Of a stretch of DNA of 64,000 nucleotides, positions 1 to 64,000 are shown one piece after another; the first letter of the stretch is position 1; each line of letters opens with the position of its first letter. Position numbers and translations under genes: made by a program. Under the pieces are notes generated by a model. The model was not told where the DNA came from. It saw nothing but the letters and a program-made list of their open reading frames with translations, and ran no database searches. The DNA is from Pseudomonas azotoformans. Its GTDB lineage: Bacteria > Pseudomonadota > Gammaproteobacteria > Pseudomonadales > Pseudomonadaceae. The stretch covers positions 496,001 to 560,000 of the forward strand of contig NZ_LT629702.1 in assembly GCF_900103345.1 (NCBI RefSeq). The letters are read 5' to 3'.

Positions 1-45
1 GCTTACGCTTGGTGGCTCGTTGCTATTATTCTCATGGCCTTTTAA
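1..45 (+). CDS. C-terminal tail of a probable membrane protein (partial)
   Basis: Frame 1 is open from the window edge to a TAA at 43-45 and encodes AYAWWLVAIILMAF. The strongly hydrophobic, Trp-containing end looks like a transmembrane helix. The stop lies only 6 bp before the AGGG ribosome site of the next gene, so the two could share an operon. With only 14 residues visible the protein cannot be identified and chance cannot be excluded. Confidence 0.35.
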   Translation, partial: AYAWWLVAIILMAF

Positions 46-63
46 GTCTTAGGGATGAGATTG

Positions 64-2406
64 ATGCAGTTTTTTGATCGAAAGAACGAGCCTGCGCCGA
101 GGTCTCTTTGTGGGGGGCAGGCCAGAGCCGCCAGGCACAAACTGCTAAGGTACTTTCAGTTGGACCCGCTGGAGCGCTCGCAGACGCGATTGTCCGACAA
201 TATGATGACGCTGAATGGGGCCGATACTCATGCCGCCCTCGCGCGACTTTTTTCGGGAAAGTGCGCGTTCTGTGAGACGTTGACTATTACGGAGGTCTAT
301 CGCTTTCGACCCCGCTCTTCCGCGACGCCCGAGGCTGATAACGGTCATTTGTATTACACCTGGCTGGCCACTGCATGGGAAAACATCTACCCAATCTGTA
401 GGCGATGTATTCCACGCCAGCGCGAGTATTTCCCAGTCGCGGGTCGGCGAGCGCCCTTGCCTAGCATTGAGCAACTGACCCGCTTTGCCAATAAGGGGGA
501 GGGGCTTTGGGGAGACTATCCGATTGATGAAAAGACCCTGTTGCTTGACCCTTGTCGTAACTCAAGCTTCGACAATCATTTCTTGCCTTCGATTTCAGGC
601 GCGCTCATCGAAATGAGCAGGATGGGTAGGGCTACGATTGAACATTTTTCACTGAATCGCCCGCAATTGGTTGCGGCACGAAAGGCACAGCTGAGCGGGT
701 ATCGAGATGCCCTTCTCATCCACGGGCTACCCGATTTACATTTGTATCAGGTTGACAACGCCTCACTGTTCGATTTTGCCAGGATGGAATTCGGAGGTTC
801 GTGGTATTTGCTATGTCGCCAGATTATTGCCCATCTCTCCACGATATTTGGCCTGGAGTTGGACGACTCTCGCGCCAGGATTGGCCATTCGTTCCAGCTG
901 ATCTTCAGTAATCCACAGTTTGAGAACCATCGTGAAGATCTGTTCGAATGGTTAGAAGGCGAAAATATCAGTCGTCTTCCAATTCCAGAGAAAAACTCCC
1001 CCGAGGCGACAGAGCCCCAACAGGCAGTGGGTGTAGATAAACCTGTTGTTCCACCTCCCGTTTACCCCGTCCTGCGTTCAATCGAGTTGAATCACTTCAA
1101 GTCCATCGAACATCTCAAGTTGCACCTGGCGCAACCGTCAAGTGAGGTACTGTCCGGCGAGGTGCAACAACCAGCCATGTTGATTCTCGGGGAAAACGCC
1201 ACGGGCAAGAGTTCGATTCTTGAGGCTACAGCGCTCGCGTTGTCCAGTGTGATGACCCGCAAGTCGCTGAAGCTAGAGGCGGGTGAATGGGTGCTGGATC
1301 CGAAGCAGTTGGGTGCGTTGAACCAGGAACGACTGACTTCTGCGCAGGTTCGCCTGAGTTTTGATAACGGCCGTCAGTCGGTGCTTGATATCGATGCGGG
1401 CGGCTGGAAGCCCTTGAGGCGATCGTCAAAGGTTCCGCCGGTGTTTGCCTATGGTGCGTTCCGCCAATTTAGGAAACACGGTGGGGCTTACCAGCCTGAT
1501 CATTGCATTACCAACCTTTTTCATTCAGACCAACTGCTGCCCGATCCCGAGCCCTGGCTGGTAAACCTTGCCAGCCCGGGTGAGTTCGATGATGTGGCAC
1601 GCGCATTGCGGCTGATCCTGGCAGTCCAGGAGGAATTCAACGTCTTTATAAAGTCTGCGGACGGGACACAGTGCCTGATCGTTACACGACATGCCGATCA
1701 GGAAAGCCAGACACCGCTCAGCCAAGTGTCCTCGGGCTATCGCGCCGTGTTGGCAATGGCTTGCGACATCATGCGTCGGCTAATGGATCGCACCATCAAC
1801 CCGCACTACCAAAGCCTGGAAAACGCCCGCGCGATCGTATTGATTGATGAGGTGGAGGCGCACCTGCATCCACGTTGGAAAATTCAGATCATGGGGGCGT
1901 TGCGTGCCGCGTTGCCAAATGTGACGTTCATTGTCACCAGCCATGACCCCTTATGTGTGCGCGGCATGCATCACCGTGAAGTCGTCGTGGTGCATCGCAA
2001 CGGTAGAACGCCAGACAACAACAGTCGGCATTCGGTACGCATTGAACAACTGAAAGATCTGCCCGATATCACCCAGTTAACCGTCGAGCAGTTGCTGACG
2101 TCTGATTTTTTCAGCCTGGCCTCCACCGACCAGCCGCTGATGAACTTGAAGTTGGCCAAGGTCGCTGACTTGTTGAGTGCAAGCAATGCTGGTGAAGACC
2201 TGGATGCGGATAAGGAAGCAGTGGTGGCACTGTTCAAGCAGCAAATCAACGATGTGTTGCCCGTTGGTAGTACGGAGGGGCAGCGATTGGTACAGACGGC
2301 GGTGGCGGAGTTTCTTCAGGACCGGGCAAAGGCTTCCAGCGAGAAGTTGAAGGATCTGAATGTGAAAGCAAAGGCAAAAATCCGGGCGTATCTGGAGAGT
2401 TTTTAA
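64..2406 (+). CDS. HNH-like/AAA ATPase fusion, Septu PtuA-like (putative anti-phage)
   Basis: A 780-residue ABC/SMC-type ATPase, probably the ATP-sensing half of a Septu-like defence pair. Numbering is from the ATG at 64, which sits 9 bp after AGGG; an in-frame ATG at 55 is too close to that site. Residues 60-130 form an HNH-like zinc module (CAFC at 67-70, WEN with N107, CRRC at 112-115). The catalytic His position is Arg80, and the Asn following the second Cys pair is Ile116. The ATPase follows: Walker A GENATGKS 376-383, signature LSQVSSGYR 552-560, Walker B VLIDEVEAHLHP with D595 and E596, and switch H627. The domain order HNH then ATPase in one chain is unusual, since classical PtuA has no nuclease domain. 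Base composition is visibly less GC-rich than downstream genes, suggesting acquisition. Family assignment is inference; the motifs are direct observations. Confidence 0.8.
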   Translation: MQFFDRKNEPAPRSLCGGQARAARHKLLRYFQLDPLERSQTRLSDNMMTLNGADTHAALARLFSGKCAFCETLTITEVYRFRPRSSATPEADNGHLYYTWLATAWENIYPICRRCIPRQREYFPVAGRRAPLPSIEQLTRFANKGEGLWGDYPIDEKTLLLDPCRNSSFDNHFLPSISGALIEMSRMGRATIEHFSLNRPQLVAARKAQLSGYRDALLIHGLPDLHLYQVDNASLFDFARMEFGGSWYLLCRQIIAHLSTIFGLELDDSRARIGHSFQLIFSNPQFENHREDLFEWLEGENISRLPIPEKNSPEATEPQQAVGVDKPVVPPPVYPVLRSIELNHFKSIEHLKLHLAQPSSEVLSGEVQQPAMLILGENATGKSSILEATALALSSVMTRKSLKLEAGEWVLDPKQLGALNQERLTSAQVRLSFDNGRQSVLDIDAGGWKPLRRSSKVPPVFAYGAFRQFRKHGGAYQPDHCITNLFHSDQLLPDPEPWLVNLASPGEFDDVARALRLILAVQEEFNVFIKSADGTQCLIVTRHADQESQTPLSQVSSGYRAVLAMACDIMRRLMDRTINPHYQSLENARAIVLIDEVEAHLHPRWKIQIMGALRAALPNVTFIVTSHDPLCVRGMHHREVVVVHRNGRTPDNNSRHSVRIEQLKDLPDITQLTVEQLLTSDFFSLASTDQPLMNLKLAKVADLLSASNAGEDLDADKEAVVALFKQQINDVLPVGSTEGQRLVQTAVAEFLQDRAKASSEKLKDLNVKAKAKIRAYLESF

Positions 2407-2409
2407 CTT

Positions 2410-3495
2410 ATGCGGTATGTGCAGCGAAACCTCGAAGAACTCCCTGAAGCGCTCGCGCTGACCAATGGCAGAAATCTGGCGATCGAGGCGGAACTTGCCG
2501 CCTTGGCCGTGTACTTTGAGGCAAAAAAGAAAGGGAAGCTCGTAAAGGCTGATACTGCACCGAAGAAGCGCACTGCCCATGCAGATTCTGAGGAAAAGGA
2601 GCTTGTAGCAAAGTTTGATCTCTACGGGCACGCGAGCGTCCGAGCAAAGCTCAATGACATGTTCCATGGTAAATGCGCCTACTGCGAGAGTTTTTATCGG
2701 TCCACATCAGCCATGGAAGTCGAACATTACCGTCCAAAAGAAGGTGTTGTGCAGGACAAGGGACACACCGGTTATTGGTGGTTGGGCATGGCGTGGGACA
2801 ATCTCTTGCCCAGTTGTATTTTTTGCAATCGCTTGAATACCCACGACACACCCACTCTGTCAGCCAAGTTGACGACACTGCTCGGTGACCCGGGAGAATT
2901 CAGCGACTCACGCAAGGTCGTGACTGGCAAGGGCAACCATTTTCCGGTGTTGGGGGTGCGTGCCCACGACGCAGCAAGGGACTATTCCAGAGAGCTTCCT
3001 CTGCTGTTGGATCCTTGTCGGGACAATCCCTCGGAGCATCTGCGCTTTTACATCGAGCCTACCAATATCATCGGTTTGATACTGCCGATGAAGGGCGAGT
3101 CCGGCGGCTTACCCGCTCAAAAACTCATTACGGATATGCTGCCGAAATTCAAGAAGGAACTAACTGAGGCCTTGATGGATGGGCTCAGCCTGCGGGGGGC
3201 ATTCTCGATCCATATCTATGGCCTGAACCGGCTGGGGTTGGTGCAGGATCGTACTCGCGTACTGCGCCATTTGAGATTTATGGAGGGTCAGGTGGTTGAT
3301 CTGAGCAAGGTCATTACAGATTTGGAATCGCGACCTTACGATTCCAACTATCAGGTTGACAATCAACGCATTCTCAAATGTCTGAACGACCTCCTTGACC
3401 GTACGATGCGGCAGATGACATCGATGGCTGATGACCACGCGCCTTACTCCATGATGGTGCGCGCTTACCTCAAAGATCTGAAGAAACGACTTTGA
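2410..3495 (+). CDS. HNH endonuclease, PtuB-like (TIGR02646-type) effector
   Basis: A 361-residue protein whose start is 3 bp after the ATPase stop, so the two are almost certainly co-transcribed. A GGAG ribosome site lies inside the end of the ATPase gene. The HNH module is intact: CAYCE at 89-93, EVEHYRPK with H106, WDN with N131, and CIFCNR at 136-141. Spacing matches the PtuB/TIGR02646 family of Septu and retron-Ec78 systems. The first 85 residues are Lys/Glu-rich and the last 200 are helical without a recognised motif, making it longer than a minimal PtuB. Its HNH region resembles the degenerate one in the preceding gene (WLATAWENIYPIC against WLGMAWDNLLPSC), suggesting duplication. Nucleic-acid cleavage controlled by the ATPase is inferred. 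The gene faces the polyamine-type transporter genes convergently, 37 bp apart. Confidence 0.82.
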   Translation: MRYVQRNLEELPEALALTNGRNLAIEAELAALAVYFEAKKKGKLVKADTAPKKRTAHADSEEKELVAKFDLYGHASVRAKLNDMFHGKCAYCESFYRSTSAMEVEHYRPKEGVVQDKGHTGYWWLGMAWDNLLPSCIFCNRLNTHDTPTLSAKLTTLLGDPGEFSDSRKVVTGKGNHFPVLGVRAHDAARDYSRELPLLLDPCRDNPSEHLRFYIEPTNIIGLILPMKGESGGLPAQKLITDMLPKFKKELTEALMDGLSLRGAFSIHIYGLNRLGLVQDRTRVLRHLRFMEGQVVDLSKVITDLESRPYDSNYQVDNQRILKCLNDLLDRTMRQMTSMADDHAPYSMMVRAYLKDLKKRL

Positions 3496-3532
3496 AGAGC
3501 TATCGGGGCAGCAGTCCCGGCCACTCAAACGA

Positions 3533-4687
3533 TTAATGCACCCCAGCCGCCTTGTTCAGATCGCTTTCAGCCCATTCGGTATACACACACGCATCCGCCG
3601 TGGCCCAGCGCACCCGCACCGGGTCGCCGGCCTTGAGCGGCATGCCGGCGGCGGACAGTGCCTTGACCGTCATCGAGGTGCCGCCAAGGGTTTTTACGCT
3701 GCAGGTCTGGCTTTCACCGAGGAACAATACCTCGCCGACGATGGCGGACACTTCGTTCCAACCGGCTGCCAAGGGTTCGAGGTTGGCCTGCGCCACGCAC
3801 AGCGCCAGGGCCTTTTCCGGGCGCACCATCAGCAGCACATCCTGTTCGCTGCGTAGCCCGCTGGTCAGGCGGATCGACAGCGATTGCCCTTCAAACGACG
3901 CCGCTGCATTACCTTGGGCCTTGAGCTTGAGGAAGTTGGAGTTGCCGAGGAAAGACGCGACAAACGCATTCGGCGGGTTCTGGTACAGGTCGAAACCACT
4001 GCCCAGGCCGACGATTTTGCCGTGGCTGAAAATCGCGATGCGCTGGGACAGGCGCATGGCTTCTTCCTGGTCGTGGGTCACGTAGACGATGGTGATGCCC
4101 AGGCGCCGGTGCAGCTGGCGCAGTTCGTCTTGCAGGTCTTCACGCAGTTTTTTGTCGAGGGCGCCAAGGGGTTCGTCCATCAGCAGGATGCGCGGTTCGT
4201 ACACCAGCGCTCGGGCGATGGCCACGCGTTGCTGCTGGCCGCCGGAGAGTTGCGAAGGGCGGCGGTGGGCGAACGGTTCCAGTTGCACCAGCTTGAGCAT
4301 GGCGTCGACGCGCTTTTCACGCTCGGCGCTGGCCAGTTTGCGGATCGCCAGGGGGAAGGCGATGTTGTCGCGCACCGATAAATGCGGGAACAGCGAGTAG
4401 CGTTGGAACACCATGCCGATGTCACGCTTGTGCGGCGGCACGTTGACCAGGGATTGGCCGCCCACCAGGATCTCGCCGCTGCTGGGGGTTTCAAACCCGG
4501 CGAGCATCGACAGGGTGGTGCTTTTGCCCGAGCCGCTGGAGCCGAGGAAGGTGAGGAATTCGCCGTCCTGGATGTCCAGCGAGATGTTGTCCACGGCGGC
4601 GAATTCGCCGTAGTACTTGTTCAGGTTGCGCAGGCTGACCAGGGGTTGGCCAGGGTTGCGAGTGGGGTCTTTGATCACGGCACTCAT
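3533..4687 (-). CDS. ABC transporter ATP-binding protein, spermidine/putrescine type (PotA-like)
   Basis: A 384-residue cytoplasmic ATPase of the polyamine/iron-type importer family. Walker A GSSGSGKST is at 49-57, the LSGGQQQRVA signature near 147 and Walker B ILLMDEPLGALD near 168, followed by a switch TVYVTHDQ-type segment and a C-terminal TOBE-like region typical of PotA/FbpC. It is the last gene of the minus-strand set binding protein, permease, permease, ATPase, with 17 bp to the preceding permease. The location inside a GntR-controlled catabolic island suggests it imports that pathway's substrate rather than a housekeeping polyamine. Family assignment is firm; the substrate is not known. 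Confidence 0.93.
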   Translation of the reverse strand: MSAVIKDPTRNPGQPLVSLRNLNKYYGEFAAVDNISLDIQDGEFLTFLGSSGSGKSTTLSMLAGFETPSSGEILVGGQSLVNVPPHKRDIGMVFQRYSLFPHLSVRDNIAFPLAIRKLASAEREKRVDAMLKLVQLEPFAHRRPSQLSGGQQQRVAIARALVYEPRILLMDEPLGALDKKLREDLQDELRQLHRRLGITIVYVTHDQEEAMRLSQRIAIFSHGKIVGLGSGFDLYQNPPNAFVASFLGNSNFLKLKAQGNAAASFEGQSLSIRLTSGLRSEQDVLLMVRPEKALALCVAQANLEPLAAGWNEVSAIVGEVLFLGESQTCSVKTLGGTSMTVKALSAAGMPLKAGDPVRVRWATADACVYTEWAESDLNKAAGVH

Positions 4688-4704
4688 GGGTTAATCCTCG
4701 GCGC

Positions 4705-5514
4705 TCAAGCGCGGGTTTCAGTGCGTCGACGAGCGACGGCGGCAATCACCATGACCAGCACCGACAGGCCGATCAGCAGCGTCGAGGCGACGGCGATCAC
4801 TGGCGTCAGGTCCTGGCGCAGGGTGGTCCACATTTTCACGGGTAGGGTTTGCAGGGTCGGGCTGGCCATCATCACGCTGAGTACCACTTCGTCCCAGGAA
4901 ACCAGGAAGGCAAACAGTGCACCGGCGACCATGCCGGGGCGGATCGCCGGAAAGGTCACCTTGAACACCGCCTGCAAGCGTGATGCGCCGCAGATTACCG
5001 CGGCATCTTCAATCGACTGGTCGAACAGCTTCAGCGAGTTGATGATCGAGATGATGGTGAACGGCAAGGCGACGATCACATGGCTGACCACAAACGCGAA
5101 CATCGTGCCGGTGTAGCCGAGCTTGAGGAACAACGCATACACCGCCACGGCGATGATCACCAGCGGCACGATCATCGGCAGGGTGAACAGACCGTAGAGC
5201 AACTCACGGCCGGGGAAGCGCCCACGCACCAGCGCAAATGCGGTGGGCAAACCCAGGGCGACGGCGAACACGGTGGTCAGCACCGCCACCTTGAGGCTGG
5301 CCATGGCGGCGTTCATCCAGTCGGCATTGGAGAAGAACTGGCCGTACCATTTCAGGGTCCAGCCCGGTGGCGGGAACACCAGCCATTGGGATGAGCCGAA
5401 CGACAGCAACACGATAAACACGATCGGCAGCAACAGGAACAAGCCAATCAGCCCGGTGGTGGTATAGAGGCCCAAGCGCATCCTGCGGCTCATGGCATTG
5501 GGAGTCAGCAGCAT
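4705..5514 (-). CDS. ABC transporter permease, PotC-like
   Basis: A 269-residue inner-membrane permease with about six hydrophobic segments. An EAA-type cytoplasmic loop (EDAAVICGASRLQAVFKVTF, near residue 175-195) docks the ATPase. It is encoded between the other permease (6 bp away) and the ATPase gene (17 bp), giving the two-permease layout of polyamine-type importers. The start ATG at 5514 lies just behind the stop of the upstream permease. It should form a heterodimer with the product of 5521-6450. Substrate unknown. Confidence 0.92.
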   Translation of the reverse strand: MLLTPNAMSRRMRLGLYTTTGLIGLFLLLPIVFIVLLSFGSSQWLVFPPPGWTLKWYGQFFSNADWMNAAMASLKVAVLTTVFAVALGLPTAFALVRGRFPGRELLYGLFTLPMIVPLVIIAVAVYALFLKLGYTGTMFAFVVSHVIVALPFTIISIINSLKLFDQSIEDAAVICGASRLQAVFKVTFPAIRPGMVAGALFAFLVSWDEVVLSVMMASPTLQTLPVKMWTTLRQDLTPVIAVASTLLIGLSVLVMVIAAVARRRTETRA

Positions 5515-5520
5515 GACGGC

Positions 5521-6450
5521 TTACCTCGCGTTGCTGGCGCCAACCGGGGATTCCGGCTGGAGCTTCAGGTAGAAGTAGAACAGCACCAGCGTGATGAAGA
5601 TCAGCAGCGCCGCGCCGGCACTGGCCAGGCCCCAATTGAGGAACGATTGCACCTGCTGGATGATGAACTCGGGCAGCATCATGTTCTGCGCACCGCCGAG
5701 CAACGCCGGGGTGACGTAGTAACCCAGGGACATCACGAACACCATCAAGCCGCCGGAAAACAGCCCCGGCCGGCACAGCGGCAGGAACACCCGGAAGAAG
5801 TTTGTCCAGGGGCTCGCGCCGCAGATCGAGCCGGCCTGCAGGATCATCGGGTCGATGGCCTGCATGGTCGCCTGCAACGGCAGCACGATGAACGGAATCA
5901 TGATGTAGCTCATGCCGATCACCACGCCGGTGAGGTTGTGCACCATCTCCAACGGCTGATCGATGATGCCCATCGCCATCAACGCTTTGTTGATCACCCC
6001 GGAGGCCTGCAACAGCACCAGCCAGGAATAGGTGCGGGCGAGCAGACTGGTCCACATCGACAGCAGCACGATACTCAGGATCCAACGGCCCCAGCCACGC
6101 GGTACCAGGGTGATCGCCCAGGCCAGCGGGAAGCCCAGCAACAGACTGAACAGCGTCACCAGGCCGGCAACGGAAAACGTATTGAGCAACACCCGCGCAT
6201 AGGCCGAGTTGGCGAACAGTTGCTCATAGTTGCCCAGGCCTGGCACCGGCTCCAGCACCCCACGCAGCAACAGCCCAATCAGCGGTGCGAGGAAGAACAG
6301 ACCGAGGAACAGCAGGGCCGGGATCAGGTTGCTCGACCCCCGCCAGCGCTGCGCCAGGGACGGTGCCCCGACGTTGCGGGAAACTGCGCCGGCAGCGCCA
6401 AGGGCGCTCCCGGTCGGCGTGCTTGCCGTCATTTTCATTTGACTAGCCAT
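5521..6450 (-). CDS. ABC transporter permease, PotB-like
   Basis: A 309-residue inner-membrane permease. A short polar N-terminus (about 40 residues) precedes the first membrane segment LIPALLFLGLFFLAPLIGLL. About six segments follow, with an EAA-type loop (LQAGSICGASPWTNFFRVFL) near residue 205-225. The gene overlaps the end of the binding-protein gene by 16 bp, implying translational coupling. It pairs with the PotC-like permease downstream. An internal ATG (residue 6) is an alternative start. Confidence 0.92.
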   Translation of the reverse strand: MASQMKMTASTPTGSALGAAGAVSRNVGAPSLAQRWRGSSNLIPALLFLGLFFLAPLIGLLLRGVLEPVPGLGNYEQLFANSAYARVLLNTFSVAGLVTLFSLLLGFPLAWAITLVPRGWGRWILSIVLLSMWTSLLARTYSWLVLLQASGVINKALMAMGIIDQPLEMVHNLTGVVIGMSYIMIPFIVLPLQATMQAIDPMILQAGSICGASPWTNFFRVFLPLCRPGLFSGGLMVFVMSLGYYVTPALLGGAQNMMLPEFIIQQVQSFLNWGLASAGAALLIFITLVLFYFYLKLQPESPVGASNAR

Positions 6451-7460
6451 TCATTCCACCGTGTCGCAATGGTCGGGCCGTTCTTGGCCCAGTAGGCGAA
6501 ATCGAGGGTGATCTGGTCCTTGGCATACGCCGTCGGCAGGTTGGGCGCAAGGACCGAATCCAGGCGCTGTACGCTGTCGATGTTCACCGGTGCATAAGCG
6601 GTCAGGTTGGAGAAGTCGGCCTGGCCCTTGGCGCTGCTGGCACTGGCCAGGAACTTCATCGCGGCGGCCTTGTTCTTGGTGCCTTTGGGCACGACCAGGA
6701 TGTCGGCCATTACCAGGTTCTGTTTCCAGCTCACGCCCACCGGTGCGCCGTCTTCCTGCAAGGCGTGGATGCGGCCGTTCCAGAACTGGCCCATGCTGAC
6801 TTCGCCGGAGGCCAGCAACTGTTGCGATTGCGCGCCGCCGCCCCACCAGACGATGTCTTGCTTGATGGTGTCGAGTTTCTTGAAGGCGCGGTCCAGGTCC
6901 AGCGGGTAGAGCTTGTCGGCGGGGACGCCGTCGGCCAGCAGTGCCAGTTCGAGCACGCCGGGGCTTGGCCATTTGTAGAGGGCGCGTTTGCCGGGATAGG
7001 TCTTGGTGTCGAACAGCGCGGTCCAGTCCTGCGGCTTGCCGGCGCCGAGCTTGCCTTCGTTGTAGCCGAGTACGAAGGAGAAGAAGAACGAGCCGACGCC
7101 GTGGTCGGAGACGAAGCGCGGGTCGATCTTGTCGCGCTGGATCACCGAGAAATCCAGGGGTTCGAGCAGCCCTTCGGCGGCGGCGCGCAAGGCAAAATCA
7201 GCCTCCACATCCACCACGTCCCATTGCACGTTGCCGCTTTCGACCATGGCCTTGAGTTTGCCGTAGTCGGTCGGGCCGTCCTGTACCACGGTGATGCCGC
7301 TGGCCTTGCTGAAAGGGTCGGCCCACGCCTGCTTCTGTGCGTCCTGGGTGCTACCGCCCCAGCTCACGAAGTTGACGCTTTCGGCCGCCATGGCGGCATG
7401 ACTGGCGGTGGCCAGCAAACCCGCGAACAGGACTGCGCTGATACGTGTGTTCAACACCAT
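6435..7460 (-). CDS. Periplasmic substrate-binding protein, PotD-like family
   Basis: A 341-residue extracytoplasmic binding protein and the first gene of the four-gene importer operon. The start at 7460 is chosen because GAGGG lies 7 bp upstream and a good signal peptide follows (MVLNTRISAVLFAGLLATASHA, cleavage near AMA-AES). The mature part begins VNFVSWGGSTQ, as in PotD/PotF-type proteins, with a WWGGGAQSQQLLASGEV segment near 210. A CA-rich Crc/Hfq motif lies upstream and a TGGTATTCCA operator about 115 bp upstream. It presumably selects the substrate degraded by the neighbouring flavin-dependent pathway; this is inference. Confidence 0.9.
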   Translation of the reverse strand: MVLNTRISAVLFAGLLATASHAAMAAESVNFVSWGGSTQDAQKQAWADPFSKASGITVVQDGPTDYGKLKAMVESGNVQWDVVDVEADFALRAAAEGLLEPLDFSVIQRDKIDPRFVSDHGVGSFFFSFVLGYNEGKLGAGKPQDWTALFDTKTYPGKRALYKWPSPGVLELALLADGVPADKLYPLDLDRAFKKLDTIKQDIVWWGGGAQSQQLLASGEVSMGQFWNGRIHALQEDGAPVGVSWKQNLVMADILVVPKGTKNKAAAMKFLASASSAKGQADFSNLTAYAPVNIDSVQRLDSVLAPNLPTAYAKDQITLDFAYWAKNGPTIATRWNEWLVK

Positions 7461-7472
7461 TTTTACGCCCTC

Positions 7473-7484
7473 ATTGTTGTGTTT
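7473..7484 (-). promoter_or_regulatory. Crc/Hfq CA motif before PotD-like gene
   Basis: The minus strand reads AAACACAACAAT, ending 5 bp before the GAGGG ribosome site of the gene starting at 7460. It resembles the AAnAAnAA motif through which Hfq with Crc blocks translation in Pseudomonas during catabolite repression. The match is imperfect. Confidence 0.45.
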
Positions 7485-7558
7485 ATGAGCGGGGCTTTTG
7501 AGTGCCCGCCTATCGGGAGCAGTCGGTGTGGATGGCCTTTGCAGGGTCATCCAACCTG

Positions 7559-7583
7559 TGGAATATCATATTATGGTATTCCA
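7559..7583. promoter_or_regulatory. Putative GntR operator upstream of the ABC importer
   Basis: An interrupted inverted repeat TGGAATA-N11-TATTCCA whose right half contains TGGTATTCCA, one base from the perfect TGGTATACCA palindrome found at 8770 and 14159. It lies about 100 bp upstream of the importer operon start. It is best explained as a site for the FadR-type regulator encoded at 9806-10558. Confidence 0.6.
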
Positions 7584-7626
7584 AACTTTGCGCAAGCATT
7601 TTGCCATACCGGCCATCTGGCCAAGG

Positions 7627-8736
7627 TCATTCAACGAACGGAATACTCTCCACCACTTCCAGGTCATAACCGGTCAAGCCCGCGTATTTCAGCGGTGGGC
7701 CGAGGTGGCGCAGCAGGCCCACGCCGAGGTCCTGGAGAATTTGCGCACCGGTGCCCACTTCCGAGTAAATCCGCGACTGCGAGCGATTGAATTGGCGCGG
7801 TGCCTGGGTCAGTTGCGGCACGCGCTCCAGCAGCGCCTGGGACGACTCATGATTGGCCAGCACCACCACCACGCCGCTGCCTTCAGCCGCGACGCGTTGC
7901 AAGGCGGCCCACAAGGTCCAGTTGGACGGGCCGCTGTAGTCGGCGCCGACCAGGTCGCGCAGCGGGTCGATCACATGCACGCGCACCAGTGCCGGCGTAT
8001 CGCGGCGCAGCTGGCCCATGACCATCGCCATGTGCACGCCGCCGTCGATGCGGTCTTCGAAGGTAATCAGGCGGAACGTGCCGTGCACCGTGGGCAGGTC
8101 GCGTTCGCCGATACGCACCACGGTGCGTTCGGTGCTGAGGCGGTAGTGGATCAGGTCGGCGATGGTGCCGATCTTGATGCCGTGCTTGCGCGCAAACACC
8201 TCCAGGTCCGGGCGGCGCGCCATGGTGCCGTCATCGTTCATCACCTCGACGATCACCGAGGCCGGGGTGTGCCCGGCCAGGCGCGCCAGGTCGCAACCGG
8301 CTTCGGTGTGGCCGGCGCGGGTCAGCACGCCGCCGTCCTTGGCGCGCAACGGGAAAATATGCCCCGGTTGCACGATGTCGGTGGGGCCGGCGTCGAGTGC
8401 CACGGCGGCCGCCACCGTGCGCGCACGGTCGGCGGCAGAGATGCCGGTGGTCACGCCGGTGGCGGCTTCGATGGACACGGTAAACGCGGTGCTGAACACG
8501 CTGCCATTGCTCGGCACCATCTGTTCCAGGCCGAGGCGCTGGCAATGTTCATCGGTCAGGGTCAGGCAGATCAGGCCACGGGCTTCGCGGGCCATGAAAC
8601 TGATAGTCTCGGCAGTGCAGCACGCCGCAGGCAACAATAGGTCGCCTTCGTTTTCCCGATCTTCGTCGTCCACGAGAAGCACCATCTTGCCCTGGCGGTA
8701 GTCTTCGATGATGTCTGCGATGCTGTTGAAGGACAT
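7627..8736 (-). CDS. ribB: RibB-type 3,4-dihydroxy-2-butanone-4-phosphate synthase with degenerate GTP cyclohydrolase II domain
   Basis: A 369-residue RibBA-length protein. The N-terminal half has the RibB acidic signature DDEDRENEGD (23-32), SFMAREARGLICLTLT and the HTEAGCDLARLAG segment, so conversion of ribulose 5-phosphate to the riboflavin precursor is expected. The C-terminal half aligns with GTP cyclohydrolase II but lacks the Cys-rich zinc motif (no ECLTGD/CDCG), so that activity is probably absent (RibBX type). The gene sits inside a catabolic island, not a riboflavin operon. The 24 bp between its start and the TGGTATACCA operator region leave no room for an FMN riboswitch. It probably boosts flavin supply for a flavin-dependent oxidation; this is inference. 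Confidence 0.88.
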   Translation of the reverse strand: MSFNSIADIIEDYRQGKMVLLVDDEDRENEGDLLLPAACCTAETISFMAREARGLICLTLTDEHCQRLGLEQMVPSNGSVFSTAFTVSIEAATGVTTGISAADRARTVAAAVALDAGPTDIVQPGHIFPLRAKDGGVLTRAGHTEAGCDLARLAGHTPASVIVEVMNDDGTMARRPDLEVFARKHGIKIGTIADLIHYRLSTERTVVRIGERDLPTVHGTFRLITFEDRIDGGVHMAMVMGQLRRDTPALVRVHVIDPLRDLVGADYSGPSNWTLWAALQRVAAEGSGVVVVLANHESSQALLERVPQLTQAPRQFNRSQSRIYSEVGTGAQILQDLGVGLLRHLGPPLKYAGLTGYDLEVVESIPFVE

Positions 8737-8769
8737 GGAGGATGCTCGGCTTGTTGGTTGTATGTATTA

Positions 8770-8779
8770 TGGTATACCA
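8770..8779. promoter_or_regulatory. GntR operator between ribB and the DUF1330 gene
   Basis: A perfect 10-bp palindrome TGGTATACCA midway between divergent genes, 34 bp upstream of the ribB-type start and 27 bp upstream of the DUF1330 start. It matches the core of the site at 14158-14169, so it can control both directions. Confidence 0.72.
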
Positions 8780-8805
8780 CAAAAATTCAACAAGAGGATG
8801 TCGCG

Positions 8806-9099
8806 ATGAAGGCCTACTGGATTGCCCACGTGGATGTGGCGGATGCCGAGCAATACACGCAATACACCTGCCGTGCGCCGGCGGCGTTTGCGCTGTATGG
8901 GGGGAAGATTCTGGCCCGGGGCGGGCGTAGTGTTGTGCTGGAAGGTGGGCCTGGAGCACCGCGTAATGTGGTGATTGAGTTTGAGAGTTATGAGAGGGCG
9001 GTGGCGTGTTATGAGTCTGCTGAATATCAGGAGGCGAAGGCGCACCGTGAAGGGGCGGGGTTGGCGCAGATCATCATCGTTGAAGGGCTGGCACCCTAG
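8806..9099 (+). CDS. DUF1330 domain-containing protein
   Basis: A 97-residue protein of the DUF1330 ferredoxin-like (dimeric alpha-beta barrel) family: MKAYWIAHVDVADAEQY at the start, YGGKILARGG in the middle and ESAEYQEAKAHREGAG near the end. The start at 8806 follows AGAGGA by 8 bp. It is divergent from the ribB-type gene and shares its TGGTATACCA operator, tying it to the same regulon. The biochemical role of the family is not established; such small proteins often accompany heterocycle or aromatic degradation genes. Confidence 0.85.
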   Translation: MKAYWIAHVDVADAEQYTQYTCRAPAAFALYGGKILARGGRSVVLEGGPGAPRNVVIEFESYERAVACYESAEYQEAKAHREGAGLAQIIIVEGLAP

Positions 9100-9123
9100 A
9101 TGATCAGGCCAGACATTGGGTTA

Positions 9124-9217
9124 AATGTGGGAGGGGGCTTGCCCCCGATAACAGTGTGTCAGCCACTGGATAAGGTGACTGAACCACCGCCATCGGGGGC
9201 AAGCCCCCTCCCACATT
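9124..9217. repeat. REPIN (REP doublet), GGGAGGGGGCTTGCCCCC type
   Basis: Two inverted copies of a REP unit (AATGTGGGAGGGGGCTTGCC at the left, its complement at the right) flank about 40 bp of spacer. Each copy is itself a hairpin. It lies between the ends of the convergent DUF1330 and Nudix genes. The same type recurs at 62118-62206. Confidence 0.9.
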
Positions 9218-9239
9218 GGAGCCCTGTTTGGTCGAGAGG

Positions 9240-9803
9240 TCAGCGGATGAAGTGGATCTTGCCGCTGTCGTCATTGCCGATATAGATGCCATACACCCCA
9301 GCCTGCCGCTCCTCGATATACCGCTCAAGAATCTGCCGAATCGCCGGATAGTAAATGCTGTCCCAGGGAATCTCCTCAGGCGCAAAGAACTTATAATCCA
9401 GCGTCTCCGGCCCGAACTGCCCGGTGATCTCCAGCGCGATGGCGCGGAAGATGATGTACACCTCGCTGATCCTGGGCACGCTGAAGATCGAGTAGGGCGA
9501 GACGATTTCCGCCCGCACGCCGCTTTCTTCCCAGACTTCCCGCAGCGCCGCCTGTTCGGTGGTCTCGCCACCTTCCATGAAGCCGGCCGGCAGGGTCCAG
9601 GTGCCCGGGCGAGGCGGGATTGCCCGTTGGCACAACAGATACTTGCCGTCCTGCTCGATGATGCAGCCGGCGATGATCTTGGGGTTGATGTAGTGGATAT
9701 AGCCGCAGCCCCGGCACATCAGGCGCTCATGGGTATCGCCCGGTGGCAGCTGGTGACCGAGGTCACTGCTGCCGCAGGTCGGGCAAAAGCGCGGGCTGGG
9801 CAT
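9240..9803 (-). CDS. Nudix hydrolase with N-terminal zinc ribbon
   Basis: A 187-residue protein with a zinc ribbon (C7, C10, C30, C33), as in NudC-like enzymes, followed by a complete Nudix box (residues 74-96: G-x5-E-x7-RE-x-x-EE-x-GV). It hydrolyses a nucleoside diphosphate linked to another moiety, with NAD(H)- or FAD-like compounds as candidates. It ends 2 bp downstream of the GntR gene stop, suggesting co-transcription. The C-terminal sequence KFFAPEEIPWDSIYYPAIRQ is typical of stand-alone Pseudomonas zinc-ribbon Nudix proteins, so it may be a housekeeping neighbour rather than a pathway enzyme. Confidence 0.87.
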   Translation of the reverse strand: MPSPRFCPTCGSSDLGHQLPPGDTHERLMCRGCGYIHYINPKIIAGCIIEQDGKYLLCQRAIPPRPGTWTLPAGFMEGGETTEQAALREVWEESGVRAEIVSPYSIFSVPRISEVYIIFRAIALEITGQFGPETLDYKFFAPEEIPWDSIYYPAIRQILERYIEERQAGVYGIYIGNDDSGKIHFIR

Positions 9804-9805
9804 GG

Positions 9806-10558
9806 TCAGTGGCCTATGCGCGGTTCTTTGAGGGCGATGGGCAGGGTGATCTCGGGCAGCTTGCCGGTCTCTTCCTGTTTGCGCTTGAGGTAGTCCAGCG
9901 CCACGGCGGCGGCGGCGCGCACGTGATCGACGCAGGCCTGGTGCGCGGCAAGCGGGTCGCCACTCTTGATCGCCTGGACCATGCGCTCCATTTCCTGGTT
10001 ACTGCTGGCGCGGCGGTTTTCCTGGGACACCGAGGTGGCGCGCAGGTAGCTGATACGGGCCTGCAACTGGCGCAACTGGGTGGCCGCGACATGGTTGCCG
10101 GAGCCTTCCAGCAGCACATCGTAGAACCCTTGCACCGAATCGATGACCTGTTGCAGCTCGCCGTCCTTGAGGGCCTTGCGGTTCTCCTCCAGGGCTTTTT
10201 CCAGGGCCTTGATGTCCTTGGCCTTGGCGCGCAGGGTGAACAGCTGCACGATCAGGCCTTCGAGCACGCAACGCAGCTCATAGATGTCGACCGCATCGGC
10301 CAGGGTGATGATCGCCACCTGCGGGCCCTTGGCGTCGGCGAATTCCACCAGGCCTTCGGACTCCAGGTGACGCAAGGCTTCGCGCACCGAGGTGCGGCTG
10401 ACGCCGAGGCGGTCGCACAGGTCGCGCTCCACCAGGCGGTCGCCCGGCAACAGCTGGAAGTTCATGATCGCGCTGCGCAGTTTCTCCAGCACGATTTCCC
10501 GCAGGGTGACCGGGTTGTGATTGACCTTGAAGCTGTCGTCGAGTGGCAGGCGTTTCAT
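9806..10558 (-). CDS. GntR family (FadR/FCD subfamily) transcriptional regulator
   Basis: A 250-residue regulator. The winged helix-turn-helix spans about residues 15-80 (LREIVLEKLRSAIMNFQLLPGD, then VSRTSVREALRHLESEGLV). A helical FCD ligand-binding domain covers about 90-220, with metal-ligand-like His near DHVRAA. It is in the middle of the island, between the flavin reductase (114 bp upstream) and the Nudix gene. It is the natural candidate for binding the TGGTATACCA-type palindromes at 7559, 8770 and 14152, because FadR-type proteins recognise short TGGTnnACCA-like sites. No such site is seen before its own start. Confidence 0.9.
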   Translation of the reverse strand: MKRLPLDDSFKVNHNPVTLREIVLEKLRSAIMNFQLLPGDRLVERDLCDRLGVSRTSVREALRHLESEGLVEFADAKGPQVAIITLADAVDIYELRCVLEGLIVQLFTLRAKAKDIKALEKALEENRKALKDGELQQVIDSVQGFYDVLLEGSGNHVAATQLRQLQARISYLRATSVSQENRRASSNQEMERMVQAIKSGDPLAAHQACVDHVRAAAAVALDYLKRKQEETGKLPEITLPIALKEPRIGH

Positions 10559-10672
10559 GGGGGCTGCTCTGTATGTAACGGTTAACAGGGGGCCGATCAG
10601 GGGCCGAAATTGTCGGCGAGTTTATCACGCGGTGTCCTTTAAGCGACAAACCCTCACGGCCCCCAGCCTGCC

Positions 10673-11158
10673 TCAGGCCAAGGCCGGCAATGGCCCCAGC
10701 TTGCCCTTGTGGTAGATCATCGGCGTGACCGGTTGTGCGGGCAGGATCAGGTTCTTCACCGCACCGACGATGATCGCGTGGTCGCCGCCATCGTATTCGC
10801 GCCACAACTCGCACTCGATGATCGCCGTGGCCTTGGCCAGCAGCGGGTTGCCCAGGTCGCTGAGGTGCCACTCGATGCCCTTGGCCTTTTCCTTGCCCTT
10901 GCCGGCAAAGGCGTAGGCTTCGGCGGTCTGGTCGGCGGACAGCAGGTGAATCGCAAAACGCTTGCTGTCGCGCAGGATCGGATAAGTGTCCGAGGCATAG
11001 TTGGGGCAGAACAGCACCAGCGCCGGGTCAATCGACAGCGCACTGAACGCGCTGGCGGTGATGCCGACGATGCCGCCGTCCGGGTCGAGGGTGGTGACCA
11101 CCGTGACGCCGGACGGGAAGGAGCTCATGACGTCTTTGTAAATGCCGGGTTCGATCAT
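10673..11158 (-). CDS. Flavin reductase family protein (HpaC/RutF-like)
   Basis: A 161-residue short-chain flavin reductase. It has the family opening FPSGVTVVTT, TASAFSALSIDPALVLFC, and the conserved GDHAIIVGAV near residue 125. Such proteins use NAD(P)H to supply reduced FMN or FAD to a separate monooxygenase. It lies 12 bp downstream of the aldehyde dehydrogenase in the same minus-strand operon. No oxygenase partner is encoded in the window, which is odd because reductase and oxygenase are normally adjacent. Confidence 0.88.
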   Translation of the reverse strand: MIEPGIYKDVMSSFPSGVTVVTTLDPDGGIVGITASAFSALSIDPALVLFCPNYASDTYPILRDSKRFAIHLLSADQTAEAYAFAGKGKEKAKGIEWHLSDLGNPLLAKATAIIECELWREYDGGDHAIIVGAVKNLILPAQPVTPMIYHKGKLGPLPALA

Positions 11159-11170
11159 GGTCGGGGTCTC

Positions 11171-12652
11171 TTAGCGCATCACAAAAGGATCAGGCATGGG
11201 CGCCTGGGACAGGTTGATCCACACGGTTTTCAGCTCGGTGTAGGCCAGTACCGAATCTATGCCGCTCTCGCGTCCGTAGCCGCTGTTCTTGAAGCCGCCG
11301 ATCGGCGCCATCGCGGACACGGCACGGTAGGTGTTGACCCAGATGATCCCCGAGCGCACGTCCCGGGCCAGGCGATGGGCGCGGCCGAGGTCGCGGGTCC
11401 AGATGCCGGCGGCGAGGCCGAACTGCGAGTCGTTGGCAATGGCCAGCGCTTCGGCTTCATCCTTGAAGCGGATCACCGAGGCGACCGGGCCGAACACTTC
11501 TTCCTGCATGATCTTCATCGAATTGCGGTCGCATTCGAACAGCGTCGGCTCGTAGAACCAGCCATCGCCCAGGCCCTGTGGGCGCTTGCCGCCGGTGCGC
11601 AGGCGCGCGCCTTCGGCAATTGCGTCCGCCACCAGGCCTTCGACCACGGCCAGTTGCTGCGCGGTGGCCATGGGCCCCATTTCGCTGGCGTCATCCTGCG
11701 GGTTGCCGATGCGGATGCGCTGGGCACGTGCCACCAGGCGCTCGACGAATTCGTCGTAGATGTCGTCCTGTACCAACAGGCGTGAGCCCGACACGCAACT
11801 CTGCCCGGACGCGGCATAAATACCGGCAATCGCGCCGTTGATGGCGCTGTCCAGATCCGCATCGGCAAAGATGATATTCGGCGACTTGCCGCCCAGCTCC
11901 AGGGACAGCTTGGCGAAGTTCTCCGCGCTGCTGCGCACCACATGGCGCGCCGTGGCCGCACCGCCGGTGAAGGCGATCTTGCGCACCAGTGGGTGGCGGG
12001 TGAGGGCGGCCCCGGTGCTCGGGCCGTAGCCGGTGACCACGTTGACCACGCCCGCCGGGATGCCGGCTTCGAGGGCCAGGCGTGCCAGTTCGAGGATGGT
12101 CGCCGAAGCGTGTTCCGACGGTTTGATCACGATGGTATTGCCCGCCGCCAGTGCCGGGGCGAGTTTGATCGCAGTCAGGTACAGCGGGCTGTTCCACGGA
12201 ATGATCGCGGCGACCACGCCCATGGCTTCGTGCACGGTGTAGGCGAACAGGTCCGGCTTGTCCAGCGGCAGGGTGCCGCCTTCGAGCTTGTCGGCCAGGC
12301 CGGCGGTGTAGTGGAAGAACTCGGGCAGGTAGCTGACCTGGCCACGGGTTTCGCGGATCAACTTGCCGTTGTCGCGGCTTTCCAGCTGGGCCAGTTGTTC
12401 CTTGTTCTCGGCAATCAGGTCGCCCAGGCGCCGCAGCAGCTTGCCCCGTGCGGTGGCGGTGAGGCCGCGCCAGGCCGGGCTGTCGAAGGCGGTTTGTGCG
12501 GCCTGTATGGCGCGCTCCACATCCGCTTCGTCGGCGTCAGGCAGTTGCGCCCAGGGTTCGGCCAGGGCCGGGTTGAGGCTGTCGAAAGTCTTGCCGGACA
12601 GGGCATCGACCCATTCACCGCCGATGCACATCTGGAAGCGTGCGAGTGTCAT
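11171..12652 (-). CDS. NAD(P)-dependent aldehyde dehydrogenase
   Basis: A 493-residue ALDH-superfamily enzyme. It shows the cofactor region IIPWNSPLYLTAIKLAPALAAGN, the general base in LELGGKSPN and the catalytic Cys in GQSCVSGSRLLVQ. It oxidises an aldehyde intermediate to the acid. Its start overlaps the stop of the alpha/beta hydrolase by 4 bp, and the flavin reductase follows 12 bp later. The order hydrolase, ALDH, flavin reductase suggests ring opening, release of an aldehyde and oxidation. The specific aldehyde is unknown. Confidence 0.92.
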   Translation of the reverse strand: MTLARFQMCIGGEWVDALSGKTFDSLNPALAEPWAQLPDADEADVERAIQAAQTAFDSPAWRGLTATARGKLLRRLGDLIAENKEQLAQLESRDNGKLIRETRGQVSYLPEFFHYTAGLADKLEGGTLPLDKPDLFAYTVHEAMGVVAAIIPWNSPLYLTAIKLAPALAAGNTIVIKPSEHASATILELARLALEAGIPAGVVNVVTGYGPSTGAALTRHPLVRKIAFTGGAATARHVVRSSAENFAKLSLELGGKSPNIIFADADLDSAINGAIAGIYAASGQSCVSGSRLLVQDDIYDEFVERLVARAQRIRIGNPQDDASEMGPMATAQQLAVVEGLVADAIAEGARLRTGGKRPQGLGDGWFYEPTLFECDRNSMKIMQEEVFGPVASVIRFKDEAEALAIANDSQFGLAAGIWTRDLGRAHRLARDVRSGIIWVNTYRAVSAMAPIGGFKNSGYGRESGIDSVLAYTELKTVWINLSQAPMPDPFVMR

Positions 12653-13482
12653 GCAACGATCCCCTTTATTGGATTGTTTTGGGCGTACACGGTCTCTAGA
12701 AAACCCAGTAGCAACTGGTTGACCAGGCGCGGCGATTCTACCGGCATCATATGCCGTTGTTCGGCCAGCACCGCAACGGTGGCGCCGGGAATGCGGTCGG
12801 CCAATTGGCGCGCCATCTCCGGCGTCGAACCGGGGTCGAGTTCGCCGGTGGCGACCAGGGTGGGAACGCGCAGCGTCTTGAGGTCGTCGGCGCGGTACAT
12901 GTCCTGGGTGGCAAACAGCTCATACGTGGTGAGGTAACCCTGGGGATCATTGCCCGCCAGGGTTTCGCGCAAGGCCGCGATCTGCGCCGGGTTGGCCGCC
13001 TGGTACTCGCGGCTGAACCAGCGTGACAGCGCCGCTTCGGCGTTGGCGTCCGGCCCGTGTTCGGCGGCCTGGGCGGTGCGCGCGATCACGCCGGCGCGCT
13101 GTTCCGGGCTGCGGTTGAACACACTGTTGAGCACCACCAGGCCCTTGAGGCGCTCGGGGTAGTGCAGGGCAAACGCCCGTGCGACCAGGCCACCCATGGA
13201 AAAACCGATTACCGTGGCCTGGGGCACTTGCAGATGGTCGAGCAGCTCCAGCAGCTGGTCGGCATACCCCAGCAACGGCGTGCCGGCGGCCGGGCGCGGG
13301 CTGGCGCCGTGGCCGAGCATGTCGTAGGTGATCACGCGGTAGTGGGTGGCCAGGCCAACGACTTGCCCGCCCCACATTTCTTTATTCAGGCCCACGCCGT
13401 GGATCAAAACCACAGGCTGGCCTTGGCCGGTCGCCAGATAACTGGTACCAGCCGGGGTGCGTTCAGCGGTGAGCCGAATCAT
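12649..13482 (-). CDS. Alpha/beta hydrolase (RutD/PcaD-like)
   Basis: A 277-residue alpha/beta hydrolase. The oxyanion region is VVLIHGVGLNKEMW, the nucleophile elbow GFSMGG, the acid is in GELDPGS and the catalytic His in EQRHMMP. The start at 13482 is preferred to the ATG at 13497 because AGGAG lies 6 bp before it. It could hydrolyse an amide, lactone or carbamate-type intermediate, as RutD does in the pyrimidine Rut pathway, in which a flavin reductase also takes part. It is coupled to the ALDH by a 4-bp overlap. Confidence 0.9.
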   Translation of the reverse strand: MIRLTAERTPAGTSYLATGQGQPVVLIHGVGLNKEMWGGQVVGLATHYRVITYDMLGHGASPRPAAGTPLLGYADQLLELLDHLQVPQATVIGFSMGGLVARAFALHYPERLKGLVVLNSVFNRSPEQRAGVIARTAQAAEHGPDANAEAALSRWFSREYQAANPAQIAALRETLAGNDPQGYLTTYELFATQDMYRADDLKTLRVPTLVATGELDPGSTPEMARQLADRIPGATVAVLAEQRHMMPVESPRLVNQLLLGFLETVYAQNNPIKGIVA

Positions 13483-13527
13483 GGAGCGCTCCTGCATGCC
13501 TTTTCTTATTGGGGGTGCCGGCCTGGC

Positions 13528-14118
13528 TTACTGAGCCTTTTCGGCGGCCAGTTCTTCCAAGTCGATGTAACGGTTGCCGATGCGTGGGTGCAGGCGGCCG
13601 CCATCGGCGCAACCCAGTACCACGACGATTTCGTCGGCACGCGGGGCGTCTTCGATGCGCATTTCCAGGGTGATGTAGTGCGAGCGCAGGCCTTCGTCAT
13701 CCTTGTGCATCATCGGAATCTGGATGGAAGTGCCCGGACCGCCGCGCTTGTTGGTGAAACTCAGGTAGCTCTTGGCCTTGACCGCTTCACGGTAGTGATT
13801 GCCGAAGCGCAGGGTGTGGATGATCGCGCTGGCGTGCTCGATCTCGCCATCGGCACCGACCACGGCAGCCTTGCCATAGGCTTCGATCTTGTCGGCGCCG
13901 CCAATGATGCCCACCAGGCGCTCGACCATCAGCGCGCCGAGGTCGGAGCAGTTGGCGCGGATTTCCGGCTTGAGGTCTTCGACGAAACCACGGCCCAGCC
14001 ATGGGTTTTTCAGCACCACGGCCAGGCCGACCATGGTCACGGGGGTATCAGCGGCCTTGCCGCCTTCGATGAAGGTTTCTTCTGTGTAGCTGACGATCTT
14101 GCGGATTTCGAAACTCAT
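13528..14118 (-). CDS. Amino acid synthesis (AA_synth, DUF1185) family protein
   Basis: A 196-residue protein of the AA_synth family, recognised from RKIVSYTEETFIEGG near the start, KNPWLGRGFVEDL and RADEIVVVLGCADGGR near the end. The start at 14118 has GGAG 6 bp upstream. It is the first gene of the operon that continues with hydrolase, ALDH and flavin reductase, and it is preceded by the best operator copy (14152-14175). The family name is historical and the reaction has not been settled. Its repeated company with flavin reductases and hydrolases suggests a role in opening or processing an N-heterocycle; that is inference. Confidence 0.85.
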   Translation of the reverse strand: MSFEIRKIVSYTEETFIEGGKAADTPVTMVGLAVVLKNPWLGRGFVEDLKPEIRANCSDLGALMVERLVGIIGGADKIEAYGKAAVVGADGEIEHASAIIHTLRFGNHYREAVKAKSYLSFTNKRGGPGTSIQIPMMHKDDEGLRSHYITLEMRIEDAPRADEIVVVLGCADGGRLHPRIGNRYIDLEELAAEKAQ

Positions 14119-14151
14119 GAGCGGCTCCATCAGGTGCGGGGGAGTGGGTTG

Positions 14152-14175
14152 CGTATGATGGTATACCATAATACG
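14152..14175. promoter_or_regulatory. GntR operator upstream of the AA_synth operon
   Basis: A 24-bp near-perfect palindrome: arms CGTAT and ATACG flank the exact 12-bp core ATGGTATACCAT (14158-14169), with a single mismatched pair. It lies 34 bp upstream of the AA_synth start and is the most complete of the three related sites. Confidence 0.75.
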
Positions 14176-14373
14176 TAAAGCACAAGCGTCGCGAATGAGT
14201 TTGCGTGGGGTGAGGCGATAGAGGGTGGTGTATGAAGGTCTTTTCGAGGTGATGTTAAAAAATGTTAGATTGAAAAAATACTTCACATAATCTGTTCATT
14301 GGTGGATGATCGGTCCCAATTCCAATGCGGCTCGCCGGTGTGGTGTCAGTCGCCGTTTTCCCCTGGAGTACCT

Positions 14374-15279
14374 ATGAATAATAAGAATGTCGGTGTGATC
14401 GGTTTGGGCGCGATGGGGCTGGGCATTGCCCGCTCGCTGTTGCGCGCTGGTTTCAGTGTGCATGCCTGTGATGTACGTGAGGCAGTCACCCGGCAGTTCG
14501 CCGGGGAGGGCGGAGTGGCGTGCTCGTCACCGGCGCAGATGGCCGAGGCCTGTGATGTGATCATCACCGTGGTGGTCAACGCCGAGCAGACCGAGACTGT
14601 GCTGTTTGGTACGGGCGGTGCCGTGGCGGCGCTGCGCCCTGCGAGCCTGGTGATCGGTTGCGCCACCGTGGCCCCGACCTACGCCGTGGACCTCGGCCGG
14701 CGGCTGGGCGAACACGGGCTGCTGTACCTGGATGCGCCGATTTCCGGCGGTGCGGCCAAGGCCGCCGCCGGTGAGATGACCATGATGACCTCAGGCCCAC
14801 AGGCCGCCTATGCCAAGGCCGATGCAGTGCTGGCGGGCATGGCCGGCAAGGTTTATCGCCTGGGCGACGTCCATGGACTCGGCTCCAAGGTCAAGATCAT
14901 CAACCAGTTGCTTGCCGGCGTGCATATCGCGGCGTCCGCCGAGGCCATGGCCCTGGGCCTGCGTGAAGGGGTGGATGCCGATGCCTTGTACGAGGTGATC
15001 ACCCACAGCGCCGGCAATTCCTGGATGTTCGAAAATCGTGTGCCGCACATCCTCAAGGCCGACTACACGCCACTGTCGGCGGTGGATATTTTCGTCAAGG
15101 ACCTCGGCCTGGTGCTGGATACCGCCCGTGCCAGCAAGTTCCCACTGCCGCTGTCGGCCACTGCGCACCAGATGTTCATGCAGGCCTCCAGCGCCGGTTT
15201 TGGCCGCGAGGACGACTCGGCGGTGATCAAGATTTTCCCCGGTATCGAGTTGCCGACTGCCAAGCCCGAACCGGTGTAA
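14374..15279 (+). CDS. ltnD: L-threonate/D-erythronate dehydrogenase, beta-hydroxyacid dehydrogenase family
   Basis: A 301-residue NAD-dependent beta-hydroxyacid dehydrogenase. The Rossmann motif GLGAMGLGIARSLLRAG is at about residues 9-25, the substrate loop is DAPISGGAAKAAAGEMT, and the catalytic Lys is in GLGSKVKIINQLL. The start at 14374 follows GGAG. It is the first gene of ltnD-otnK-otnC-permease-otnI, the established set that oxidises a four-carbon sugar acid, phosphorylates it and decarboxylates it to dihydroxyacetone phosphate. Context therefore points to L-threonate or a related tetronate as substrate; the sequence alone does not fix the stereochemistry. Confidence 0.88.
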   Translation: MNNKNVGVIGLGAMGLGIARSLLRAGFSVHACDVREAVTRQFAGEGGVACSSPAQMAEACDVIITVVVNAEQTETVLFGTGGAVAALRPASLVIGCATVAPTYAVDLGRRLGEHGLLYLDAPISGGAAKAAAGEMTMMTSGPQAAYAKADAVLAGMAGKVYRLGDVHGLGSKVKIINQLLAGVHIAASAEAMALGLREGVDADALYEVITHSAGNSWMFENRVPHILKADYTPLSAVDIFVKDLGLVLDTARASKFPLPLSATAHQMFMQASSAGFGREDDSAVIKIFPGIELPTAKPEPV

Positions 15280-15289
15280 GGAACATTTT

Positions 15290-16582
15290 ATGACTGACCA
15301 CACCACACGCCCGTTGCTGGGTTGCATCGCCGACGATTTCACCGGCGCCACCGACCTGGCCAACATGTTGGTGCGCGGCGGCATGCGCACGGTGCAGAGC
15401 ATTGGCATCCCCAGCCGAGAAGTTGTAGACGGCCTGGATGCAGATGCCATTGTCATCGCCCTCAAGTCACGCACCACGCCGGCCGCAGACGCTGTCGAGG
15501 AATCCCTGGCCGCACTGGAATGGCTGCGCGCGCAGGGCTGCGAACAGATTTTCTTCAAGTATTGCTCAACGTTCGACTCTACCGCCGCCGGCAATATAGG
15601 CCAGGTCAGTGAGGCCTTGCTCAAGGCGCTGGATGCTGATTTCACCCTGGCCTGCCCGGCGTTCCCGGAAAACGGTCGCACGATTTTCCGTGGCCACTTG
15701 TTCGTGCAGGACCAGTTGCTCAATGAATCGGGCATGCAGCATCACCCGCTGACACCCATGTGTGACGCTAATCTGGTGCGGGTGCTGCAAAGCCAGACTG
15801 CATTGCCGGTTGGGCTCCTGCGGTACGACGCGGTCGCCGCCGGTGTGGACGCGACACGCACCAGGATCGCCGAACTGCGCGAGCAAGGCGTGGGCATTGC
15901 CATCGCCGATGCGCTGTCGGACCAGGACCTCTATACCCTGGGCAGCGCCTGCGCCGACTTGCCGTTGCTCACTGGCGGCTCGGGCCTGGCCCTGGGCCTG
16001 CCGGGCAATTTCCGCCGCGCGGGTAAATTGCGCGATTTTGATGTGAATGCATTGCCCACGGTCAGGGGGGGCGAGGTGGTGCTGGCCGGCAGTGCCTCGG
16101 TGGCGACCCTTGGACAAGTTGCAGCATGGTGCGAGGCGGGCCGCCCGGCATTACGCATCGATCCCATCGCCCTGGCCGCCGGTGAACCGGTGGTGGCGCG
16201 GGCGCTGGCCTTTGCTCGCAACAGTGCACACACCGTATTGATCTACGCCACCAGCACCCCGGCTGAGGTCAAGGCGGTGCAGCAACAACTGGGCGTCGAA
16301 CGCGCTGGCACCCTGGTAGAGAACGCATTGGGCGAGATCGCCGCCGGTCTGCGTGAGCAGGGAGTGCGACGTTTTGTAGTCGCCGGAGGGGAAACCTCCG
16401 GTGCGGTGGTCAAGGCCCTCGGCGTCAACCTGTTGCAGATTGGTGCACAGATCGACCCCGGTGTGCCGGCCACGCTCAGCAGTTCCACCGAACCGCTGGC
16501 ACTGGCGCTGAAATCGGGCAACTTCGGGGGGCGCGAGTTCTTTGCCAAGGCCCTTGTGCACCTGGCAGGAGGTGCACAATGA
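15290..16582 (+). CDS. otnK: 3-oxo-tetronate kinase (DUF1537 family)
   Basis: A 430-residue four-carbon acid sugar kinase. The N-terminal domain begins LLGCIADDFTGATDLANMLV, the hallmark of the family. The C-terminal nucleotide-binding domain carries VAGGETSGAVVKALG near residue 365-380. It phosphorylates the 2-/3-oxo acid from LtnD at the 4-position using ATP. It begins 10 bp after ltnD, and its stop overlaps the otnC start (ATGA), so the enzymes are translationally coupled. Confidence 0.92.
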   Translation: MTDHTTRPLLGCIADDFTGATDLANMLVRGGMRTVQSIGIPSREVVDGLDADAIVIALKSRTTPAADAVEESLAALEWLRAQGCEQIFFKYCSTFDSTAAGNIGQVSEALLKALDADFTLACPAFPENGRTIFRGHLFVQDQLLNESGMQHHPLTPMCDANLVRVLQSQTALPVGLLRYDAVAAGVDATRTRIAELREQGVGIAIADALSDQDLYTLGSACADLPLLTGGSGLALGLPGNFRRAGKLRDFDVNALPTVRGGEVVLAGSASVATLGQVAAWCEAGRPALRIDPIALAAGEPVVARALAFARNSAHTVLIYATSTPAEVKAVQQQLGVERAGTLVENALGEIAAGLREQGVRRFVVAGGETSGAVVKALGVNLLQIGAQIDPGVPATLSSSTEPLALALKSGNFGGREFFAKALVHLAGGAQ

Positions 16583-17223
16583 CTGGCATCGACGAACAGG
16601 CCCTGCGCGAAGAGATCTGCGATGTCGGCCATAGCCTGTATCAACGTGGCTATACCGTCGGCAGCGCCGGCAATATCAGTGCGCGCCTGGATGATGGCTG
16701 GTTGATTACGCCTACCGATGTCTGTCTGGGACGTCTTGCGCCTGGGGCGATTGCCAAGGTCAACCTGGAAGGCGAGTGGGTGTCCGGGGACAAACCTTCG
16801 AAGACCCTGGCCCTGCACCGTCAGGTGTATGACCGCAATCCCTCGGTGGGCGGGGTGGTGCACACCCATTCGACCCACCTGGTGGCGTTGACCCTGGCCG
16901 GGGTGTGGCGGCCAGACGCTATTCTGCCGCCGCTCACGCCCTATCAAGTGATGAAGGTCGGGCACATTCCTTTGATCGGCTACCAGCGTCCGGGCTCGCC
17001 CAACGTCGCCGAGCAAGTGGCGCAACTGGCCAACAGCGTGCGTGGGGTGATGCTTGAACGACTGGGGCCGGTGGTCTGGGAAAGCTCGGTGGCCAAGGCC
17101 AGTTACGCCCTGGAAGAGTTGGAAGAAACCGCCAGGCTCTGGCTGATGAGCAACCCCCGGCCCGAGCCGCTGGGCCAGGCCGCCTTGGATGAATTACGCG
17201 AGACGTTCGGCGCGCACTGGTAA
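16579..17223 (+). CDS. otnC: 3-oxo-tetronate 4-phosphate decarboxylase, class II aldolase family
   Basis: A 214-residue class II aldolase/adducin-fold enzyme. It has the SAGNISARL substrate segment (near 33-41) and zinc-binding His residues in VVHTHSTHLVAL (near 94-105). It decarboxylates 3-oxo-tetronate 4-phosphate to dihydroxyacetone phosphate. A strong AGGAGGT ribosome site precedes the ATG, which overlaps the otnK stop by 4 bp. Length and motifs are those of OtnC rather than of fuculose aldolase, and the adjacent kinase supports this. Confidence 0.92.
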   Translation: MTGIDEQALREEICDVGHSLYQRGYTVGSAGNISARLDDGWLITPTDVCLGRLAPGAIAKVNLEGEWVSGDKPSKTLALHRQVYDRNPSVGGVVHTHSTHLVALTLAGVWRPDAILPPLTPYQVMKVGHIPLIGYQRPGSPNVAEQVAQLANSVRGVMLERLGPVVWESSVAKASYALEELEETARLWLMSNPRPEPLGQAALDELRETFGAHW

Positions 17224-17238
17224 GCCGTAGATCGATAT

Positions 17239-17289
17239 TGCAAGCCTCCCGCGAGACCCGCCTGCGGATCGTGGCGGGGGCGGCTTGCA
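17239..17289 (+). repeat. Intra-operon hairpin between otnC and the permease gene
   Basis: Arms TGCAAGCC (17239-17246) and GGCTTGCA (17282-17289) are perfect complements, extended inward by CCCGC/GCGGG pairing. It is followed by an A-rich run, not a U tract, so it is not a simple terminator. It may be a single REP-like unit or an mRNA-stability or attenuation element. Confidence 0.55.
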
Positions 17290-17291
17290 CC

Positions 17292-17308
17292 AAAAAACAA
17301 TAACAACA
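17292..17308 (+). promoter_or_regulatory. Crc/Hfq CA motif before the GntP permease
   Basis: AAAAAACAATAACAACA ends directly before the GGA of the ribosome site for the permease starting at 17321. It contains AACAATAA, an exact AAnAAnAA match, the Hfq/Crc recognition pattern of Pseudomonas. Confidence 0.65.
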
Positions 17309-17320
17309 GGACATTCCCGA

Positions 17321-18781
17321 ATGAGCCCACTGATTTTGATGTTGACCGCCGGCGCGGGTATCGCGCTGCTGCTGTTTCTGGTCCTCAAGTACAAATTCCA
17401 GCCCTTTGTCGCACTGATGCTGGTCAGTATTGTGGTGGCGCTGGTGGCCGGGGTGAAACCGGCTGATCTGGTGGCGACGATTGAAGGTGGCATGGGCAAG
17501 ACCCTGGGTCATATCGCGATCATCATTGCCTTGGGCGCGATGATCGGACGGATCATCGAGCTGTCCGGCGGCGCCGAAGCCTTGGCCAAGTCGCTGATCG
17601 AGCGCTTCGGCAACAGCCGTACGCCGCTGGCTTTGACCATTGCCGGATTCATCATCGGCGTGCCGGTGTTCTTCGAAGTCGGGGTGATTATCCTGATGCC
17701 GCTGGCCTACGGTGTGGCACGCCGGGCACGCAAGCCGCTGCTGGTATTTGCGTTGCCGATGTGTGCGGCACTGCTCACGGTACATGCGTTCCTGCCGCCT
17801 CATCCGGGTGCGGTGGCGGCGGCCAGCCAACTGGGTGCGGACCTGGGCCGGGTGCTGATGTTCGGCCTGCCGATCACCGCGTTGCTGTGTTACGTCGGCT
17901 ACCGCGTGGCGGGGCGCATGACTCGCCGCTTTTATCCGATGACCGATGACATTCGCGCCGAAGTCTATGGCCCCCATGTGACCAATGAAGACTTGCGGGC
18001 CTGGACCAGCGGCAGCAACCAGGCCGCGCAACAGAACGCCGTGGCCGAATCCCACATGGGCCTGGAGGAGTCCACCAGTGCCATCGCCGCCAAGTTGCCT
18101 GCGGCGCCTGCGCCGGGGTTCGGGCTGATCGTCAGCCTGATCCTGCTGCCGATTGTGTTGATTCTACTGGGCACCCTGGCTACATCATTGCTTCCGATAG
18201 AGTCGACGTTGCGCGCCGTGATGACCGTGCTTGGCGCACCATTGGTGGCGCTGTTGATCGACACCTTGCTGTGTGCCTGGCTGCTGGGCTCGCGTCGGGG
18301 CTGGAGCCGCAGCCAGGTGTCGGATGTCATCGGCTCCGCCTTGCCGGGCGTGGCCATGGTGATCCTGATCGCCGGCGCTGGCGGGGTGTTCGGCAAAGTG
18401 TTGGTGGACACCGGGATCGGCGCAGTCGTGTCCGATATGTTGCGCACCACCGGTCTGCCGGTGCTGGCCCTGGGCTTCCTGTTGACCATGCTGCTGCGCG
18501 CGGTGCAGGGTTCTACGACCGTGGCCCTGGTGACTACCGCAGGAATCATCAGCCCGCTGATTGCCACCCTCAACCTCACGCCTAACCATATGGCGCTGCT
18601 GTGCCTGGCCATGGGCGGTGGCGGGCTGGCGATGTCCCATATCAACGATGCAGGGTATTGGATCTTCACCAAGCTGGCCGGGCTGAATGTGGCAGACGGT
18701 CTGCGTACCTGGACAATCATCACCACGTTGCTCGGCACCCTGGGGTTCCTGATGACCCTGCTGATCTGGCCATTTGTCTGA
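17321..18781 (+). CDS. GntP-family sugar acid permease
   Basis: A 486-residue inner-membrane protein of the gluconate:H+ symporter family. It has about twelve or more hydrophobic segments, starting MSPLILMLTAGAGIALLLFL, with conserved HIAIIIALGAMIGRIIE, PPHPGAVAAA and AMGGGGLAMSHINDAGYW. The start at 17321 is used; an upstream in-frame codon lies inside the hairpin. It sits between otnC and otnI and should import the tetronate degraded by this operon. A Crc/Hfq motif at its ribosome site predicts repression by preferred carbon sources. Confidence 0.92.
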   Translation: MSPLILMLTAGAGIALLLFLVLKYKFQPFVALMLVSIVVALVAGVKPADLVATIEGGMGKTLGHIAIIIALGAMIGRIIELSGGAEALAKSLIERFGNSRTPLALTIAGFIIGVPVFFEVGVIILMPLAYGVARRARKPLLVFALPMCAALLTVHAFLPPHPGAVAAASQLGADLGRVLMFGLPITALLCYVGYRVAGRMTRRFYPMTDDIRAEVYGPHVTNEDLRAWTSGSNQAAQQNAVAESHMGLEESTSAIAAKLPAAPAPGFGLIVSLILLPIVLILLGTLATSLLPIESTLRAVMTVLGAPLVALLIDTLLCAWLLGSRRGWSRSQVSDVIGSALPGVAMVILIAGAGGVFGKVLVDTGIGAVVSDMLRTTGLPVLALGFLLTMLLRAVQGSTTVALVTTAGIISPLIATLNLTPNHMALLCLAMGGGGLAMSHINDAGYWIFTKLAGLNVADGLRTWTIITTLLGTLGFLMTLLIWPFV

Positions 18782-18796
18782 TTTCTAGGAGCTTAC

Positions 18797-19579
18797 ATGC
18801 CTCGTTTTGCTGCCAACCTGAGCATGCTGTACCCGCAACATGATTTCCTCGAGCGCTTCGCTGCGGCGAAAGCCGACGGTTTTGATGCCGTGGAATACCT
18901 GTTCCCCTACGATTACAGCGCCGCCACCCTCAAGCAGCGCTTGAGTGATAACGGCCTGGTCCAAGCGTTGTTCAATGCACCGCCGGGTGACTGGGCGGCG
19001 GGTGAGCGAGGCATTGCCACCTTGCCGGGGCGCGAGGCCGAGTTTCGCAGCGGCTTCGACCGTGCCCTGGAATACGCCGCGGTGCTGGGTAATACCCGCG
19101 TGCATGTGATGGCGGGGCTGTTGCCGTCGCCAAGCCTGCGCGAACGCCATCATGCCGTGTACCTGGAGAACCTGGCCTACGCCAGCGCTGCGGCGGCCGA
19201 GGTTGGCGTGACGGTGTTGGTGGAGCCGATCAACCCCCGTGACATACCGGGCTTCTTTCTCAATCGCCAGGACCAGGCCCAGGCGATCTGTCGTGAAGTC
19301 GGCGCAAGCAACCTCAAGGTGCAGTTCGACTGCTATCACTGTCAGATTGTCGAAGGCGATGTGGCGACCAAACTGCGTCGTGACGTCGACGGCATCGGTC
19401 ATATCCAGATTGCCGGAGTGCCCGACCGCCACGAGCCGGACCTGGGTGAGCTGAACTACGGGTTCCTGTTCGAGCTGATGGACCAGTTGGGCTACACCGG
19501 CTGGGTCGGCTGCGAATACCGGCCCAAAGCCGATACTTCGGCTGGCCTGCAATGGCTGCGGGACTGGAAGGCACGCTGA
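18797..19579 (+). CDS. otnI: 2-oxo-tetronate isomerase, hydroxypyruvate isomerase family
   Basis: A 260-residue TIM-barrel isomerase. It begins [21 protein letters not shown]. Metal and catalytic residues lie in [17 protein letters not shown] (E near 144), [10 protein letters not shown] and [10 protein letters not shown]. OtnI interconverts 2-oxo- and 3-oxo-tetronate before the kinase. It has an AGGAG ribosome site and lies 15 bp after the permease stop, closing the operon. The hydroxypyruvate isomerase (Hyi) name is often given to this family, but the otn context decides. Confidence 0.9.
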
Positions 19580-19589
19580 TCCGAAACAT

Positions 19590-19614
19590 CCCCTGCATAA
19601 CCGGTAAGCAGGGG
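19590..19614 (+). terminator. Possible terminator after otnI
   Basis: CCCCTGC and GCAGGGG form a 7-bp stem with an 11-base loop, 10 bp after the otnI stop. Only a short T-poor tail follows, so termination may be partial. Confidence 0.4.
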
Positions 19615-19621
19615 GTTCTAC

Positions 19622-19638
19622 AATAAAAACAAAAATAA
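19622..19638 (+). promoter_or_regulatory. Crc/Hfq CA motif before the exported hydrolase gene
   Basis: AATAAAAACAAAAATAA lies immediately before the GGGAG ribosome site of the gene starting at 19652. It contains AACAAAAA, fitting AAnAAnAA, and suggests post-transcriptional control by Hfq/Crc. Confidence 0.55.
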
Positions 19639-19651
19639 CGGGAGTTCCCCT

Positions 19652-20731
19652 ATGCAGCACTTCACCGTCCGGCCTGCTCCAGGCTGGCTGTTTGCGTTGT
19701 CTTGTGTACCTTCGATGCTCTTCGCTGCACCATTGCCATCGGCGACGGAGGGCGATTGGGTCGCGCCCGAGTTCACTTTTCACACGGGTGAAAAGCTGAC
19801 CAACCTGAAATTGCATTACCTGACGCTGGGCGATCCGGCTCACCCGGCGGTCCTGTATTTGCACGGCACGTATCGACCTGGCAGCGACGTGCTGGGCAAG
19901 GATTTCGGCGGTGAGTTGTTCGGGCCGGGCCAGCCGCTGGACGCCAGCAAGTACTACATTATTTCCACCGATGGCATAGGGGTCGGCCAGTCGACGAAAC
20001 CGTCGGATGGGCTGCGCGCCACGTTTCCCGCCTACAACTATGCCGATATGGTCCAGGCGCAGTATCGACTGGTGACCGAGGGCCTGGGGGTCAAGCACCT
20101 GCGCCTGGTCATCGGTAATTCCATGGGCGGCATGCAGACCTGGATGTGGGGCCAGACCTGGCCTCAGATGATGGATGGTCTGGTGCCCATGGCATCGCAG
20201 CCCACACAGATGTCATCACGCAACTGGATGATGCGTCGGCTGCTGGTGGAGTCGATCAGGCAGGACCCTGCGTGGAATAGCGGCAATTACACCCAGCAGC
20301 CGCCTTCGTTGCGTCTGGCCAATGCGCTATTCAGTGTAGGCACCAGTGGCGGCACCCTGGCTTACCAGGCGGCTGCGCCGAGCAGAGCGCTGGCCGACAA
20401 GCTGGTGGACGAGCGCCTCAACGCTGCGCAAACGGCTGACGCCAACGACTTTATCTACCAATGGCAATCGTCTGCCGATTACAACGCTGCCCCCGGGCTG
20501 GGCAATATCCAGGCCCCGGTACTGGCGATCAATTCGGCGGATGACGAGCGCAATCCGACCGAAACCGGCACTCTGGAGGCGTCCCTGAAACACATCAAGG
20601 ACGCGCGTTTGCTGCTGATCCCGGTCAGCGCTGAGACGCGCGGCCATGGCACTACGGCGATGGCGAAGTTCTACACCCGGGAGTTGGCGGCGTTCATGCA
20701 ACACACCGAGCAGGTACGCCAGGCGCGTTAA
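19652..20731 (+). CDS. Exported alpha/beta hydrolase, homoserine O-acetyltransferase-like fold
   Basis: A 359-residue protein with a signal peptide (GWLFALSCVPSMLFAAP, cleavage near residue 25-30). A MetX-like alpha/beta hydrolase follows: VLYLHGTYRPG oxyanion region, GNSMGGMQTWMWG nucleophile elbow (Ser near 156), SADDERNP acid region and catalytic His in ETRGHGTTAMA. Export argues against methionine synthesis, which is cytoplasmic; an esterase or lactonase role in the periplasm is more likely. It follows otnI after a weak terminator and faces the DeoR gene convergently. A lactone-opening step feeding tetronate catabolism is an attractive but untested idea. Confidence 0.82.
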   Translation: MQHFTVRPAPGWLFALSCVPSMLFAAPLPSATEGDWVAPEFTFHTGEKLTNLKLHYLTLGDPAHPAVLYLHGTYRPGSDVLGKDFGGELFGPGQPLDASKYYIISTDGIGVGQSTKPSDGLRATFPAYNYADMVQAQYRLVTEGLGVKHLRLVIGNSMGGMQTWMWGQTWPQMMDGLVPMASQPTQMSSRNWMMRRLLVESIRQDPAWNSGNYTQQPPSLRLANALFSVGTSGGTLAYQAAAPSRALADKLVDERLNAAQTADANDFIYQWQSSADYNAAPGLGNIQAPVLAINSADDERNPTETGTLEASLKHIKDARLLLIPVSAETRGHGTTAMAKFYTRELAAFMQHTEQVRQAR

Positions 20732-20743
20732 CACGCCGCCGGG

Positions 20744-21565
20744 TCACGCCGGCGTTGGATCGCCCGGCAGCATCAGTTCGATGCCGCGCTTGCGGATACC
20801 GTCAGCGGCCGCCGGGGCCAGGGCGTCGTCGCTGATGATCACATCGAACGGCTCCAGCCCGGCGATGCGGTACATGCTGAAGGTGCCGTACTTGGAACTG
20901 CTGGCCACCAGTACTACTTGAGCAGCTGATTGCATCGCCACTTGCTTGACCTCGACCTTCAGCGCCGAGGGGGTGGTGATGCCACGGTGCAGGTCCCAGG
21001 AACTGGTGGACACAAAAGCGATATCCGTGACCACCTGGCGCAAAGTCGCCACCGCCAGCCCGCCGACGCAAGAGTGATTGTCATGGTCCAGTTGGCCACC
21101 GGTGTGGATCACCGTGACCTGGGGCGCATCCATCAGGGCCTGCACGATCCCGAAATCGTTGGTGACCACCGTCATCCCCGAGAGCGCCTTGATATAGGGG
21201 ACGATCTCCAGGGTGCTGGTGCCGGCATCCAGGTACACCGTCATGTCCGCGTGCAGCAAACGTGCCGCCAGCCGTGCCATCGCCTGCTTTTGCGGCAATT
21301 CCACTACGGCTTTGGATTGATGGCTCGGCTCGCTGTGCAACTGGCTGGCGATCCTGACGCCTCCGGTGACGGAGTACGCCCGGCCTTCCTGTTCCAGCAG
21401 TGCAATGTCACGGCGTACGGTCATGTGCGAACAGTCGAACATCTCCATCAACTGGTGCACGCTCATCACCTGATGCTTGCGCAACTGACGCAGGATTTGC
21501 TCGCGACGCTGCTCGGGAATCATCGGCGTGCCGCTGTCGGGGGCAGTGTCCTTGGGGGTGGGCAT
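20744..21565 (-). CDS. DeoR family transcriptional regulator
   Basis: A 273-residue regulator. The N-terminal HTH follows IPEQRREQILRQLRKHQVMS and contains FDCSHMTVRRDIALLEQEGRAYSVTGG. The C-terminal DeoRC sugar-phosphate-sensing domain has VYLDAGTSTLEIVPYI and VTNDFGIVQAL. The start at 21565 has GGAG 6 bp upstream. Lying at the end of the otn block, it is the likely repressor of the ltnD-otn operon, sensing a phosphorylated intermediate; no operator was identified. Confidence 0.88.
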   Translation of the reverse strand: MPTPKDTAPDSGTPMIPEQRREQILRQLRKHQVMSVHQLMEMFDCSHMTVRRDIALLEQEGRAYSVTGGVRIASQLHSEPSHQSKAVVELPQKQAMARLAARLLHADMTVYLDAGTSTLEIVPYIKALSGMTVVTNDFGIVQALMDAPQVTVIHTGGQLDHDNHSCVGGLAVATLRQVVTDIAFVSTSSWDLHRGITTPSALKVEVKQVAMQSAAQVVLVASSSKYGTFSMYRIAGLEPFDVIISDDALAPAAADGIRKRGIELMLPGDPTPA

Positions 21566-21632
21566 TGAGGCTCCGGGTCGGTCTGGGGGCTGGGGCACAT
21601 AGTAGCGAATATGCGTTCCGAGGTGATGCACT

Positions 21633-22553
21633 TCAGTCAGTCATCAGTGCGTCATCGACTGTGTCCAGGTGCTTGAAGCGTTCGATCAGAAAGTCAATCA
21701 GGCTGCGCACCCGTGCCGACAGGTGCAGTTGTTGCGGGTATACCGCGTACACATCGGCGCGGGTGGGGGTCTGGTCCTCCAGTACCAGGCGCAGGCGCCC
21801 GCTGCGCACGTAGCGAGCGATGTCCCATTCGGCGCGCAGTAGAATCCCGTAGCCCTCCAGTGCCCAGTTCAGCGCTACCTCGCCGTCGTTGCAGCCCAGG
21901 GCGCCGTGCACTTTGATGTTGTCCGTACGCCCGCCGTGGGTGAACGACCACACGCCATACGGTGATTCGTTCTGACGGATGAAAATGCAGTTGTGCTGGT
22001 GCAGGTCGGCGAGCTTTTCGGGTGTGCCGTATTTGTCCAGGTACAGCGGCGAAGCGCACAGCAGGCGGCGGTTGGAGGCGATCTTGCGTGCATGGAACGC
22101 CGCGTCCGGCAGGCTGCCGAAGCGGATGCCGAGGTCGAAACCGTGGGTCGTCAAGTCCAGCGGGTGATCGCTGATTTCCAGCTGGATCTCGACCTCCGGG
22201 TACTGCGCAAAAAACGCGGCCAGGGCCGGGCCGATATAACGTCGGCCGAACCCCAGCGAGGCATTCACCCGAATCAGGCCCTTGGGCGTGGCGCGACTGC
22301 TGCTGAGTACCTGCTCCAGTTCGTCGATCTGGGTGAGGATGCGCGCCGCATGGGTGAAATACAGCTCACCTTCGGAAGTCAGGCTCATCGAGCGGGTAGT
22401 GCGGTTGACCAGGCGAATGCCCAGGCGCGCCTCCAGTGCCGTCAGGCGTTTGCTCACTGCCGGCGGAGTCACCCCCAGTTCGCGCGCGGTGGCGACCAAG
22501 CTGCCTTTGTTGGCGAGCAGGTAGAAAAACGACAAATCCAGGGTTTGGCTCAT
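21633..22553 (-). CDS. LysR family transcriptional regulator (DmlR/TtuA-like)
   Basis: A 306-residue LysR regulator with N-terminal HTH (GSLVATARELGVTPPAVSKRLTALEARLG) and a periplasmic-binding-like effector domain (from about residue 90, GLIRVNASLGFGRRYIGPAL). It is divergent from the tartrate/D-malate dehydrogenase gene across a 139-bp gap, the usual arrangement for DmlR-DmlA or the Ttu system. It probably activates the dehydrogenase and dctA in response to the substrate. Confidence 0.9.
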   Translation of the reverse strand: MSQTLDLSFFYLLANKGSLVATARELGVTPPAVSKRLTALEARLGIRLVNRTTRSMSLTSEGELYFTHAARILTQIDELEQVLSSSRATPKGLIRVNASLGFGRRYIGPALAAFFAQYPEVEIQLEISDHPLDLTTHGFDLGIRFGSLPDAAFHARKIASNRRLLCASPLYLDKYGTPEKLADLHQHNCIFIRQNESPYGVWSFTHGGRTDNIKVHGALGCNDGEVALNWALEGYGILLRAEWDIARYVRSGRLRLVLEDQTPTRADVYAVYPQQLHLSARVRSLIDFLIERFKHLDTVDDALMTD

Positions 22554-22660
22554 TCGTAACTCAAGGTTATTTATGTAGTGATTTCGAGTCGATCATGCTG
22601 CTTTGATCGCTACATATACTCCGATCACCCCCCGCTTGGACAGCCTGGCTGCGACGGGAC

Positions 22661-22671
22661 ACAACAACAAA
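22661..22671 (+). promoter_or_regulatory. Crc/Hfq CA motif in the ttuC leader
   Basis: ACAACAACAAA contains AACAACAA and lies about 20 bp upstream of the dehydrogenase start at 22693, in the expected position for Hfq/Crc repression of initiation. Confidence 0.55.
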
Positions 22672-22692
22672 CGTGACGAAGTGGAGTGAATG

Positions 22693-23748
22693 ATGAGTGC
22701 ATACAACATTGCGGCAATTCCAGGAGACGGTATCGGCGTGGAAGTGATCGCCGCGGGCGTTGAAGTCCTGCAAAGCCTCGCGAACAAAGCCGGTTTTGCA
22801 ATGAACTTCAAGCATTTCGAGTGGAACTCCGACAACTACCTGAAAAACGGCTACTACATCCCTGAGGGGGGGCTGGAAGAGTTGAAGACCTTCGACGCAA
22901 TTTTCTTCGGTGCAGTGGGTGCCTTGAACGTGCCGGACCACATCTCCCTGTGGGGCCTGCGCCTGCCGATCTGCCAAGGCTTCGACCAGTACGCCAACGT
23001 GCGCCCGGCGCGGGTGTTGCCGGGGGTGAAAAGCCCGTTGCACAACGGCGACCAGATTGATTGGGTGGTGGTACGGGAAAACTCCGAAGGCGAGTACTCC
23101 GGCAACGGCGGGCGGGTGCATCGCGGCTTGCCCGAAGAGGTGGCCACTGAAGTGTCGGTGTTCACCCGTGCCGGTGTGGAGCGTATTCATCGTTTTGCCT
23201 TCGACCTGGCCCGCAGTCGCCCCCGCAAGCATCTGACCCTGGTCACCAAGTCCAATGCCCAGCGTCACGGCATGGTGCTGTGGGATGAGATTTTCTACGA
23301 AGTGGCCAAGGACTTCCCGGATGTGAAAATCGACAAGGAACTGGTCGACGCCGTGACCACGCGCATGGTGCTCAAACCTTCGACCCTGGATGTGATTGTG
23401 GCCACCAACCTGCACGCTGACATCCTTTCCGACCTCGCCGCCGCACTGTCCGGCAGCCTGGGTATTGCGCCCACGGCCAACCTCAACCCTTCGCGCCGGT
23501 TCCCGTCGATGTTCGAGCCGATCCATGGTTCGGCGTTCGACATCACCGGTAAAGGCGTGGCCAACCCCATCGCGACATTCTGGACCGCCGCCATGATGCT
23601 CGAACACCTGGGCGAGCCAGCCGCCGCCCGGCAATTGATGTCAGCCATCGAGGCGGTCACCGAAAGCGGCCTGCACACCCCTGACCTGGGTGGCACCGCC
23701 ACCACCCGCCAGATCACCGATGCCGTCATCGAGCTGATCAACCGCTGA
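22693..23748 (+). CDS. ttuC: Tartrate dehydrogenase/decarboxylase or D-malate dehydrogenase
   Basis: A 351-residue member of the beta-decarboxylating dehydrogenase (isocitrate/isopropylmalate) family. It opens [15 protein letters not shown], has the substrate Arg region [11 protein letters not shown], the [13 protein letters not shown] loop, catalytic Lys region [14 protein letters not shown], metal-binding Asp residues in [14 protein letters not shown], and [14 protein letters not shown]. Together with a divergent DmlR-type LysR gene and downstream dctA this fits NAD-dependent oxidation of tartrate or D-malate, not leucine synthesis. The second of two tandem ATGs has the better spacing from GGAG. 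Substrate choice between tartrate and D-malate is undecided. Confidence 0.88.
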
Positions 23749-23815
23749 TTCACGGGAGTACTGCGGCACAACGCCAAGGGCCGGCGGTCACGTCCGCCCC
23801 CTGGCATTTCCTGAC

Positions 23816-23826
23816 AACAATAAGAA
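23816..23826 (+). promoter_or_regulatory. Crc/Hfq CA motif before dctA
   Basis: AACAATAAGAA includes an exact AAnAAnAA match and sits just before the CAGGG ribosome site of dctA at 23840, consistent with catabolite control of dicarboxylate uptake. Confidence 0.6.
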
Positions 23827-23839
23827 TCAGGGCCCTGTC

Positions 23840-25171
23840 ATGAAAAGAATATTTGGCAAACTCTATGTGCAAGTCCTCATCGCGGTCATCCTCGGTGCGA
23901 TTGTCGGGGTGCTTGTGCCCGACACCGGGACCGCGCTCAAGCCATTGGGCGATGCATTTATCAAACTGATCAAGATGCTCCTGGCACCGGTGATCTTCCT
24001 TACGGTGGTCACCGGCATTGCCAAGATGGAGAACATGAAAGAGCTGGGCCGCGTGGGTTTTCGCGCGTTGATCTACTTCGAAGTGGTATCCACCCTGGCC
24101 CTGGTGGTCGGGCTGGTGGTGGTGGATGTGTTCAAGCCCGGCGCCGGCATGAACATCGATGTGGCCACCCTCGACACCTCAAGCCTTGCCACCTACACCA
24201 CGGCGGTCAAGCACGCCTCGTTCATGGACTTTGTCATGAACATCATTCCCGACACTCTGGTGGATGCGTTTGCCAAGGGCAATGTGCTGCAAATCCTGCT
24301 GTTTTCTATCCTGCTGGGCGTTGCGCTGGCTGCTGTGGGGCCGCGCGGCAAGCCGTTCGTGGACACGCTGGACAGCCTCATGCAGGGCATGTTTCGTATT
24401 GTCAACATGGTCATGCGCCTGGCGCCTATCGGTGCGTTTGGCGCCATCGCGTTCACCATCGGCAAGTACGGCTTCGGTTCGTTGTTTTCCCTCGGCAAAC
24501 TGATGGCCTGTGTCTACCTGACGTGCGCGGTGTTTGTGATCTTCGTGCTGGGGCCGATTTGCCGCTACAGCGGCTTCAGCTTGTGGAAGTTCCTCAAGTT
24601 CATCAAGGAAGAGCTGTTCACCGTGCTCGGCACCAGCTCGTCGGAGTCGGTATTGCCGCAAATGATTGCCAAGATGGAGAGGGCCGGGGTGTCCAAACCG
24701 GTGGCCGGGATGATCATCCCCTCGGGCCTGACCTTTAACCCGGACGGCCAGGCGATCTACTACACCATCGCCGCGATTTTCATCGCCCAGGCCACCAACA
24801 CACCGTTGACCCTGACTGATCAGTTAATCGTGCTGGCGGTGTTGATGTTCACCTCAAAGGGCTCGGCGGGAGTGACCGGCTCAGGCTTTATCATCCTGGC
24901 GGCAACGCTGTCGTCACTGGGCACTATTCCGGTGGCGGGCATGGTGCTGCTATTGGGGGTAGACCGCTTTATGTCGGAAGCGCGGGCGATCACCAACACC
25001 ATCGGCAATGGCGTGGGCACCATGGCGATCGCCAAGTGGGTGGGGGCGCTGGATACGGTGAAAATGCGCAAGGCCCTCGACGGTGAAGTCGAGAGCCCAG
25101 GTGCACATTCAGAACTTGAACCGCCCCACCAACCCCTTGAGCTGCCCGGAAATATCCGTCAACCGACCTGA
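23840..25171 (+). CDS. dctA: C4-dicarboxylate:cation symporter DctA
   Basis: A 443-residue inner-membrane DAACS-family symporter. It has the conserved [21 protein letters not shown] serine-rich re-entrant loop, [18 protein letters not shown], and [20 protein letters not shown]. It should import malate, fumarate, succinate or related acids and supply the adjacent dehydrogenase. Its 3' end overlaps the end of the convergent chemoreceptor gene by 63 bp, so about the last 20 codons are also coding on the other strand. Confidence 0.93.
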
Positions 25172-27052
25172 CCCGGTCTGCGCCGAATGGGCAAACCCTT
25201 CGACCAGTTGCGCATCGGCATGGATCTGCGCGATGTGCCGGTTGATCTCTTCGGCCACCTGGTGCTGTTCTTCGGCGGCGGTGGCGATCTGGGTGTTCTG
25301 GTCGCGGATCGAGTCCACCGAGCCACGGATCTTGTCGAAGCTGTCGCGGGCCTGCTGGATGCGTTCCACGCTGGTGTGGGACACCAGCAGGCTGCCTTGC
25401 ATCTGCTGGGTCACTTCCTGGGTGCGACGGGCGAGGTTGCCGAGCAGGCTGTCGATCTCGCCGGTGGAGTCGGCGGTGCGGCGGGCGAGGGCGCGAACTT
25501 CGTCGGCGACTACCGCAAAGCCGCGGCCCTGGTCACCGGCGCGGGCGGCCTCGATGGCGGCGTTGAGCGCCAGCAGGTTGGTCTGTTCGGCAATCGAGCG
25601 GATGGTGTCGAGGATGGTGTTGATGTTTTTGCTGTCCTGCTCCAGCTGCTGCATGGTCTGGGTCGAGCGTTGCAGGTCTTCGCTGAGCTGGAGCACGCTG
25701 CCGGTGGCTTCGCCGATGTGCTGCTGGCCGTCGTGCACATCGCGGTAGCCTTCGTCGGCGCTGGTGGCGGCGGCGCTGCAGGAGCGGGCGACTTCGTTGG
25801 CGGTGGCCACCATTTCGTTGAACGCGGTGCTCACCAGTTCCACCGCTTCACGTTGGCGGCCGGCGGCCTGGTTCATGTTGTGGGCGACTTCGCTGGTGTC
25901 GGCGGCGGCCGTTTGCAGGTCGGATGAGGCATTGCCGATGCGCTGCACCAACTGGGCGATCATGCTCAGGAACTGGTTGAACCAGCCGGCCAGGCTGGCG
26001 GTTTCGTCCTTGCCTTGCACCTTGAGCTGGCGGGTCAGGTCGCCTTCACCTTCGGCGATCTCTTGCAGGCCGTCGGCCACGCCGCGAATCGGACGCACGA
26101 TCACGCTGGCGAAACTGGCGCCGACAATCGCGAAGACCACGGCCAGCGCAGCGGCAATCGCAGCGATCAACCAGGTAAGGCGGGTCGCGCCGGCCATCAC
26201 TTCGTCGCGCTTGATCAGGCCGATGAAGCGCCAGCCCAGGTCCTTGGAGCTGACCATGTTGGCCATGTAGGCCACGCCATCGATGTCGATCTGGCTCACA
26301 CCGTCGCCGCGCTTGGCCAGTTCGGCGTAGTTGGGGCCCAGGTCGGCCAGGGGCTTGAAGTTGTGCTTGGCGTCGCTGGGGTCTACCAGCACGTTGCCGT
26401 TGCCTTCCACCAGCATCAGGTAGCCGCTGTCGCCGAGCTTGATGTTGCGCACCAGTTCGGTGAGCTGCTTGAGCGAGACGTCCAGGCCGACCACACCGAG
26501 GATCTTGCCGGCGGCGTCGGTGACGGTGTGCACGGTGCCGATCAGCGTCACGTCGTCCGGCGCCCAATAGTAGGCCCCGGTGCGCACGGTTTTACCCGGC
26601 GCGGCGATGGCGGCCTGGTACCAGGGGCGTACGCGCGGGTCGTAGTTGTTCAGCTTGGTGTCGTCGGGCCAACTGGCGTAGCCGCCGTCGGCGAGGCCCA
26701 GGGACAGGTAGGCGGTGCTCGGATGGCTCTTGGCGAACTGGTCGAAAATCTCCAGCAGCGCTGTGTTGGTGGGGGTGAGGGGGATTTGCGCGGCATCGGC
26801 GCCGGCGTAGCTCTTGAGGTCCTTGGCCGCGACAACGCGCGGGTCCTTGGCCACATACTCGACGTTCTGGCTGATGCCGTCGAAGAACTGCTTCATGCCA
26901 TTGTCGATCTGGCGGATCTCGCGGCCGCTGCTGTCGAGGAAATTGGCCTGGGCCCCCTCGCGCAGATTCAGTACAACCAATACAGCGACCAAAATAACCG
27001 GGACGCACGCGATGGCGGCAAACGCCCAGGTCAGCTTTTGCTTGATATTCAT
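25109..27052 (-). CDS. Methyl-accepting chemotaxis protein with dCache sensor
   Basis: A 647-residue chemoreceptor. TM1 is at about residues 8-30. A periplasmic double-Cache domain covers about 35-290 ([33 protein letters not shown]). TM2 is near 295-320, followed by HAMP ([21 protein letters not shown]) and the signalling hairpin [21 protein letters not shown]. It resembles the Pseudomonas PctA/McpA class that senses amino acids or organic acids. The ligand is not evident from sequence, though position beside dctA suggests an organic acid. Its last 63 bp overlap dctA tail to tail. Confidence 0.92.
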
Positions 27053-27195
27053 GACTTCACCCGCGGGTATTTATAATTTTGGCAAGGAGAAAACAGTAGC
27101 GTCGAGCGTCGCATGTGTTGTTTTTAGGGGGTGTGGCCATGCGTACCCCCTGTATATCGACTGCGCGGGCACGCACTTGAGGGCCGAGGGAAGGT

Positions 27196-28086
27196 TTAAC
27201 CGATGCGTTCGCCACCCAGCGCATCACGCTGCATCGACTGCAGGTTTTTCTCGATGGTTTCGCAGATGGTGTCCATCTGGATCTGGTGTTCGCTGGAGTT
27301 GAACGGGCTTTGCAGGTCGGTGCCGATGCGCTCGATGGCCAGCAGCATGAAGCCCACCACCGTCGAGGCCAGCGGGGTGAACCAACCCAGGGACTCCACC
27401 AGGCCCACCGGTACGATCAGGCAGAACAGCGAGATAAACAGCCGTGGAAAGTACACGTAAGGGTAGGGCAGCGGGGTGTTGGCGATCCGTTCCATGCCGC
27501 CCTGGGCGTTGGACAAGTCCACCAGGGTCGACTCCAGCCGTGCCAGGCGGATGCTGTCCAGGTGACCGGCCTTGTACTCCCTGGCCAGCAACGCCGCCGA
27601 GCCGGTGAGAATATCGTTGGCAAAGTTGTTGGTGGCGCCGTTGCGCGCAAACTCATCGCCGGGGATAAACGCACGGACTTCTTCGGGGCACGGTTGGCCC
27701 TTGAGGTGCGCGGCCAGGCAATTCACATAGGCCACATGGCGACGCAGCAGGGTGGCCTTGACCGGGTTCACTTCGCCGTCGGGGTCGTCCAGCAGGGTCA
27801 GCACCTGGCGCGCAAAACTGCGCGAATTGTTGACCATTGCGCCCCACAGGGTGCGGGCTTCCCACCAGCGGTTGTAGGCACTGCTGTTACGGAAACTGAT
27901 CAGCACCACCAGCGCCGAACCCAGCAGGGTCAGGGGCATCAGCGGCAGATTGATCTTGTAGGTGAGAAACAACATGAAGTCCACGGTGACGGCGACGTCC
28001 CACAGCAACAGCCAGAACAACGCCCAGCCCACGTAGCCCATGGTCTTGATGATCAGGCGGTACTTTTTGACGATGGCGGCTTTCAA
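27196..28086 (-). CDS. Bestrophin family (UPF0187) ion channel
   Basis: A 296-residue bacterial bestrophin homologue. Hydrophobic helices are near residues 15-45 and 48-65, and the family signature FRNSSAYNRWWEARTLWGAMVNNSR follows at about 65-90. A second hydrophobic pair is near 215-255, with YFPRLFISLFCLIVPVGLVE. Bacterial bestrophins form pentameric ion channels in the inner membrane; ion selectivity cannot be read here. It is a monocistronic gene after a 143-bp gap from the chemoreceptor. Confidence 0.88.
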   Translation of the reverse strand: MKAAIVKKYRLIIKTMGYVGWALFWLLLWDVAVTVDFMLFLTYKINLPLMPLTLLGSALVVLISFRNSSAYNRWWEARTLWGAMVNNSRSFARQVLTLLDDPDGEVNPVKATLLRRHVAYVNCLAAHLKGQPCPEEVRAFIPGDEFARNGATNNFANDILTGSAALLAREYKAGHLDSIRLARLESTLVDLSNAQGGMERIANTPLPYPYVYFPRLFISLFCLIVPVGLVESLGWFTPLASTVVGFMLLAIERIGTDLQSPFNSSEHQIQMDTICETIEKNLQSMQRDALGGERIG

Positions 28087-28533
28087 ACGGGGACCTCACG
28101 GCGAGCGGTAAGCAACAGTGCTTAAGCTCGGACGTGGGTTCGCGGGAAAGGTTCGCCCCAGGGCCTGAATCGTTTAAGTAGTGCTCACCGGCTCCCGTGA
28201 GAGTCGTCGCAATTCTTCCAGTGCCGCCAGGATTCAATGGCATCGGCGAACAGGTCGATTGAACAGTTTCATCACAACGCTTGGATATATTTAAAGGCAG
28301 CGAAGCACCGCAGCTGTCATGGGCGTGTATGAGTGGGTTGTTTTAGGGACGCCAATACGTTTTGGAACAATTTTGGTAGCGATGATGTCTGTCGGGTTAA
28401 TCGCGATACATTGCGCTCGAGGCAAAACGCCATCGCTGGTGGTGTTTACGACGTGAGTTGTTGTGAGACCTGGTTGCAGAAGTGCTGCGCCATCGATCAG
28501 TGAATTCCAGTAGGTTGATCAGGGCTCTTTCTC
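28087..28533. other. 447-bp intergenic region, divergent promoters
   Basis: No gene is supported here. Near the bestrophin start there is a 6-bp inverted repeat TAAGCA-ACAG-TGCTTA (28109-28124), a possible operator. From about 28240 the sequence becomes more AT-rich up to the start of the unrecognised gene at 28534. No terminator hairpin, tRNA or repeat family was identified. Confidence 0.5.
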
Positions 28534-29397
28534 ATGTGCGTCAGTTCGTTGAAGTGGGCGTTGGATCATTCGGCGCAGGTGTTGGAACGTCACGGGGAAT
28601 TTGAATGCAGTATTCGCGCGCACTACGCCATTCTGCTGGGTCCCTATTCAAAACGACCGTTTTTCTACAAGACAGCGCTGAAGTTCAACCGTTTGATGGT
28701 GTCTTTCACGCTGCTGAGTGAATATTTCTCCAAGCCCGCGCCATTGTTGTCCGACGTGAAAGCGTTCTGCGTGGCTCGCGGTTTCTGTTCCAGGAACAGC
28801 CTGGAGTCGATCTTCCTGCTGTTCAGGACCCTGGGGTTCATGAAGGTCGCTGGCCACCCTGACGACAGCCGTTTTCGGGTGTTCAGCCCATCGCCGCAGG
28901 CTTGCCATGAAGTCAGGTCGATGCTCAATTCCGTGGTACAGCCGCTGGGACCAATGTGCCCCAGTGAAGCGCAGGTCCAGCGGATGAGTGAGTTGGACGA
29001 CCGAGCCTTCCTGGCACTTTATTTCAAAGGTTTTGCCACCCTTCTTTCAAATAAGCTGACCATCGATGTATTGCTGCCGGAATGTGACTGGCTGGTTAAC
29101 CGCGATGCCGGACATATGCTGATGTTGGCGATTTATAACGATGCCTGTTCCTTGGACTGTCAGGGCGCAAGTTTCAGGACGTCTTCTTATCTTTCACTGG
29201 CGATGCGACTTTCAGTGTCCAAGACCCATGTGATTCGTCTGGTTCAGGAGGGTGTTGAAAAAGGTTGCTTTAAAGTGCATTCCAAGACGCAGTTGGAAGT
29301 ATTGCCGCCCTTTGTAAAGTTGGTGCGCCGTTTCATGGCGTATTCATTTGCAATCACCCTGCTTAGTATCGAGTTGGGCCAAGCCAGCAAAATATAG
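28534..29397 (+). CDS. Unrecognised protein with two winged-helix-like segments
   Basis: A 287-residue protein that I do not recognise. There is no signal peptide or clear membrane helix. Residues about 70-110 (LLSDVKAFCVARGF, SLESIFLLFRTLGFMKV) and about 215-255 (SSYLSLAMRLSVSKTHVIRLVQEGVEKGCFKV) both read like helix-turn-helix plus wing, so a DNA-binding regulator with two related domains is plausible. It is Cys- and Phe-rich for such a protein. AGGG lies 11 bp before the ATG. The diguanylate cyclase gene starts 26 bp after its stop, so the two are probably one operon, perhaps linking transcription to cyclic-di-GMP. Coding potential is good because the reading frame is long in an AT-richer stretch. 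Confidence 0.7.
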   Translation: MCVSSLKWALDHSAQVLERHGEFECSIRAHYAILLGPYSKRPFFYKTALKFNRLMVSFTLLSEYFSKPAPLLSDVKAFCVARGFCSRNSLESIFLLFRTLGFMKVAGHPDDSRFRVFSPSPQACHEVRSMLNSVVQPLGPMCPSEAQVQRMSELDDRAFLALYFKGFATLLSNKLTIDVLLPECDWLVNRDAGHMLMLAIYNDACSLDCQGASFRTSSYLSLAMRLSVSKTHVIRLVQEGVEKGCFKVHSKTQLEVLPPFVKLVRRFMAYSFAITLLSIELGQASKI

Positions 29398-29423
29398 GCA
29401 ACTTATGCGCAGGGAGTGTTGAG

Positions 29424-30449
29424 ATGCCGGCTGACTTAAAGCTCAGGCCAAGGATGCAGAGGTTATTGTCGCCCGCTGTTGCCCAGGCGGAATGGATAGG
29501 CCTGATTGCCTGGTGGTGGGTGCTCTTGGTGGATCCGGTGCTGGAGTTCGGGTGGTACACCGTGCTCATTACCGTCTGTTTGACAGCGTTGTGTCGATTT
29601 CACCGGCGGTTGGCCAATTTCCTGGCCTGGCGGGCGTTCGGTGTGGTCTATATGGCGGTGTTGGCCGGCGGCTTTGCGTTGGTGATGCAGACCGATCAGG
29701 CGTTGCAGGTATTTGCTCTACCGCTGGCGGTGATTCTGGTGCTGAGCAGTGCCTTGCTCTTTATCGCAGTCCAGGATTTCTTGATAGGCGCTGCATTGAT
29801 CTGGTCGATGCTGTGGCCAGCTGTTCATATGTCGATCTACGCCGGGGTTGAGGTTTACCTGGTGATGTTCTGCCTGGCGTCGGTGTCGATCGGCTTTATC
29901 CTGAATTATTCCTACGTGAAGAACCTGCGCTCTGTGTTGCTGGTCGAGAGTGAGTTCCGGGAGCTGGCAGAAACGGATTACTTGACCTCCATCCTGAACC
30001 GCAGGGCCTTTATCGAACGTTTCGCCAAGGTGATCGCCGAGGGGCAGTGCGGCTATTTCATGATGTTGGATATTGATAGCTTCAAGTTGAAAAACGACCA
30101 GTTTGGCCATGATGTCGGTGACAAGATTCTCTGTGCGATGGCTCATTGCCTGAAAGCCACCCCTGGCAGCGACAGCTTCGGCAGGATCGGGGGGGAGGAG
30201 TTCGGTGTCTTGCTGGTGGGTGATGACCCTTGGGCTGCCACGGATTTTGCCGCGCGCCTGCTGCAAGCGATTCGCTGCAGTGTCCCGCCACCCCATCACT
30301 ACACGTGCAGTGCCGGTATGACGCATTTCTCGGCAGGCGCCGATATGTCAGCGGTACTCAAGTGCGCCGACCGCAACCTGTATGCCGCCAAGCGCAATGG
30401 CAAGGACTGCGTGTACCTGGATGGCGAGCCGGTGACTGCTTCCAGGTGA
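29424..30449 (+). CDS. Membrane-anchored diguanylate cyclase (GGDEF)
   Basis: A 341-residue protein with about six hydrophobic segments between residues 22 and 165, forming a membrane sensor-like region of no named family. A GGDEF domain follows: DYLTSILNRRAF, MMLDIDSFKLKNDQFGHDVGD and active-site GGEEF at 256-260. The catalytic motif is intact, so synthesis of cyclic-di-GMP is expected. No RxxD inhibitory site is seen five residues before GGEEF. It is downstream of the unrecognised wHTH-like gene, with a GGAG ribosome site. Confidence 0.9.
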   Translation: MPADLKLRPRMQRLLSPAVAQAEWIGLIAWWWVLLVDPVLEFGWYTVLITVCLTALCRFHRRLANFLAWRAFGVVYMAVLAGGFALVMQTDQALQVFALPLAVILVLSSALLFIAVQDFLIGAALIWSMLWPAVHMSIYAGVEVYLVMFCLASVSIGFILNYSYVKNLRSVLLVESEFRELAETDYLTSILNRRAFIERFAKVIAEGQCGYFMMLDIDSFKLKNDQFGHDVGDKILCAMAHCLKATPGSDSFGRIGGEEFGVLLVGDDPWAATDFAARLLQAIRCSVPPPHHYTCSAGMTHFSAGADMSAVLKCADRNLYAAKRNGKDCVYLDGEPVTASR

Positions 30450-30465
30450 AACGCAAAGACGGGCC

Positions 30466-30777
30466 TCAGTGCTGGGCCAGAATGCTCGCAAGCAAACCGG
30501 GAAAGCGGCCTTCAAGATCGTCCGCACGCAACGCATTCAGATGAGTGGTGCCCACGCTGCGGGTTTGCACCAACCCGGCATCGCGCAACACCCGAAAGTG
30601 ATGGGACATGCTCGACTTGGGCCGCCCGCCGTCCAGTTCGCCGCACGTGGCCTCGGGTACGCCGGCCAGGCAGCGCACGATTTCCAGGCGCACCGGGTCA
30701 CTCAGGGCGTACAGCACGCGCTCAAGGGTCAGGTCTTGCAGGGGAGGGTGTTTGAAGGCTCGCATGAAACGAATCAT
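30466..30777 (-). CDS. ArsR family transcriptional regulator
   Basis: A 103-residue winged-helix repressor: LERVLYALSDPVRLEIVRCLAG, then the recognition segment GGRPKSSMSHHFRVLRDAGLVQTRSVGT. The ELCVCD metal motif of true arsenic/metal sensors is absent, leaving only one Cys near the HTH, so a metal-independent sensor is likely. It is divergent from xenA across an 80-bp gap that holds a perfect inverted repeat (30802-30825). It presumably represses xenA and itself, responding to an electrophile or small organic ligand. The start may instead be the ATG at 30765. Confidence 0.88.
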   Translation of the reverse strand: MIRFMRAFKHPPLQDLTLERVLYALSDPVRLEIVRCLAGVPEATCGELDGGRPKSSMSHHFRVLRDAGLVQTRSVGTTHLNALRADDLEGRFPGLLASILAQH

Positions 30778-30801
30778 AACAGGGGGCTATCCTTGAATAC
30801 C

Positions 30802-30825
30802 ATAGTTCGATTACCATCGAACTAT
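30802..30825. promoter_or_regulatory. ArsR operator between arsR-type gene and xenA
   Basis: Perfect inverted repeat ATAGTTCGAT-TACC-ATCGAACTAT with 10-bp arms and a 4-bp spacer. It lies 24 bp from the regulator start and 32 bp from the xenA start, ideal for repressing both divergent promoters. Confidence 0.8.
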
Positions 30826-30857
30826 CGAATCAACCATCTGCTCATTGGAGTCGCCCC

Positions 30858-31949
30858 ATGGCCGCATTGTTCGAACCGTTCACCCTCAAAGACGTCACCC
30901 TGCGCAATCGCATCGCTATCCCGCCGATGTGCCAATACATGGCCGATGACGGCATCGTCAACGACTGGCACCTCGTGCACCTGGCCAGCATGGCCCGTGG
31001 CGGTGCCGGCCTGGTGGTGGTCGAAGCCACTGCTGTCGCGCCGGAAGGCCGTATCACCCCCGGTTGCGCGGGCCTGTGGAGTGATGCGCATGCCGAGGCG
31101 TTCGTGCCGATGGTCCAGGCGATCAAGGCCGCCGGTTCCGTGCCGGGCATCCAGATCGGCCACGCCGGCCGCAAGGCCAGCGCCAACCGTCCGTGGGAAG
31201 GGGATGACCATATCGCCGCCTCCGACGCCCGCAGCTGGGAAACCATCGCGCCCTCGGCCATCGCCTTCGGCGCCAACCTGCCACAGGTGCCTCGCGCCAT
31301 GACCCTGGACGACATTGCCCGGGTGCGCCAGGACTTCGTCGACGCCGCCCGCCGCGCCCGCGACGCCGGCTTCGAGTGGATCGAGTTGCACTTTGCCCAC
31401 GGTTACCTGGGCCAGAGTTTCTTCTCCGAACACTCCAACCAGCGCACCGATGCCTACGGCGGCAGCTTCGACAACCGCAGCCGTTTCCTCCTGGAAACCC
31501 TGGCCGCTGTGCGTGAAGTCTGGCCGGAAAACCTGCCGCTCACCGCACGTTTCGGCGTGATCGAGTACGACGGCCGCGACGAGCAGACCCTCACCGAGTC
31601 CATCGAACTGGCCCGCCGTTTCAAGGCCGGTGGCCTGGACCTGCTGAGCGTCAGCGTCGGTTTCACCATCCCCGACACCAACATCCCGTGGGGCCCGGCG
31701 TTCATGGGGCCGATTGCCGAGCGCGTGCGCCGTGAAGCCGGTATCCCGGTCACTTCGGCCTGGGGCTTCGGCACCCCGCAACTGGCCGAAGGCGCGTTGC
31801 AGGCCGGGCACCTGGACCTGGTGTCGGTGGGGCGTGCGCACCTGGCCGACCCGCATTGGGCGTATTTTGCGGCCAAGGAACTGGGGGTCGAGAAGTCCTC
31901 GTGGACCTTGCCTGCGCCTTACGCGCATTGGTTGGAACGTTATCGCTGA
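30858..31949 (+). CDS. xenA: NADH:flavin oxidoreductase, xenobiotic reductase XenA type
   Basis: A 363-residue FMN-dependent old yellow enzyme of the XenA/YqjM class. It opens FEPFTLKDVTLRNRIAIPPM followed by CQYMADDG, carrying the active-site Cys typical of this class. HAGRKASANRPWEG contributes the active-site His region, and ELHFAHGYLGQSFFSEHSN and SVGRAHLADPHWAYFAAKEL are also present. It reduces activated alkenes, enones and nitro compounds. The sequence closely follows the P. putida XenA as I remember it. It is regulated by the divergent ArsR-type gene and followed by a strong terminator. Confidence 0.94.
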   Translation: MAALFEPFTLKDVTLRNRIAIPPMCQYMADDGIVNDWHLVHLASMARGGAGLVVVEATAVAPEGRITPGCAGLWSDAHAEAFVPMVQAIKAAGSVPGIQIGHAGRKASANRPWEGDDHIAASDARSWETIAPSAIAFGANLPQVPRAMTLDDIARVRQDFVDAARRARDAGFEWIELHFAHGYLGQSFFSEHSNQRTDAYGGSFDNRSRFLLETLAAVREVWPENLPLTARFGVIEYDGRDEQTLTESIELARRFKAGGLDLLSVSVGFTIPDTNIPWGPAFMGPIAERVRREAGIPVTSAWGFGTPQLAEGALQAGHLDLVSVGRAHLADPHWAYFAAKELGVEKSSWTLPAPYAHWLERYR

Positions 31950-31967
31950 GGTCACGCGTCAACGATG

Positions 31968-31993
31968 AGCCACTCGATTGAGTGGCTTTTTTT
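31968..31993 (+). terminator. Rho-independent terminator after xenA
   Basis: AGCCACTC and GAGTGGCT form an 8-bp stem with a 3-4 base loop, followed by a run of seven or more T residues, 18 bp after the xenA stop. Confidence 0.88.
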
Positions 31994-32030
31994 CGCCTGC
32001 GTCAGCGCTGATACACAGTCGATTCGCGAA

Positions 32031-32052
32031 AAATAGCGAATGAGAATAGATG
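32031..32052. promoter_or_regulatory. Possible Fur box upstream of the TonB receptor gene
   Basis: AATAGCGAATGAGAATAGAT contains GAATGAGAAT, a partial match to the GATAATGATAAT-type Fur repeats, about 90 bp before the receptor start. Iron control is expected for this family, but the match is imperfect. Confidence 0.4.
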
Positions 32053-32140
32053 TCAACCGCGAATGACTTGATATACCATCCCTCGCGAATTCTTGGCAGG
32101 TCTGCCGTCCCATCTAGCTCATTCACTAGGTTCCACACCC

Positions 32141-34267
32141 ATGCGTCGTACCCTGATTTCCCTCTGCGTGCTTCAGGCGTTTTCCCCGTTCACCTGGGCA
32201 GAGGTTGCTTCTACCGAGAAAGCCAGCCTTGAGTTGCAAGCGACCAATGTCACCGGCGAGGCGGATTACGAGACCGCCCAAGGGCCGGTGCAGGGCTACC
32301 ACGCCACACGTTCAGCCAGTGCGACGCGCACCGACACCTCGATCCATGAAACCCCGCAGTCCATCAGCGTGGTGTCCAAGGCGGTGGTCGAAGACATCGG
32401 CGCCACTCGCCTGCAGGATGCGCTGGATTACGCTGGCGGTGTCGGACGCGCCAACAACTTCGGCGGGCAGGGCCTCACGACCTTCACCGTGCGCGGCTTT
32501 ACCACCGGCGAGTTCTACCGCAACGGTTTCCCGATCAACCGTGGCTACCCGAACATGCCGGACGCCAACACCATCGAACGCCTGGAAGTGCTGCGCGGCC
32601 CGGCGACCATGCTCTATGGCCGTGGCGATCCCGGCGGCACCTTCAACGTGGTGACCAAGCAACCGTTGGCCGAACGTACGGTCACTCTCGGCAGCCAATT
32701 GAATGACCAGGGCATGAAGCGCGGCACCCTGGACGCCTCCGGCCCGTTGGACGATGAGGGCCGCCTGGCCTATCGCCTGAACGTGGTGGGCGAGGGCGGC
32801 GACACCTTCCGCGACCATGTGGAAACCGAACGCTACGGCATCACCCCGGTGCTTACCTGGCAGGCCAGCGACGACACCAAGGTGATCTTCGAAGGCGACT
32901 TCATGCGCAACAACCACCCGCTGGATCGCGGGCTGACACGCTTTGCCACTCAGAAAGGCACGCCTTCGCGCGATACCTTCTGGGGCGACAAAGACGTCGG
33001 CAAGCTGCACAACGACAACAGCATGGCCCAGTTGCGTTTCGAGCATCTGCTCAATGACAACTGGACCCTGGGCGGTGGTTTTCAATGGCTCGATGGCACC
33101 CTGCAAGGCAACGCCATCGAAGCCAACGGTCTGGCCGCTGACGGTCGTACCCTGGGTCGCAACTTCAACTACCGCAAGCTGGAGTGGACCGACAAGGACA
33201 CCCAACTCAACCTCACCGGGCATTTCTCCGCCGGCGGTTTTGACCACACCCTGCTCACCGGCGTCGAGCTCGAAGACTACGACTACAAGTCGATCATCCA
33301 GCGCTCCAGCGGCGCGGTGGGTGCCTACCCCATCGATATCTTCAACCCGGTCTACGGTCAGCCGCGTCCGGCGCTCACGCGCACGCCGACCCACGACAAG
33401 GAAAACCTCAAGACCTACGCCGCCTTCGTCCAGGACCAAGTGGCCCTGACCGAGCGCCTGAAGGTACTCGCCGGCGCGCGCTTCGAGCGCTTCGAGCACG
33501 ACTACCACACCTATGTGCCAGGCGGTAAAAGCTGGGAGGCCAGCGATAACGCGGTCACCCCGCGCGTAGGCGTGACCTACGACCTCACCGACACCGTCGC
33601 GGTGTACGCCGATGCCGCTCGCTCGTTCAAGCCGAATACAGGTGCCAGCCGTCAGGGGGGTGGGTTTGAGCCGGAGAAGGGCAAGTCCTACGAAATGGGC
33701 ATCAAATGGGAAGCGCTGGATCGTCAACTGAGCGTCGATGCTGCGGTTTACCAGATCGAGAAGAAAAACGTGCTCACCACCGACCCCCTGGACTCGACCT
33801 TCAGTGTCGCCGCCGGCCAGGTGCGCAGCCGCGGCTTCGACCTCAACGTGGCCGGCAACCTCACCCCTGAATGGCGCGTGATCGGTGGCTACGCCTACGT
33901 CGACGCCGAAGTCACCAAAGACAACACCATCCGCGTCGGCTCACCCCTGGCCAACATCCCGCGCAACAGCTTCAGCCTGCTCAATGTCTACGAGTTCCAG
34001 GACGGCCGCCTCAAGGGGCTCGGGCTGGGCGCGGGCGCCAAATACGTCGATGAACGGGTCGGCCAGACCTCCAACACCGCTTTTTCGATGGACGCCTACA
34101 CCGTGGTCGACCTGCTCGGCTACTACAAGATCAACGACAAGGTGCGCCTGAACCTGGATGTGAAGAACCTGTTCAACCGCGATTTCGAGGAAGGCGCGTT
34201 CGGCAACTTCTACGCCTACCCAGGCGCGCCACGCACGGTGCAGGTGGGCATCGCCTACACCCTCTAA
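32141..34267 (+). CDS. TonB-dependent siderophore receptor
   Basis: A 708-residue outer-membrane receptor. A signal peptide (MRRTLISLCVLQAFSPFTWA) is followed by a short segment, a plug domain (HETPQSISVVSKAVVEDIGA, FTVRGFTTGEFYRNGFPINRG, ERLEVLRGPATMLYGRGDPGG) and a 22-strand barrel ending YPGAPRTVQVGIAYTL. There is no N-terminal secretin/TonB signalling domain, so it is a plain transporter, not a FecA/FpvA-type transducer. It resembles FhuA/FoxA-type ferrichrome or hydroxamate receptors; the ligand is unknown. The start at 32141 is chosen for the signal peptide, although the ribosome site is weak. It stands alone, with no sigma/anti-sigma pair adjacent. Confidence 0.92.
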   Translation: MRRTLISLCVLQAFSPFTWAEVASTEKASLELQATNVTGEADYETAQGPVQGYHATRSASATRTDTSIHETPQSISVVSKAVVEDIGATRLQDALDYAGGVGRANNFGGQGLTTFTVRGFTTGEFYRNGFPINRGYPNMPDANTIERLEVLRGPATMLYGRGDPGGTFNVVTKQPLAERTVTLGSQLNDQGMKRGTLDASGPLDDEGRLAYRLNVVGEGGDTFRDHVETERYGITPVLTWQASDDTKVIFEGDFMRNNHPLDRGLTRFATQKGTPSRDTFWGDKDVGKLHNDNSMAQLRFEHLLNDNWTLGGGFQWLDGTLQGNAIEANGLAADGRTLGRNFNYRKLEWTDKDTQLNLTGHFSAGGFDHTLLTGVELEDYDYKSIIQRSSGAVGAYPIDIFNPVYGQPRPALTRTPTHDKENLKTYAAFVQDQVALTERLKVLAGARFERFEHDYHTYVPGGKSWEASDNAVTPRVGVTYDLTDTVAVYADAARSFKPNTGASRQGGGFEPEKGKSYEMGIKWEALDRQLSVDAAVYQIEKKNVLTTDPLDSTFSVAAGQVRSRGFDLNVAGNLTPEWRVIGGYAYVDAEVTKDNTIRVGSPLANIPRNSFSLLNVYEFQDGRLKGLGLGAGAKYVDERVGQTSNTAFSMDAYTVVDLLGYYKINDKVRLNLDVKNLFNRDFEEGAFGNFYAYPGAPRTVQVGIAYTL

Positions 34268-34284
34268 TGCCTAGCACAGTTTCA

Positions 34285-34314
34285 ATGTGGGAGAGGGCAA
34301 GCCCCCTTCCACAT
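34285..34314. repeat. Single REP-like hairpin after the receptor gene
   Basis: ATGTGGGAGAGGG and CCCCCTTCCACAT pair imperfectly around a short loop. It resembles half of the REPINs elsewhere in the window and may serve as a transcript end between the convergent receptor and GntR genes. Confidence 0.65.
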
Positions 34315-34337
34315 TTGGTTCTGTGTACCCCTTGAAG

Positions 34338-35060
34338 TCAGAGCGGCGTAAGCACGTTCATCACCGTATCCAACGCCACCCGCGTGTCATCCAGTTGCAC
34401 CAGCGACGCATGCCGGGCGCCGAGGGCGTCGCGGTTCTGGATCGCGGTGAGGATCGCCTTGTGCCGGGGCAGGCTCAGGCCCTGGATGTCGGGGCGGCGG
34501 TTGGTGATGTTGATCGACTCGCGCAACGGCAGCGACAGCATGTTGCACATGTAGGCGAGCAGGTCGTTGCGGGTGGCGTCGGCGATGGCGCGGTGGAAGT
34601 CCAGGTCGGCCTGCAGCAACTGTTCGTGGGTCTGCGCGGTTTCCATGCCCAGGTAGGCTTTTTCGATGGTGGCGATGTCTTCGTCGGTGGCCGTGGTCGC
34701 GGCCATGGCGGCGATCTCCGGCTCGAGGATGCGCCGCACACCGGCCAGGGTGTTGAAGAACTCACTGTGGGGCGTGGACTGCATCAACCAGGACAACACG
34801 TCCGGGTCGAGCAGGTGCCACTTCAATCGCGGCCGCACCACCGCGCCCACCCGTGGCTTGGAATACACCAGGCCCTTGGCGCTGAGCACCCGCGTGGCTT
34901 CGCGCAACACCGAGCGGCTGACCTGGTACTCCTCGCAGAGCGTGGCCTCCATGGGCAGCCGTTCTTCGGGCTTGAAGCGGCCGGAAACGATGTGCATGCC
35001 CAAGTCCTGAACGATCTGGGCATGCTGGCTCTTGCGCGGCTTGGGCGGCTGGTGATCCAT
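34338..35060 (-). CDS. GntR/FadR family regulator of L-arabinose catabolism
   Basis: A 240-residue regulator with wHTH (QIVQDLGMHIVSGRFKPEERLP, then VSRSVLREATRVLSAKGLVYSKPRVG) and an FCD domain with His-containing motifs (DLDFHRAIADATRNDLL). The start at 35060 avoids a polar extension with no ribosome site. It lies downstream of the arabonate dehydratase on the same strand (48-bp gap). Its likely targets are the ATAGTCATAC-type sites between the dehydratase and the divergent transport/catabolic operon. The assignment to arabinose is by context. Confidence 0.87.
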   Translation of the reverse strand: MDHQPPKPRKSQHAQIVQDLGMHIVSGRFKPEERLPMEATLCEEYQVSRSVLREATRVLSAKGLVYSKPRVGAVVRPRLKWHLLDPDVLSWLMQSTPHSEFFNTLAGVRRILEPEIAAMAATTATDEDIATIEKAYLGMETAQTHEQLLQADLDFHRAIADATRNDLLAYMCNMLSLPLRESINITNRRPDIQGLSLPRHKAILTAIQNRDALGARHASLVQLDDTRVALDTVMNVLTPL

Positions 35061-35108
35061 GACGACGGGGAGGCTCTGGCTTAAAGACGCGGCATCATAG
35101 CATCCCAA

Positions 35109-36845
35109 TTAGTGGGAATGCCGTGGGACTTCCGCCCCACGGCAACCCACCAGGAAGTCAAAGTCGCAACCCTGGTCGGCCTGCAGCACATGGTCTATGT
35201 ACAGCTGGCGATAGCCGCCGACGATGAGGTTCTGCGGTGGCGCCAGGTCTGCCATGCGCGCCGCCAGCTCTGCGTCGGGGATGTCCAGGTGCAGGCGGCC
35301 GTTGGCGCAGTCCAGTTCGATCCAGTCGCCTTCCTTGACCGTGGCCAGCGGCCCGCCGGCCGCAGCTTCTGGTGCCACGTGCAACACCACCGTGCCGTAC
35401 GCCGTGCCACTCATGCGCGCATCGGAGATCCGCACCATATCGGTCACACCCTGGGCCAGCAGCTTGGCCGGCAGGCCCATGTTGCCGACCTCGGCCATGC
35501 CCGGGTAGCCCTTGGGACCGCAGTTTTTCATGACCAGGATCGAGTTGGCGTCCACGTCCAGTGCCGGGTCGTTGATGCGCGCCTTGTACATGTCGAAGTT
35601 TTCGAACACCACCGCGCGACCGCGATGCTGCATCAGCTCCGGGCTGGCGGCGGACGGCTTGAGCACCGCGCCCAGCGGGGCGAGGTTGCCGCGCAGCACG
35701 CAGATGCCGCCGTCGGCGCGGATCGGGTTGTCGAGCGTGCGGATAACTTCGTCCTGGCCGTAGATCGGCGAGTCCTGGGTGTTCTCGCCCAGGGACTTGC
35801 CGTTGACCGTCAGGGCATTCGGGTGCGGGATCAGGTTGGCTTCACCCAGGCGGCGCAGCACCGCGGGCAGGCCGCCGGCGTAATAGAACTCTTCCATCAG
35901 GAAGCGCCCCGAAGGTTGCAGGTCGACGATGGTCGGTATGCCCCGGCCCATGCGGGTCCAGTCGTCCAGGTCGAGTTCGACGCCGATGCGCCCGGCGATG
36001 GCCTTGAGGTGGATTACCGCATTGGTCGAGCCACCGATGGCGGCGTTGACGCGGATCGCGTTTTCAAACGCCTCTTTAGTCAGGATTTTCGACAGCTTCA
36101 AATCCTCGCGAACCATTTCGACGGCGCGCATGCCCGACATGTGCGCCAGCACATAACGCCGGGCATCCACCGCCGGAATCGCCGCGTTGTGGGGCAAGGA
36201 AGTGCCGAGTGCCTCGGCCATGCAGGCCATGGTCGACGCGGTGCCCATGGTGTTGCAGGTGCCCGCCGAGCGCGACATGCCGCCCTCGGCCGCGAGGAAG
36301 TCATCCAGGGTGATGGTGCCGGCTTTCACCTGTTCGCTGAGCTGCCACACCACGGTGCCCGAGCCGATGTCTTGGCCCTTGTGCTTGCCGTTGAGCATCG
36401 GCCCGCCGGTGACCACGATGGCCGGCACGTCGCAACTGGCGGCGCCCATCAGCAGGGCCGGGGTGGTTTTGTCGCAACCGGTCAGCAGTACCACGCCGTC
36501 AATCGGGTTGCCGCGAATCGCCTCTTCCACATCCATGCTCGCCAGGTTGCGGGTGAGCATGGCGGTGGGGCGCAGGTTGGATTCGCCATTGGAGAACACC
36601 GGGAACTCCACCGGGAAGCCACCGGCCTCGATCACGCCGCGTTTGACGTGCTCGGCGATCTGGCGGAAATGCGCATTGCATGGGGTCAGCTCCGACCAGG
36701 TATTGCAGATGCCGATGATCGGCTTGCCATGGAACTGATGGTCGGCAATGCCCTGGTTCTTCATCCAGCTGCGGTACATGAAGCCGTTTTTGTCGGCGGT
36801 ACCGAACCACTGGGCGGAGCGGAGGCCGGGCTTTTTATCAGGCAT
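35109..36845 (-). CDS. araC: L-arabonate dehydratase, IlvD/Edd family
   Basis: A 578-residue Fe-S dehydratase. Candidate cluster cysteines are in IGICNTWSELTPCN, LLTGCDKTTPALLM and SAGTCNTMGTAST. The C-terminal domain contains NCGPKGYPGMAEVGNMGLP and RMSGTAYGTVVLHVAPE. It converts L-arabonate to 2-dehydro-3-deoxy-L-arabonate in the oxidative pentose pathway. The length and the FMYRSWMKNQG N-terminus match sugar-acid dehydratases rather than IlvD. The symbol araC here is the dehydratase name of the oxidative pathway, not the E. coli regulator. The gene is divergent from the catabolic operon, with shared operators between. Confidence 0.88.
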   Translation of the reverse strand: MPDKKPGLRSAQWFGTADKNGFMYRSWMKNQGIADHQFHGKPIIGICNTWSELTPCNAHFRQIAEHVKRGVIEAGGFPVEFPVFSNGESNLRPTAMLTRNLASMDVEEAIRGNPIDGVVLLTGCDKTTPALLMGAASCDVPAIVVTGGPMLNGKHKGQDIGSGTVVWQLSEQVKAGTITLDDFLAAEGGMSRSAGTCNTMGTASTMACMAEALGTSLPHNAAIPAVDARRYVLAHMSGMRAVEMVREDLKLSKILTKEAFENAIRVNAAIGGSTNAVIHLKAIAGRIGVELDLDDWTRMGRGIPTIVDLQPSGRFLMEEFYYAGGLPAVLRRLGEANLIPHPNALTVNGKSLGENTQDSPIYGQDEVIRTLDNPIRADGGICVLRGNLAPLGAVLKPSAASPELMQHRGRAVVFENFDMYKARINDPALDVDANSILVMKNCGPKGYPGMAEVGNMGLPAKLLAQGVTDMVRISDARMSGTAYGTVVLHVAPEAAAGGPLATVKEGDWIELDCANGRLHLDIPDAELAARMADLAPPQNLIVGGYRQLYIDHVLQADQGCDFDFLVGCRGAEVPRHSH

Positions 36846-36861
36846 GATCGATTCTCTTATT

Positions 36862-36871
36862 GTATGACTAT
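36862..36871. promoter_or_regulatory. Operator half, arabinose divergent region (dehydratase side)
   Basis: GTATGACTAT, the exact reverse complement of ATAGTCATAC at 36933-36942, lies 16 bp upstream of the arabonate dehydratase start. The repeated 10-mer in inverted orientation suggests one regulator binding at both promoters. Confidence 0.6.
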
Positions 36872-36932
36872 ATGTTCTATGCGTGCCTAAACATAAGCGC
36901 AAAAACCCTTCTTTGGAAGAGTTGTTTTGCAA

Positions 36933-36951
36933 ATAGTCATACTATATAGTC
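36933..36951. promoter_or_regulatory. Operator, arabinose divergent region (MFS operon side)
   Basis: ATAGTCATAC followed by a second ATAGTC (36946-36951) about 90 bp before the MFS porter start. It matches the inverted copy at 36862-36871. The GntR regulator at 34338-35060 is the probable ligand-responsive binder. Confidence 0.6.
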
Positions 36952-37011
36952 GGGTTCAACTGAGGTATGGCCCTGGCGGATTTTCGCGAGAGGCGTCCCC
37001 CGAGCTTCTAT

Positions 37012-37022
37012 AAAAACAACAA
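37012..37022 (+). promoter_or_regulatory. Crc/Hfq CA motif before the arabinose-locus MFS porter
   Basis: AAAAACAACAA ends 2 bp before the CGGAG ribosome site of the gene starting at 37039 and contains AACAACAA, an exact AAnAAnAA match. Confidence 0.65.
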
Positions 37023-37038
37023 TCGGAGATCGACCCCC

Positions 37039-38361
37039 ATGAGCCAGGAACTGCGGCTTATTCGGCGCATTACGCTGAAACTGATTCCCTTCCTGATCCT
37101 GCTGTACCTGATCGCCTACGTGGACCGCTCCGCCGTGGGCTTCGCCAAGTTGCACATGGGCGCCGACGTCGGCATGGGCGACGCTGCCTATGGCCTGGGC
37201 GCGGGGTTGTTCTTCATCGGCTACTTCCTGTTCGAGATCCCCAGCAACCTGATGCTCGACCGCTTCGGCGCACGCCGCTGGTTTGCACGGATCATGATCA
37301 CCTGGGGCGCCATCACCATCGGCATGGCCTTCGTGCAGGGGCCGCACAGTTTCTATGTGATGCGCTTTCTGCTCGGCGCGGCGGAGGCGGGGTTCTTCCC
37401 CGGCGTGCTGTACTACATCACCCAATGGTTTCCGGTACGCCATCGCGGCAAGATCCTCGGGCTGTTCATCCTGTCGCAACCCATCGCGATGATGATCACC
37501 GGGCCGGTGTCCGGTGGCCTGCTGGGCATGGACGGCATCCTGGGGCTGCACGGCTGGCAATGGCTGTTCATCGTCATCGGCACCCCGGCGATCCTGCTGA
37601 CCTGGCCGGTGCTGCGCTTCCTGCCGGATGGCCCCAAGCAAGTCACCTGGATGAGCGACGACGAAAAGACCTGGCTCACCGGCGAACTCGCCAAAGACCT
37701 GCAAACCTACGGCCAGACCCGTCACGGCAACCCACTGCATGCCTTGAAAGACCTACGCGTGTTGCTGCTGGCACTGTTCTACCTGCCGGTGACCCTGAGC
37801 ATCTACGGCCTGGGCCTGTGGCTGCCGACCCTGATCAAGCAATTCGGCGGCACCGACCTGGTCACCGGGTTTATCGCTGCGGTGCCGTATATCTTCGGCA
37901 TCATCGGCCTGCTGATCATCCCGCGCAGTTCCGACCGTTTGAACGACCGCTACGGCCACCTTGCGGTGCTCTACGTGCTGGGTGCCATCGGCCTGTTCTT
38001 CAGTGCCGCGCTCAGTGTGCCGGTGCTGCAAATGGCCGCGCTGTGCCTGGCGGCATTCGCGATGTTTTCCTGCACCGCCGTGTTCTGGACCTTGCCCGGG
38101 CGCTTCTTCGCCGGCGCCAGTGCGGCGGCGGGCATTGCCCTGATCAATTCGGTGGGCAACCTCGGCGGCTATATCGGCCCGTTCGTGATCGGCGCGCTCA
38201 AGGAATACACCGGCAACCTCGCTTCGGGTTTGTACTTCTTGTCCGGGGTGATGCTGTTCGGGCTGGTGCTGACCTTGGTGGTCTACCGCCTGCTCGAGCG
38301 CAAGCACGTGCTGCCCGCCGACCAATTTGCCGCCAGTGCCCGTGGCGCCACCCGACCTTAA
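37039..38361 (+). CDS. MFS transporter, anion:cation symporter (ACS) family
   Basis: A 440-residue major facilitator with about twelve transmembrane segments. It has the ACS-family opening LRLIRRITLKLIPFLILLYLIAYVDR, GYFLFEIPSNLMLDRFGARRWFAR, and LLGAAEAGFFPGVLYYITQWFP. Relatives carry sugar acids such as galactonate or glucarate, so import of L-arabonate or another aldonate is likely. It is the first gene of the seven-gene plus-strand operon, 15 bp before the AraD1-type gene. Confidence 0.9.
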   Translation: MSQELRLIRRITLKLIPFLILLYLIAYVDRSAVGFAKLHMGADVGMGDAAYGLGAGLFFIGYFLFEIPSNLMLDRFGARRWFARIMITWGAITIGMAFVQGPHSFYVMRFLLGAAEAGFFPGVLYYITQWFPVRHRGKILGLFILSQPIAMMITGPVSGGLLGMDGILGLHGWQWLFIVIGTPAILLTWPVLRFLPDGPKQVTWMSDDEKTWLTGELAKDLQTYGQTRHGNPLHALKDLRVLLLALFYLPVTLSIYGLGLWLPTLIKQFGGTDLVTGFIAAVPYIFGIIGLLIIPRSSDRLNDRYGHLAVLYVLGAIGLFFSAALSVPVLQMAALCLAAFAMFSCTAVFWTLPGRFFAGASAAAGIALINSVGNLGGYIGPFVIGALKEYTGNLASGLYFLSGVMLFGLVLTLVVYRLLERKHVLPADQFAASARGATRP

Positions 38362-38376
38362 TCCAGGAGAACAGTC

Positions 38377-39366
38377 ATGCGTTTAGTTCAGTTCGAGTTG
38401 CGTAACGGTGACCGCCGCGTCGGCGTGGTCGACGGCACCCAGCTGCGCGAAGTACACACAGCCCGCAGCGTGCGCGAGTTGGCCCTCGCTGCCATCGACG
38501 CCGGCGTAGGCCTGGCGCAATACGTGGACAGCCTGGGCCTGGGCGACAGCTACGACTACGCAACGCTGCTGGCCGACCTGAGGATTCTGCCGCCGCTGGA
38601 CCACCCGGACCCGGCCCATATGCTGATCAGCGGCACCGGCCTGACCCACCTGGGCAGTGCCTCGGCGCGGGACAAGATGCACCAGGCCGGCGACGACACC
38701 GCACTGACCGACACCATGCGCATCTTCAAATGGGGCGTGGAGGGCGGTCGTCCACCGGCTGGCCAGGCGGGCGTGCAACCCGAGTGGTTCTACAAGGGCG
38801 ACGGCAGCATCGTGGTGCGCCCTGGCGCGGCCTTCCCGGTGCCACCGTTTGCCGAGGATGCCGGTGAAGAACCGGAGATCGGCGGCCTGTATGTGATCGG
38901 CCCGGACAGCAAGCCCTATCGCGTCGGTTTTGCGGTGGGCAATGAATTCTCCGACCACATCATGGAGCGCAAGAACTACCTGTACCTGGCCCATTCCAAG
39001 CTGCGCAGTTGCAGCTACGGCCCGGAGTTGCGCGTGGGTGAACTGCCCCAGCACCTGGCGGGCACCAGCCGTATTCTGCGCAACGGCGAAGTGATCTGGC
39101 AGAACGAGTTTCTCAGCGGCGAGGCGAATATGTGCCACAGCCTGGAGAACCTCGAATACCACCACTTCAAATACCGCCAGTTCCTCACGCCCGGTGATGT
39201 GCACATCCACTTCTTCGGCACCGCCACGCTGTCATTCGCCGACGGTATACGGACCCAGGCCGGCGATGTGTTCGAGATCAGCCAGGCCGAGTTCGGTGCG
39301 CCGCTGGTCAACCGTGTCGGCAGCAGCGCTGCGGCGTTCGAACCCGGCAACGTCATCACCCTTTAA
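38377..39366 (+). CDS. araD1: 2-dehydro-3-deoxy-L-arabonate dehydratase, AraD1/GguC (FAH-fold) family
   Basis: A 329-residue protein beginning MRLVQFELRNGDRRVGVVDG, with LISGTGLTHLGSASARDKMH, GDGSIVVRPGAAFPVPPFAEDAGEEPEIGGLYV and VGFAVGNEFSDHIMERKNYLYLAHSKLR. This is the GguC/AraD1 branch of the fumarylacetoacetate hydrolase fold, which dehydrates 2-keto-3-deoxy-L-arabonate to alpha-ketoglutarate semialdehyde. A strong CAGGAG ribosome site precedes the ATG. It stands between the MFS porter and the semialdehyde dehydrogenase, matching reaction order. Confidence 0.88.
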   Translation: MRLVQFELRNGDRRVGVVDGTQLREVHTARSVRELALAAIDAGVGLAQYVDSLGLGDSYDYATLLADLRILPPLDHPDPAHMLISGTGLTHLGSASARDKMHQAGDDTALTDTMRIFKWGVEGGRPPAGQAGVQPEWFYKGDGSIVVRPGAAFPVPPFAEDAGEEPEIGGLYVIGPDSKPYRVGFAVGNEFSDHIMERKNYLYLAHSKLRSCSYGPELRVGELPQHLAGTSRILRNGEVIWQNEFLSGEANMCHSLENLEYHHFKYRQFLTPGDVHIHFFGTATLSFADGIRTQAGDVFEISQAEFGAPLVNRVGSSAAAFEPGNVITL

Positions 39367-39377
39367 TGGAGAGCCCC

Positions 39378-40958
39378 ATGACTCAGTTTCCCGGCCACAA
39401 CTACATCGGCGGCCAGCGCAGCGCCAACGGCAGCGTCACGCTGAAAAGCGTCGACGCCAGCACCGGCGAGGCCTTGCCCCAGGACTTTTTCCAGGCCACG
39501 CCGCAGGAAGTCGACGCCGCCGCCAAGGCTGCCGCGCAGGCCTACCCTGCGTACCGCGCCTTGAGCGCATCGCGCCGTGCACAGTTCCTGGATGCGGTGG
39601 CCGATGAGCTGGACGCGTTGGGGGATGATTTTGTCGAGCTGGTCTGCCGCGAAACGGCACTGCCGGCCGCCCGCATCAAGGGCGAACGCGGACGTACCAG
39701 CGGCCAGATGCGCCTGTTCGCCACGGTGTTGCGTCGTGGTGATTTCTACGGCGCGCGCATCGACAAAGCACTGCCCGACCGCCAACCGCTGCCACGCCCG
39801 GACCTGCGTCAATACCGCATCGGCCTTGGGCCGGTGGCAGTGTTTGGCGCGAGCAACTTCCCCCTGGCGTTTTCCACGGCGGGCGGTGACACCGCCGCCG
39901 CGCTGGCGGCCGGCTGCCCGGTGGTGTTCAAGGCCCATAGCGGGCATATGGCGACTGCCGAATGGGTTGCCGATGCGATCATCCGCGCGGCCGAGGCCAC
40001 CGAGATGCCGGCCGGTGTGTTCAATATGATCTTCGGCGGTGGCGTGGGTGAAGCGCTGGTCAAGCACCCGGCGATCCAGGCGGTGGGCTTTACCGGCTCG
40101 CTCAAGGGCGGGCGTGCCTTGTGCGACATGGCGGCGGCGCGCCCGCAGCCGATCCCGGTGTTCGCCGAGATGTCGAGCATCAACCCGGTGATCGTATTGC
40201 CCCAGGCACTGACCACGCGGGCCGACAGCGTGGCGCGCGACCTGACCGCCTCGGTGGTACAAGGCTGCGGCCAGTTTTGCACCAACCCTGGCCTGGTGAT
40301 CGGTATCGCGTCGCCTGCATTCACCGCGTTCACCCAACACGTCGCGCAACTGATCGGCGCGCAACCGGCGCAGACCATGCTCAACGCCGGCACCCTGGGC
40401 AGCTATGGCAAGGGCCTGGAAAAACTCCTGGCACACCCCGGCATCCAGCACCTGGCGGGCAGCCAGCAGGTCGGCAATCAGGCGCAACCGCAGTTGTTCA
40501 AAGCCGATGCGAGCCTGTTGATCGACGGCGATGAAGTGCTGCAGGAAGAAGTGTTCGGCCCCACCACCGTGTTCGTCGAAGTCGCCGACCAGGCCCAGCT
40601 CAGCGCCGCCTTGCACGGCCTGCACGGGCAACTCACGGCGACGATCATTGGCGAGCCGGCCGACCTGCAACAGTTCGCCGAACTCACGCCGCTGCTGGAG
40701 CAGAAAGTCGGGCGCATCCTGCTCAACGGCTACCCCACCGGTGTGGAAGTCTGCGATTCGATGGTGCACGGCGGCCCGTACCCGGCCACCTCGGATGCCC
40801 GGGGCACCTCGGTCGGCACCTTGGCCATCGAGCGTTTCCTGCGCCCCGTGTGCTTCCAGAATTACCCTGATAGCCTGCTGCCCGACGCGTTGAAAAACGC
40901 CAACCCGTTGCGTATCCAGCGGCTGGTGGATGGCACGCCATCCCGCGACCCGCTGTAA
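39378..40958 (+). CDS. Alpha-ketoglutarate semialdehyde dehydrogenase
   Basis: A 526-residue ALDH of the long KGSADH class. Features are FGASNFPLAFSTAGGDTAAALAAGCP, general-base Glu in PVFAEMSSINPV and catalytic Cys in GCGQFCTNPGLV. It produces alpha-ketoglutarate, the last step of oxidative L-arabinose degradation. The start at 39378 follows GGAGAG by 5 bp, and the gene begins 11 bp after the AraD1 stop. C-terminal SDARGTSVGTLAIERFLRPVCFQNYP is characteristic of this subgroup. Confidence 0.92.
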   Translation: MTQFPGHNYIGGQRSANGSVTLKSVDASTGEALPQDFFQATPQEVDAAAKAAAQAYPAYRALSASRRAQFLDAVADELDALGDDFVELVCRETALPAARIKGERGRTSGQMRLFATVLRRGDFYGARIDKALPDRQPLPRPDLRQYRIGLGPVAVFGASNFPLAFSTAGGDTAAALAAGCPVVFKAHSGHMATAEWVADAIIRAAEATEMPAGVFNMIFGGGVGEALVKHPAIQAVGFTGSLKGGRALCDMAAARPQPIPVFAEMSSINPVIVLPQALTTRADSVARDLTASVVQGCGQFCTNPGLVIGIASPAFTAFTQHVAQLIGAQPAQTMLNAGTLGSYGKGLEKLLAHPGIQHLAGSQQVGNQAQPQLFKADASLLIDGDEVLQEEVFGPTTVFVEVADQAQLSAALHGLHGQLTATIIGEPADLQQFAELTPLLEQKVGRILLNGYPTGVEVCDSMVHGGPYPATSDARGTSVGTLAIERFLRPVCFQNYPDSLLPDALKNANPLRIQRLVDGTPSRDPL

Positions 40959-40970
40959 CGCGCACCTGAG

Positions 40971-40981
40971 AACAACAAGAA
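40971..40981 (+). promoter_or_regulatory. Crc/Hfq CA motif before the lactonase gene
   Basis: AACAACAAGAA precedes the CCAGGAGG ribosome site of the gene starting at 40995; AACAACAA is an exact AAnAAnAA match. Confidence 0.6.
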
Positions 40982-40994
40982 TCCAGGAGGCATC

Positions 40995-41858
40995 ATGTCG
41001 TGTATCGCCGTTACCCCGCACCGTGCGCAATTGGGCGAGGGGCCGTTCTGGGACGTGCCCACCCAGGCGCTGTACTGGGTGAATATCGCCGGCAAGCAGG
41101 CGCTGCGCCTGATGGGCGGGCAGTTGCGGGTGTGGCAGTTGCCCGAGCATGTCTCGGCGTTCATTCCGTGTGAACGCGGCGATGCCCTGGTGACCCTGAG
41201 CAGCGGCGTGTATCGCCTCGACCTGGCCACCGAAGCCCTGACCCTGCTGTGCGTGGCCGACCCGCAACCGGGCAACCGTGGCAACGAAGCCCGCTGCGAT
41301 GCCCAGGGCCGCCTGTGGCTGGGCACCATGCAGAACAACATCGGCGAGCAGGGTGAAGACCTGCCCATCACCCGGCGCTCCGGTGGCCTGTTTCGTATCG
41401 ATGCCGATGCGCAGGTCACGCCGTTGCTCAGCGGCCTGGGCATTCCCAACACCTTGCTGTGGAGCGATGACGGCCGCCACGTGCATTTTGGCGACAGCCT
41501 GGACGCTACGCTGTACCGCCACGCTATCCAGCCAGACGGCCAACTCGAATCCGCGCAGGTGTGGTTCGGTCCCCACGAGCGTGGCGGGCCGGACGGTTCG
41601 GCCATGGATGTGCAAGGCTATATCTGGAACGCCCGCTGGGATGGCAGTTGCCTGCTGCGCCTCACGCCCGACGGCGTCGTCGACCGTATCATCGAGCTGC
41701 CCGTCAGCCGCCCCACCAGTTGCGTGTTCGGCGGCCCGAACCTCACCACCCTGTACATCACCAGCGCGGCCAGCCCGTTGGAGCACCCCTTGGATGGCGC
41801 GGTATTGGCCATCGAGGTCGATGTGCCTGGAACACCCTGTCATCGCTTTGCCGGATAA
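40995..41858 (+). CDS. SMP-30/gluconolactonase family, probable L-arabinolactonase
   Basis: A 287-residue six-bladed propeller lactonase. The metal-binding Glu is in LGEGPFWDVPTQALYWVNI, with further ligands in GNEARCDAQGRLWLGTM (Asn region), GIPNTLLWSDDGRHVHFGDS and GPDGSAMDVQGYIWNARW (Asp). It hydrolyses L-arabino-lactone to L-arabonate, the step between the sugar dehydrogenase and the dehydratase. It lies within the arabinose operon, 36 bp on both sides. The substrate is inferred from context; motifs support the enzyme class. Confidence 0.9.
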   Translation: MSCIAVTPHRAQLGEGPFWDVPTQALYWVNIAGKQALRLMGGQLRVWQLPEHVSAFIPCERGDALVTLSSGVYRLDLATEALTLLCVADPQPGNRGNEARCDAQGRLWLGTMQNNIGEQGEDLPITRRSGGLFRIDADAQVTPLLSGLGIPNTLLWSDDGRHVHFGDSLDATLYRHAIQPDGQLESAQVWFGPHERGGPDGSAMDVQGYIWNARWDGSCLLRLTPDGVVDRIIELPVSRPTSCVFGGPNLTTLYITSAASPLEHPLDGAVLAIEVDVPGTPCHRFAG

Positions 41859-41868
41859 GTCCCCCTTT

Positions 41869-41882
41869 AAAAACAACAACAA
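41869..41882 (+). promoter_or_regulatory. Crc/Hfq CA motif before araF
   Basis: AAAAACAACAACAA runs straight into the AAGGAG ribosome site of araF at 41895. Overlapping AACAACAA matches make this one of the strongest CA motifs in the window. Confidence 0.7.
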
Positions 41883-41894
41883 GGAGTCACCCGT

Positions 41895-42899
41895 ATGAAT
41901 CGTCGTCGTGGTTTGCGTTCCCTGTGCTGCGCCGCTGTGGCGGTCTCGGCCATGAGCTTGAGCGGGCTGTTGCTGGCCGCTGAAGAAGTGAAGATCGGCT
42001 TCCTGGTCAAGCAGGCCGAGGAGCCGTGGTTCCAGACCGAATGGGCCTTCGCCGAGAAAGCCGGCAAGGAGCATGGCTTCACCGTGATCAAGATCGCCGT
42101 GCCCGATGGTGAGAAGACCCTGTCGGCCATCGACAGCCTGGCCGCCAACGGTGCCAAGGGCTTTGTGATCTGCCCGCCGGATGTGTCCCTCGGCCCGGCC
42201 ATCGTGGCCAAGGCCAAGGCCAACGGTTTGAAAGTCATCGCCGTGGATGACCGCTTTGTCGACGCCAAGGGCAACTTCATGGAAGACGTACCGTACCTGG
42301 GCATGGCGGCCTTTGAAGTAGGCCAGAAACAGGGCGCCGCGATGGCGGCCGAAGCGAAAAAACGCGGCTGGGACTGGAAGGACACCTATGCGGTGATCAA
42401 CACCTTCAACGAACTCGACACCGGCAAGAAACGCACCGACGGCTCGGTCAAATCCCTGGAAGAGGCCGGCATGCCCAAGGACCACATCCTGTTCACCGCC
42501 GCCAAGACCCTCGACGTACCCGGCAGCATGGACGCCACCAACTCTGCGCTGGTCAAGCTGCCCAGCGGCGCGAAAAACCTGATCATCGGCGGCATGAACG
42601 ACAACACCGTGCTCGGCGGCGTACGCGCCACCGAAAGCGCCGGCTTCAAGGCGGCCAACGTGATCGGCATCGGCATCAATGGCACCGACGCCATCGGCGA
42701 GCTGAAAAAGCCTGACAGCGGCTTCTTCGGCTCGATGCTGCCCAGCCCGCACATCGAGGGCTACAACACCGCACTGATGATGTACGAGTGGGTCACCAAA
42801 GGCACCGAACCTGCGAAGTACACGGCGATGGACGAAGTGACCCTGATCACCCGCGCCAACTTCAAGGAAGAACTGACCAAGATCGGGCTGTGGCAATGA
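41895..42899 (+). CDS. araF: L-arabinose ABC transporter periplasmic binding protein
   Basis: A 334-residue binding protein with a signal peptide ([21 protein letters not shown]). The mature start [20 protein letters not shown] is the AraF signature, with [26 protein letters not shown] and [17 protein letters not shown] lining the sugar site. It delivers L-arabinose to AraGH. The stop overlaps the araG start by 4 bp (ATGA). Confidence 0.94.
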
Positions 42900-44398
42900 C
42901 CGCTGCCGTCCTGCAGTTTGACGGCATCGGCAAGACCTTTCCGGGGGTCAAGGCGCTGGATGGCATCAGCTTCAGCGCCCACCCTGGGCAGGTGCACGCC
43001 CTGATGGGCGAGAACGGTGCGGGCAAGTCGACGCTGCTGAAGATCCTCGGCGGCGCCTACATTCCCAGCAGCGGCACGCTGCGGATCGGCGCGCAGACCA
43101 TGGCCTTCCGAAACGCCGCCGACAGCATTGCCAGCGGCGTGGCGGTGATCCACCAGGAGTTGCACCTGGTGCCGGAAATGACAGTGGCCGAGAACCTGTT
43201 CCTCGGCCACTTGCCGTCGCGTTTTGGCGTGGTCAACCGGGGGCTCCTGCGCAAGCAGGCCCTCGCGTGCCTCAAGGGGCTGGCGGATGAAATCGACCCT
43301 GCCGAGAAACTCGGGCGCCTGTCCCTCGGCCAGCGCCAACTGGTGGAAATCGCCAAGGCGCTGTCCCGTGGCGCCCAGGTGATCGCCTTCGACGAGCCCA
43401 CCAGCAGCCTGTCGGCGCGGGAGATCGACCGCTTGATGGCGATCATCACGCGTCTGCGCGATGAGGGCAAAGTGGTGCTCTATGTGTCGCACCGCATGGA
43501 AGAAGTGTTCCGTATCTGCAACGCCGTCACGGTGTTCAAGGACGGTCGCTATGTGCGTACGTTCGATGACATGAGTGCGTTGACCCACGACCAACTGGTG
43601 ACCTGCATGGTCGGTCGCGACATCCAGGACATCTACGACTACCGCCCGCGTGAGCACGGCGAAGTCGCGCTCAAGGTCGACGGCCTGCTCGGTCCCGGCC
43701 TGCGTGAGCCGGTCAGTTTCAGCGTGCGCAAGGGCGAGATCCTTGGCCTGTTCGGGCTGGTCGGGGCAGGGCGCACTGAGCTGTTCCGGCTGCTCAGCGG
43801 TCTGGAGCGCGCCAGTGCCGGCAGCCTGCAATTGTGCGGGCAGGCGCTGCAACTGCGCTCGCCCAGGGATGCCATCGCCGCCGGCGTGCTGCTGTGCCCG
43901 GAAGACCGCAAGAAGGAGGGCATTATTCCGCTGTCCAGCGTCGCCGAGAACATCAATATCAGCGCACGCGGTGCCCACTCCACGTTCGGCTGGCTGCTGC
44001 GCGAGGGCTGGGAAAAGGGCAACGCCGACCAGCAGATCCAGGCCATGAAGGTCAAGACACCCAACGCCGCGCAGAAGATCATGTACCTGTCCGGTGGCAA
44101 TCAGCAGAAGGCCATTCTCGGTCGCTGGCTGTCGATGCCGATGAAAGTCCTGCTGCTGGACGAACCGACCCGTGGCATCGATATCGGCGCCAAGGCCGAG
44201 ATCTACCAGATCATCCATAACCTGGCGGCCCGGGGCATTGCGGTGATCGTGGTGTCCAGTGACCTGATGGAAGTGATGGGCATCTCCGACCGCATCCTGG
44301 TGCTGTGCGAAGGCGCGGTGCGCGGCGAACAAACCCGCGAGCACGCTACCGAATCCAACCTGCTGCAACTGGCCCTGCCGCGCAGCGTGGCGAACTGA
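42896..44398 (+). CDS. araG: L-arabinose ABC transporter ATP-binding protein
   Basis: A 500-residue double-ABC ATPase of the monosaccharide importer class. The first domain has Walker [10 protein letters not shown] and signature [16 protein letters not shown]. The second has degenerate Walker [11 protein letters not shown] and intact signature [16 protein letters not shown] with Walker [17 protein letters not shown]. This asymmetry is normal for RbsA/AraG proteins. The start at 42896 overlaps the araF stop and no separate ribosome site is needed. Confidence 0.94.
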
Positions 44399-44407
44399 GA
44401 GACGACT

Positions 44408-45376
44408 ATGACCACTCAACACAACGTGCTGCCCACGGCACGCAAGCCCCTGGACCTGCGGGCCTTGCTGGACAACTGGGCGATGCTGCTGGCGGCAGTG
44501 AGCATCTTTTTGCTGTGCGCCTTGCTGATCGATAACTTCCTGTCACCGCTGAACATGCGTGGCTTGGGCCTGGCGATTTCCACCGTGGGCATCGCCGCCT
44601 GCACCATGCTGTTCTGCCTGGCGTCGGGGCATTTCGACCTGTCGGTGGGCTCGGTGATTGCCTGTGCCGGGGTGGTAGCGGCGATTGTGATGCGCGACAC
44701 CGACAGCGTCCTGCTCGGTATTGGCGCCGCCTTGCTGATGGGCCTGATGGTGGGGCTGATCAACGGCATCGTGATCGCCAAGCTGCGGGTCAACGCGCTG
44801 ATCACCACCCTGGCGACCATGCAGATCGTGCGCGGCCTGGCGTACATATTCGCCAACGGCAAGGCGGTGGGGGTGTCCCAGGATCAGTTCTTCATCTTCG
44901 GCAACGGCCAGTTGCTGGGGGTGCCGGTGCCGATCCTGATCACGATCCTGTGCTTCCTGTTCTTCGGCTGGCTGCTCAACTACACCACCTACGGGCGCAA
45001 CACCATGGCCATCGGCGGCAACCCGGAAGCGGCGTTGCTGGCGGGCGTGAATGTGGACCGCACCAAGATCCTGATCTTTGCCGTGCACGGAGTGATCGGT
45101 GCGTTGGCCGGGGTGATCCTGGCGTCACGCATGACCTCCGGCCAGCCGATGATTGGCCAGGGCTTTGAGCTGACCGTGATCTCGGCGTGCGTGCTGGGCG
45201 GGGTGTCGTTGAGTGGCGGGGTAGGCATGATCCGCCATGTGATCGCCGGAGTGTTGATTTTGGCGATCATCGAGAACGCGATGAACCTGAAGAACATCGA
45301 CACCTTCTACCAATACGTGATCCGCGGGTCGATCCTGCTGCTGGCCGTGGTCATCGACCGCATGAAACAACGCTGA
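44408..45376 (+). CDS. araH: L-arabinose ABC transporter permease
   Basis: A 322-residue membrane permease of the branched (BPD_transp_2) family with about eight to ten hydrophobic segments. It includes LASGHFDLSVGSVIACAGVVAA, LRVNALITTLATMQIVRGLAYI and YGRNTMAIGGNPEAALLAGVNV. It forms the channel for AraFG. It begins 9 bp after araG and closes the arabinose operon, followed by a REPIN. Confidence 0.93.
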   Translation: MTTQHNVLPTARKPLDLRALLDNWAMLLAAVSIFLLCALLIDNFLSPLNMRGLGLAISTVGIAACTMLFCLASGHFDLSVGSVIACAGVVAAIVMRDTDSVLLGIGAALLMGLMVGLINGIVIAKLRVNALITTLATMQIVRGLAYIFANGKAVGVSQDQFFIFGNGQLLGVPVPILITILCFLFFGWLLNYTTYGRNTMAIGGNPEAALLAGVNVDRTKILIFAVHGVIGALAGVILASRMTSGQPMIGQGFELTVISACVLGGVSLSGGVGMIRHVIAGVLILAIIENAMNLKNIDTFYQYVIRGSILLLAVVIDRMKQR

Positions 45377-45387
45377 ATTGGTCGTTA

Positions 45388-45489
45388 CTGTAGGAGCGAG
45401 CTTGCTCGCGAAGAACGTCAACGATAACGCGGATATTCTGAATAAACGCGGTGCCCTTGAATTCTTCGCGAGCAAGCTCGCTCCTACAG
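45388..45489. repeat. REPIN, TGTAGGAGCGAGCTTGCTCG type
   Basis: Inverted copies of CTGTAGGAGCGAGCTTGCTC at the two ends of a roughly 100-bp segment, separated by a less conserved spacer. It sits between the convergent araH and epimerase genes. The unit differs from the GGGAGGGGGC type at 9124 and 62118. Confidence 0.88.
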
Positions 45490-45490
45490 T

Positions 45491-46639
45491 TTAGTCCGCG
45501 GAGAATTTGAAGACGGTGTGTTGGGTATAGGTCTGCCCTGGGTCCAGGCGGGTCGACGCAAACTTGGGCTGGTTAGGCGCATCCGGAAAGTGCTGGGTCT
45601 CCAGCGTAAACCCGCTCCAGTGCTGATAGGTCTTGCCAGCCTTGCCCTTCACCGATCCATCGAGGAAGTTGCTGGTATAAAACTGCACCCCAGGCTCCGT
45701 GGTAAACAGCTGCAAACGCCGCCCCGAGGCAGGATCATGCACCTCGGCCGCCACCTGCTTCACATCACCCTGGGTATCCAGCGCCCAGTTGAAGTCGAAC
45801 CCGCCCTGTTTCGGCTCGGCGAATTTGAGCTGCGGGTGGTCGTCCTTGATGTGCTGGCCGATTGGCGTGGGCTTGAGGAAATCCATCGGCGTGCCCTTGA
45901 CCGGCGCCAGCTCGCCGGTGGGAATCAGCGTCGCATTCACCGGCGTGTAATGGCTGGCATGCAAGGTGGCGACCTGCTTGAGGATGTCGCCATTGCCCGC
46001 ACCGGCCAGGTTGAAGTAGCTGTGGTTGGTGAGGTTGAGCACTGTGGGTTTGTCGGTGGTGGCGGTGTAGTCGATGTGCAGTTCGTTGTTGTCGTTGAGG
46101 CGGTAGGTGACTTCGGTCTTCAGGTTGCCGGGGAAGCCCATTTCACCGTCCTTGGACAGGTAAGTGAGCGTCACGCCAACCGAGTCCTTGGCCTTGACTG
46201 GGGTGGCTTTCCACACCCGCTTGTCGAAGCCCTGGGCGCCGCCGTGCAGCGAGTTGGGGCCGTCGTTGAGCGGCACCTGGTAGCGCTTGCCGTCGAGTTC
46301 GAAGGCGCCGCCGGCCAGGCGGTTGCCGAAACGGCCGATGGTTGCGCCGAAGAACGCCGTACCGCTCTGATAGCCTTGCACGTCGTCAAAGCCCAGCACC
46401 ACGTCGTCGAGCTTGCCATTTTTGTCCGGCACCTTCAGCGACTGCAACACGCCGCCGTAGGTGATCACCGTGGCTTGCATGCCATGGCTGTTACGCAGGA
46501 TGTACTGCTCGACGGCAGTGCCGTCATTGGTTTTACCGAACGCTTTGTGTTCGCTGGTAAGGCCTGCCGCCTGGGCGCCGCCGCTGGCGACCAGCATGGA
46601 CAGGGCGAGGCCCGAAAGCAGGTAACGAGGGTGCTTCAT
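45491..46639 (-). CDS. galM: Periplasmic aldose 1-epimerase (galactose mutarotase)
   Basis: A 382-residue mutarotase with a signal peptide (YLLSGLALSMLVASGGAQAAG). Catalytic-region motifs are RFGNRLAGGAFELDGKRYQVPLNDGPNSLHGG (substrate His) and LNLTNHSYFNLAG (general acid His). The C-terminus carries the Glu-containing SNFLDGSVKGKAGKTYQHWSGFTLETQHFPDAPN segment. It equilibrates sugar anomers in the periplasm before uptake or oxidation. It is divergent from the sugar dehydrogenase across a 137-bp region that contains a TGTC-type palindrome, so it belongs with the arabinose system. Confidence 0.92.
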   Translation of the reverse strand: MKHPRYLLSGLALSMLVASGGAQAAGLTSEHKAFGKTNDGTAVEQYILRNSHGMQATVITYGGVLQSLKVPDKNGKLDDVVLGFDDVQGYQSGTAFFGATIGRFGNRLAGGAFELDGKRYQVPLNDGPNSLHGGAQGFDKRVWKATPVKAKDSVGVTLTYLSKDGEMGFPGNLKTEVTYRLNDNNELHIDYTATTDKPTVLNLTNHSYFNLAGAGNGDILKQVATLHASHYTPVNATLIPTGELAPVKGTPMDFLKPTPIGQHIKDDHPQLKFAEPKQGGFDFNWALDTQGDVKQVAAEVHDPASGRRLQLFTTEPGVQFYTSNFLDGSVKGKAGKTYQHWSGFTLETQHFPDAPNQPKFASTRLDPGQTYTQHTVFKFSAD

Positions 46640-46651
46640 GGTCGAACTTCC

Positions 46652-46663
46652 TTTTGTTGTTTT
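46652..46663 (-). promoter_or_regulatory. Crc/Hfq CA motif before galM
   Basis: On the minus strand AAAACAACAAAA runs into the AAGGAAG ribosome site of the epimerase at 46639. AACAACAA and AAAACAAC-type spacing fit AAnAAnAA. Confidence 0.6.
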
Positions 46664-46695
46664 GAGTGGAATAGTTCTACTAATGTGCGATATTT

Positions 46696-46708
46696 TGTCG
46701 ATATGACA
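46696..46708. promoter_or_regulatory. Possible operator between galM and sugar dehydrogenase genes
   Basis: TGTCGATATGACA is an inverted repeat (TGTC/GACA) containing ATATGAC, similar to the TATGACTAT half of the sites at 36862 and 36933. It may be bound by the same GntR regulator. Confidence 0.45.
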
Positions 46709-46776
46709 GCGAATTTATAGCCTTAAACCGGGTTTTTGCAAAATAAAATAAGACTAATTAAGCGAGGCAACCTTTT

Positions 46777-47544
46777 ATGACGACGCAATACGCGGTTTAC
46801 CCCGACCTTGAAGGCAAGACTGTCTTGATCTCCGGCGGTGCCTCGGGCATCGGCGAATTCATGGTGCGCGCCTTCGCGGCCCAAGGCGCCAAGGTCGGCT
46901 TTGTCGACCGCGCTCAAAGCCAGGGCGAACGTCTGGCAGCGCTGTTGAGTTCACGTGGGCATACCGTGGAATTCGTCAATTGCGACATCACCGACGAGAT
47001 TGCCTATAAAGCCGCTATCACTCGTTTCGAACACTCCCTGGGGCCGATCACCGTGCTGGTGAACAACGCCGCCAATGACGTGCGTCATACCCTGGAGGAG
47101 GTCGACTCGCAGATGTTCGACCGGCTGATCTCCGTCAACCTCAAGCACGCCTTCTTCGCCGCCAAGGCGGTGGTGCCGATGATGAAGGGCGCGGGCGGCG
47201 GGGCGATCATCAACCTCGGTTCGGTGGGCTGGATGATGGCTTCGGCCGGCTACCCGGTGTACGCCGCCAGCAAGGCCGCCGCCCACGGCATGACCCGCGC
47301 CCTGGCCCGAGAATTGGGGCCGAGCCGCATCCGCGTGAACACGCTGGTGCCGGGTTGGGTGATGACGGAAAAACAACTGGCGATGTGGGTCGACGATGCC
47401 GCCAAGGAACTGATCAGCCGCAGCCAATGTTTGCCGGGGAGTGTGTTGCCGGAACACATCGCCAACATGGCGTTGTTTCTTGCCTCGGATGCCTCGGCGA
47501 TGTGTTCGGCGCAGAACTTTATTGTGGATGGTGGGTGGGTGTAG
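46777..47544 (+). CDS. SDR-family sugar 1-dehydrogenase (probable L-arabinose/D-galactose 1-dehydrogenase)
   Basis: A 255-residue short-chain dehydrogenase. It has cofactor motif SGGASGIGEFMVRAF, acidic FVDRAQSQ after strand 2 (preference for NAD), NNAANDVRHTLEEVD, catalytic Ser in LGSVGWMM and YxxxK in YAASKAA. It would oxidise L-arabinose (or D-galactose) to the lactone opened by the SMP-30 enzyme, completing the pathway. This step is not encoded in the main operon, which makes this gene important. The GCGAGGC ribosome site is modest. Substrate assignment is by context. Confidence 0.85.
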   Translation: MTTQYAVYPDLEGKTVLISGGASGIGEFMVRAFAAQGAKVGFVDRAQSQGERLAALLSSRGHTVEFVNCDITDEIAYKAAITRFEHSLGPITVLVNNAANDVRHTLEEVDSQMFDRLISVNLKHAFFAAKAVVPMMKGAGGGAIINLGSVGWMMASAGYPVYAASKAAAHGMTRALARELGPSRIRVNTLVPGWVMTEKQLAMWVDDAAKELISRSQCLPGSVLPEHIANMALFLASDASAMCSAQNFIVDGGWV

Positions 47545-47550
47545 GCCCGG

Positions 47551-48147
47551 TCATTCGATTGGGTATTTTTTGAAAGCCGGGTGCTGTTCCAGGCGCTCGG
47601 CGTGGCGTTTGAGGTTGGGGAAGGCATCGGCCTCGACCACCGACGCCACGGTGAACTGGCTGAACGACCAGGCGACTGCCGCCGTCAGGGACGCCTGGGT
47701 CAATACGTCACTGTCAGGCAGTTGCTTTTCCAGCAGCGAGTAGGCCGCCAGCAACTGGCCGCTGACGCGATCCAGCCAGGGCGCATGCAGCTTTTCGGCC
47801 GGGCGCAGGTTGTGTTCGTAAACGATCTGCACGCTTTTCTCGCAGGCCGCCAGAGCCAGGCCAAGGATATGCAGGTCATGGGCACGAGCGCCGGGGGATG
47901 GGGGCAGCAGCTTTTTGTCGGCGGGGGCCAGGGTTTCCAGATAGTCGAGGATCAGGCTGGAATCCATCAGCACCGTGCCGTCATCCAGCACCAGGGTCGG
48001 CGCCTTGACCACCGGGTTGATCTGGGCGAACTCGCTGAAGGTGCTGAACACCGACAGCGGTTCATGCACAAAATCCACGCCGTACAGGTCCAGGGAAATG
48101 GCCACGCGGCGTACGTAGGGCGAGTCCAGCATGCCGATCAGTTTCAT
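47551..48147 (-). CDS. Glutathione S-transferase family protein
   Basis: A 198-residue GST-fold protein. The N-terminal thioredoxin-like domain (MKLIGMLDSPYVRRVAISLDLYG) has SPYVRR at the catalytic Ser position and NPVVKAPTLVLDDG with the cis-Pro. DSSLILDYLE provides the glutathione-binding acidic-Ser motif, and a helical C-terminal domain follows. The start at 48147 follows GGAGG by 5 bp. It is downstream of mug on the same strand (30-bp gap). The specific electrophile is unknown. Confidence 0.9.
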   Translation of the reverse strand: MKLIGMLDSPYVRRVAISLDLYGVDFVHEPLSVFSTFSEFAQINPVVKAPTLVLDDGTVLMDSSLILDYLETLAPADKKLLPPSPGARAHDLHILGLALAACEKSVQIVYEHNLRPAEKLHAPWLDRVSGQLLAAYSLLEKQLPDSDVLTQASLTAAVAWSFSQFTVASVVEADAFPNLKRHAERLEQHPAFKKYPIE

Positions 48148-48177
48148 GAAGCCTCCGTTGCTCACAAGGTGATGGGC

Positions 48178-48711
48178 TCAAGAGAGTAAGGGCTGGGGAT
48201 CGGCGTGTGCAATGGCCTCGCGCAGTTGGCCATACGCGCTCACCAGTTGCTCCAGGCTGAACGCCAGGTTGCGCCCGCTGGGGTTGGGCAATACCCATAC
48301 GGCTGCGCCGCCCAGCGGCTGCGGTTGCAAGCCCCAGGCAATCTCGCGCTGGCCCGATAGTGCGCTGTAACCGGCCTTGCCGAGAAAGGCCAGGAAGCGT
48401 GGTTGATAGCGGCGGATCTTCTGTTCAAACGCCGCGGCCGCGTCGGTGAACTCATGTCGCGCCAGTTCGCCGGCGCTGGCGGTCGGGCGTTCCACCACCG
48501 TGGTCAGGCCGCAGTGGTAGTTCAACAGGGTAGCGCCGTGTTCCGGGCGGATTTCATCGGGCGTGAAGCCCGCCAGGTGCAAGGTGCGCCAGAAGCGATT
48601 ACTGCGATTGGCAAAGTGCAGGCCGAGGGCGGCCGAGCCCTTGCCGGGGTTGATGCCGCAGAACACCACGTTCAGGTGGTCGGCCAGGATGTCTGCGAGG
48701 CGGTTGTTCAT
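48178..48711 (-). CDS. mug: G/U mismatch-specific DNA glycosylase Mug
   Basis: A 177-residue uracil-DNA glycosylase superfamily member. The active-site motif is VVFCGINPGKGSAALG (Asn in GINPG), followed by SNRFWRTLHLAGF and C-terminal VWVLPNPSGRN, which inserts into the DNA helix. It removes uracil or ethenocytosine opposite guanine. The start at 48711 overlaps the stop of the AraC-family gene by 4 bp, so a repair gene is translationally coupled to a regulator. Confidence 0.93.
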   Translation of the reverse strand: MNNRLADILADHLNVVFCGINPGKGSAALGLHFANRSNRFWRTLHLAGFTPDEIRPEHGATLLNYHCGLTTVVERPTASAGELARHEFTDAAAAFEQKIRRYQPRFLAFLGKAGYSALSGQREIAWGLQPQPLGGAAVWVLPNPSGRNLAFSLEQLVSAYGQLREAIAHADPQPLLS

Positions 48712-49709
48712 GTGGGGCTCCGGATAGGCTTGCGGCTGGCCCCCGGTGGCTCGCCGGTAATGCGTTTGAATGCACGGCTGAACGCCGCCTGGGAGGTGTA
48801 GCCCAGGCGCAGCGCCACTTCTTCGATGGGTAAACGCTCCAGGGTCAGCCATTGGCTGGCCAGGCGCATGCGCAGTTCCGTCATGTAGCGCAGCGGCGGG
48901 ATACCCAGGGTCGCCTGGAAGCGTTCGGCGAATACCGAGCGGGAGGTGTGACACTGCGCGGCCAGTTCGGCCACGCTCCAATCGCGCCCGGGCTGCTGGT
49001 GCAGGACGAGCAGGGCGCCCGCCAGGCGTGGGTCGCGCAACGCCGCCACCAGCCCCGAGGCATTGCCGCAGGCACACTCCACCCAACCCCGCACAATCAT
49101 GGCGGCCACCACATCGGCCAGGCGCGTGAGAATGCCGGGGTAGCCGACACGCGCCGCGGCGACTTCGCGTTCCATCACCGCCAGGATCGGCATCAGGCCG
49201 GGGTAACGCTGGCCCTGGGCATCGATCAGCATCAAGGCCGGCATCAGGCTGCCCAGCCCCTGGAGACTGCCGAGTTCGAACTCCATGCAGGCGCTGAACA
49301 GCAACGTACGCGGCGGCGAGTCCGGTGATGCATCCACAGCGCAGACGCTATCGCCCAGCGACGTCGCGTCAAAGCCACCGATGTCCTGCACCGGCCTGTC
49401 CGCACTGGAAAGCAGCGCATGGGCACCGCCGTGGGAGATGAACACGGCATTGCCCGCCGACAATTCGAACAGGCTGTCGTCATCGGTGCGCAGGGTGGCT
49501 GTCCCTGCGGCAAGGAAATGGAAGTAGGCATGCCCCGGTCTGGCGTCAAAGCCCATGCCGAAGCTCGGCCCGGCCTGGATGCGTCGGTACTGCACGCCGC
49601 GCAGACGCATACCGCGCAGCAGTTCGTCGATAAGGTCGGAGGACAGGTTGAACGGTGCCGCTACAGTCATGTTCGGGGTTTTGGTCAAAAACTCAAGGGT
49701 TTGCATCAT
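48708..49709 (-). CDS. AraC family transcriptional regulator (cupin sensor type)
   Basis: A 333-residue regulator. The N-terminal cupin-like region (MGFDARPGHAYFHFLAAGTATLRT) belongs to the cupin_6 type found in regulators beside efflux genes. The C-terminal double HTH contains WSVAELAAQCHTSRSVFAERFQATLG and LGYTSQAAFSRAFKRITGEPPG. It is divergent from the MFS gene at 49771 with only 61 bp between, so it most likely controls that exporter. A second ATG 3 bp downstream is an equally good start. Confidence 0.9.
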   Translation of the reverse strand: MMQTLEFLTKTPNMTVAAPFNLSSDLIDELLRGMRLRGVQYRRIQAGPSFGMGFDARPGHAYFHFLAAGTATLRTDDDSLFELSAGNAVFISHGGAHALLSSADRPVQDIGGFDATSLGDSVCAVDASPDSPPRTLLFSACMEFELGSLQGLGSLMPALMLIDAQGQRYPGLMPILAVMEREVAAARVGYPGILTRLADVVAAMIVRGWVECACGNASGLVAALRDPRLAGALLVLHQQPGRDWSVAELAAQCHTSRSVFAERFQATLGIPPLRYMTELRMRLASQWLTLERLPIEEVALRLGYTSQAAFSRAFKRITGEPPGASRKPIRSPT

Positions 49710-49770
49710 AGATCATCCGGGTTGGCAAACCTAGACTGGCCGTCGTGCTAATGACCGAGGATGTCGTGTG

Positions 49771-50997
49771 ATGAATGATTGTGTAGCCCAAGCTGCTCGC
49801 CCTGCCGAGGTGGCGCCCGATGCGCCCGCCTGGATGGCGGTGTTTTCCCTGGCCATGGGGGTGTTCGGCTTGCTGACGGCCGAATACCTGCCGGCCAGCC
49901 TGCTGACGCCGATGGCGATGGACCTGGGCGTGTCGGAGGCGCTGGCCGGGCAGGCCGTGACCGTGACGGCGATGGTGGCATTGTTCGCCGGGTTGCTGGT
50001 GCCGGGCCTGACGCGTGGGATCGACCGGCGCGTGGTGCTGCTGGGTTTTTCCCTGCTGATGATTGCTTCCAACCTGTTGGTGGCGTTTTCATCCAGCCTG
50101 GCAGTGCTGCTGTTGATGCGCATCCTGCTGGGGGTTGCCCTGGGCGGCTTCTGGAGCATGGCGGCGGCGGTCGCGATGCGCCTGGTGCCGGCGGCGCTGC
50201 TGCCCCGGGCGCTGTCGATCATCTTCAGTGGGATTGCCGTGGGCACGGTGGTTGCCGTGCCGCTGGGCAGCTACCTCGGCGGTGTGTACGGCTGGCGTAG
50301 CGCATTTGTGGCAGCGGCAGCGGTCGGCACGGTGACGCTGGTGTTCCAGCTATTCACGCTGCCGCGCCTGGCTCCCACGGGCAGTGCACGCTTGCGCACG
50401 GTGCTGGATGTGCTGCTGCGCCCAGGCATCGCCATCGGCATGTTGGGCTGCGTGCTGGTGCACACCGGGCACTTTGCGTTGTTCACCTACATCCGCCCCT
50501 TCCTGGAAAGCACCACGGGCGTGGGCACCGAAGGGCTGGCCTTGATGCTGCTGGGCTTCGGTGCAGCCAATTTCGTCGGCACGCTGTTGGCCGGTTGGAT
50601 GCTGGTGCGTTATCCACGCGGCACGCTGGTGCTGATGCCGGTGTTGGTAGGCGTCGCGGCGCTGGCCCTGGTGTTGCTGCCGGCCTCGCTGCCAGGCCAG
50701 GCGTTGCTGCTGGCGCTGTGGGGCATGGCCTTTGGCGGGGTGCCCGTGGCGTGGTCGAACTGGGTGGCCCGCGCTGTACCGGATCAAGCTGAAAGTGCCG
50801 GCGGCATGGTGGTGGCGTCCGTGCAATCGGCCATTGCGGCGGGCGCGGCCGGAGGGGGCGCGATGTTCAGTCTCAGTGGCATCAGCGGCGTGTTTCTCGG
50901 CGCCGGTGTGTTGATGCTGTTGGCCGCCTTGTTGATCGCACTGCGGGTGCAGGTGCCACGCACCGAGCCGGGCGTTGGCGCGGCGCTGCACCTGTGA
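49771..50997 (+). CDS. MFS efflux transporter (DHA1/arabinose-efflux-like)
   Basis: A 408-residue major facilitator with about twelve membrane segments. Features are FSLAMGVFGLLTAEYLPASLLTPMA, the motif-A loop TRGIDRRVV, and LLGVALGGFWSMAAAVAMRLVP. It resembles YdhP/AraJ-type drug or sugar exporters. A GTG at 49768 is an alternative start. It is divergent from the AraC-type regulator and ends 1 bp before the stop of the convergent LysR gene. The exported compound is unknown. Confidence 0.88.
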   Translation: MNDCVAQAARPAEVAPDAPAWMAVFSLAMGVFGLLTAEYLPASLLTPMAMDLGVSEALAGQAVTVTAMVALFAGLLVPGLTRGIDRRVVLLGFSLLMIASNLLVAFSSSLAVLLLMRILLGVALGGFWSMAAAVAMRLVPAALLPRALSIIFSGIAVGTVVAVPLGSYLGGVYGWRSAFVAAAAVGTVTLVFQLFTLPRLAPTGSARLRTVLDVLLRPGIAIGMLGCVLVHTGHFALFTYIRPFLESTTGVGTEGLALMLLGFGAANFVGTLLAGWMLVRYPRGTLVLMPVLVGVAALALVLLPASLPGQALLLALWGMAFGGVPVAWSNWVARAVPDQAESAGGMVVASVQSAIAAGAAGGGAMFSLSGISGVFLGAGVLMLLAALLIALRVQVPRTEPGVGAALHL

Positions 50998-50998
50998 A

Positions 50999-51856
50999 CT
51001 AGCCGGCCAGGTTGGCCAGCAACCACGCCGTGAAACTTCGCGCCAGCGGGTCATGCTCGCTGTCGCGGTGGGTCAGCATTGCCCAGCTTGGTCCGCGAAT
51101 GGTCGCCTCGACCAGAGGCGCGAGCAACCCATCCGCGTTCGCCTGGCGGCTAAGCAACTGGCTGACCAAGCCGATCCCCAAGCCGGTACACACCGCGTCG
51201 AGCAACAGGCCAGGATCGGAAAAATTCAGGCCCTGGTCCTGCTGCCCCACATCGACCCCGGCTTCCACCGCCCAATGGCTCCAGTCCATTTCCCGCTCAC
51301 CGTGCAGGGTGGTGCGCTGTTCCCTGGGCTGCTTCAACAGCCGTGGGTGGCAGGCGGGAAACAAGCGGTCTGCATGCAGCACCTTGAAGCTGCATTCGGC
51401 CTGGGAGCTGATGTCGTCGCGCACCGCCAGGTCGATGGTCTGGCTGGCCATGTCGGGCACTTCGTCGGTGCTGAAGATCCACAGGTCGACTTCCGGGTGT
51501 TGCTGGCGGAAATCCGCGAGCCGGGGCAGCAACCAATGGCGTGCAAAGGTCGGCGTGGTGTTGAGCACCAGTTGATTGGGCTTGCGGTACTGCCCCAGGC
51601 GCCGCACGCCCACCGCCAGTTGCTGCAACAGCGCCTGGGTGGTGCTGAGGAAATCATGCCCGGCGTCGGTCAGGGCCACGCTGCGCCCGCTGCGGAAAAA
51701 CAGCGGCTGTTCCAGGTACGCCTCCAGGCTGCGGATCTGCTGGCTGATCGCCGATTGGGTCAGGTGCAACTCTTCGGCGGCCTTGTGGAAACTGCCCAGT
51801 CGGGCGGCGGCTTCAAAGCCACGCAGGGTGCCGAGCGGCGGCCAGTGATTGAGCAT
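50999..51856 (-). CDS. LysR family transcriptional regulator (GcvA-like)
   Basis: A 285-residue LysR protein: PPLGTLRGFEAAARLGSFHKAAEELHLTQSAISQQIRSLEAYLEQPLFFR forms the HTH in the manner of GcvA-type regulators. The effector domain starts near residue 90. It is divergent from aguA with 134 bp between, making it the likely regulator of the agmatine operon. No operator was assigned. Confidence 0.9.
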   Translation of the reverse strand: MLNHWPPLGTLRGFEAAARLGSFHKAAEELHLTQSAISQQIRSLEAYLEQPLFFRSGRSVALTDAGHDFLSTTQALLQQLAVGVRRLGQYRKPNQLVLNTTPTFARHWLLPRLADFRQQHPEVDLWIFSTDEVPDMASQTIDLAVRDDISSQAECSFKVLHADRLFPACHPRLLKQPREQRTTLHGEREMDWSHWAVEAGVDVGQQDQGLNFSDPGLLLDAVCTGLGIGLVSQLLSRQANADGLLAPLVEATIRGPSWAMLTHRDSEHDPLARSFTAWLLANLAG

Positions 51857-51990
51857 GCTGATAAGTTCCTCTAATCAGTTTTCTACAAAATCCATCGTTT
51901 GTCCGGCGCTGTGAGCAGCCATAGCATGTACCCCAAGACTCCGTGGGCAGTTTTCACTGAACACAATGACTTAACTGAAGGGTACTTGTC

Positions 51991-53040
51991 ATGCAGCACA
52001 ATGCAATGCAAAACAACCGTTGGTGGATGCCTGCGGAGTGGGCCCGGCATGCGGCGACCTGGATGGTCTGGCCGCACAATCAGGCCCTGTGGGAAACCAC
52101 CTGGGGCGTAACCCTGGCGCAGGTGCAGCAGGATTTCGCGCGGGTGGCCAATGCGATTGCGCGCTTTGAACCGGTGAAGATGCTCGTTGATCCATCCGCA
52201 GTCACCGGTGCCAAGGCCCTGTGCGGGCCGGGCATCGAGCTGATCGAGCAGGCCGTCAACGATAGCTGGTGCCGCGACTCCGGCCCGACCTTTGTCTGCC
52301 ACCCGCAACTGGGTACGGCCGGGGTGAGCTGGCGCTTCAACGCCTGGGGCGGCAAGTCGGCCCACGACCTGGACGAAAGCCTGGCGCGCCGCGTGCTCAA
52401 CCACCTGGGGCTGGAGTGCTTCGGTACGCCCCTGGGCAATGAAGGCGGTGCCATCCATGTGGACGGCGAAGGCACGCTGATCACCACTGAATCAGTGCTG
52501 CTCAATCCCAACCGCAACCCCGGCATGAACAAGGCCGAGATGGAAGAGATCTTTGCGCGCCTGCTGGGCATCAAGAAGACTGTCTGGCTGCCGGGCGACC
52601 CGGACTACGTGACCGGCGACATGACCGATGGCCATGTCGATGGCGTGTGTGCCTTCGCCCGTCCCGGCGTGTTGCTGGTGGACGCTACCCACGCTCGGGC
52701 CTCGGTCTACGCCGAAGTGGTGCGCGAAAACCGTCGCGCCCTGGAACTCGCCACCGACGCCCAAGGTCGCCGTTTCGAGCTGATCGAGCTGTATGAAGCC
52801 ACTGATGCGGTCGACACCGACGCCGAGGTGTTCTGCGCCTCCTACACCAATTTCTACATCGCCAACGGCGCAATCATCATGCCGGCCTATGGCATTGCAG
52901 CCGATCAGGTCGCGGCTGAAGTCTTGGCCCAAGCATTCCCTGGTCGCGAGATCGTACCGGTGCAGATCAACCACCTGGCCCATGGCGGCGGTGGGGTGCA
53001 TTGCATCACTCAACAACAACCGGCGTGGGTGAAGCCATGA
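51991..53040 (+). CDS. aguA: Agmatine deiminase
   Basis: A 349-residue guanidine-modifying (PPAD-fold) enzyme. It has RWWMPAEWARHAATWMVWPHN, active-site NDSWCRDSGPTFV, the acidic/His segment NEGGAIHVDGEG, TDGHVDGVCAF, and catalytic Cys in GGGGVHCITQQQP. It converts agmatine to N-carbamoylputrescine plus ammonia in the cytosol. The ATGA overlap with aguB ensures coupled translation. The internal ATG at 52006 is a possible alternative start. Confidence 0.94.
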   Translation: MQHNAMQNNRWWMPAEWARHAATWMVWPHNQALWETTWGVTLAQVQQDFARVANAIARFEPVKMLVDPSAVTGAKALCGPGIELIEQAVNDSWCRDSGPTFVCHPQLGTAGVSWRFNAWGGKSAHDLDESLARRVLNHLGLECFGTPLGNEGGAIHVDGEGTLITTESVLLNPNRNPGMNKAEMEEIFARLLGIKKTVWLPGDPDYVTGDMTDGHVDGVCAFARPGVLLVDATHARASVYAEVVRENRRALELATDAQGRRFELIELYEATDAVDTDAEVFCASYTNFYIANGAIIMPAYGIAADQVAAEVLAQAFPGREIVPVQINHLAHGGGGVHCITQQQPAWVKP

Positions 53041-53918
53041 GCCTCTTGACGATTGCTACCACCCAGATGCCCTGCACCTGGGACCTGCCCGGCAACCTCG
53101 ACCGTGCCGAGCAGCTTGTGCGCGACGCGGCGGCGCAGGGCGCCCAAGTGATCCTGTTGCAGGAACTGTTTGCCACACCGTATTTCTGCATCGAGCAGCA
53201 CCACAAGCATCTGGCGCTGGCCGAGGAATACGCGCACAGCCACGTACTCAAACGTTTTGCCGCCCTGGCCCGGGAGCTGGGCGTGGTACTGCCGCTCAGC
53301 TGGTTCGAAAAGGCCGGCAATGCCTTCTTCAATTCCCTGAGCGTGGCGGATGCTGACGGGCGCTTGCTCGGCGTGTACCGCAAGACCCATATCCCGAATG
53401 CCATCGGCTATCAGGAGAAAGAGTATTTCAGCCCCGGCGATACCGGGTTCCGCGTGTGGGACACCGCGTTCGGGCGCCTCGGTGTGGGCATCTGCTGGGA
53501 TCAGTGGTTTCCCGAGACCGCACGCTGCCTGGCGCTGCAAGGTGCCGAGGTGCTGCTGTTTCCCACCGCCATCGGCTCGGAACCCGGGTGTGCCACGCTG
53601 GATTCGCGGGACCACTGGCAGATGACCATGCGCGGCCATGCGGCGGCGAATATCCTGCCGGTGGTGGCGGCCAACCGCGTCGGACGTGAAGTGGCTACCA
53701 CCGACGCCAGCCTGCAAATGGATTTCTACGGTTCGTCGTTCATCTGCGACCACAAGGGCCAGTTGCTGGCCGAAGCGGATCGCGACTCGACCGGCGTGTT
53801 GTTGCATGGCTTGGACCTGTCTGCCATACGTGAGGAGCGCCTGACCTGGGGCATCTTCCGCGACCGTCGCCCGGACATGTACGGCGGCCTGCTGACGCTG
53901 GACGGGCGCCCATCATGA
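53037..53918 (+). CDS. aguB: N-carbamoylputrescine amidase
   Basis: A 293-residue nitrilase-superfamily amidohydrolase. Catalytic Glu is in ILLQELFATPYFC, Lys in GVYRKTHIPN and Cys in GVGICWDQWFPETAR. It releases putrescine, CO2 and ammonia from the AguA product. It is coupled by 4-bp overlaps to aguA upstream and to the polyamine-binding protein downstream. Confidence 0.94.
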   Translation: MSLLTIATTQMPCTWDLPGNLDRAEQLVRDAAAQGAQVILLQELFATPYFCIEQHHKHLALAEEYAHSHVLKRFAALARELGVVLPLSWFEKAGNAFFNSLSVADADGRLLGVYRKTHIPNAIGYQEKEYFSPGDTGFRVWDTAFGRLGVGICWDQWFPETARCLALQGAEVLLFPTAIGSEPGCATLDSRDHWQMTMRGHAAANILPVVAANRVGREVATTDASLQMDFYGSSFICDHKGQLLAEADRDSTGVLLHGLDLSAIREERLTWGIFRDRRPDMYGGLLTLDGRPS

Positions 53919-54994
53919 AGTTGCTACTGAGTTGTGCATTGGTCCTCACAAGTGTCTACGCTTCGGCCGACGACAAAACCCTGAAGCTCTACAACTGGGC
54001 CGACTATTTCGCCGCCGACACCCTGTCCAAATTCACCGCCGAGACCGGCATCCGGGTGATCTACGACGTGATGGACGGCAGCGAAACCCTGGAAGCCAAG
54101 TTGATGGCCGGCGGCAGTGGCTACGACCTGATCTTCCCCGGTGATACCGTGGCCGAACGGTTGATGCGCGCCGGCAGTCTACAAGCACTGGACCCCGCCA
54201 AGCTCAGCGCCATGAGCGACATCGAGCCGGGCCTGCAGAAACTGCGCACCCATTACGTCAACTCCAACAAAGCCACGGTGCCCTACACCTGGGGCACCAT
54301 CGGCCTGACCTACAACACCCAGCAGATCCAGCAACGCATGCCGAATGCGCCGGTCAACAGCCTCGACCTGTTGTTCAAGCCGGAGAACGCGGCCAAATTC
54401 GCCGATTGCGGCATCTCGCTGATCGACTCGCCGGACGAAGTGCTCGCGGTGGTGCTCAACTACCTGGGCCTTGACCCGCGCAGTGCCAAGCGCGAAGACC
54501 TGGCGGCGGCCAGCGAGCTGTTGCTCAAGCTGCGGCCCTACATCCGCAAGTTCCAGTCGCAACCGGTGACCGACCTTGTCAATGGCAACCTGTGCCTGTC
54601 CCTCGGCTACAGCGGCGACATGACCCAGGCCCAGCGCGCCGCGGATGCGGCCGGCAAAGCGGTGACCTTCGGTTATCACATCCCCCGTGAGGGCACCACG
54701 GTGTGGATGGATACCATGGCCATCCCGGTCGATGCGCAACACCCGGAGTACGCCTATGCGTTCATCAACTTCGTGATGCGCCCGCAAAACATGGCCGCCA
54801 TCACCAACCTCACCGGCTACCCGACCGCGAACGCCAAGGCGCGGCCGGACGTGGAGGCGAGCATGCGCGACAACCCGGATATCTACCCGGACGCAGCGAC
54901 CTTCGAACGGTTGATCGCCGGCAAGGACATCCCCCAGGCCGACATGCGTGCACGCATGCGGGTTTGGACTAAATTCAAGACTGCCCTGCAATGA
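53915..54994 (+). CDS. Polyamine periplasmic binding protein, PotF/SpuD-like
   Basis: A 359-residue binding protein with a signal peptide (MKLLLSCALVLTSVYASAD). The mature start KTLKLYNWADYFAADTLSKF is typical of PotF/SpuD, with YDLIFPGDTVAERL and YTWGTIGLTYN lining the ligand site. It overlaps aguB by 4 bp, so agmatine or putrescine is the likely ligand. No permease or ATPase follows; it must dock on a transporter encoded elsewhere. Confidence 0.92.
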   Translation: MKLLLSCALVLTSVYASADDKTLKLYNWADYFAADTLSKFTAETGIRVIYDVMDGSETLEAKLMAGGSGYDLIFPGDTVAERLMRAGSLQALDPAKLSAMSDIEPGLQKLRTHYVNSNKATVPYTWGTIGLTYNTQQIQQRMPNAPVNSLDLLFKPENAAKFADCGISLIDSPDEVLAVVLNYLGLDPRSAKREDLAAASELLLKLRPYIRKFQSQPVTDLVNGNLCLSLGYSGDMTQAQRAADAAGKAVTFGYHIPREGTTVWMDTMAIPVDAQHPEYAYAFINFVMRPQNMAAITNLTGYPTANAKARPDVEASMRDNPDIYPDAATFERLIAGKDIPQADMRARMRVWTKFKTALQ

Positions 54995-55004
54995 GCGCAT
55001 TCGT

Positions 55005-55100
55005 TGTAGTGAGCGGGCTTGCCCCGCGCTGGAGTGCGCAGCGCTCCCGCTTTTTCGGGGCCGCTTCGCAGCCCAGCGCGGGGCAAGCCCGCTCACTACA
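55005..55100. repeat. REPIN, TGTAGTGAGCGGGCTTGCCC type
   Basis: Near-perfect inverted ends (TGTAGTGAGCGGGCTTGCCC and its complement) with a GC-rich inner hairpin. It is inserted between the binding protein and the Tat-dependent deiminase and probably ends or insulates the upstream operon. Confidence 0.88.
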
Positions 55101-55126
55101 GACCTGTACCCTACGTTGAGGATTTT

Positions 55127-56227
55127 ATGCCAACCCGTCGCACCTTCATCAAACACGCCAGCGTGGTCTGTGCCATGACCTTGATCGCCCCGCACATCCG
55201 AGCCGCCACCCGCGGCGGTTTCTACATGCCCGACGAGGGCGAAAAACATCGCCAGGCCTTCATCGCCTTTGGGGCCCAGGACGCCATCTGGGAGGACTTC
55301 ACCGCCGATGTGCAAGCAGCCCTTGGCCGTATTGCCCGGGCGATTGCCGAGCATGAACCGGTCACGGTGTTCTGCCGCGAGGATGAGCGTGGGCTGGCCG
55401 AACAGCACTGCGGCACACGCAATATCACCTTCGTGGAAACCGAGCTGGATGACATCTGGATGCGCGACACCGGTGCCAATTTTGTCATCGACGGCACCGG
55501 CGGCCTGGGCGCGGTGGACTTCAACTTCAACGGCTGGGGCAATAAGCAGCAGCATGCCGATGATGCGTTGCTGGCTGCACAGATCGCCGAAGCAACCGGC
55601 GCCCGCCTTATACGCAGCGAACTGGTGGGCGAGGGCGGGGGCATCGAGGTGGATGGCCTGGGCACCGGCATCATGACCGAAAGCAGCTGGATCAACCGCA
55701 ATCGCAACCCGGACTGGAGCAAGGCCGAGGTCGAGGCCGAACTCAAGGAACGCCTGGGCCTGCGCAAGATCATCTGGCTGCCGGGTATCAAGGGCAAGGA
55801 CATCACCGATGCCCATGTCGACTTCTATGCACGTTTTGTCTCGCCTGGCGTGGTGCTGGCCAACCTCGACACCGACCCCGAGTCCTACGACCACAAGGTC
55901 ACCCTGGCGCACCTGGAAATCCTCAAGCAGGCCACCGACGCAGACGGTCGCCCCTTGCAGGTGCATACGGTGTCGCCGCCGCTGAACCCGCGCAAAAGCA
56001 AATTCAGCCGGAGCAACGAGGACTTCGCTGCCGGCTATATCAATTATTTCGTGATCAACGGCGCGGTGCTTGCGCCTGAATTCGGCGACCCGGTGGCGGA
56101 TCGCAAGGCACTGGACCTGCTGTCGCGGCTTTACCCGAATCGCAGGGTGGTGCAGCTCAATATCGACGCGATCGCGGCGGGCGGCGGTGGCATTCACTGT
56201 GTGACGAGCCATCAACCTTTGGTTTAG
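55127..56227 (+). CDS. Tat-exported agmatine deiminase family protein
   Basis: A 366-residue paralogue of aguA carrying a twin-arginine signal (PTRRTFIKHASVVCAMTLIA, cleavage near IRAA). The mature enzyme keeps the family active-site segments: DDIWMRDTGANFV, GEGGGIEVDGLG, TDAHVDFYARFV and catalytic Cys in GGGGIHCVTSHQP. It should act in the periplasm on agmatine or a related guanidine after folding in the cytosol. The start at 55127 has GAGG 7 bp upstream. A REPIN separates it from the aguA-aguB-potF operon, so it is probably expressed separately. Confidence 0.9.
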   Translation: MPTRRTFIKHASVVCAMTLIAPHIRAATRGGFYMPDEGEKHRQAFIAFGAQDAIWEDFTADVQAALGRIARAIAEHEPVTVFCREDERGLAEQHCGTRNITFVETELDDIWMRDTGANFVIDGTGGLGAVDFNFNGWGNKQQHADDALLAAQIAEATGARLIRSELVGEGGGIEVDGLGTGIMTESSWINRNRNPDWSKAEVEAELKERLGLRKIIWLPGIKGKDITDAHVDFYARFVSPGVVLANLDTDPESYDHKVTLAHLEILKQATDADGRPLQVHTVSPPLNPRKSKFSRSNEDFAAGYINYFVINGAVLAPEFGDPVADRKALDLLSRLYPNRRVVQLNIDAIAAGGGGIHCVTSHQPLV

Positions 56228-56271
56228 TCTGGAGCGCTTCGCTAATCGCAAACGCCTCTGGAGCCGTCAGC

Positions 56272-57105
56272 ATGACCGATTACGTACCCCCGAAAGTGTG
56301 GACCTGGGACACCGAGAACGGCGGCACTTTCGCCAGCATCAACCGCCCCATTGCCGGCGCCACCCATGACAAGGAACTGCCGGTGGGCAAGCATCCGCTG
56401 CAGCTGTATTCCCTGGCCACGCCCAACGGGCAGAAGGTCACGATCCTGCTGGAGGAGCTGTTGGCCTTGGGGCACAGCGGTGCGGAGTACGATGCCTGGC
56501 TGATCAAGATCGGTGACGGCGACCAGTTCGGCAGCGGCTTCGTGGGGGTGAACCCGAACTCCAAGATCCCGGCACTGCTGGACCGCAGCGGCGCCACGCC
56601 GATTCGGGTGTTCGAGTCCGGAGCGATCCTGCAGTACCTGGCCGAGAAGTTTGGTGCGTTCTTTCCCACCGAACCGGCGGCCCGTGCCGAATGCCTGTCG
56701 TGGTTGTTCTGGCAGATGGGCAGCGCGCCTTACCTGGGCGGTGGTTTCGGCCACTTCTATGCCTATGCGCCGAGCAAGATGGAATATGCGATCAACCGCT
56801 TTGCCATGGAGACCAAGCGTCAGCTCGATGTGCTCGACCAACGCCTGGCGGTGAGCCAATACATCGCGGGTGATGAATACACCATCGCCGATATCGCGAT
56901 CTGGCCCTGGTATGGCGGGTTGGTCAAAGGCCGTTTGTATGGCGCGGCGGAGTTCCTCTCGGTGCATGAATACCAGCACGTGCTGCGCTGGGCCGACGCG
57001 ATTGAAGCGCGGCCGGCGGTGCAGCGTGGACGGCGGGTGAATCGGGTGTCCGGTGAGCCCCATGAGCAACTGGCCGAGCGGCATGACGCCAGCGACCTGG
57101 ACTAA
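56272..57105 (+). CDS. yghU: Glutathione S-transferase, YghU/Nu class
   Basis: A 277-residue GST/disulfide reductase. The N-terminal extension YVPPKVWTWDTENGGTFASINRP precedes the thioredoxin fold (LQLYSLATPNGQKVTILLEEL) and is diagnostic for YghU/YfcG-type enzymes, which bind two glutathiones and reduce disulfides. The FESGAILQYLAEK motif and the helical C-terminal domain (GDEYTIADIAIWPWYGG) are intact. It is monocistronic, 45 bp after the Tat deiminase. Confidence 0.92.
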   Translation: MTDYVPPKVWTWDTENGGTFASINRPIAGATHDKELPVGKHPLQLYSLATPNGQKVTILLEELLALGHSGAEYDAWLIKIGDGDQFGSGFVGVNPNSKIPALLDRSGATPIRVFESGAILQYLAEKFGAFFPTEPAARAECLSWLFWQMGSAPYLGGGFGHFYAYAPSKMEYAINRFAMETKRQLDVLDQRLAVSQYIAGDEYTIADIAIWPWYGGLVKGRLYGAAEFLSVHEYQHVLRWADAIEARPAVQRGRRVNRVSGEPHEQLAERHDASDLD

Positions 57106-57122
57106 AGGCCTGACGCGGTAAG

Positions 57123-57218
57123 AAATGTGGGAGCGGGCTTGCTCGCGAATACGGAGTGTCAGTCAACAGATCCATTGGCTGATCCACCGCAATCGCGAGC
57201 AAGCCCGCTCCCACATTT
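57123..57218. repeat. REPIN, AAATGTGGGAGCGGGCTTGC type
   Basis: Inverted copies of AAATGTGGGAGCGGGCTTGC bound a 96-bp element between the convergent YghU gene and the sugar-binding-protein gene. Confidence 0.88.
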
Positions 57219-57236
57219 GGATTTGTGTATTTCACT

Positions 57237-58163
57237 CTACTTGTAGCGCTGCTCAAACACCGCCACCTGCTCGGGCTTGATCAGCTCGAACGGCACCCAC
57301 ACCTCCGGCTCAATCGACTCGCCCTTGATCATCCGCACCGCCGCCTGCACGGCCTGTGTGGCCTGGGCCTTAGGGTCCTGGAACACCGACGCTGTCAGCA
57401 AGCCGCGCTTGATCGCCGCCAGCCCGTCGGGCAAACCATCAATGCCCACAATTGCCACATCGCCCTTGGCTTTACCCGCCTGCTGCAAGGCCATGGCCGC
57501 GCCAATCGCCATTTCATCGTTATTGGCCACGATGGCATCGAATTGCGTGCCCGCCAGCAGCCAGTTGCTGGTCAGGTCCATGCCCTTGCTGCGCTGCCAT
57601 TCAGCACTTTGCTGCTCGACCACCTTGATCCCGGGAAAGTCCTTGAGCACCTGTTTGGCGCCCTCGGTGCGGTCATGGGTGGCGTTCTGTGCGAGGTCGC
57701 CCATGATGATCGCCACATTGCCCTTGCCACCGAGTTTTTCCGCCAGGTAGCGCATCTGCAACTGCCCGGCCTCGATGTCGTTGGAGGCCACCGTGACCAC
57801 GCCCTTGGGCAGGGTGCGTTCGTCCGGGTGGCGGTTGACGTACACCAGCGGCGTCTTGGCCGCCACGGCGGCGCGGGTCATGTTGGCGGTGGCGGCGGTG
57901 TCCACCGGCAGCACGATCACCGCGTCGACCTTCTGATTGAGAAAGCCTTCGACCTGATTGAGCTGGCGCACCACGTCGCCCTGGGCGTCTTCGAACTGGA
58001 TCTGCACGTCCTGCTGCTTGGCGGCGGCTTCCAGACCGGTGCGCACGTAGGTCATGAAGTTGTCGTCGACCCGGGCAATGCTCACGCCGATGCGATAAGC
58101 GGCGAAGGTCCATTGGCTGAACAGCAGCAACAGCGTGGCAGCGAGCAATGAATAGCGGTTCAT
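57237..58163 (-). CDS. Sugar/polyol ABC transporter substrate-binding protein (RbsB-like)
   Basis: A 308-residue periplasmic binding protein with a signal peptide (YSLLAATLLLLFSQWTFAAY). The domain opens YRIGVSIARVDDNFMTYVRTGLE. VIVLPVDTAATANMTRAA, VYVNRHPDE and VANNDEMAIGAAMALQQAG are typical of ribose/inositol-type proteins. It is the last gene of a three-gene operon, 19 bp after the isomerase. No ATPase or permease accompanies it. A CA motif at its ribosome site suggests Crc/Hfq control. Confidence 0.9.
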   Translation of the reverse strand: MNRYSLLAATLLLLFSQWTFAAYRIGVSIARVDDNFMTYVRTGLEAAAKQQDVQIQFEDAQGDVVRQLNQVEGFLNQKVDAVIVLPVDTAATANMTRAAVAAKTPLVYVNRHPDERTLPKGVVTVASNDIEAGQLQMRYLAEKLGGKGNVAIIMGDLAQNATHDRTEGAKQVLKDFPGIKVVEQQSAEWQRSKGMDLTSNWLLAGTQFDAIVANNDEMAIGAAMALQQAGKAKGDVAIVGIDGLPDGLAAIKRGLLTASVFQDPKAQATQAVQAAVRMIKGESIEPEVWVPFELIKPEQVAVFEQRYK

Positions 58164-58172
58164 AAGGGGGTT

Positions 58173-58186
58173 CCTTTTATTGTTAT
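58173..58186 (-). promoter_or_regulatory. Crc/Hfq CA motif before the RbsB-like gene
   Basis: On the minus strand ATAACAATAAAAGG overlaps the AAGGAA ribosome site of the gene starting at 58163 and contains AACAATAA, an exact AAnAAnAA match. Confidence 0.65.
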
Positions 58187-58962
58187 AGGGTGAACGCCTG
58201 GCGGAAACGTGCCAGGGCCAACTCACTGTCGCCGCTGGCCCAGCCCTCAAGGCCGACCACGCCGCTGTAGCCCATGGCATGCAAGGCCCTGGCGATGGCC
58301 GGGTAGTGGATTTCGCCGGTGCCGGGCTCCTGGCGTCCCGGCACGTCGGCCACCTGGATTTCACCGATGTGCGGGCCGGCGCGCTGGATCAGCTCGATCA
58401 GGTTTCCTTCGCCGATCTGTGCGTGGTACAGGTCCAGGTTCAGCTTCAGGTGCGGGCTGCCCACGGCCTCGATCAACGCCAGGGTGTCGTCGGCGCGGGC
58501 GAATGGCGTGCCGGGGTGGTCGACCTCGGTGTTGAGGTTTTCCAGTAGGAACACACGACCGGCGTCTTGCCCCAGGCGGGCGATCTTTTCCAGGGTCTTG
58601 CAGGCGCTCAGCCACATGCGCCCGGTGGTTCGGCTCACCGGTTGAACGGGCAGGCCGCCGTCGCCCAGGCCGGTGCCGTGCAGGTTGAGGCTGGGGCAAT
58701 TCAACTGCTCGGCTACCCCCAGGGATTCGCGGGCGCTGTCGAGCAGTTGGCGGATGCCGTCGGGGTCGGTGAGGGTGCCGCTGATGTAGCCGGTCATGGA
58801 GGTGAAATCGGCGCCGGTGGCGGCCAGGGCGGCGATGTCCTTGTCTGTCCAGTTCCAGATTTCGGCGCTGAACCCTAGCGCGTGAATGCGCTTTACACGC
58901 TCGACAAACGGCAGATCGAGAAACACCATCTCGGCGCTGACCGCCAGCTTGAACGGGCTCAT
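58183..58962 (-). CDS. Sugar isomerase/epimerase, hydroxypyruvate isomerase-like TIM barrel
   Basis: A 259-residue xylose-isomerase-like TIM barrel. It begins MSPFKLAVSAEMVFLDLPFVERV. Metal/catalytic residues lie in VFLLENLNTEVDHPGTPF (Glu), LKLNLDLYHAQIGEGN and GVVGLEGWASGD (Glu). It resembles Hyi/IolI-type enzymes and would act on a keto-sugar or keto-inositol made by the coupled oxidoreductase. The start at 58962 overlaps the oxidoreductase stop by 4 bp. The exact substrate is unknown. Confidence 0.88.
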   Translation of the reverse strand: MSPFKLAVSAEMVFLDLPFVERVKRIHALGFSAEIWNWTDKDIAALAATGADFTSMTGYISGTLTDPDGIRQLLDSARESLGVAEQLNCPSLNLHGTGLGDGGLPVQPVSRTTGRMWLSACKTLEKIARLGQDAGRVFLLENLNTEVDHPGTPFARADDTLALIEAVGSPHLKLNLDLYHAQIGEGNLIELIQRAGPHIGEIQVADVPGRQEPGTGEIHYPAIARALHAMGYSGVVGLEGWASGDSELALARFRQAFTL

Positions 58963-59963
58963 ACCGCCACCGCCTTGCCGGTTTCGAACGACTCGATACA
59001 GGCGCGGGCAATCGCCAGGGCCGCGCGCGCGTCTTCGCCACTGGCCATCGGTTTGGCGCCGCTGCGCAGGCAGTCGACAAAGTGATTCAGTTCGGCAATG
59101 TAGGCGTCGCGCAACAGGTCGGTGTCCAGACGCTGGGTGTCGGCCTGGATGCCCTGGGCCAGGTAGCGCACCAGGTCGCTCTCGTTGAGGCTGCCCATGC
59201 TCAGCATGCCGGCACTGCCGAACACTTCGCCGCGCACGTCGTAGCCATACACGGCCTGGAAGTTGGCCTCGGCGGTGGCGATGGCGCCGTTGTCGAAGCG
59301 GATCGCAACCACGGCGGTGTCGAGGAAGCCTTTGCTCTTGAATTCCGGCGCGATCAGCGCGTCGGCCATCACATACACCTGCACGGCCTCGGCACCGGGG
59401 TTGAGGTAGCGCAGGGTGTCGAAGTCGTGGATCAGGGTTTCGAGGAAGATCACCCATTGCGGCGAGTTGGCCGGGTTGTTCAGCGCTGGGTCGCGGGTCA
59501 GCGAGCGCAACAACTGCGGGGTGCCGATGCGACCGGCGGCGACGTCGAGGTGCGCGGTGCGAAAGCTCTTGGCGAAACGCCGGTTGAAGCCCACCTGCAA
59601 CGGCACCCGCGCATCGGCCGCAGCGGCGATAGCGCGGTCGGCCTCATCGAGGGTGATGGCCATGGGTTTTTCGCAGAATATGCCCTTGCCGGCGCGGGCG
59701 GCGCGGATCACCAGTTCGGCATGGCTGCGGGCCGGGGCGGCGATGATCACGCCGTCGATGTCCGGGTCGTCGAGCAAGTGCTGAGGGTCGGTGTAGACCT
59801 TGCTCACCGCCAGTTCGGCGGCGAGGCGAGCGGCCTGGCCGGGTGTCGGGTCGGCAATCGCCGCCAGGCGGGCGCCGGGGATGTGCCGTGCGGCAGTCAG
59901 GCCGTGGAAGCTGCCCATGCGACCGGCACCGATCAGCCCCAGGCGGATGTTTTGTGTACTCAT
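58959..59963 (-). CDS. Gfo/Idh/MocA family oxidoreductase (inositol 2-dehydrogenase-like)
   Basis: A 334-residue NAD(P)-dependent sugar/polyol dehydrogenase. The Rossmann motif is LGLIGAGRMGSFHG (about 8-21), the catalytic Lys is in GIFCEKPMAITLDEAD (EKP motif), and the His-containing active-site segment is ETLIHDFDTLRYL. This pattern matches IolG-type enzymes. It is the first gene of the operon and is preceded by a sigma-54 promoter (60021-60036) and a CA motif. The substrate is probably a polyol or sugar. Confidence 0.9.
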   Translation of the reverse strand: MSTQNIRLGLIGAGRMGSFHGLTAARHIPGARLAAIADPTPGQAARLAAELAVSKVYTDPQHLLDDPDIDGVIIAAPARSHAELVIRAARAGKGIFCEKPMAITLDEADRAIAAAADARVPLQVGFNRRFAKSFRTAHLDVAAGRIGTPQLLRSLTRDPALNNPANSPQWVIFLETLIHDFDTLRYLNPGAEAVQVYVMADALIAPEFKSKGFLDTAVVAIRFDNGAIATAEANFQAVYGYDVRGEVFGSAGMLSMGSLNESDLVRYLAQGIQADTQRLDTDLLRDAYIAELNHFVDCLRSGAKPMASGEDARAALAIARACIESFETGKAVAV

Positions 59964-59974
59964 GCGATGACCCC

Positions 59975-59985
59975 TTGTTGTTATT
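59975..59985 (-). promoter_or_regulatory. Crc/Hfq CA motif before the Gfo/Idh gene
   Basis: The minus strand reads AATAACAACAA just before AGGGG, 11 bp ahead of the start at 59963. It contains exact AAnAAnAA matches. Confidence 0.65.
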
Positions 59986-60020
59986 GGCCTCAGGACAGTC
60001 CTGATGGGCAAAGGGCTAGG

Positions 60021-60036
60021 AGCAAGGCGTGTGCCA
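60021..60036 (-). promoter_or_regulatory. Sigma-54 (-24/-12) promoter of the Gfo/Idh operon
   Basis: The minus strand reads TGGCACACGCCTTGCT. GG and GC are separated by exactly 10 bp, matching TGGCACg-N4-TTGCw almost perfectly. It lies about 60-75 bp upstream of the oxidoreductase start and points into the operon. The divergent sigma-54 activator at 60149 is the obvious partner. Confidence 0.85.
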
Positions 60037-60099
60037 GTTTTCAAGTTATTGATTAATAAGGGTTAATTAATATCTATCAATAATAAGTGTTCATTCTGA

Positions 60100-60123
60100 T
60101 GACATGCCTATACTGACATGTCA
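60100..60123. promoter_or_regulatory. Probable upstream activator site for the sigma-54 regulator
   Basis: TGACATG (60100-60106) is followed by the perfect 10-bp palindrome TGACATGTCA (60114-60123), about 65-90 bp upstream of the -24 element. This is the right distance for enhancer binding, just ahead of the activator gene itself. Confidence 0.55.
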
Positions 60124-60148
60124 AAAACATGAACATGGATATCGCCCA

Positions 60149-62110
60149 ATGAGCATGGCCTTCAGCGTGCAAGACCTCGACTACCTGACGACCCTGGGGC
60201 CCGGTGCGCTGAATGACGGCCCGGTGGCCGCGCTGGAGCAGGCCTGGCGCGATTGCCAGGCTGGTCAGGTCGAGCGCCCGGCGCCCGTGCGACCAGTGAT
60301 CTGGGATTCGTGGCGGCGCAGCGTCGAGGCCGGTATCGATCCCGCCGACAACGCCTATCGCTTTGTCGCCGCCGACACGCTGGCCGCCACCCTGGCCACC
60401 CACCGCGTGCTGATCGCCGCTGCTGCACAAGTCATGCACGGCTTGCTGGCCTACAACCCGCGTGGCCACATCAACCTCACCGATGCCGATGGCACCACCC
60501 TGTATTTCTGCGGCCTGGACATCACTCCGGTGGGCAGCCGCCTGCTGGAGTCGGTGCAAGGCACCAACTGCACCGGCCTGGCCCTGGCCGAAGACCGCCT
60601 GGTGTACGTGCTGGCCGAGGAAAACTTCGGCATCGGCCTGCGCCAGCGCCGCATGCACTGCGCCGCCGCGCCGATCAGGAATGCCCAGGGCCACACCGTG
60701 GCCATGCTGACCCTCACCGCCGAGCCTGGCTGGTTTCACTTCCACACCCTCGGCACGGTGCAGGCGGCCGCCGAGGCAGTGTCGCGGCAGATGGCGTTGC
60801 AGGCGTTGCTGGAAGAGCAGCAAACCGTGCTCGAAGTCCTCAACGAAGGCCTGGTGGTGCTGGACGAGCGCGGTTGCATCAAGGCGCTCAACCGTTATGC
60901 CCGGCAGTTGTTCGGCGTAGGGCTGGAGCTGATCGGCCGGCCGTTCCAGCAACTGGGCCGTAGCGAGTTGAGCGATGCCCTGGGTGAACCCGTGCGCGAC
61001 CTCGATTGCACCTTCCACCTGAACAATCGCAGCCAACTCGCCTGCCTGGTTTCGGTGTGCCCGCTGGAGCAGGGCGGGGTGATCGTGTCGCTGCGGGAGA
61101 ACCGTCGCATCCGCGAAATCACCCGGCGCCTGATCGGCACCCAGGCCAGCTATACATTTGAGACGATCCAGGGCAACTCCCGCGCCATCCACGACGCCCT
61201 GCACCTGGGACGTATCGCCAGTCGCAGCGATTCCACCACCCTGATCCTCGGTGAAAGCGGCACCGGCAAAGAGCTGTTCGCCCAGGCCATCCACAACGGC
61301 AGCGACCGCCACAAAGGCCCCTTTGTGGCGGTCAACTGCGGGGCGATCCCCCGTGACCTGGTGCAAAGCGAGCTGTTCGGCCATGTTGAGGGCGCGTTCA
61401 CCGGCGCCACCCGTGGCGGCTCGGCGGGCAAGTTCGAACTGGCGGACGGCGGCACCATCTTCCTCGATGAGATTGGTGACATGTCCTTCGATGCCCAGGT
61501 CAGCCTGTTGCGGGTGTTGCAGGAGGGGGAAATCACCCGCGTCGGTGCGAAGAACTCGCGGCAAGTGGACGTGCGCATCATCGCCGCCACCCACCGCAAC
61601 CTCAGCCAGGCGGTAGCGGAAGGTGCGTTTCGCGAAGACCTCTACTACCGCCTCAACGTGCTCAACCTGACCGTGCCGCCCCTGCGCATGCGCCGCGAAG
61701 ATATTCCGCTGCTGGCGCGGCATTTCCTGGCGCGCTGTGCACGCTCGTTGCGTAAATCGGTGCAGGGCTTTTCGCCGGAGGCGATGGCATTGCTGTCGGC
61801 CTATGGCTGGCCGGGCAATGTGCGGGAGTTGGAAAACAGTATTGAGCGGGCGACCAACCTGGCGATGGGCGAGCTGATCGAACCGCTGGACCTGCCGCTG
61901 GAAAACCGCCAACGCGCCCCGCTGCGCGCCTACGAGCCGACACCCGCCCAGGACCTGAGCAGCCACGAAATGCACGCCATCGTCGCTGCACTCCAGAGCA
62001 CCGGCGGCAACATCCGCCTGGCCGCCCGGCAACTGAACGTGTCGCGGGGCGGGCTGTACAACAAGATGAGTCGATTCGGACTGAGTGCGAGCGATTTTCG
62101 CGGCGGATAA
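60149..62110 (+). CDS. Sigma-54-dependent Fis family activator (AcoR-like)
   Basis: A 653-residue enhancer-binding protein. A GAF-like sensor region covers about residues 60-190 (YNPRGHINLTDADGTTLYFCG, GTNCTGLALAEDRLVYVLAEENF). A PAS-like segment follows near 225-330. The AAA+ domain has Walker A GESGTGKE (about 368-375) and GAFTGA (about 414). The Fis HTH at the C-terminus is STGGNIRLAARQLNVSRGGLYNKM. No receiver domain is present, so it senses a ligand directly. It is divergent from the sigma-54-driven Gfo/Idh operon and should activate it. An ATG 6 bp downstream is an alternative start. Confidence 0.92.
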   Translation: MSMAFSVQDLDYLTTLGPGALNDGPVAALEQAWRDCQAGQVERPAPVRPVIWDSWRRSVEAGIDPADNAYRFVAADTLAATLATHRVLIAAAAQVMHGLLAYNPRGHINLTDADGTTLYFCGLDITPVGSRLLESVQGTNCTGLALAEDRLVYVLAEENFGIGLRQRRMHCAAAPIRNAQGHTVAMLTLTAEPGWFHFHTLGTVQAAAEAVSRQMALQALLEEQQTVLEVLNEGLVVLDERGCIKALNRYARQLFGVGLELIGRPFQQLGRSELSDALGEPVRDLDCTFHLNNRSQLACLVSVCPLEQGGVIVSLRENRRIREITRRLIGTQASYTFETIQGNSRAIHDALHLGRIASRSDSTTLILGESGTGKELFAQAIHNGSDRHKGPFVAVNCGAIPRDLVQSELFGHVEGAFTGATRGGSAGKFELADGGTIFLDEIGDMSFDAQVSLLRVLQEGEITRVGAKNSRQVDVRIIAATHRNLSQAVAEGAFREDLYYRLNVLNLTVPPLRMRREDIPLLARHFLARCARSLRKSVQGFSPEAMALLSAYGWPGNVRELENSIERATNLAMGELIEPLDLPLENRQRAPLRAYEPTPAQDLSSHEMHAIVAALQSTGGNIRLAARQLNVSRGGLYNKMSRFGLSASDFRGG

Positions 62111-62117
62111 GGCCAAA

Positions 62118-62206
62118 GGTGGGAGGGGGCTTGCCCCCGATAGCAGAGTGTCAGTCAAGGACGTTTAGACTGACCCGCCGCTATCGGGGGCAAGCCCCCT
62201 CCCACA
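62118..62206. repeat. REPIN, GGTGGGAGGGGGCTTGCCCC type
   Basis: Inverted copies of GTGGGAGGGGGCTTGCCCC followed by CGATAGC, separated by about 35 bp. The unit is the same as in the element at 9124-9217. It follows the sigma-54 activator stop closely. Confidence 0.9.
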
Positions 62207-62277
62207 TGGTTAAACGTGTTTCATGCGCTCGATAGTGCGGTCCACCATGGTCTTGGCAATCTGGCGGTGTAGCAGGC

Positions 62278-63858
62278 CTAAGGCTTCAACTGCTTCCAAT
62301 CAATGGCAAAGCGCGCCAGGTACTTGCGCAGGCGGTCAGCGTCATTGGGTTGCGCCTTGGCCTGGCGCGAAACCCCGAACAGTCGTCGGCCGGCGTCGGA
62401 AAGGCTGTCGGATTGCAGGCACACGTCGATCACCGCCTTGAGTTGCAATTGGTCGAACAGGTCCAGATCGGCCGGCAGCAGTGCATGGGTTTCGGTCAGT
62501 CCCCAGGCGTAGCGCAGGTGCTGGATCTCCTCTTCGGCCTGGGCCTCATCAATACGCCCGCTGTCGGCCAGGGTGGCCATGCGCGTGATGGAGGCCGACA
62601 GCTCGCGAAAATTACCCAGCCACGCCGCTTCGCTGGAACAGGCGAATGCCAGGTAGCGGCGGCGCGCTTGCAGGTTGAAACGCACGCGGCGGCCTTGCTC
62701 GCGGGCATGGCGTTCCAGTTCGAAGTCGATATTGGGCTCGATATCTTCGCGCCTTCCCGCCAGGCCTGGCAGGTCAAAGGTCCACAGGTTGATGCGTGCA
62801 TACAGGTCTTCGCGAAACAGCCCTTCAGCCACGCGCCCGCGCAGGTCGCGGTGAGTGCCGGCGATGATCAGGAAGTCGCTGGCCACTTCACGGTCGGCGC
62901 CCATGGGGTAGAAGCGTTTTTCTTCGATGGCCTTGAGCAGCATCGCCTGTTCGTCCAGGCCCAGTTCGCCGATCTCATCGAGAAACAGCATGCCGCCGTC
63001 TGCTGCGCGCAGCAGGCCGTCGCGGGCGTTCTGCGCGCCGGTGAAGGCGCCCTTGGTATGGCCGAACAGCGCCGACATGGCGCCATCGCCACGCAGGGTG
63101 GCGCAGTTGACTTCCACAAAGCGCCCCTGGATCTGGTGGCGGCTGCGCTTGAGTTCGTAAATGCGTCGGGCGAGGAAGGACTTGCCCGCGCCGGTAGGGC
63201 CGATCAGCAGCATGGGCGCGGTGGAGCGCACGGCCACGCGTTCAATCCGCTCGATGGAGGCGTTGAACGCCTTATTGCGTGTGGCAATCCCGGATTTGAG
63301 AAAGGCCAGGCCCTCCAGGCGTTGGTGGGCGAAGCGCGAGGCGATGCGGTCGTAGCGCGACAGGTCGAGATCGATCAGGGTGTGGGTGCCGGTAGCGGGA
63401 GCGGTGTCGTCCCGGCGGCGACTGGGGGCGGTCTGGATCAGGCGCGCCGGCAGGTTGCGTGCCTCGGTGAGCAGGAACCAGCAAATCTGTGCCACGTGGG
63501 TACCGGTGGTGATGTGGACCAGGTAGTCCTCATGGTCGGTGTCGAAGGTGTAGGCGGCGGTAAAGTCGTGCAGTGCGCCGTAGACCTCTTCGAAATCCCA
63601 GGGGTTGTGCAGTGGCATGGGGTGCAGGCGCACCTCGGTAGTAGGCGAGATCTGCTGGATGTCGGCGCGAACCCGTTCAGCGAGGCTGACGTCACGGGCG
63701 TCGATGTCGTGGATCAGCTCCAGGCGATCGACTTGCAGGTTCTCCTGCTGGCACAGGCCGACGCTGGGGCGCCAGTGATTCCAGCGGTTGGTGCCCTTGC
63801 CGACGCGATCCAGCTTGGACCCGATAAACCCGATGGCGACCGTGCGCTTGTATTTCAT
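62278..63858 (-). CDS. rtcR: RtcR, sigma-54-dependent activator of the RNA-repair operon
   Basis: A 526-residue regulator. The N-terminal RtcR-type CARF domain covers about residues 1-180 ([39 protein letters not shown]) and senses damaged or cyclic-phosphate RNA ends or a derived nucleotide. The AAA+ domain has Walker A GPTGAGKS (219-227, K226), GAFTGA near 269 and [16 protein letters not shown]. The C-terminal helices from about residue 460 resemble the RtcR DNA-binding end. In other Pseudomonas it activates rtcBA, encoding the RNA ligase and RNA cyclase, from a sigma-54 promoter. Those genes would lie to the right of this window, divergent from rtcR. Confidence 0.93.
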
Positions 63859-64000
63859 GACTAGACCAAAAGATAAATAGCGATATGCAAGGATATGGAT
63901 TGGATTGTAGGGTTGTCATCGTTTTTCAAAATCCCAAGCTGCAGTTGTTTAAAATATCTATATAAAACAATCACCTATAAATTATTTTTGAAATGGGGCA
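63859..64000. other. AT-rich upstream region of rtcR, presumably the rtcBA promoter region
   Basis: The last 142 bp are much more AT-rich than the surrounding genes (for example TAAAATATCTATATAAAAC near 63950). This fits the bent control region of a sigma-54 operon. No complete -24/-12 element is visible before the sequence ends at ATGGGGCA. Confidence 0.4.

Follow-up and report, generated by a model that had tools for sequence, protein, structure and literature searches.

The window, a 64,000-nucleotide stretch of Pseudomonas azotoformans DNA, begins with two genes that probably form an anti-phage operon of the Septu type, belonging to a clade of its own, in which the ATPase PtuA carries at its N-terminus a pseudo-PtuB that would act as a built-in docking or substrate-holding subunit for the free PtuB encoded next to it. 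The pair is real and lies where an earlier note, made from the DNA letters alone, had located it. ORF A (psiPtuB-PtuA, positions 64 to 2406, plus strand, ATG start at 64) encodes a 780-residue protein that, judged by its sequence, is an ABC ATPase of the PtuA type headed by a zinc module, the pseudo-PtuB (residues 1-256, positions 64 to 831, plus strand), and ORF B (2410 to 3495), which starts 3 bp after ORF A on the same strand, encodes a separate PtuB-type HNH protein of 361 residues, as the note had described. The G+C content of the two genes (54.0% for A and 52.5% for B, against 61-63% in the next four genes) bears out the deviating base composition that had been remarked upon. We infer an anti-phage role for the pair from its family, its distribution and the neighbours of its relatives.

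The ATPase part of A (1072 to 2403, plus strand) was recognised by Pfam (AAA_21, 7e-15; AAA_15, 2e-12; SMC_N from residue 337, below its cut-off) and by PtuA chains in the PDB (E of 3e-19 to 5e-12), and a low-confidence linker (973 to 1081, plus strand, about residues 304-339; pLDDT block means of 53-66 for residues 301-339) runs into it. The ABC motifs that had been called complete are so, and are almost invariant in an alignment of 121 rows (nearest 120 of 409 homologues): Walker A (GENATGKS, 1189 to 1212, residues 376-383), an ABC signature-like SSGYRAV (1729 to 1749, with SSG at residues 556-558), the Walker B and D-loop region (AIVLIDEVEAHLHP, 1831 to 1872, with Walker B at residues 593-596) and the switch-His region (TSHDPL, 1936 to 1953, the His being residue 627), all on the plus strand. 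In PtuB, the active-site residues E105, H106 (the His of the EH motif, codon at 2725 to 2727, plus strand), N131 and N140 are each present in 121 of 121 rows, again for the nearest 120 of 409; this sample of homologues is biased, and the column counts of both module and PtuB derive from it. The Pfam HNH match of B is sub-threshold only. By analogy with known Septu systems, the PtuB encoded by the downstream gene would be the working nuclease of the pair.

The HNH module that the earlier note had seen in the ATPase holds as a predicted fold, but in the window clade it is a pseudo-HNH. Residues 1-256 of A are predicted to adopt the PtuB/HNH fold, and the predicted structures of A 1-339 and of B resemble the same 11 PtuB chains from solved PtuAB complexes; a Pfam search of A listed no HNH. 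The zinc ribbon is made of two CxxC pairs (262 to 408, plus strand), whose cysteines are kept in every covered row of the 121 (Cys67 and Cys70 in 117/117, Cys112 and Cys115 in 119/119). At the place after beta-1 where an active HNH has its catalytic His, A has Arg80 (codon at 301 to 303, plus strand), and among 118 covered rows this column holds R in 103, Q in 6, L in 4 and H, K, P, T and F in one each, the sole His being that of row P0085. The general-base His, the Glu preceding it and the Asn past the last Cys are all substituted in the window clade, and these replacements rule out an intact second active site in the fused module there. The FRP and WxN core and the zinc cysteines are near-invariant in rows down to 33% identity with the window's module, and the catalytic column takes R, Q, C, S, T, L, M, W, K or F across the fused rows. 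The module thus reads as a pseudo-PtuB, with fold and zinc cysteines kept, the catalytic His replaced and the active site apparently inactivated.

A second set of fused proteins differs in this respect. Among the best 120 homologues of the fused PtuA of locus L041, three are without the region, and 88 of the remaining 117 have the catalytic His, 52 of them together with the Asn of C-x-x-C-N. A silent module is therefore no general property of the fused architecture, and since the His is lost in the window clade and kept in most of this sister set, fused PtuA exists in a dual-HNH and a pseudo-HNH form, the window's being the latter. Modules and PtuBs, 115 in all, were placed in a tree (quick search without bootstrap, His columns excluded; 53 of 112 inner branches below 80). 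The 29 modules of the window clade share one branch (SH-aLRT 100), and 25 of 31 PtuBs, including the window's, share another (SH-aLRT 99); this PtuB branch, separate from the fused modules, holds 15 of the 17 PtuBs that partner a fused PtuA, among them the window's own. With the two on separate branches, a recent duplication of the neighbouring PtuB is ruled out as the source of the window's module. The partner PtuBs of L044 and L045 and four PtuBs of plain or ATPase-only matches group among the fused rows, which leaves the deep order of the tree unsettled, and because PtuB as a whole needs 3 changes on the tree and many branches are weak, a single origin of all fused modules is not established by it.

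In PADLOC-DB 2023, A is matched by PDLC00291 with 953 bits (residues 1-779 on model positions 1-772 of 773) and, also at full length, by PDLC00288 (531 bits) and PDLC00292 (392 bits), all three named PtuA1, and B is matched at full length by PDLC00329 (PtuB1, 388 bits). A PtuA ABC ATPase with an adjacent PtuB, intact ATPase motifs and an intact PtuB H-N-H place the pair in Septu type I, which agrees with the Septu-like pair of the earlier note; since the PtuA1 models span the whole of fused A, the pair is no new system, and the suggestion that the fused order is a distinct architecture does not hold. PADLOC gives fused and plain PtuA one name, however, and its PtuA1 labels read 'AAA ATPase domain' and are silent on the HNH module and its lost active site. 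The other profiles that had been proposed as a check fell below their cut-offs, namely TIGR02646 on B (37.7 bits against 52.15, with A unlisted) and the NCBIfam models of retron PtuA (NF041760 on A, 108 bits against 500) and retron PtuB (NF041761, 33.6 bits against 150). The PtuA and PtuB of the retron Ec78/Eco7 and Ec83 effectors (PADLOC Septu type II) are thus homologous to the pair, but at scores below the cut-offs; Pfam recognised no reverse transcriptase in nine ORFs of the 10 kb upstream of the window (3.9-14.0 kb of L011), and as far as these ORFs show, a retron is rejected. The PtuA chain of the E. coli Septu PtuAB complex (PDB 8EEA, Li et al. 2024) has 465 residues against 780 here. 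The window genome (G000) also holds, at 2.51 Mb, an adjacent PtuA/PtuB pair of the same families (L012), whose PtuA of 472 residues is without the N-terminal module (PDLC00295, 405 bits), so that fused and plain forms coexist in one genome. In the open-licence PMC literature covered, no description of an HNH-fused PtuA was found, and as far as this search reaches, the conserved pseudo-PtuB in the ATPase, the chromosomal slot and the NACHT-linked form described below are new in detail. One PADLOC Septu type would then split three ways, with plain, dual-HNH and pseudo-HNH forms that differ in testable respects.

The fused gene is patchily distributed and tightly linked to its partner. PDLC00291 at E<=1e-60 gave 30 matches in 29 of 398 genomes of the genus, of which 26 are full fused PtuAs; L046-L048 (ATPase part only) and L040 (G237, a PtuA that ends early and is without PtuB) were omitted from this number. 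The count of the fused order that had been asked for is thus 26, and in 26 of 26 a PtuB with an intact EH..N..CN motif follows directly downstream; 23 of the 26 modules are without the catalytic His, which L041, L042 and L043 keep. Among 22 pairs whose spacing was measured, 19 have a gap of -4 to 3 bp between the two genes, the first possible start codon having been used for the other three, and the identities of A and B co-vary (Spearman 0.78 over 231 comparisons of the 22 pairs, uncorrected for shared descent). Sampling across the phylum gave matches at E<=1e-40 in 5 of 398 genomes, including the window's own and G237 with its copy that ends early. The plain-PtuA family PDLC00295 was found at E<=1e-80 in 6 of the 398 genus genomes, the window's own included. 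Of 72,556 plasmid records 24 matched at E<=1e-40, 12 of them over at least 80% of the query, and 13 of the 24 are conjugative plasmids; close peptide patterns revealed no relative in viral contigs.

In the window genome, the pair sits between permease, flavin reductase and luciferase-like genes on one side and a pot-like transport operon (3533 to 7550, minus strand), whose genes we take from their sequence type to be homologues of potA, potC, potB and potD, on the other; this operon is the right flank of the slot and lies outside the system. The pot-like operon stands beside the fused PtuA in 6 of 6 named full-fused loci (L004-L009, of seven fetched) and in G304, and right-flank neighbours are common to L004-L009, L063, L081-L084, L092 and L111-L114; at L010 the match is limited to the ATPase part. 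In the 398 genus genomes, 13 of 21 window-clade copies occupy this one slot, a count from which the named loci were left out as the two sets overlap. Twelve of the 21 have a potA homologue in view, and the thirteenth slot copy, G372, shows the permease, the flavin reductase and a 211-residue neighbour gene before its contig ends; G340 has the 211-residue neighbour gene alone, and seven have none of the slot neighbours within the fetched stretch. Identity to the window's genes is 83-99% for the flanking pot and ribA homologues but 42-55% for PtuA and PtuB, and in G308 the slot is empty, potA being followed directly by the flavin reductase and luciferase-like genes. Divergent alleles that appear to have been swapped at a fixed place would be typical of defence genes, and the pot-side slot is a place to seek further ones in these bacteria.

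The defence context proposed by the earlier note is found around relatives elsewhere and not in the window genome, where the flanks are transport and metabolic genes and no defence island was seen. Of 14 wide regions outside the slot, ten, namely all but L075, L077, L080 and L089, had their flanking genes scanned or compared. Defence neighbours besides the HyoA-like genes treated below are HamAB (Hachiman) in L087, Tmn in L086 and a DndH-like gene in L091. L088 has a KAP NTPase neighbour and L090 a DNA polymerase III alpha gene, neither of which was scored as defence.

We propose that PtuA would assemble into ABC dimers whose ATP state serves to sense infection and that PtuB would be the nuclease, acting on tRNA or DNA. 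The E. coli Septu EcB88 is reported to lose immunity when either the Walker motifs in PtuA or the H-N-H motif in PtuB are mutated, and to cut tRNA-Tyr upon infection (PMC13096335), and nicked DNA is the reported target of another Septu (PMC11555353); an ATP-gated nuclease and abortive infection may by analogy operate here. Each PtuA would carry a complete, catalytically silenced copy of PtuB, with the zinc fold and with Arg in place of the catalytic His, which would pair with the active PtuB on the ATPase or hold its place there, and cleavage would follow only once the free PtuB comes into register. We infer this role from the pattern of conservation: the fold, the zinc site and the FRP/WxN core are preserved but the catalytic residues are replaced, which makes docking or substrate holding the most likely task of the pseudo-PtuB. 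The pair would then be a natural experiment on a nuclease fold that does not cut, with the silent copy on the ATPase and the active copy free.

It is unlikely that the module is instead a second active nuclease working through other residues, which would give the system two cutters. Its His95 aligns with the conserved His119 of PtuB and is H in 111 of 119 covered rows (nearest 120 of 409), so that some residual metal or substrate chemistry is possible, and the sister set with its retained His and Asn speaks for two cutters as well; against this stand the three replaced catalytic residues of the window clade and the plain PtuB of the window genome, which lacks any His between its RP and YWW motifs and shows that a His there is no general need of a PtuB. 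Nor do we find it likely that the system is an ordinary Septu whose module is a functionless vestige of an old fusion, a reading that draws on the wide variation of the catalytic column but has to account for the near-invariant zinc cysteines, FRP and WxN core, which plain decay would not spare. That the pair serves housekeeping repair of DNA or tRNA, unrelated to phage defence, is very improbable, for although in the window genome it is an isolated unit next to transport and metabolic genes, full fused copies are patchy (26 of 398 genus genomes), low in G+C, carried on plasmids, divergent within one slot and elsewhere accompanied by defence genes.

The HyoA-like genes bear on the question of what triggers the pair. 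In L073, L074, L076 and L078, a gene of 1273-1275 residues runs 14 nt into the beginning of the fused PtuA gene; three of the four match the HyoA NACHT antiphage protein (NF058534) with 1230, 1198 and 1184 bits, one above and two just below its cut-off of 1200, and reach profile positions 1248-1253 of 1430, and the L078 gene is 49-76% identical to the other three. Overall, 18 of 398 genomes have HyoA-like genes. The four that overlap a fused PtuA are without the C-terminal D-x-R...ELK motif, which we take to be a PD-(D/E)XK nuclease-like motif, and all 14 unpaired ones have it (found by regular expression in 11 and read by eye in three); Pfam gave no nuclease family in the C-terminal region of five full-length HyoA-likes. 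It is conceivable, though only as a tentative reading, that the pair is a portable effector cassette whose silenced PtuB is a placeholder that licenses the active PtuB after activation, and that in a single lineage it took over from the nuclease domain of a NACHT sensor to give a three-gene NACHT-Septu; such a form would couple NLR-like sensing to a Septu effector. That the cassette is triggered by a partner, NACHT or perhaps others, with the two-gene form answering to an unlinked or host trigger, is quite doubtful. The paired genes that stop short of the nuclease-like motif, and the 14 motif-bearing ones, whose 1.5-kb flanks contain no relative of PtuA or PtuB, favour it, but the four paired genes are one related group and perhaps a single event, no HyoA-like gene of the window genome matches at E<=1e-20, and in G532, one of the 14, a fused PtuA that retains the catalytic His lies about 6 kb from the HyoA-like gene on one contig. 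A partner of another kind may be the patatin-like gene that lies upstream of the pair in L079.

In four of the fetched loci around PtuA relatives, a gene for a relative of the NACHT antiphage protein HyoA (L073:2900-6724; L074:3506-7327, minus strand; L076:2803-6630; L078:2429-6250) overlaps the start of the fused PtuA, the ATPase with an N-terminal PtuB-fold module, by 14 nt. A C-terminal nuclease-like motif is carried by the 14 HyoA-like proteins that are not paired with a fused PtuA and is missing from these four. The HyoA-like gene, the fused PtuA and its PtuB at these loci are a candidate three-gene NACHT-Septu operon. At another locus, a patatin-like phospholipase gene (L079:4199-6208) lies upstream of a fused PtuA that begins 24 nt downstream of it.

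The chromosomal slot of the window pair is found in an empty form in genome G308 (L065:1-2212), where the potA homologue is followed directly by the flavin reductase and luciferase-like genes. In G304, an 827-aa ORF (L063:4612-7095, minus strand), whose initial residues look by eye like those of a P-type ATPase pump, is flanked by PtuB on one side and on the other by a 211-aa neighbour gene beside potA.

A second low-G+C stretch of the window (28534-30449) comprises a 287-aa ORF (52.1% G+C), without a Pfam match, and a GGDEF protein (57.2%). The window genome also has an additional pair of plain PtuA (472 aa) and PtuB (281 aa) at 2.51 Mb (L012:6798-9058). In G237 (L040 / L086), the match of the fused PtuA to the PADLOC-DB PtuA1 model stops after position 551; no PtuB adjoins this early-ending ATPase, and a Tmn gene does.
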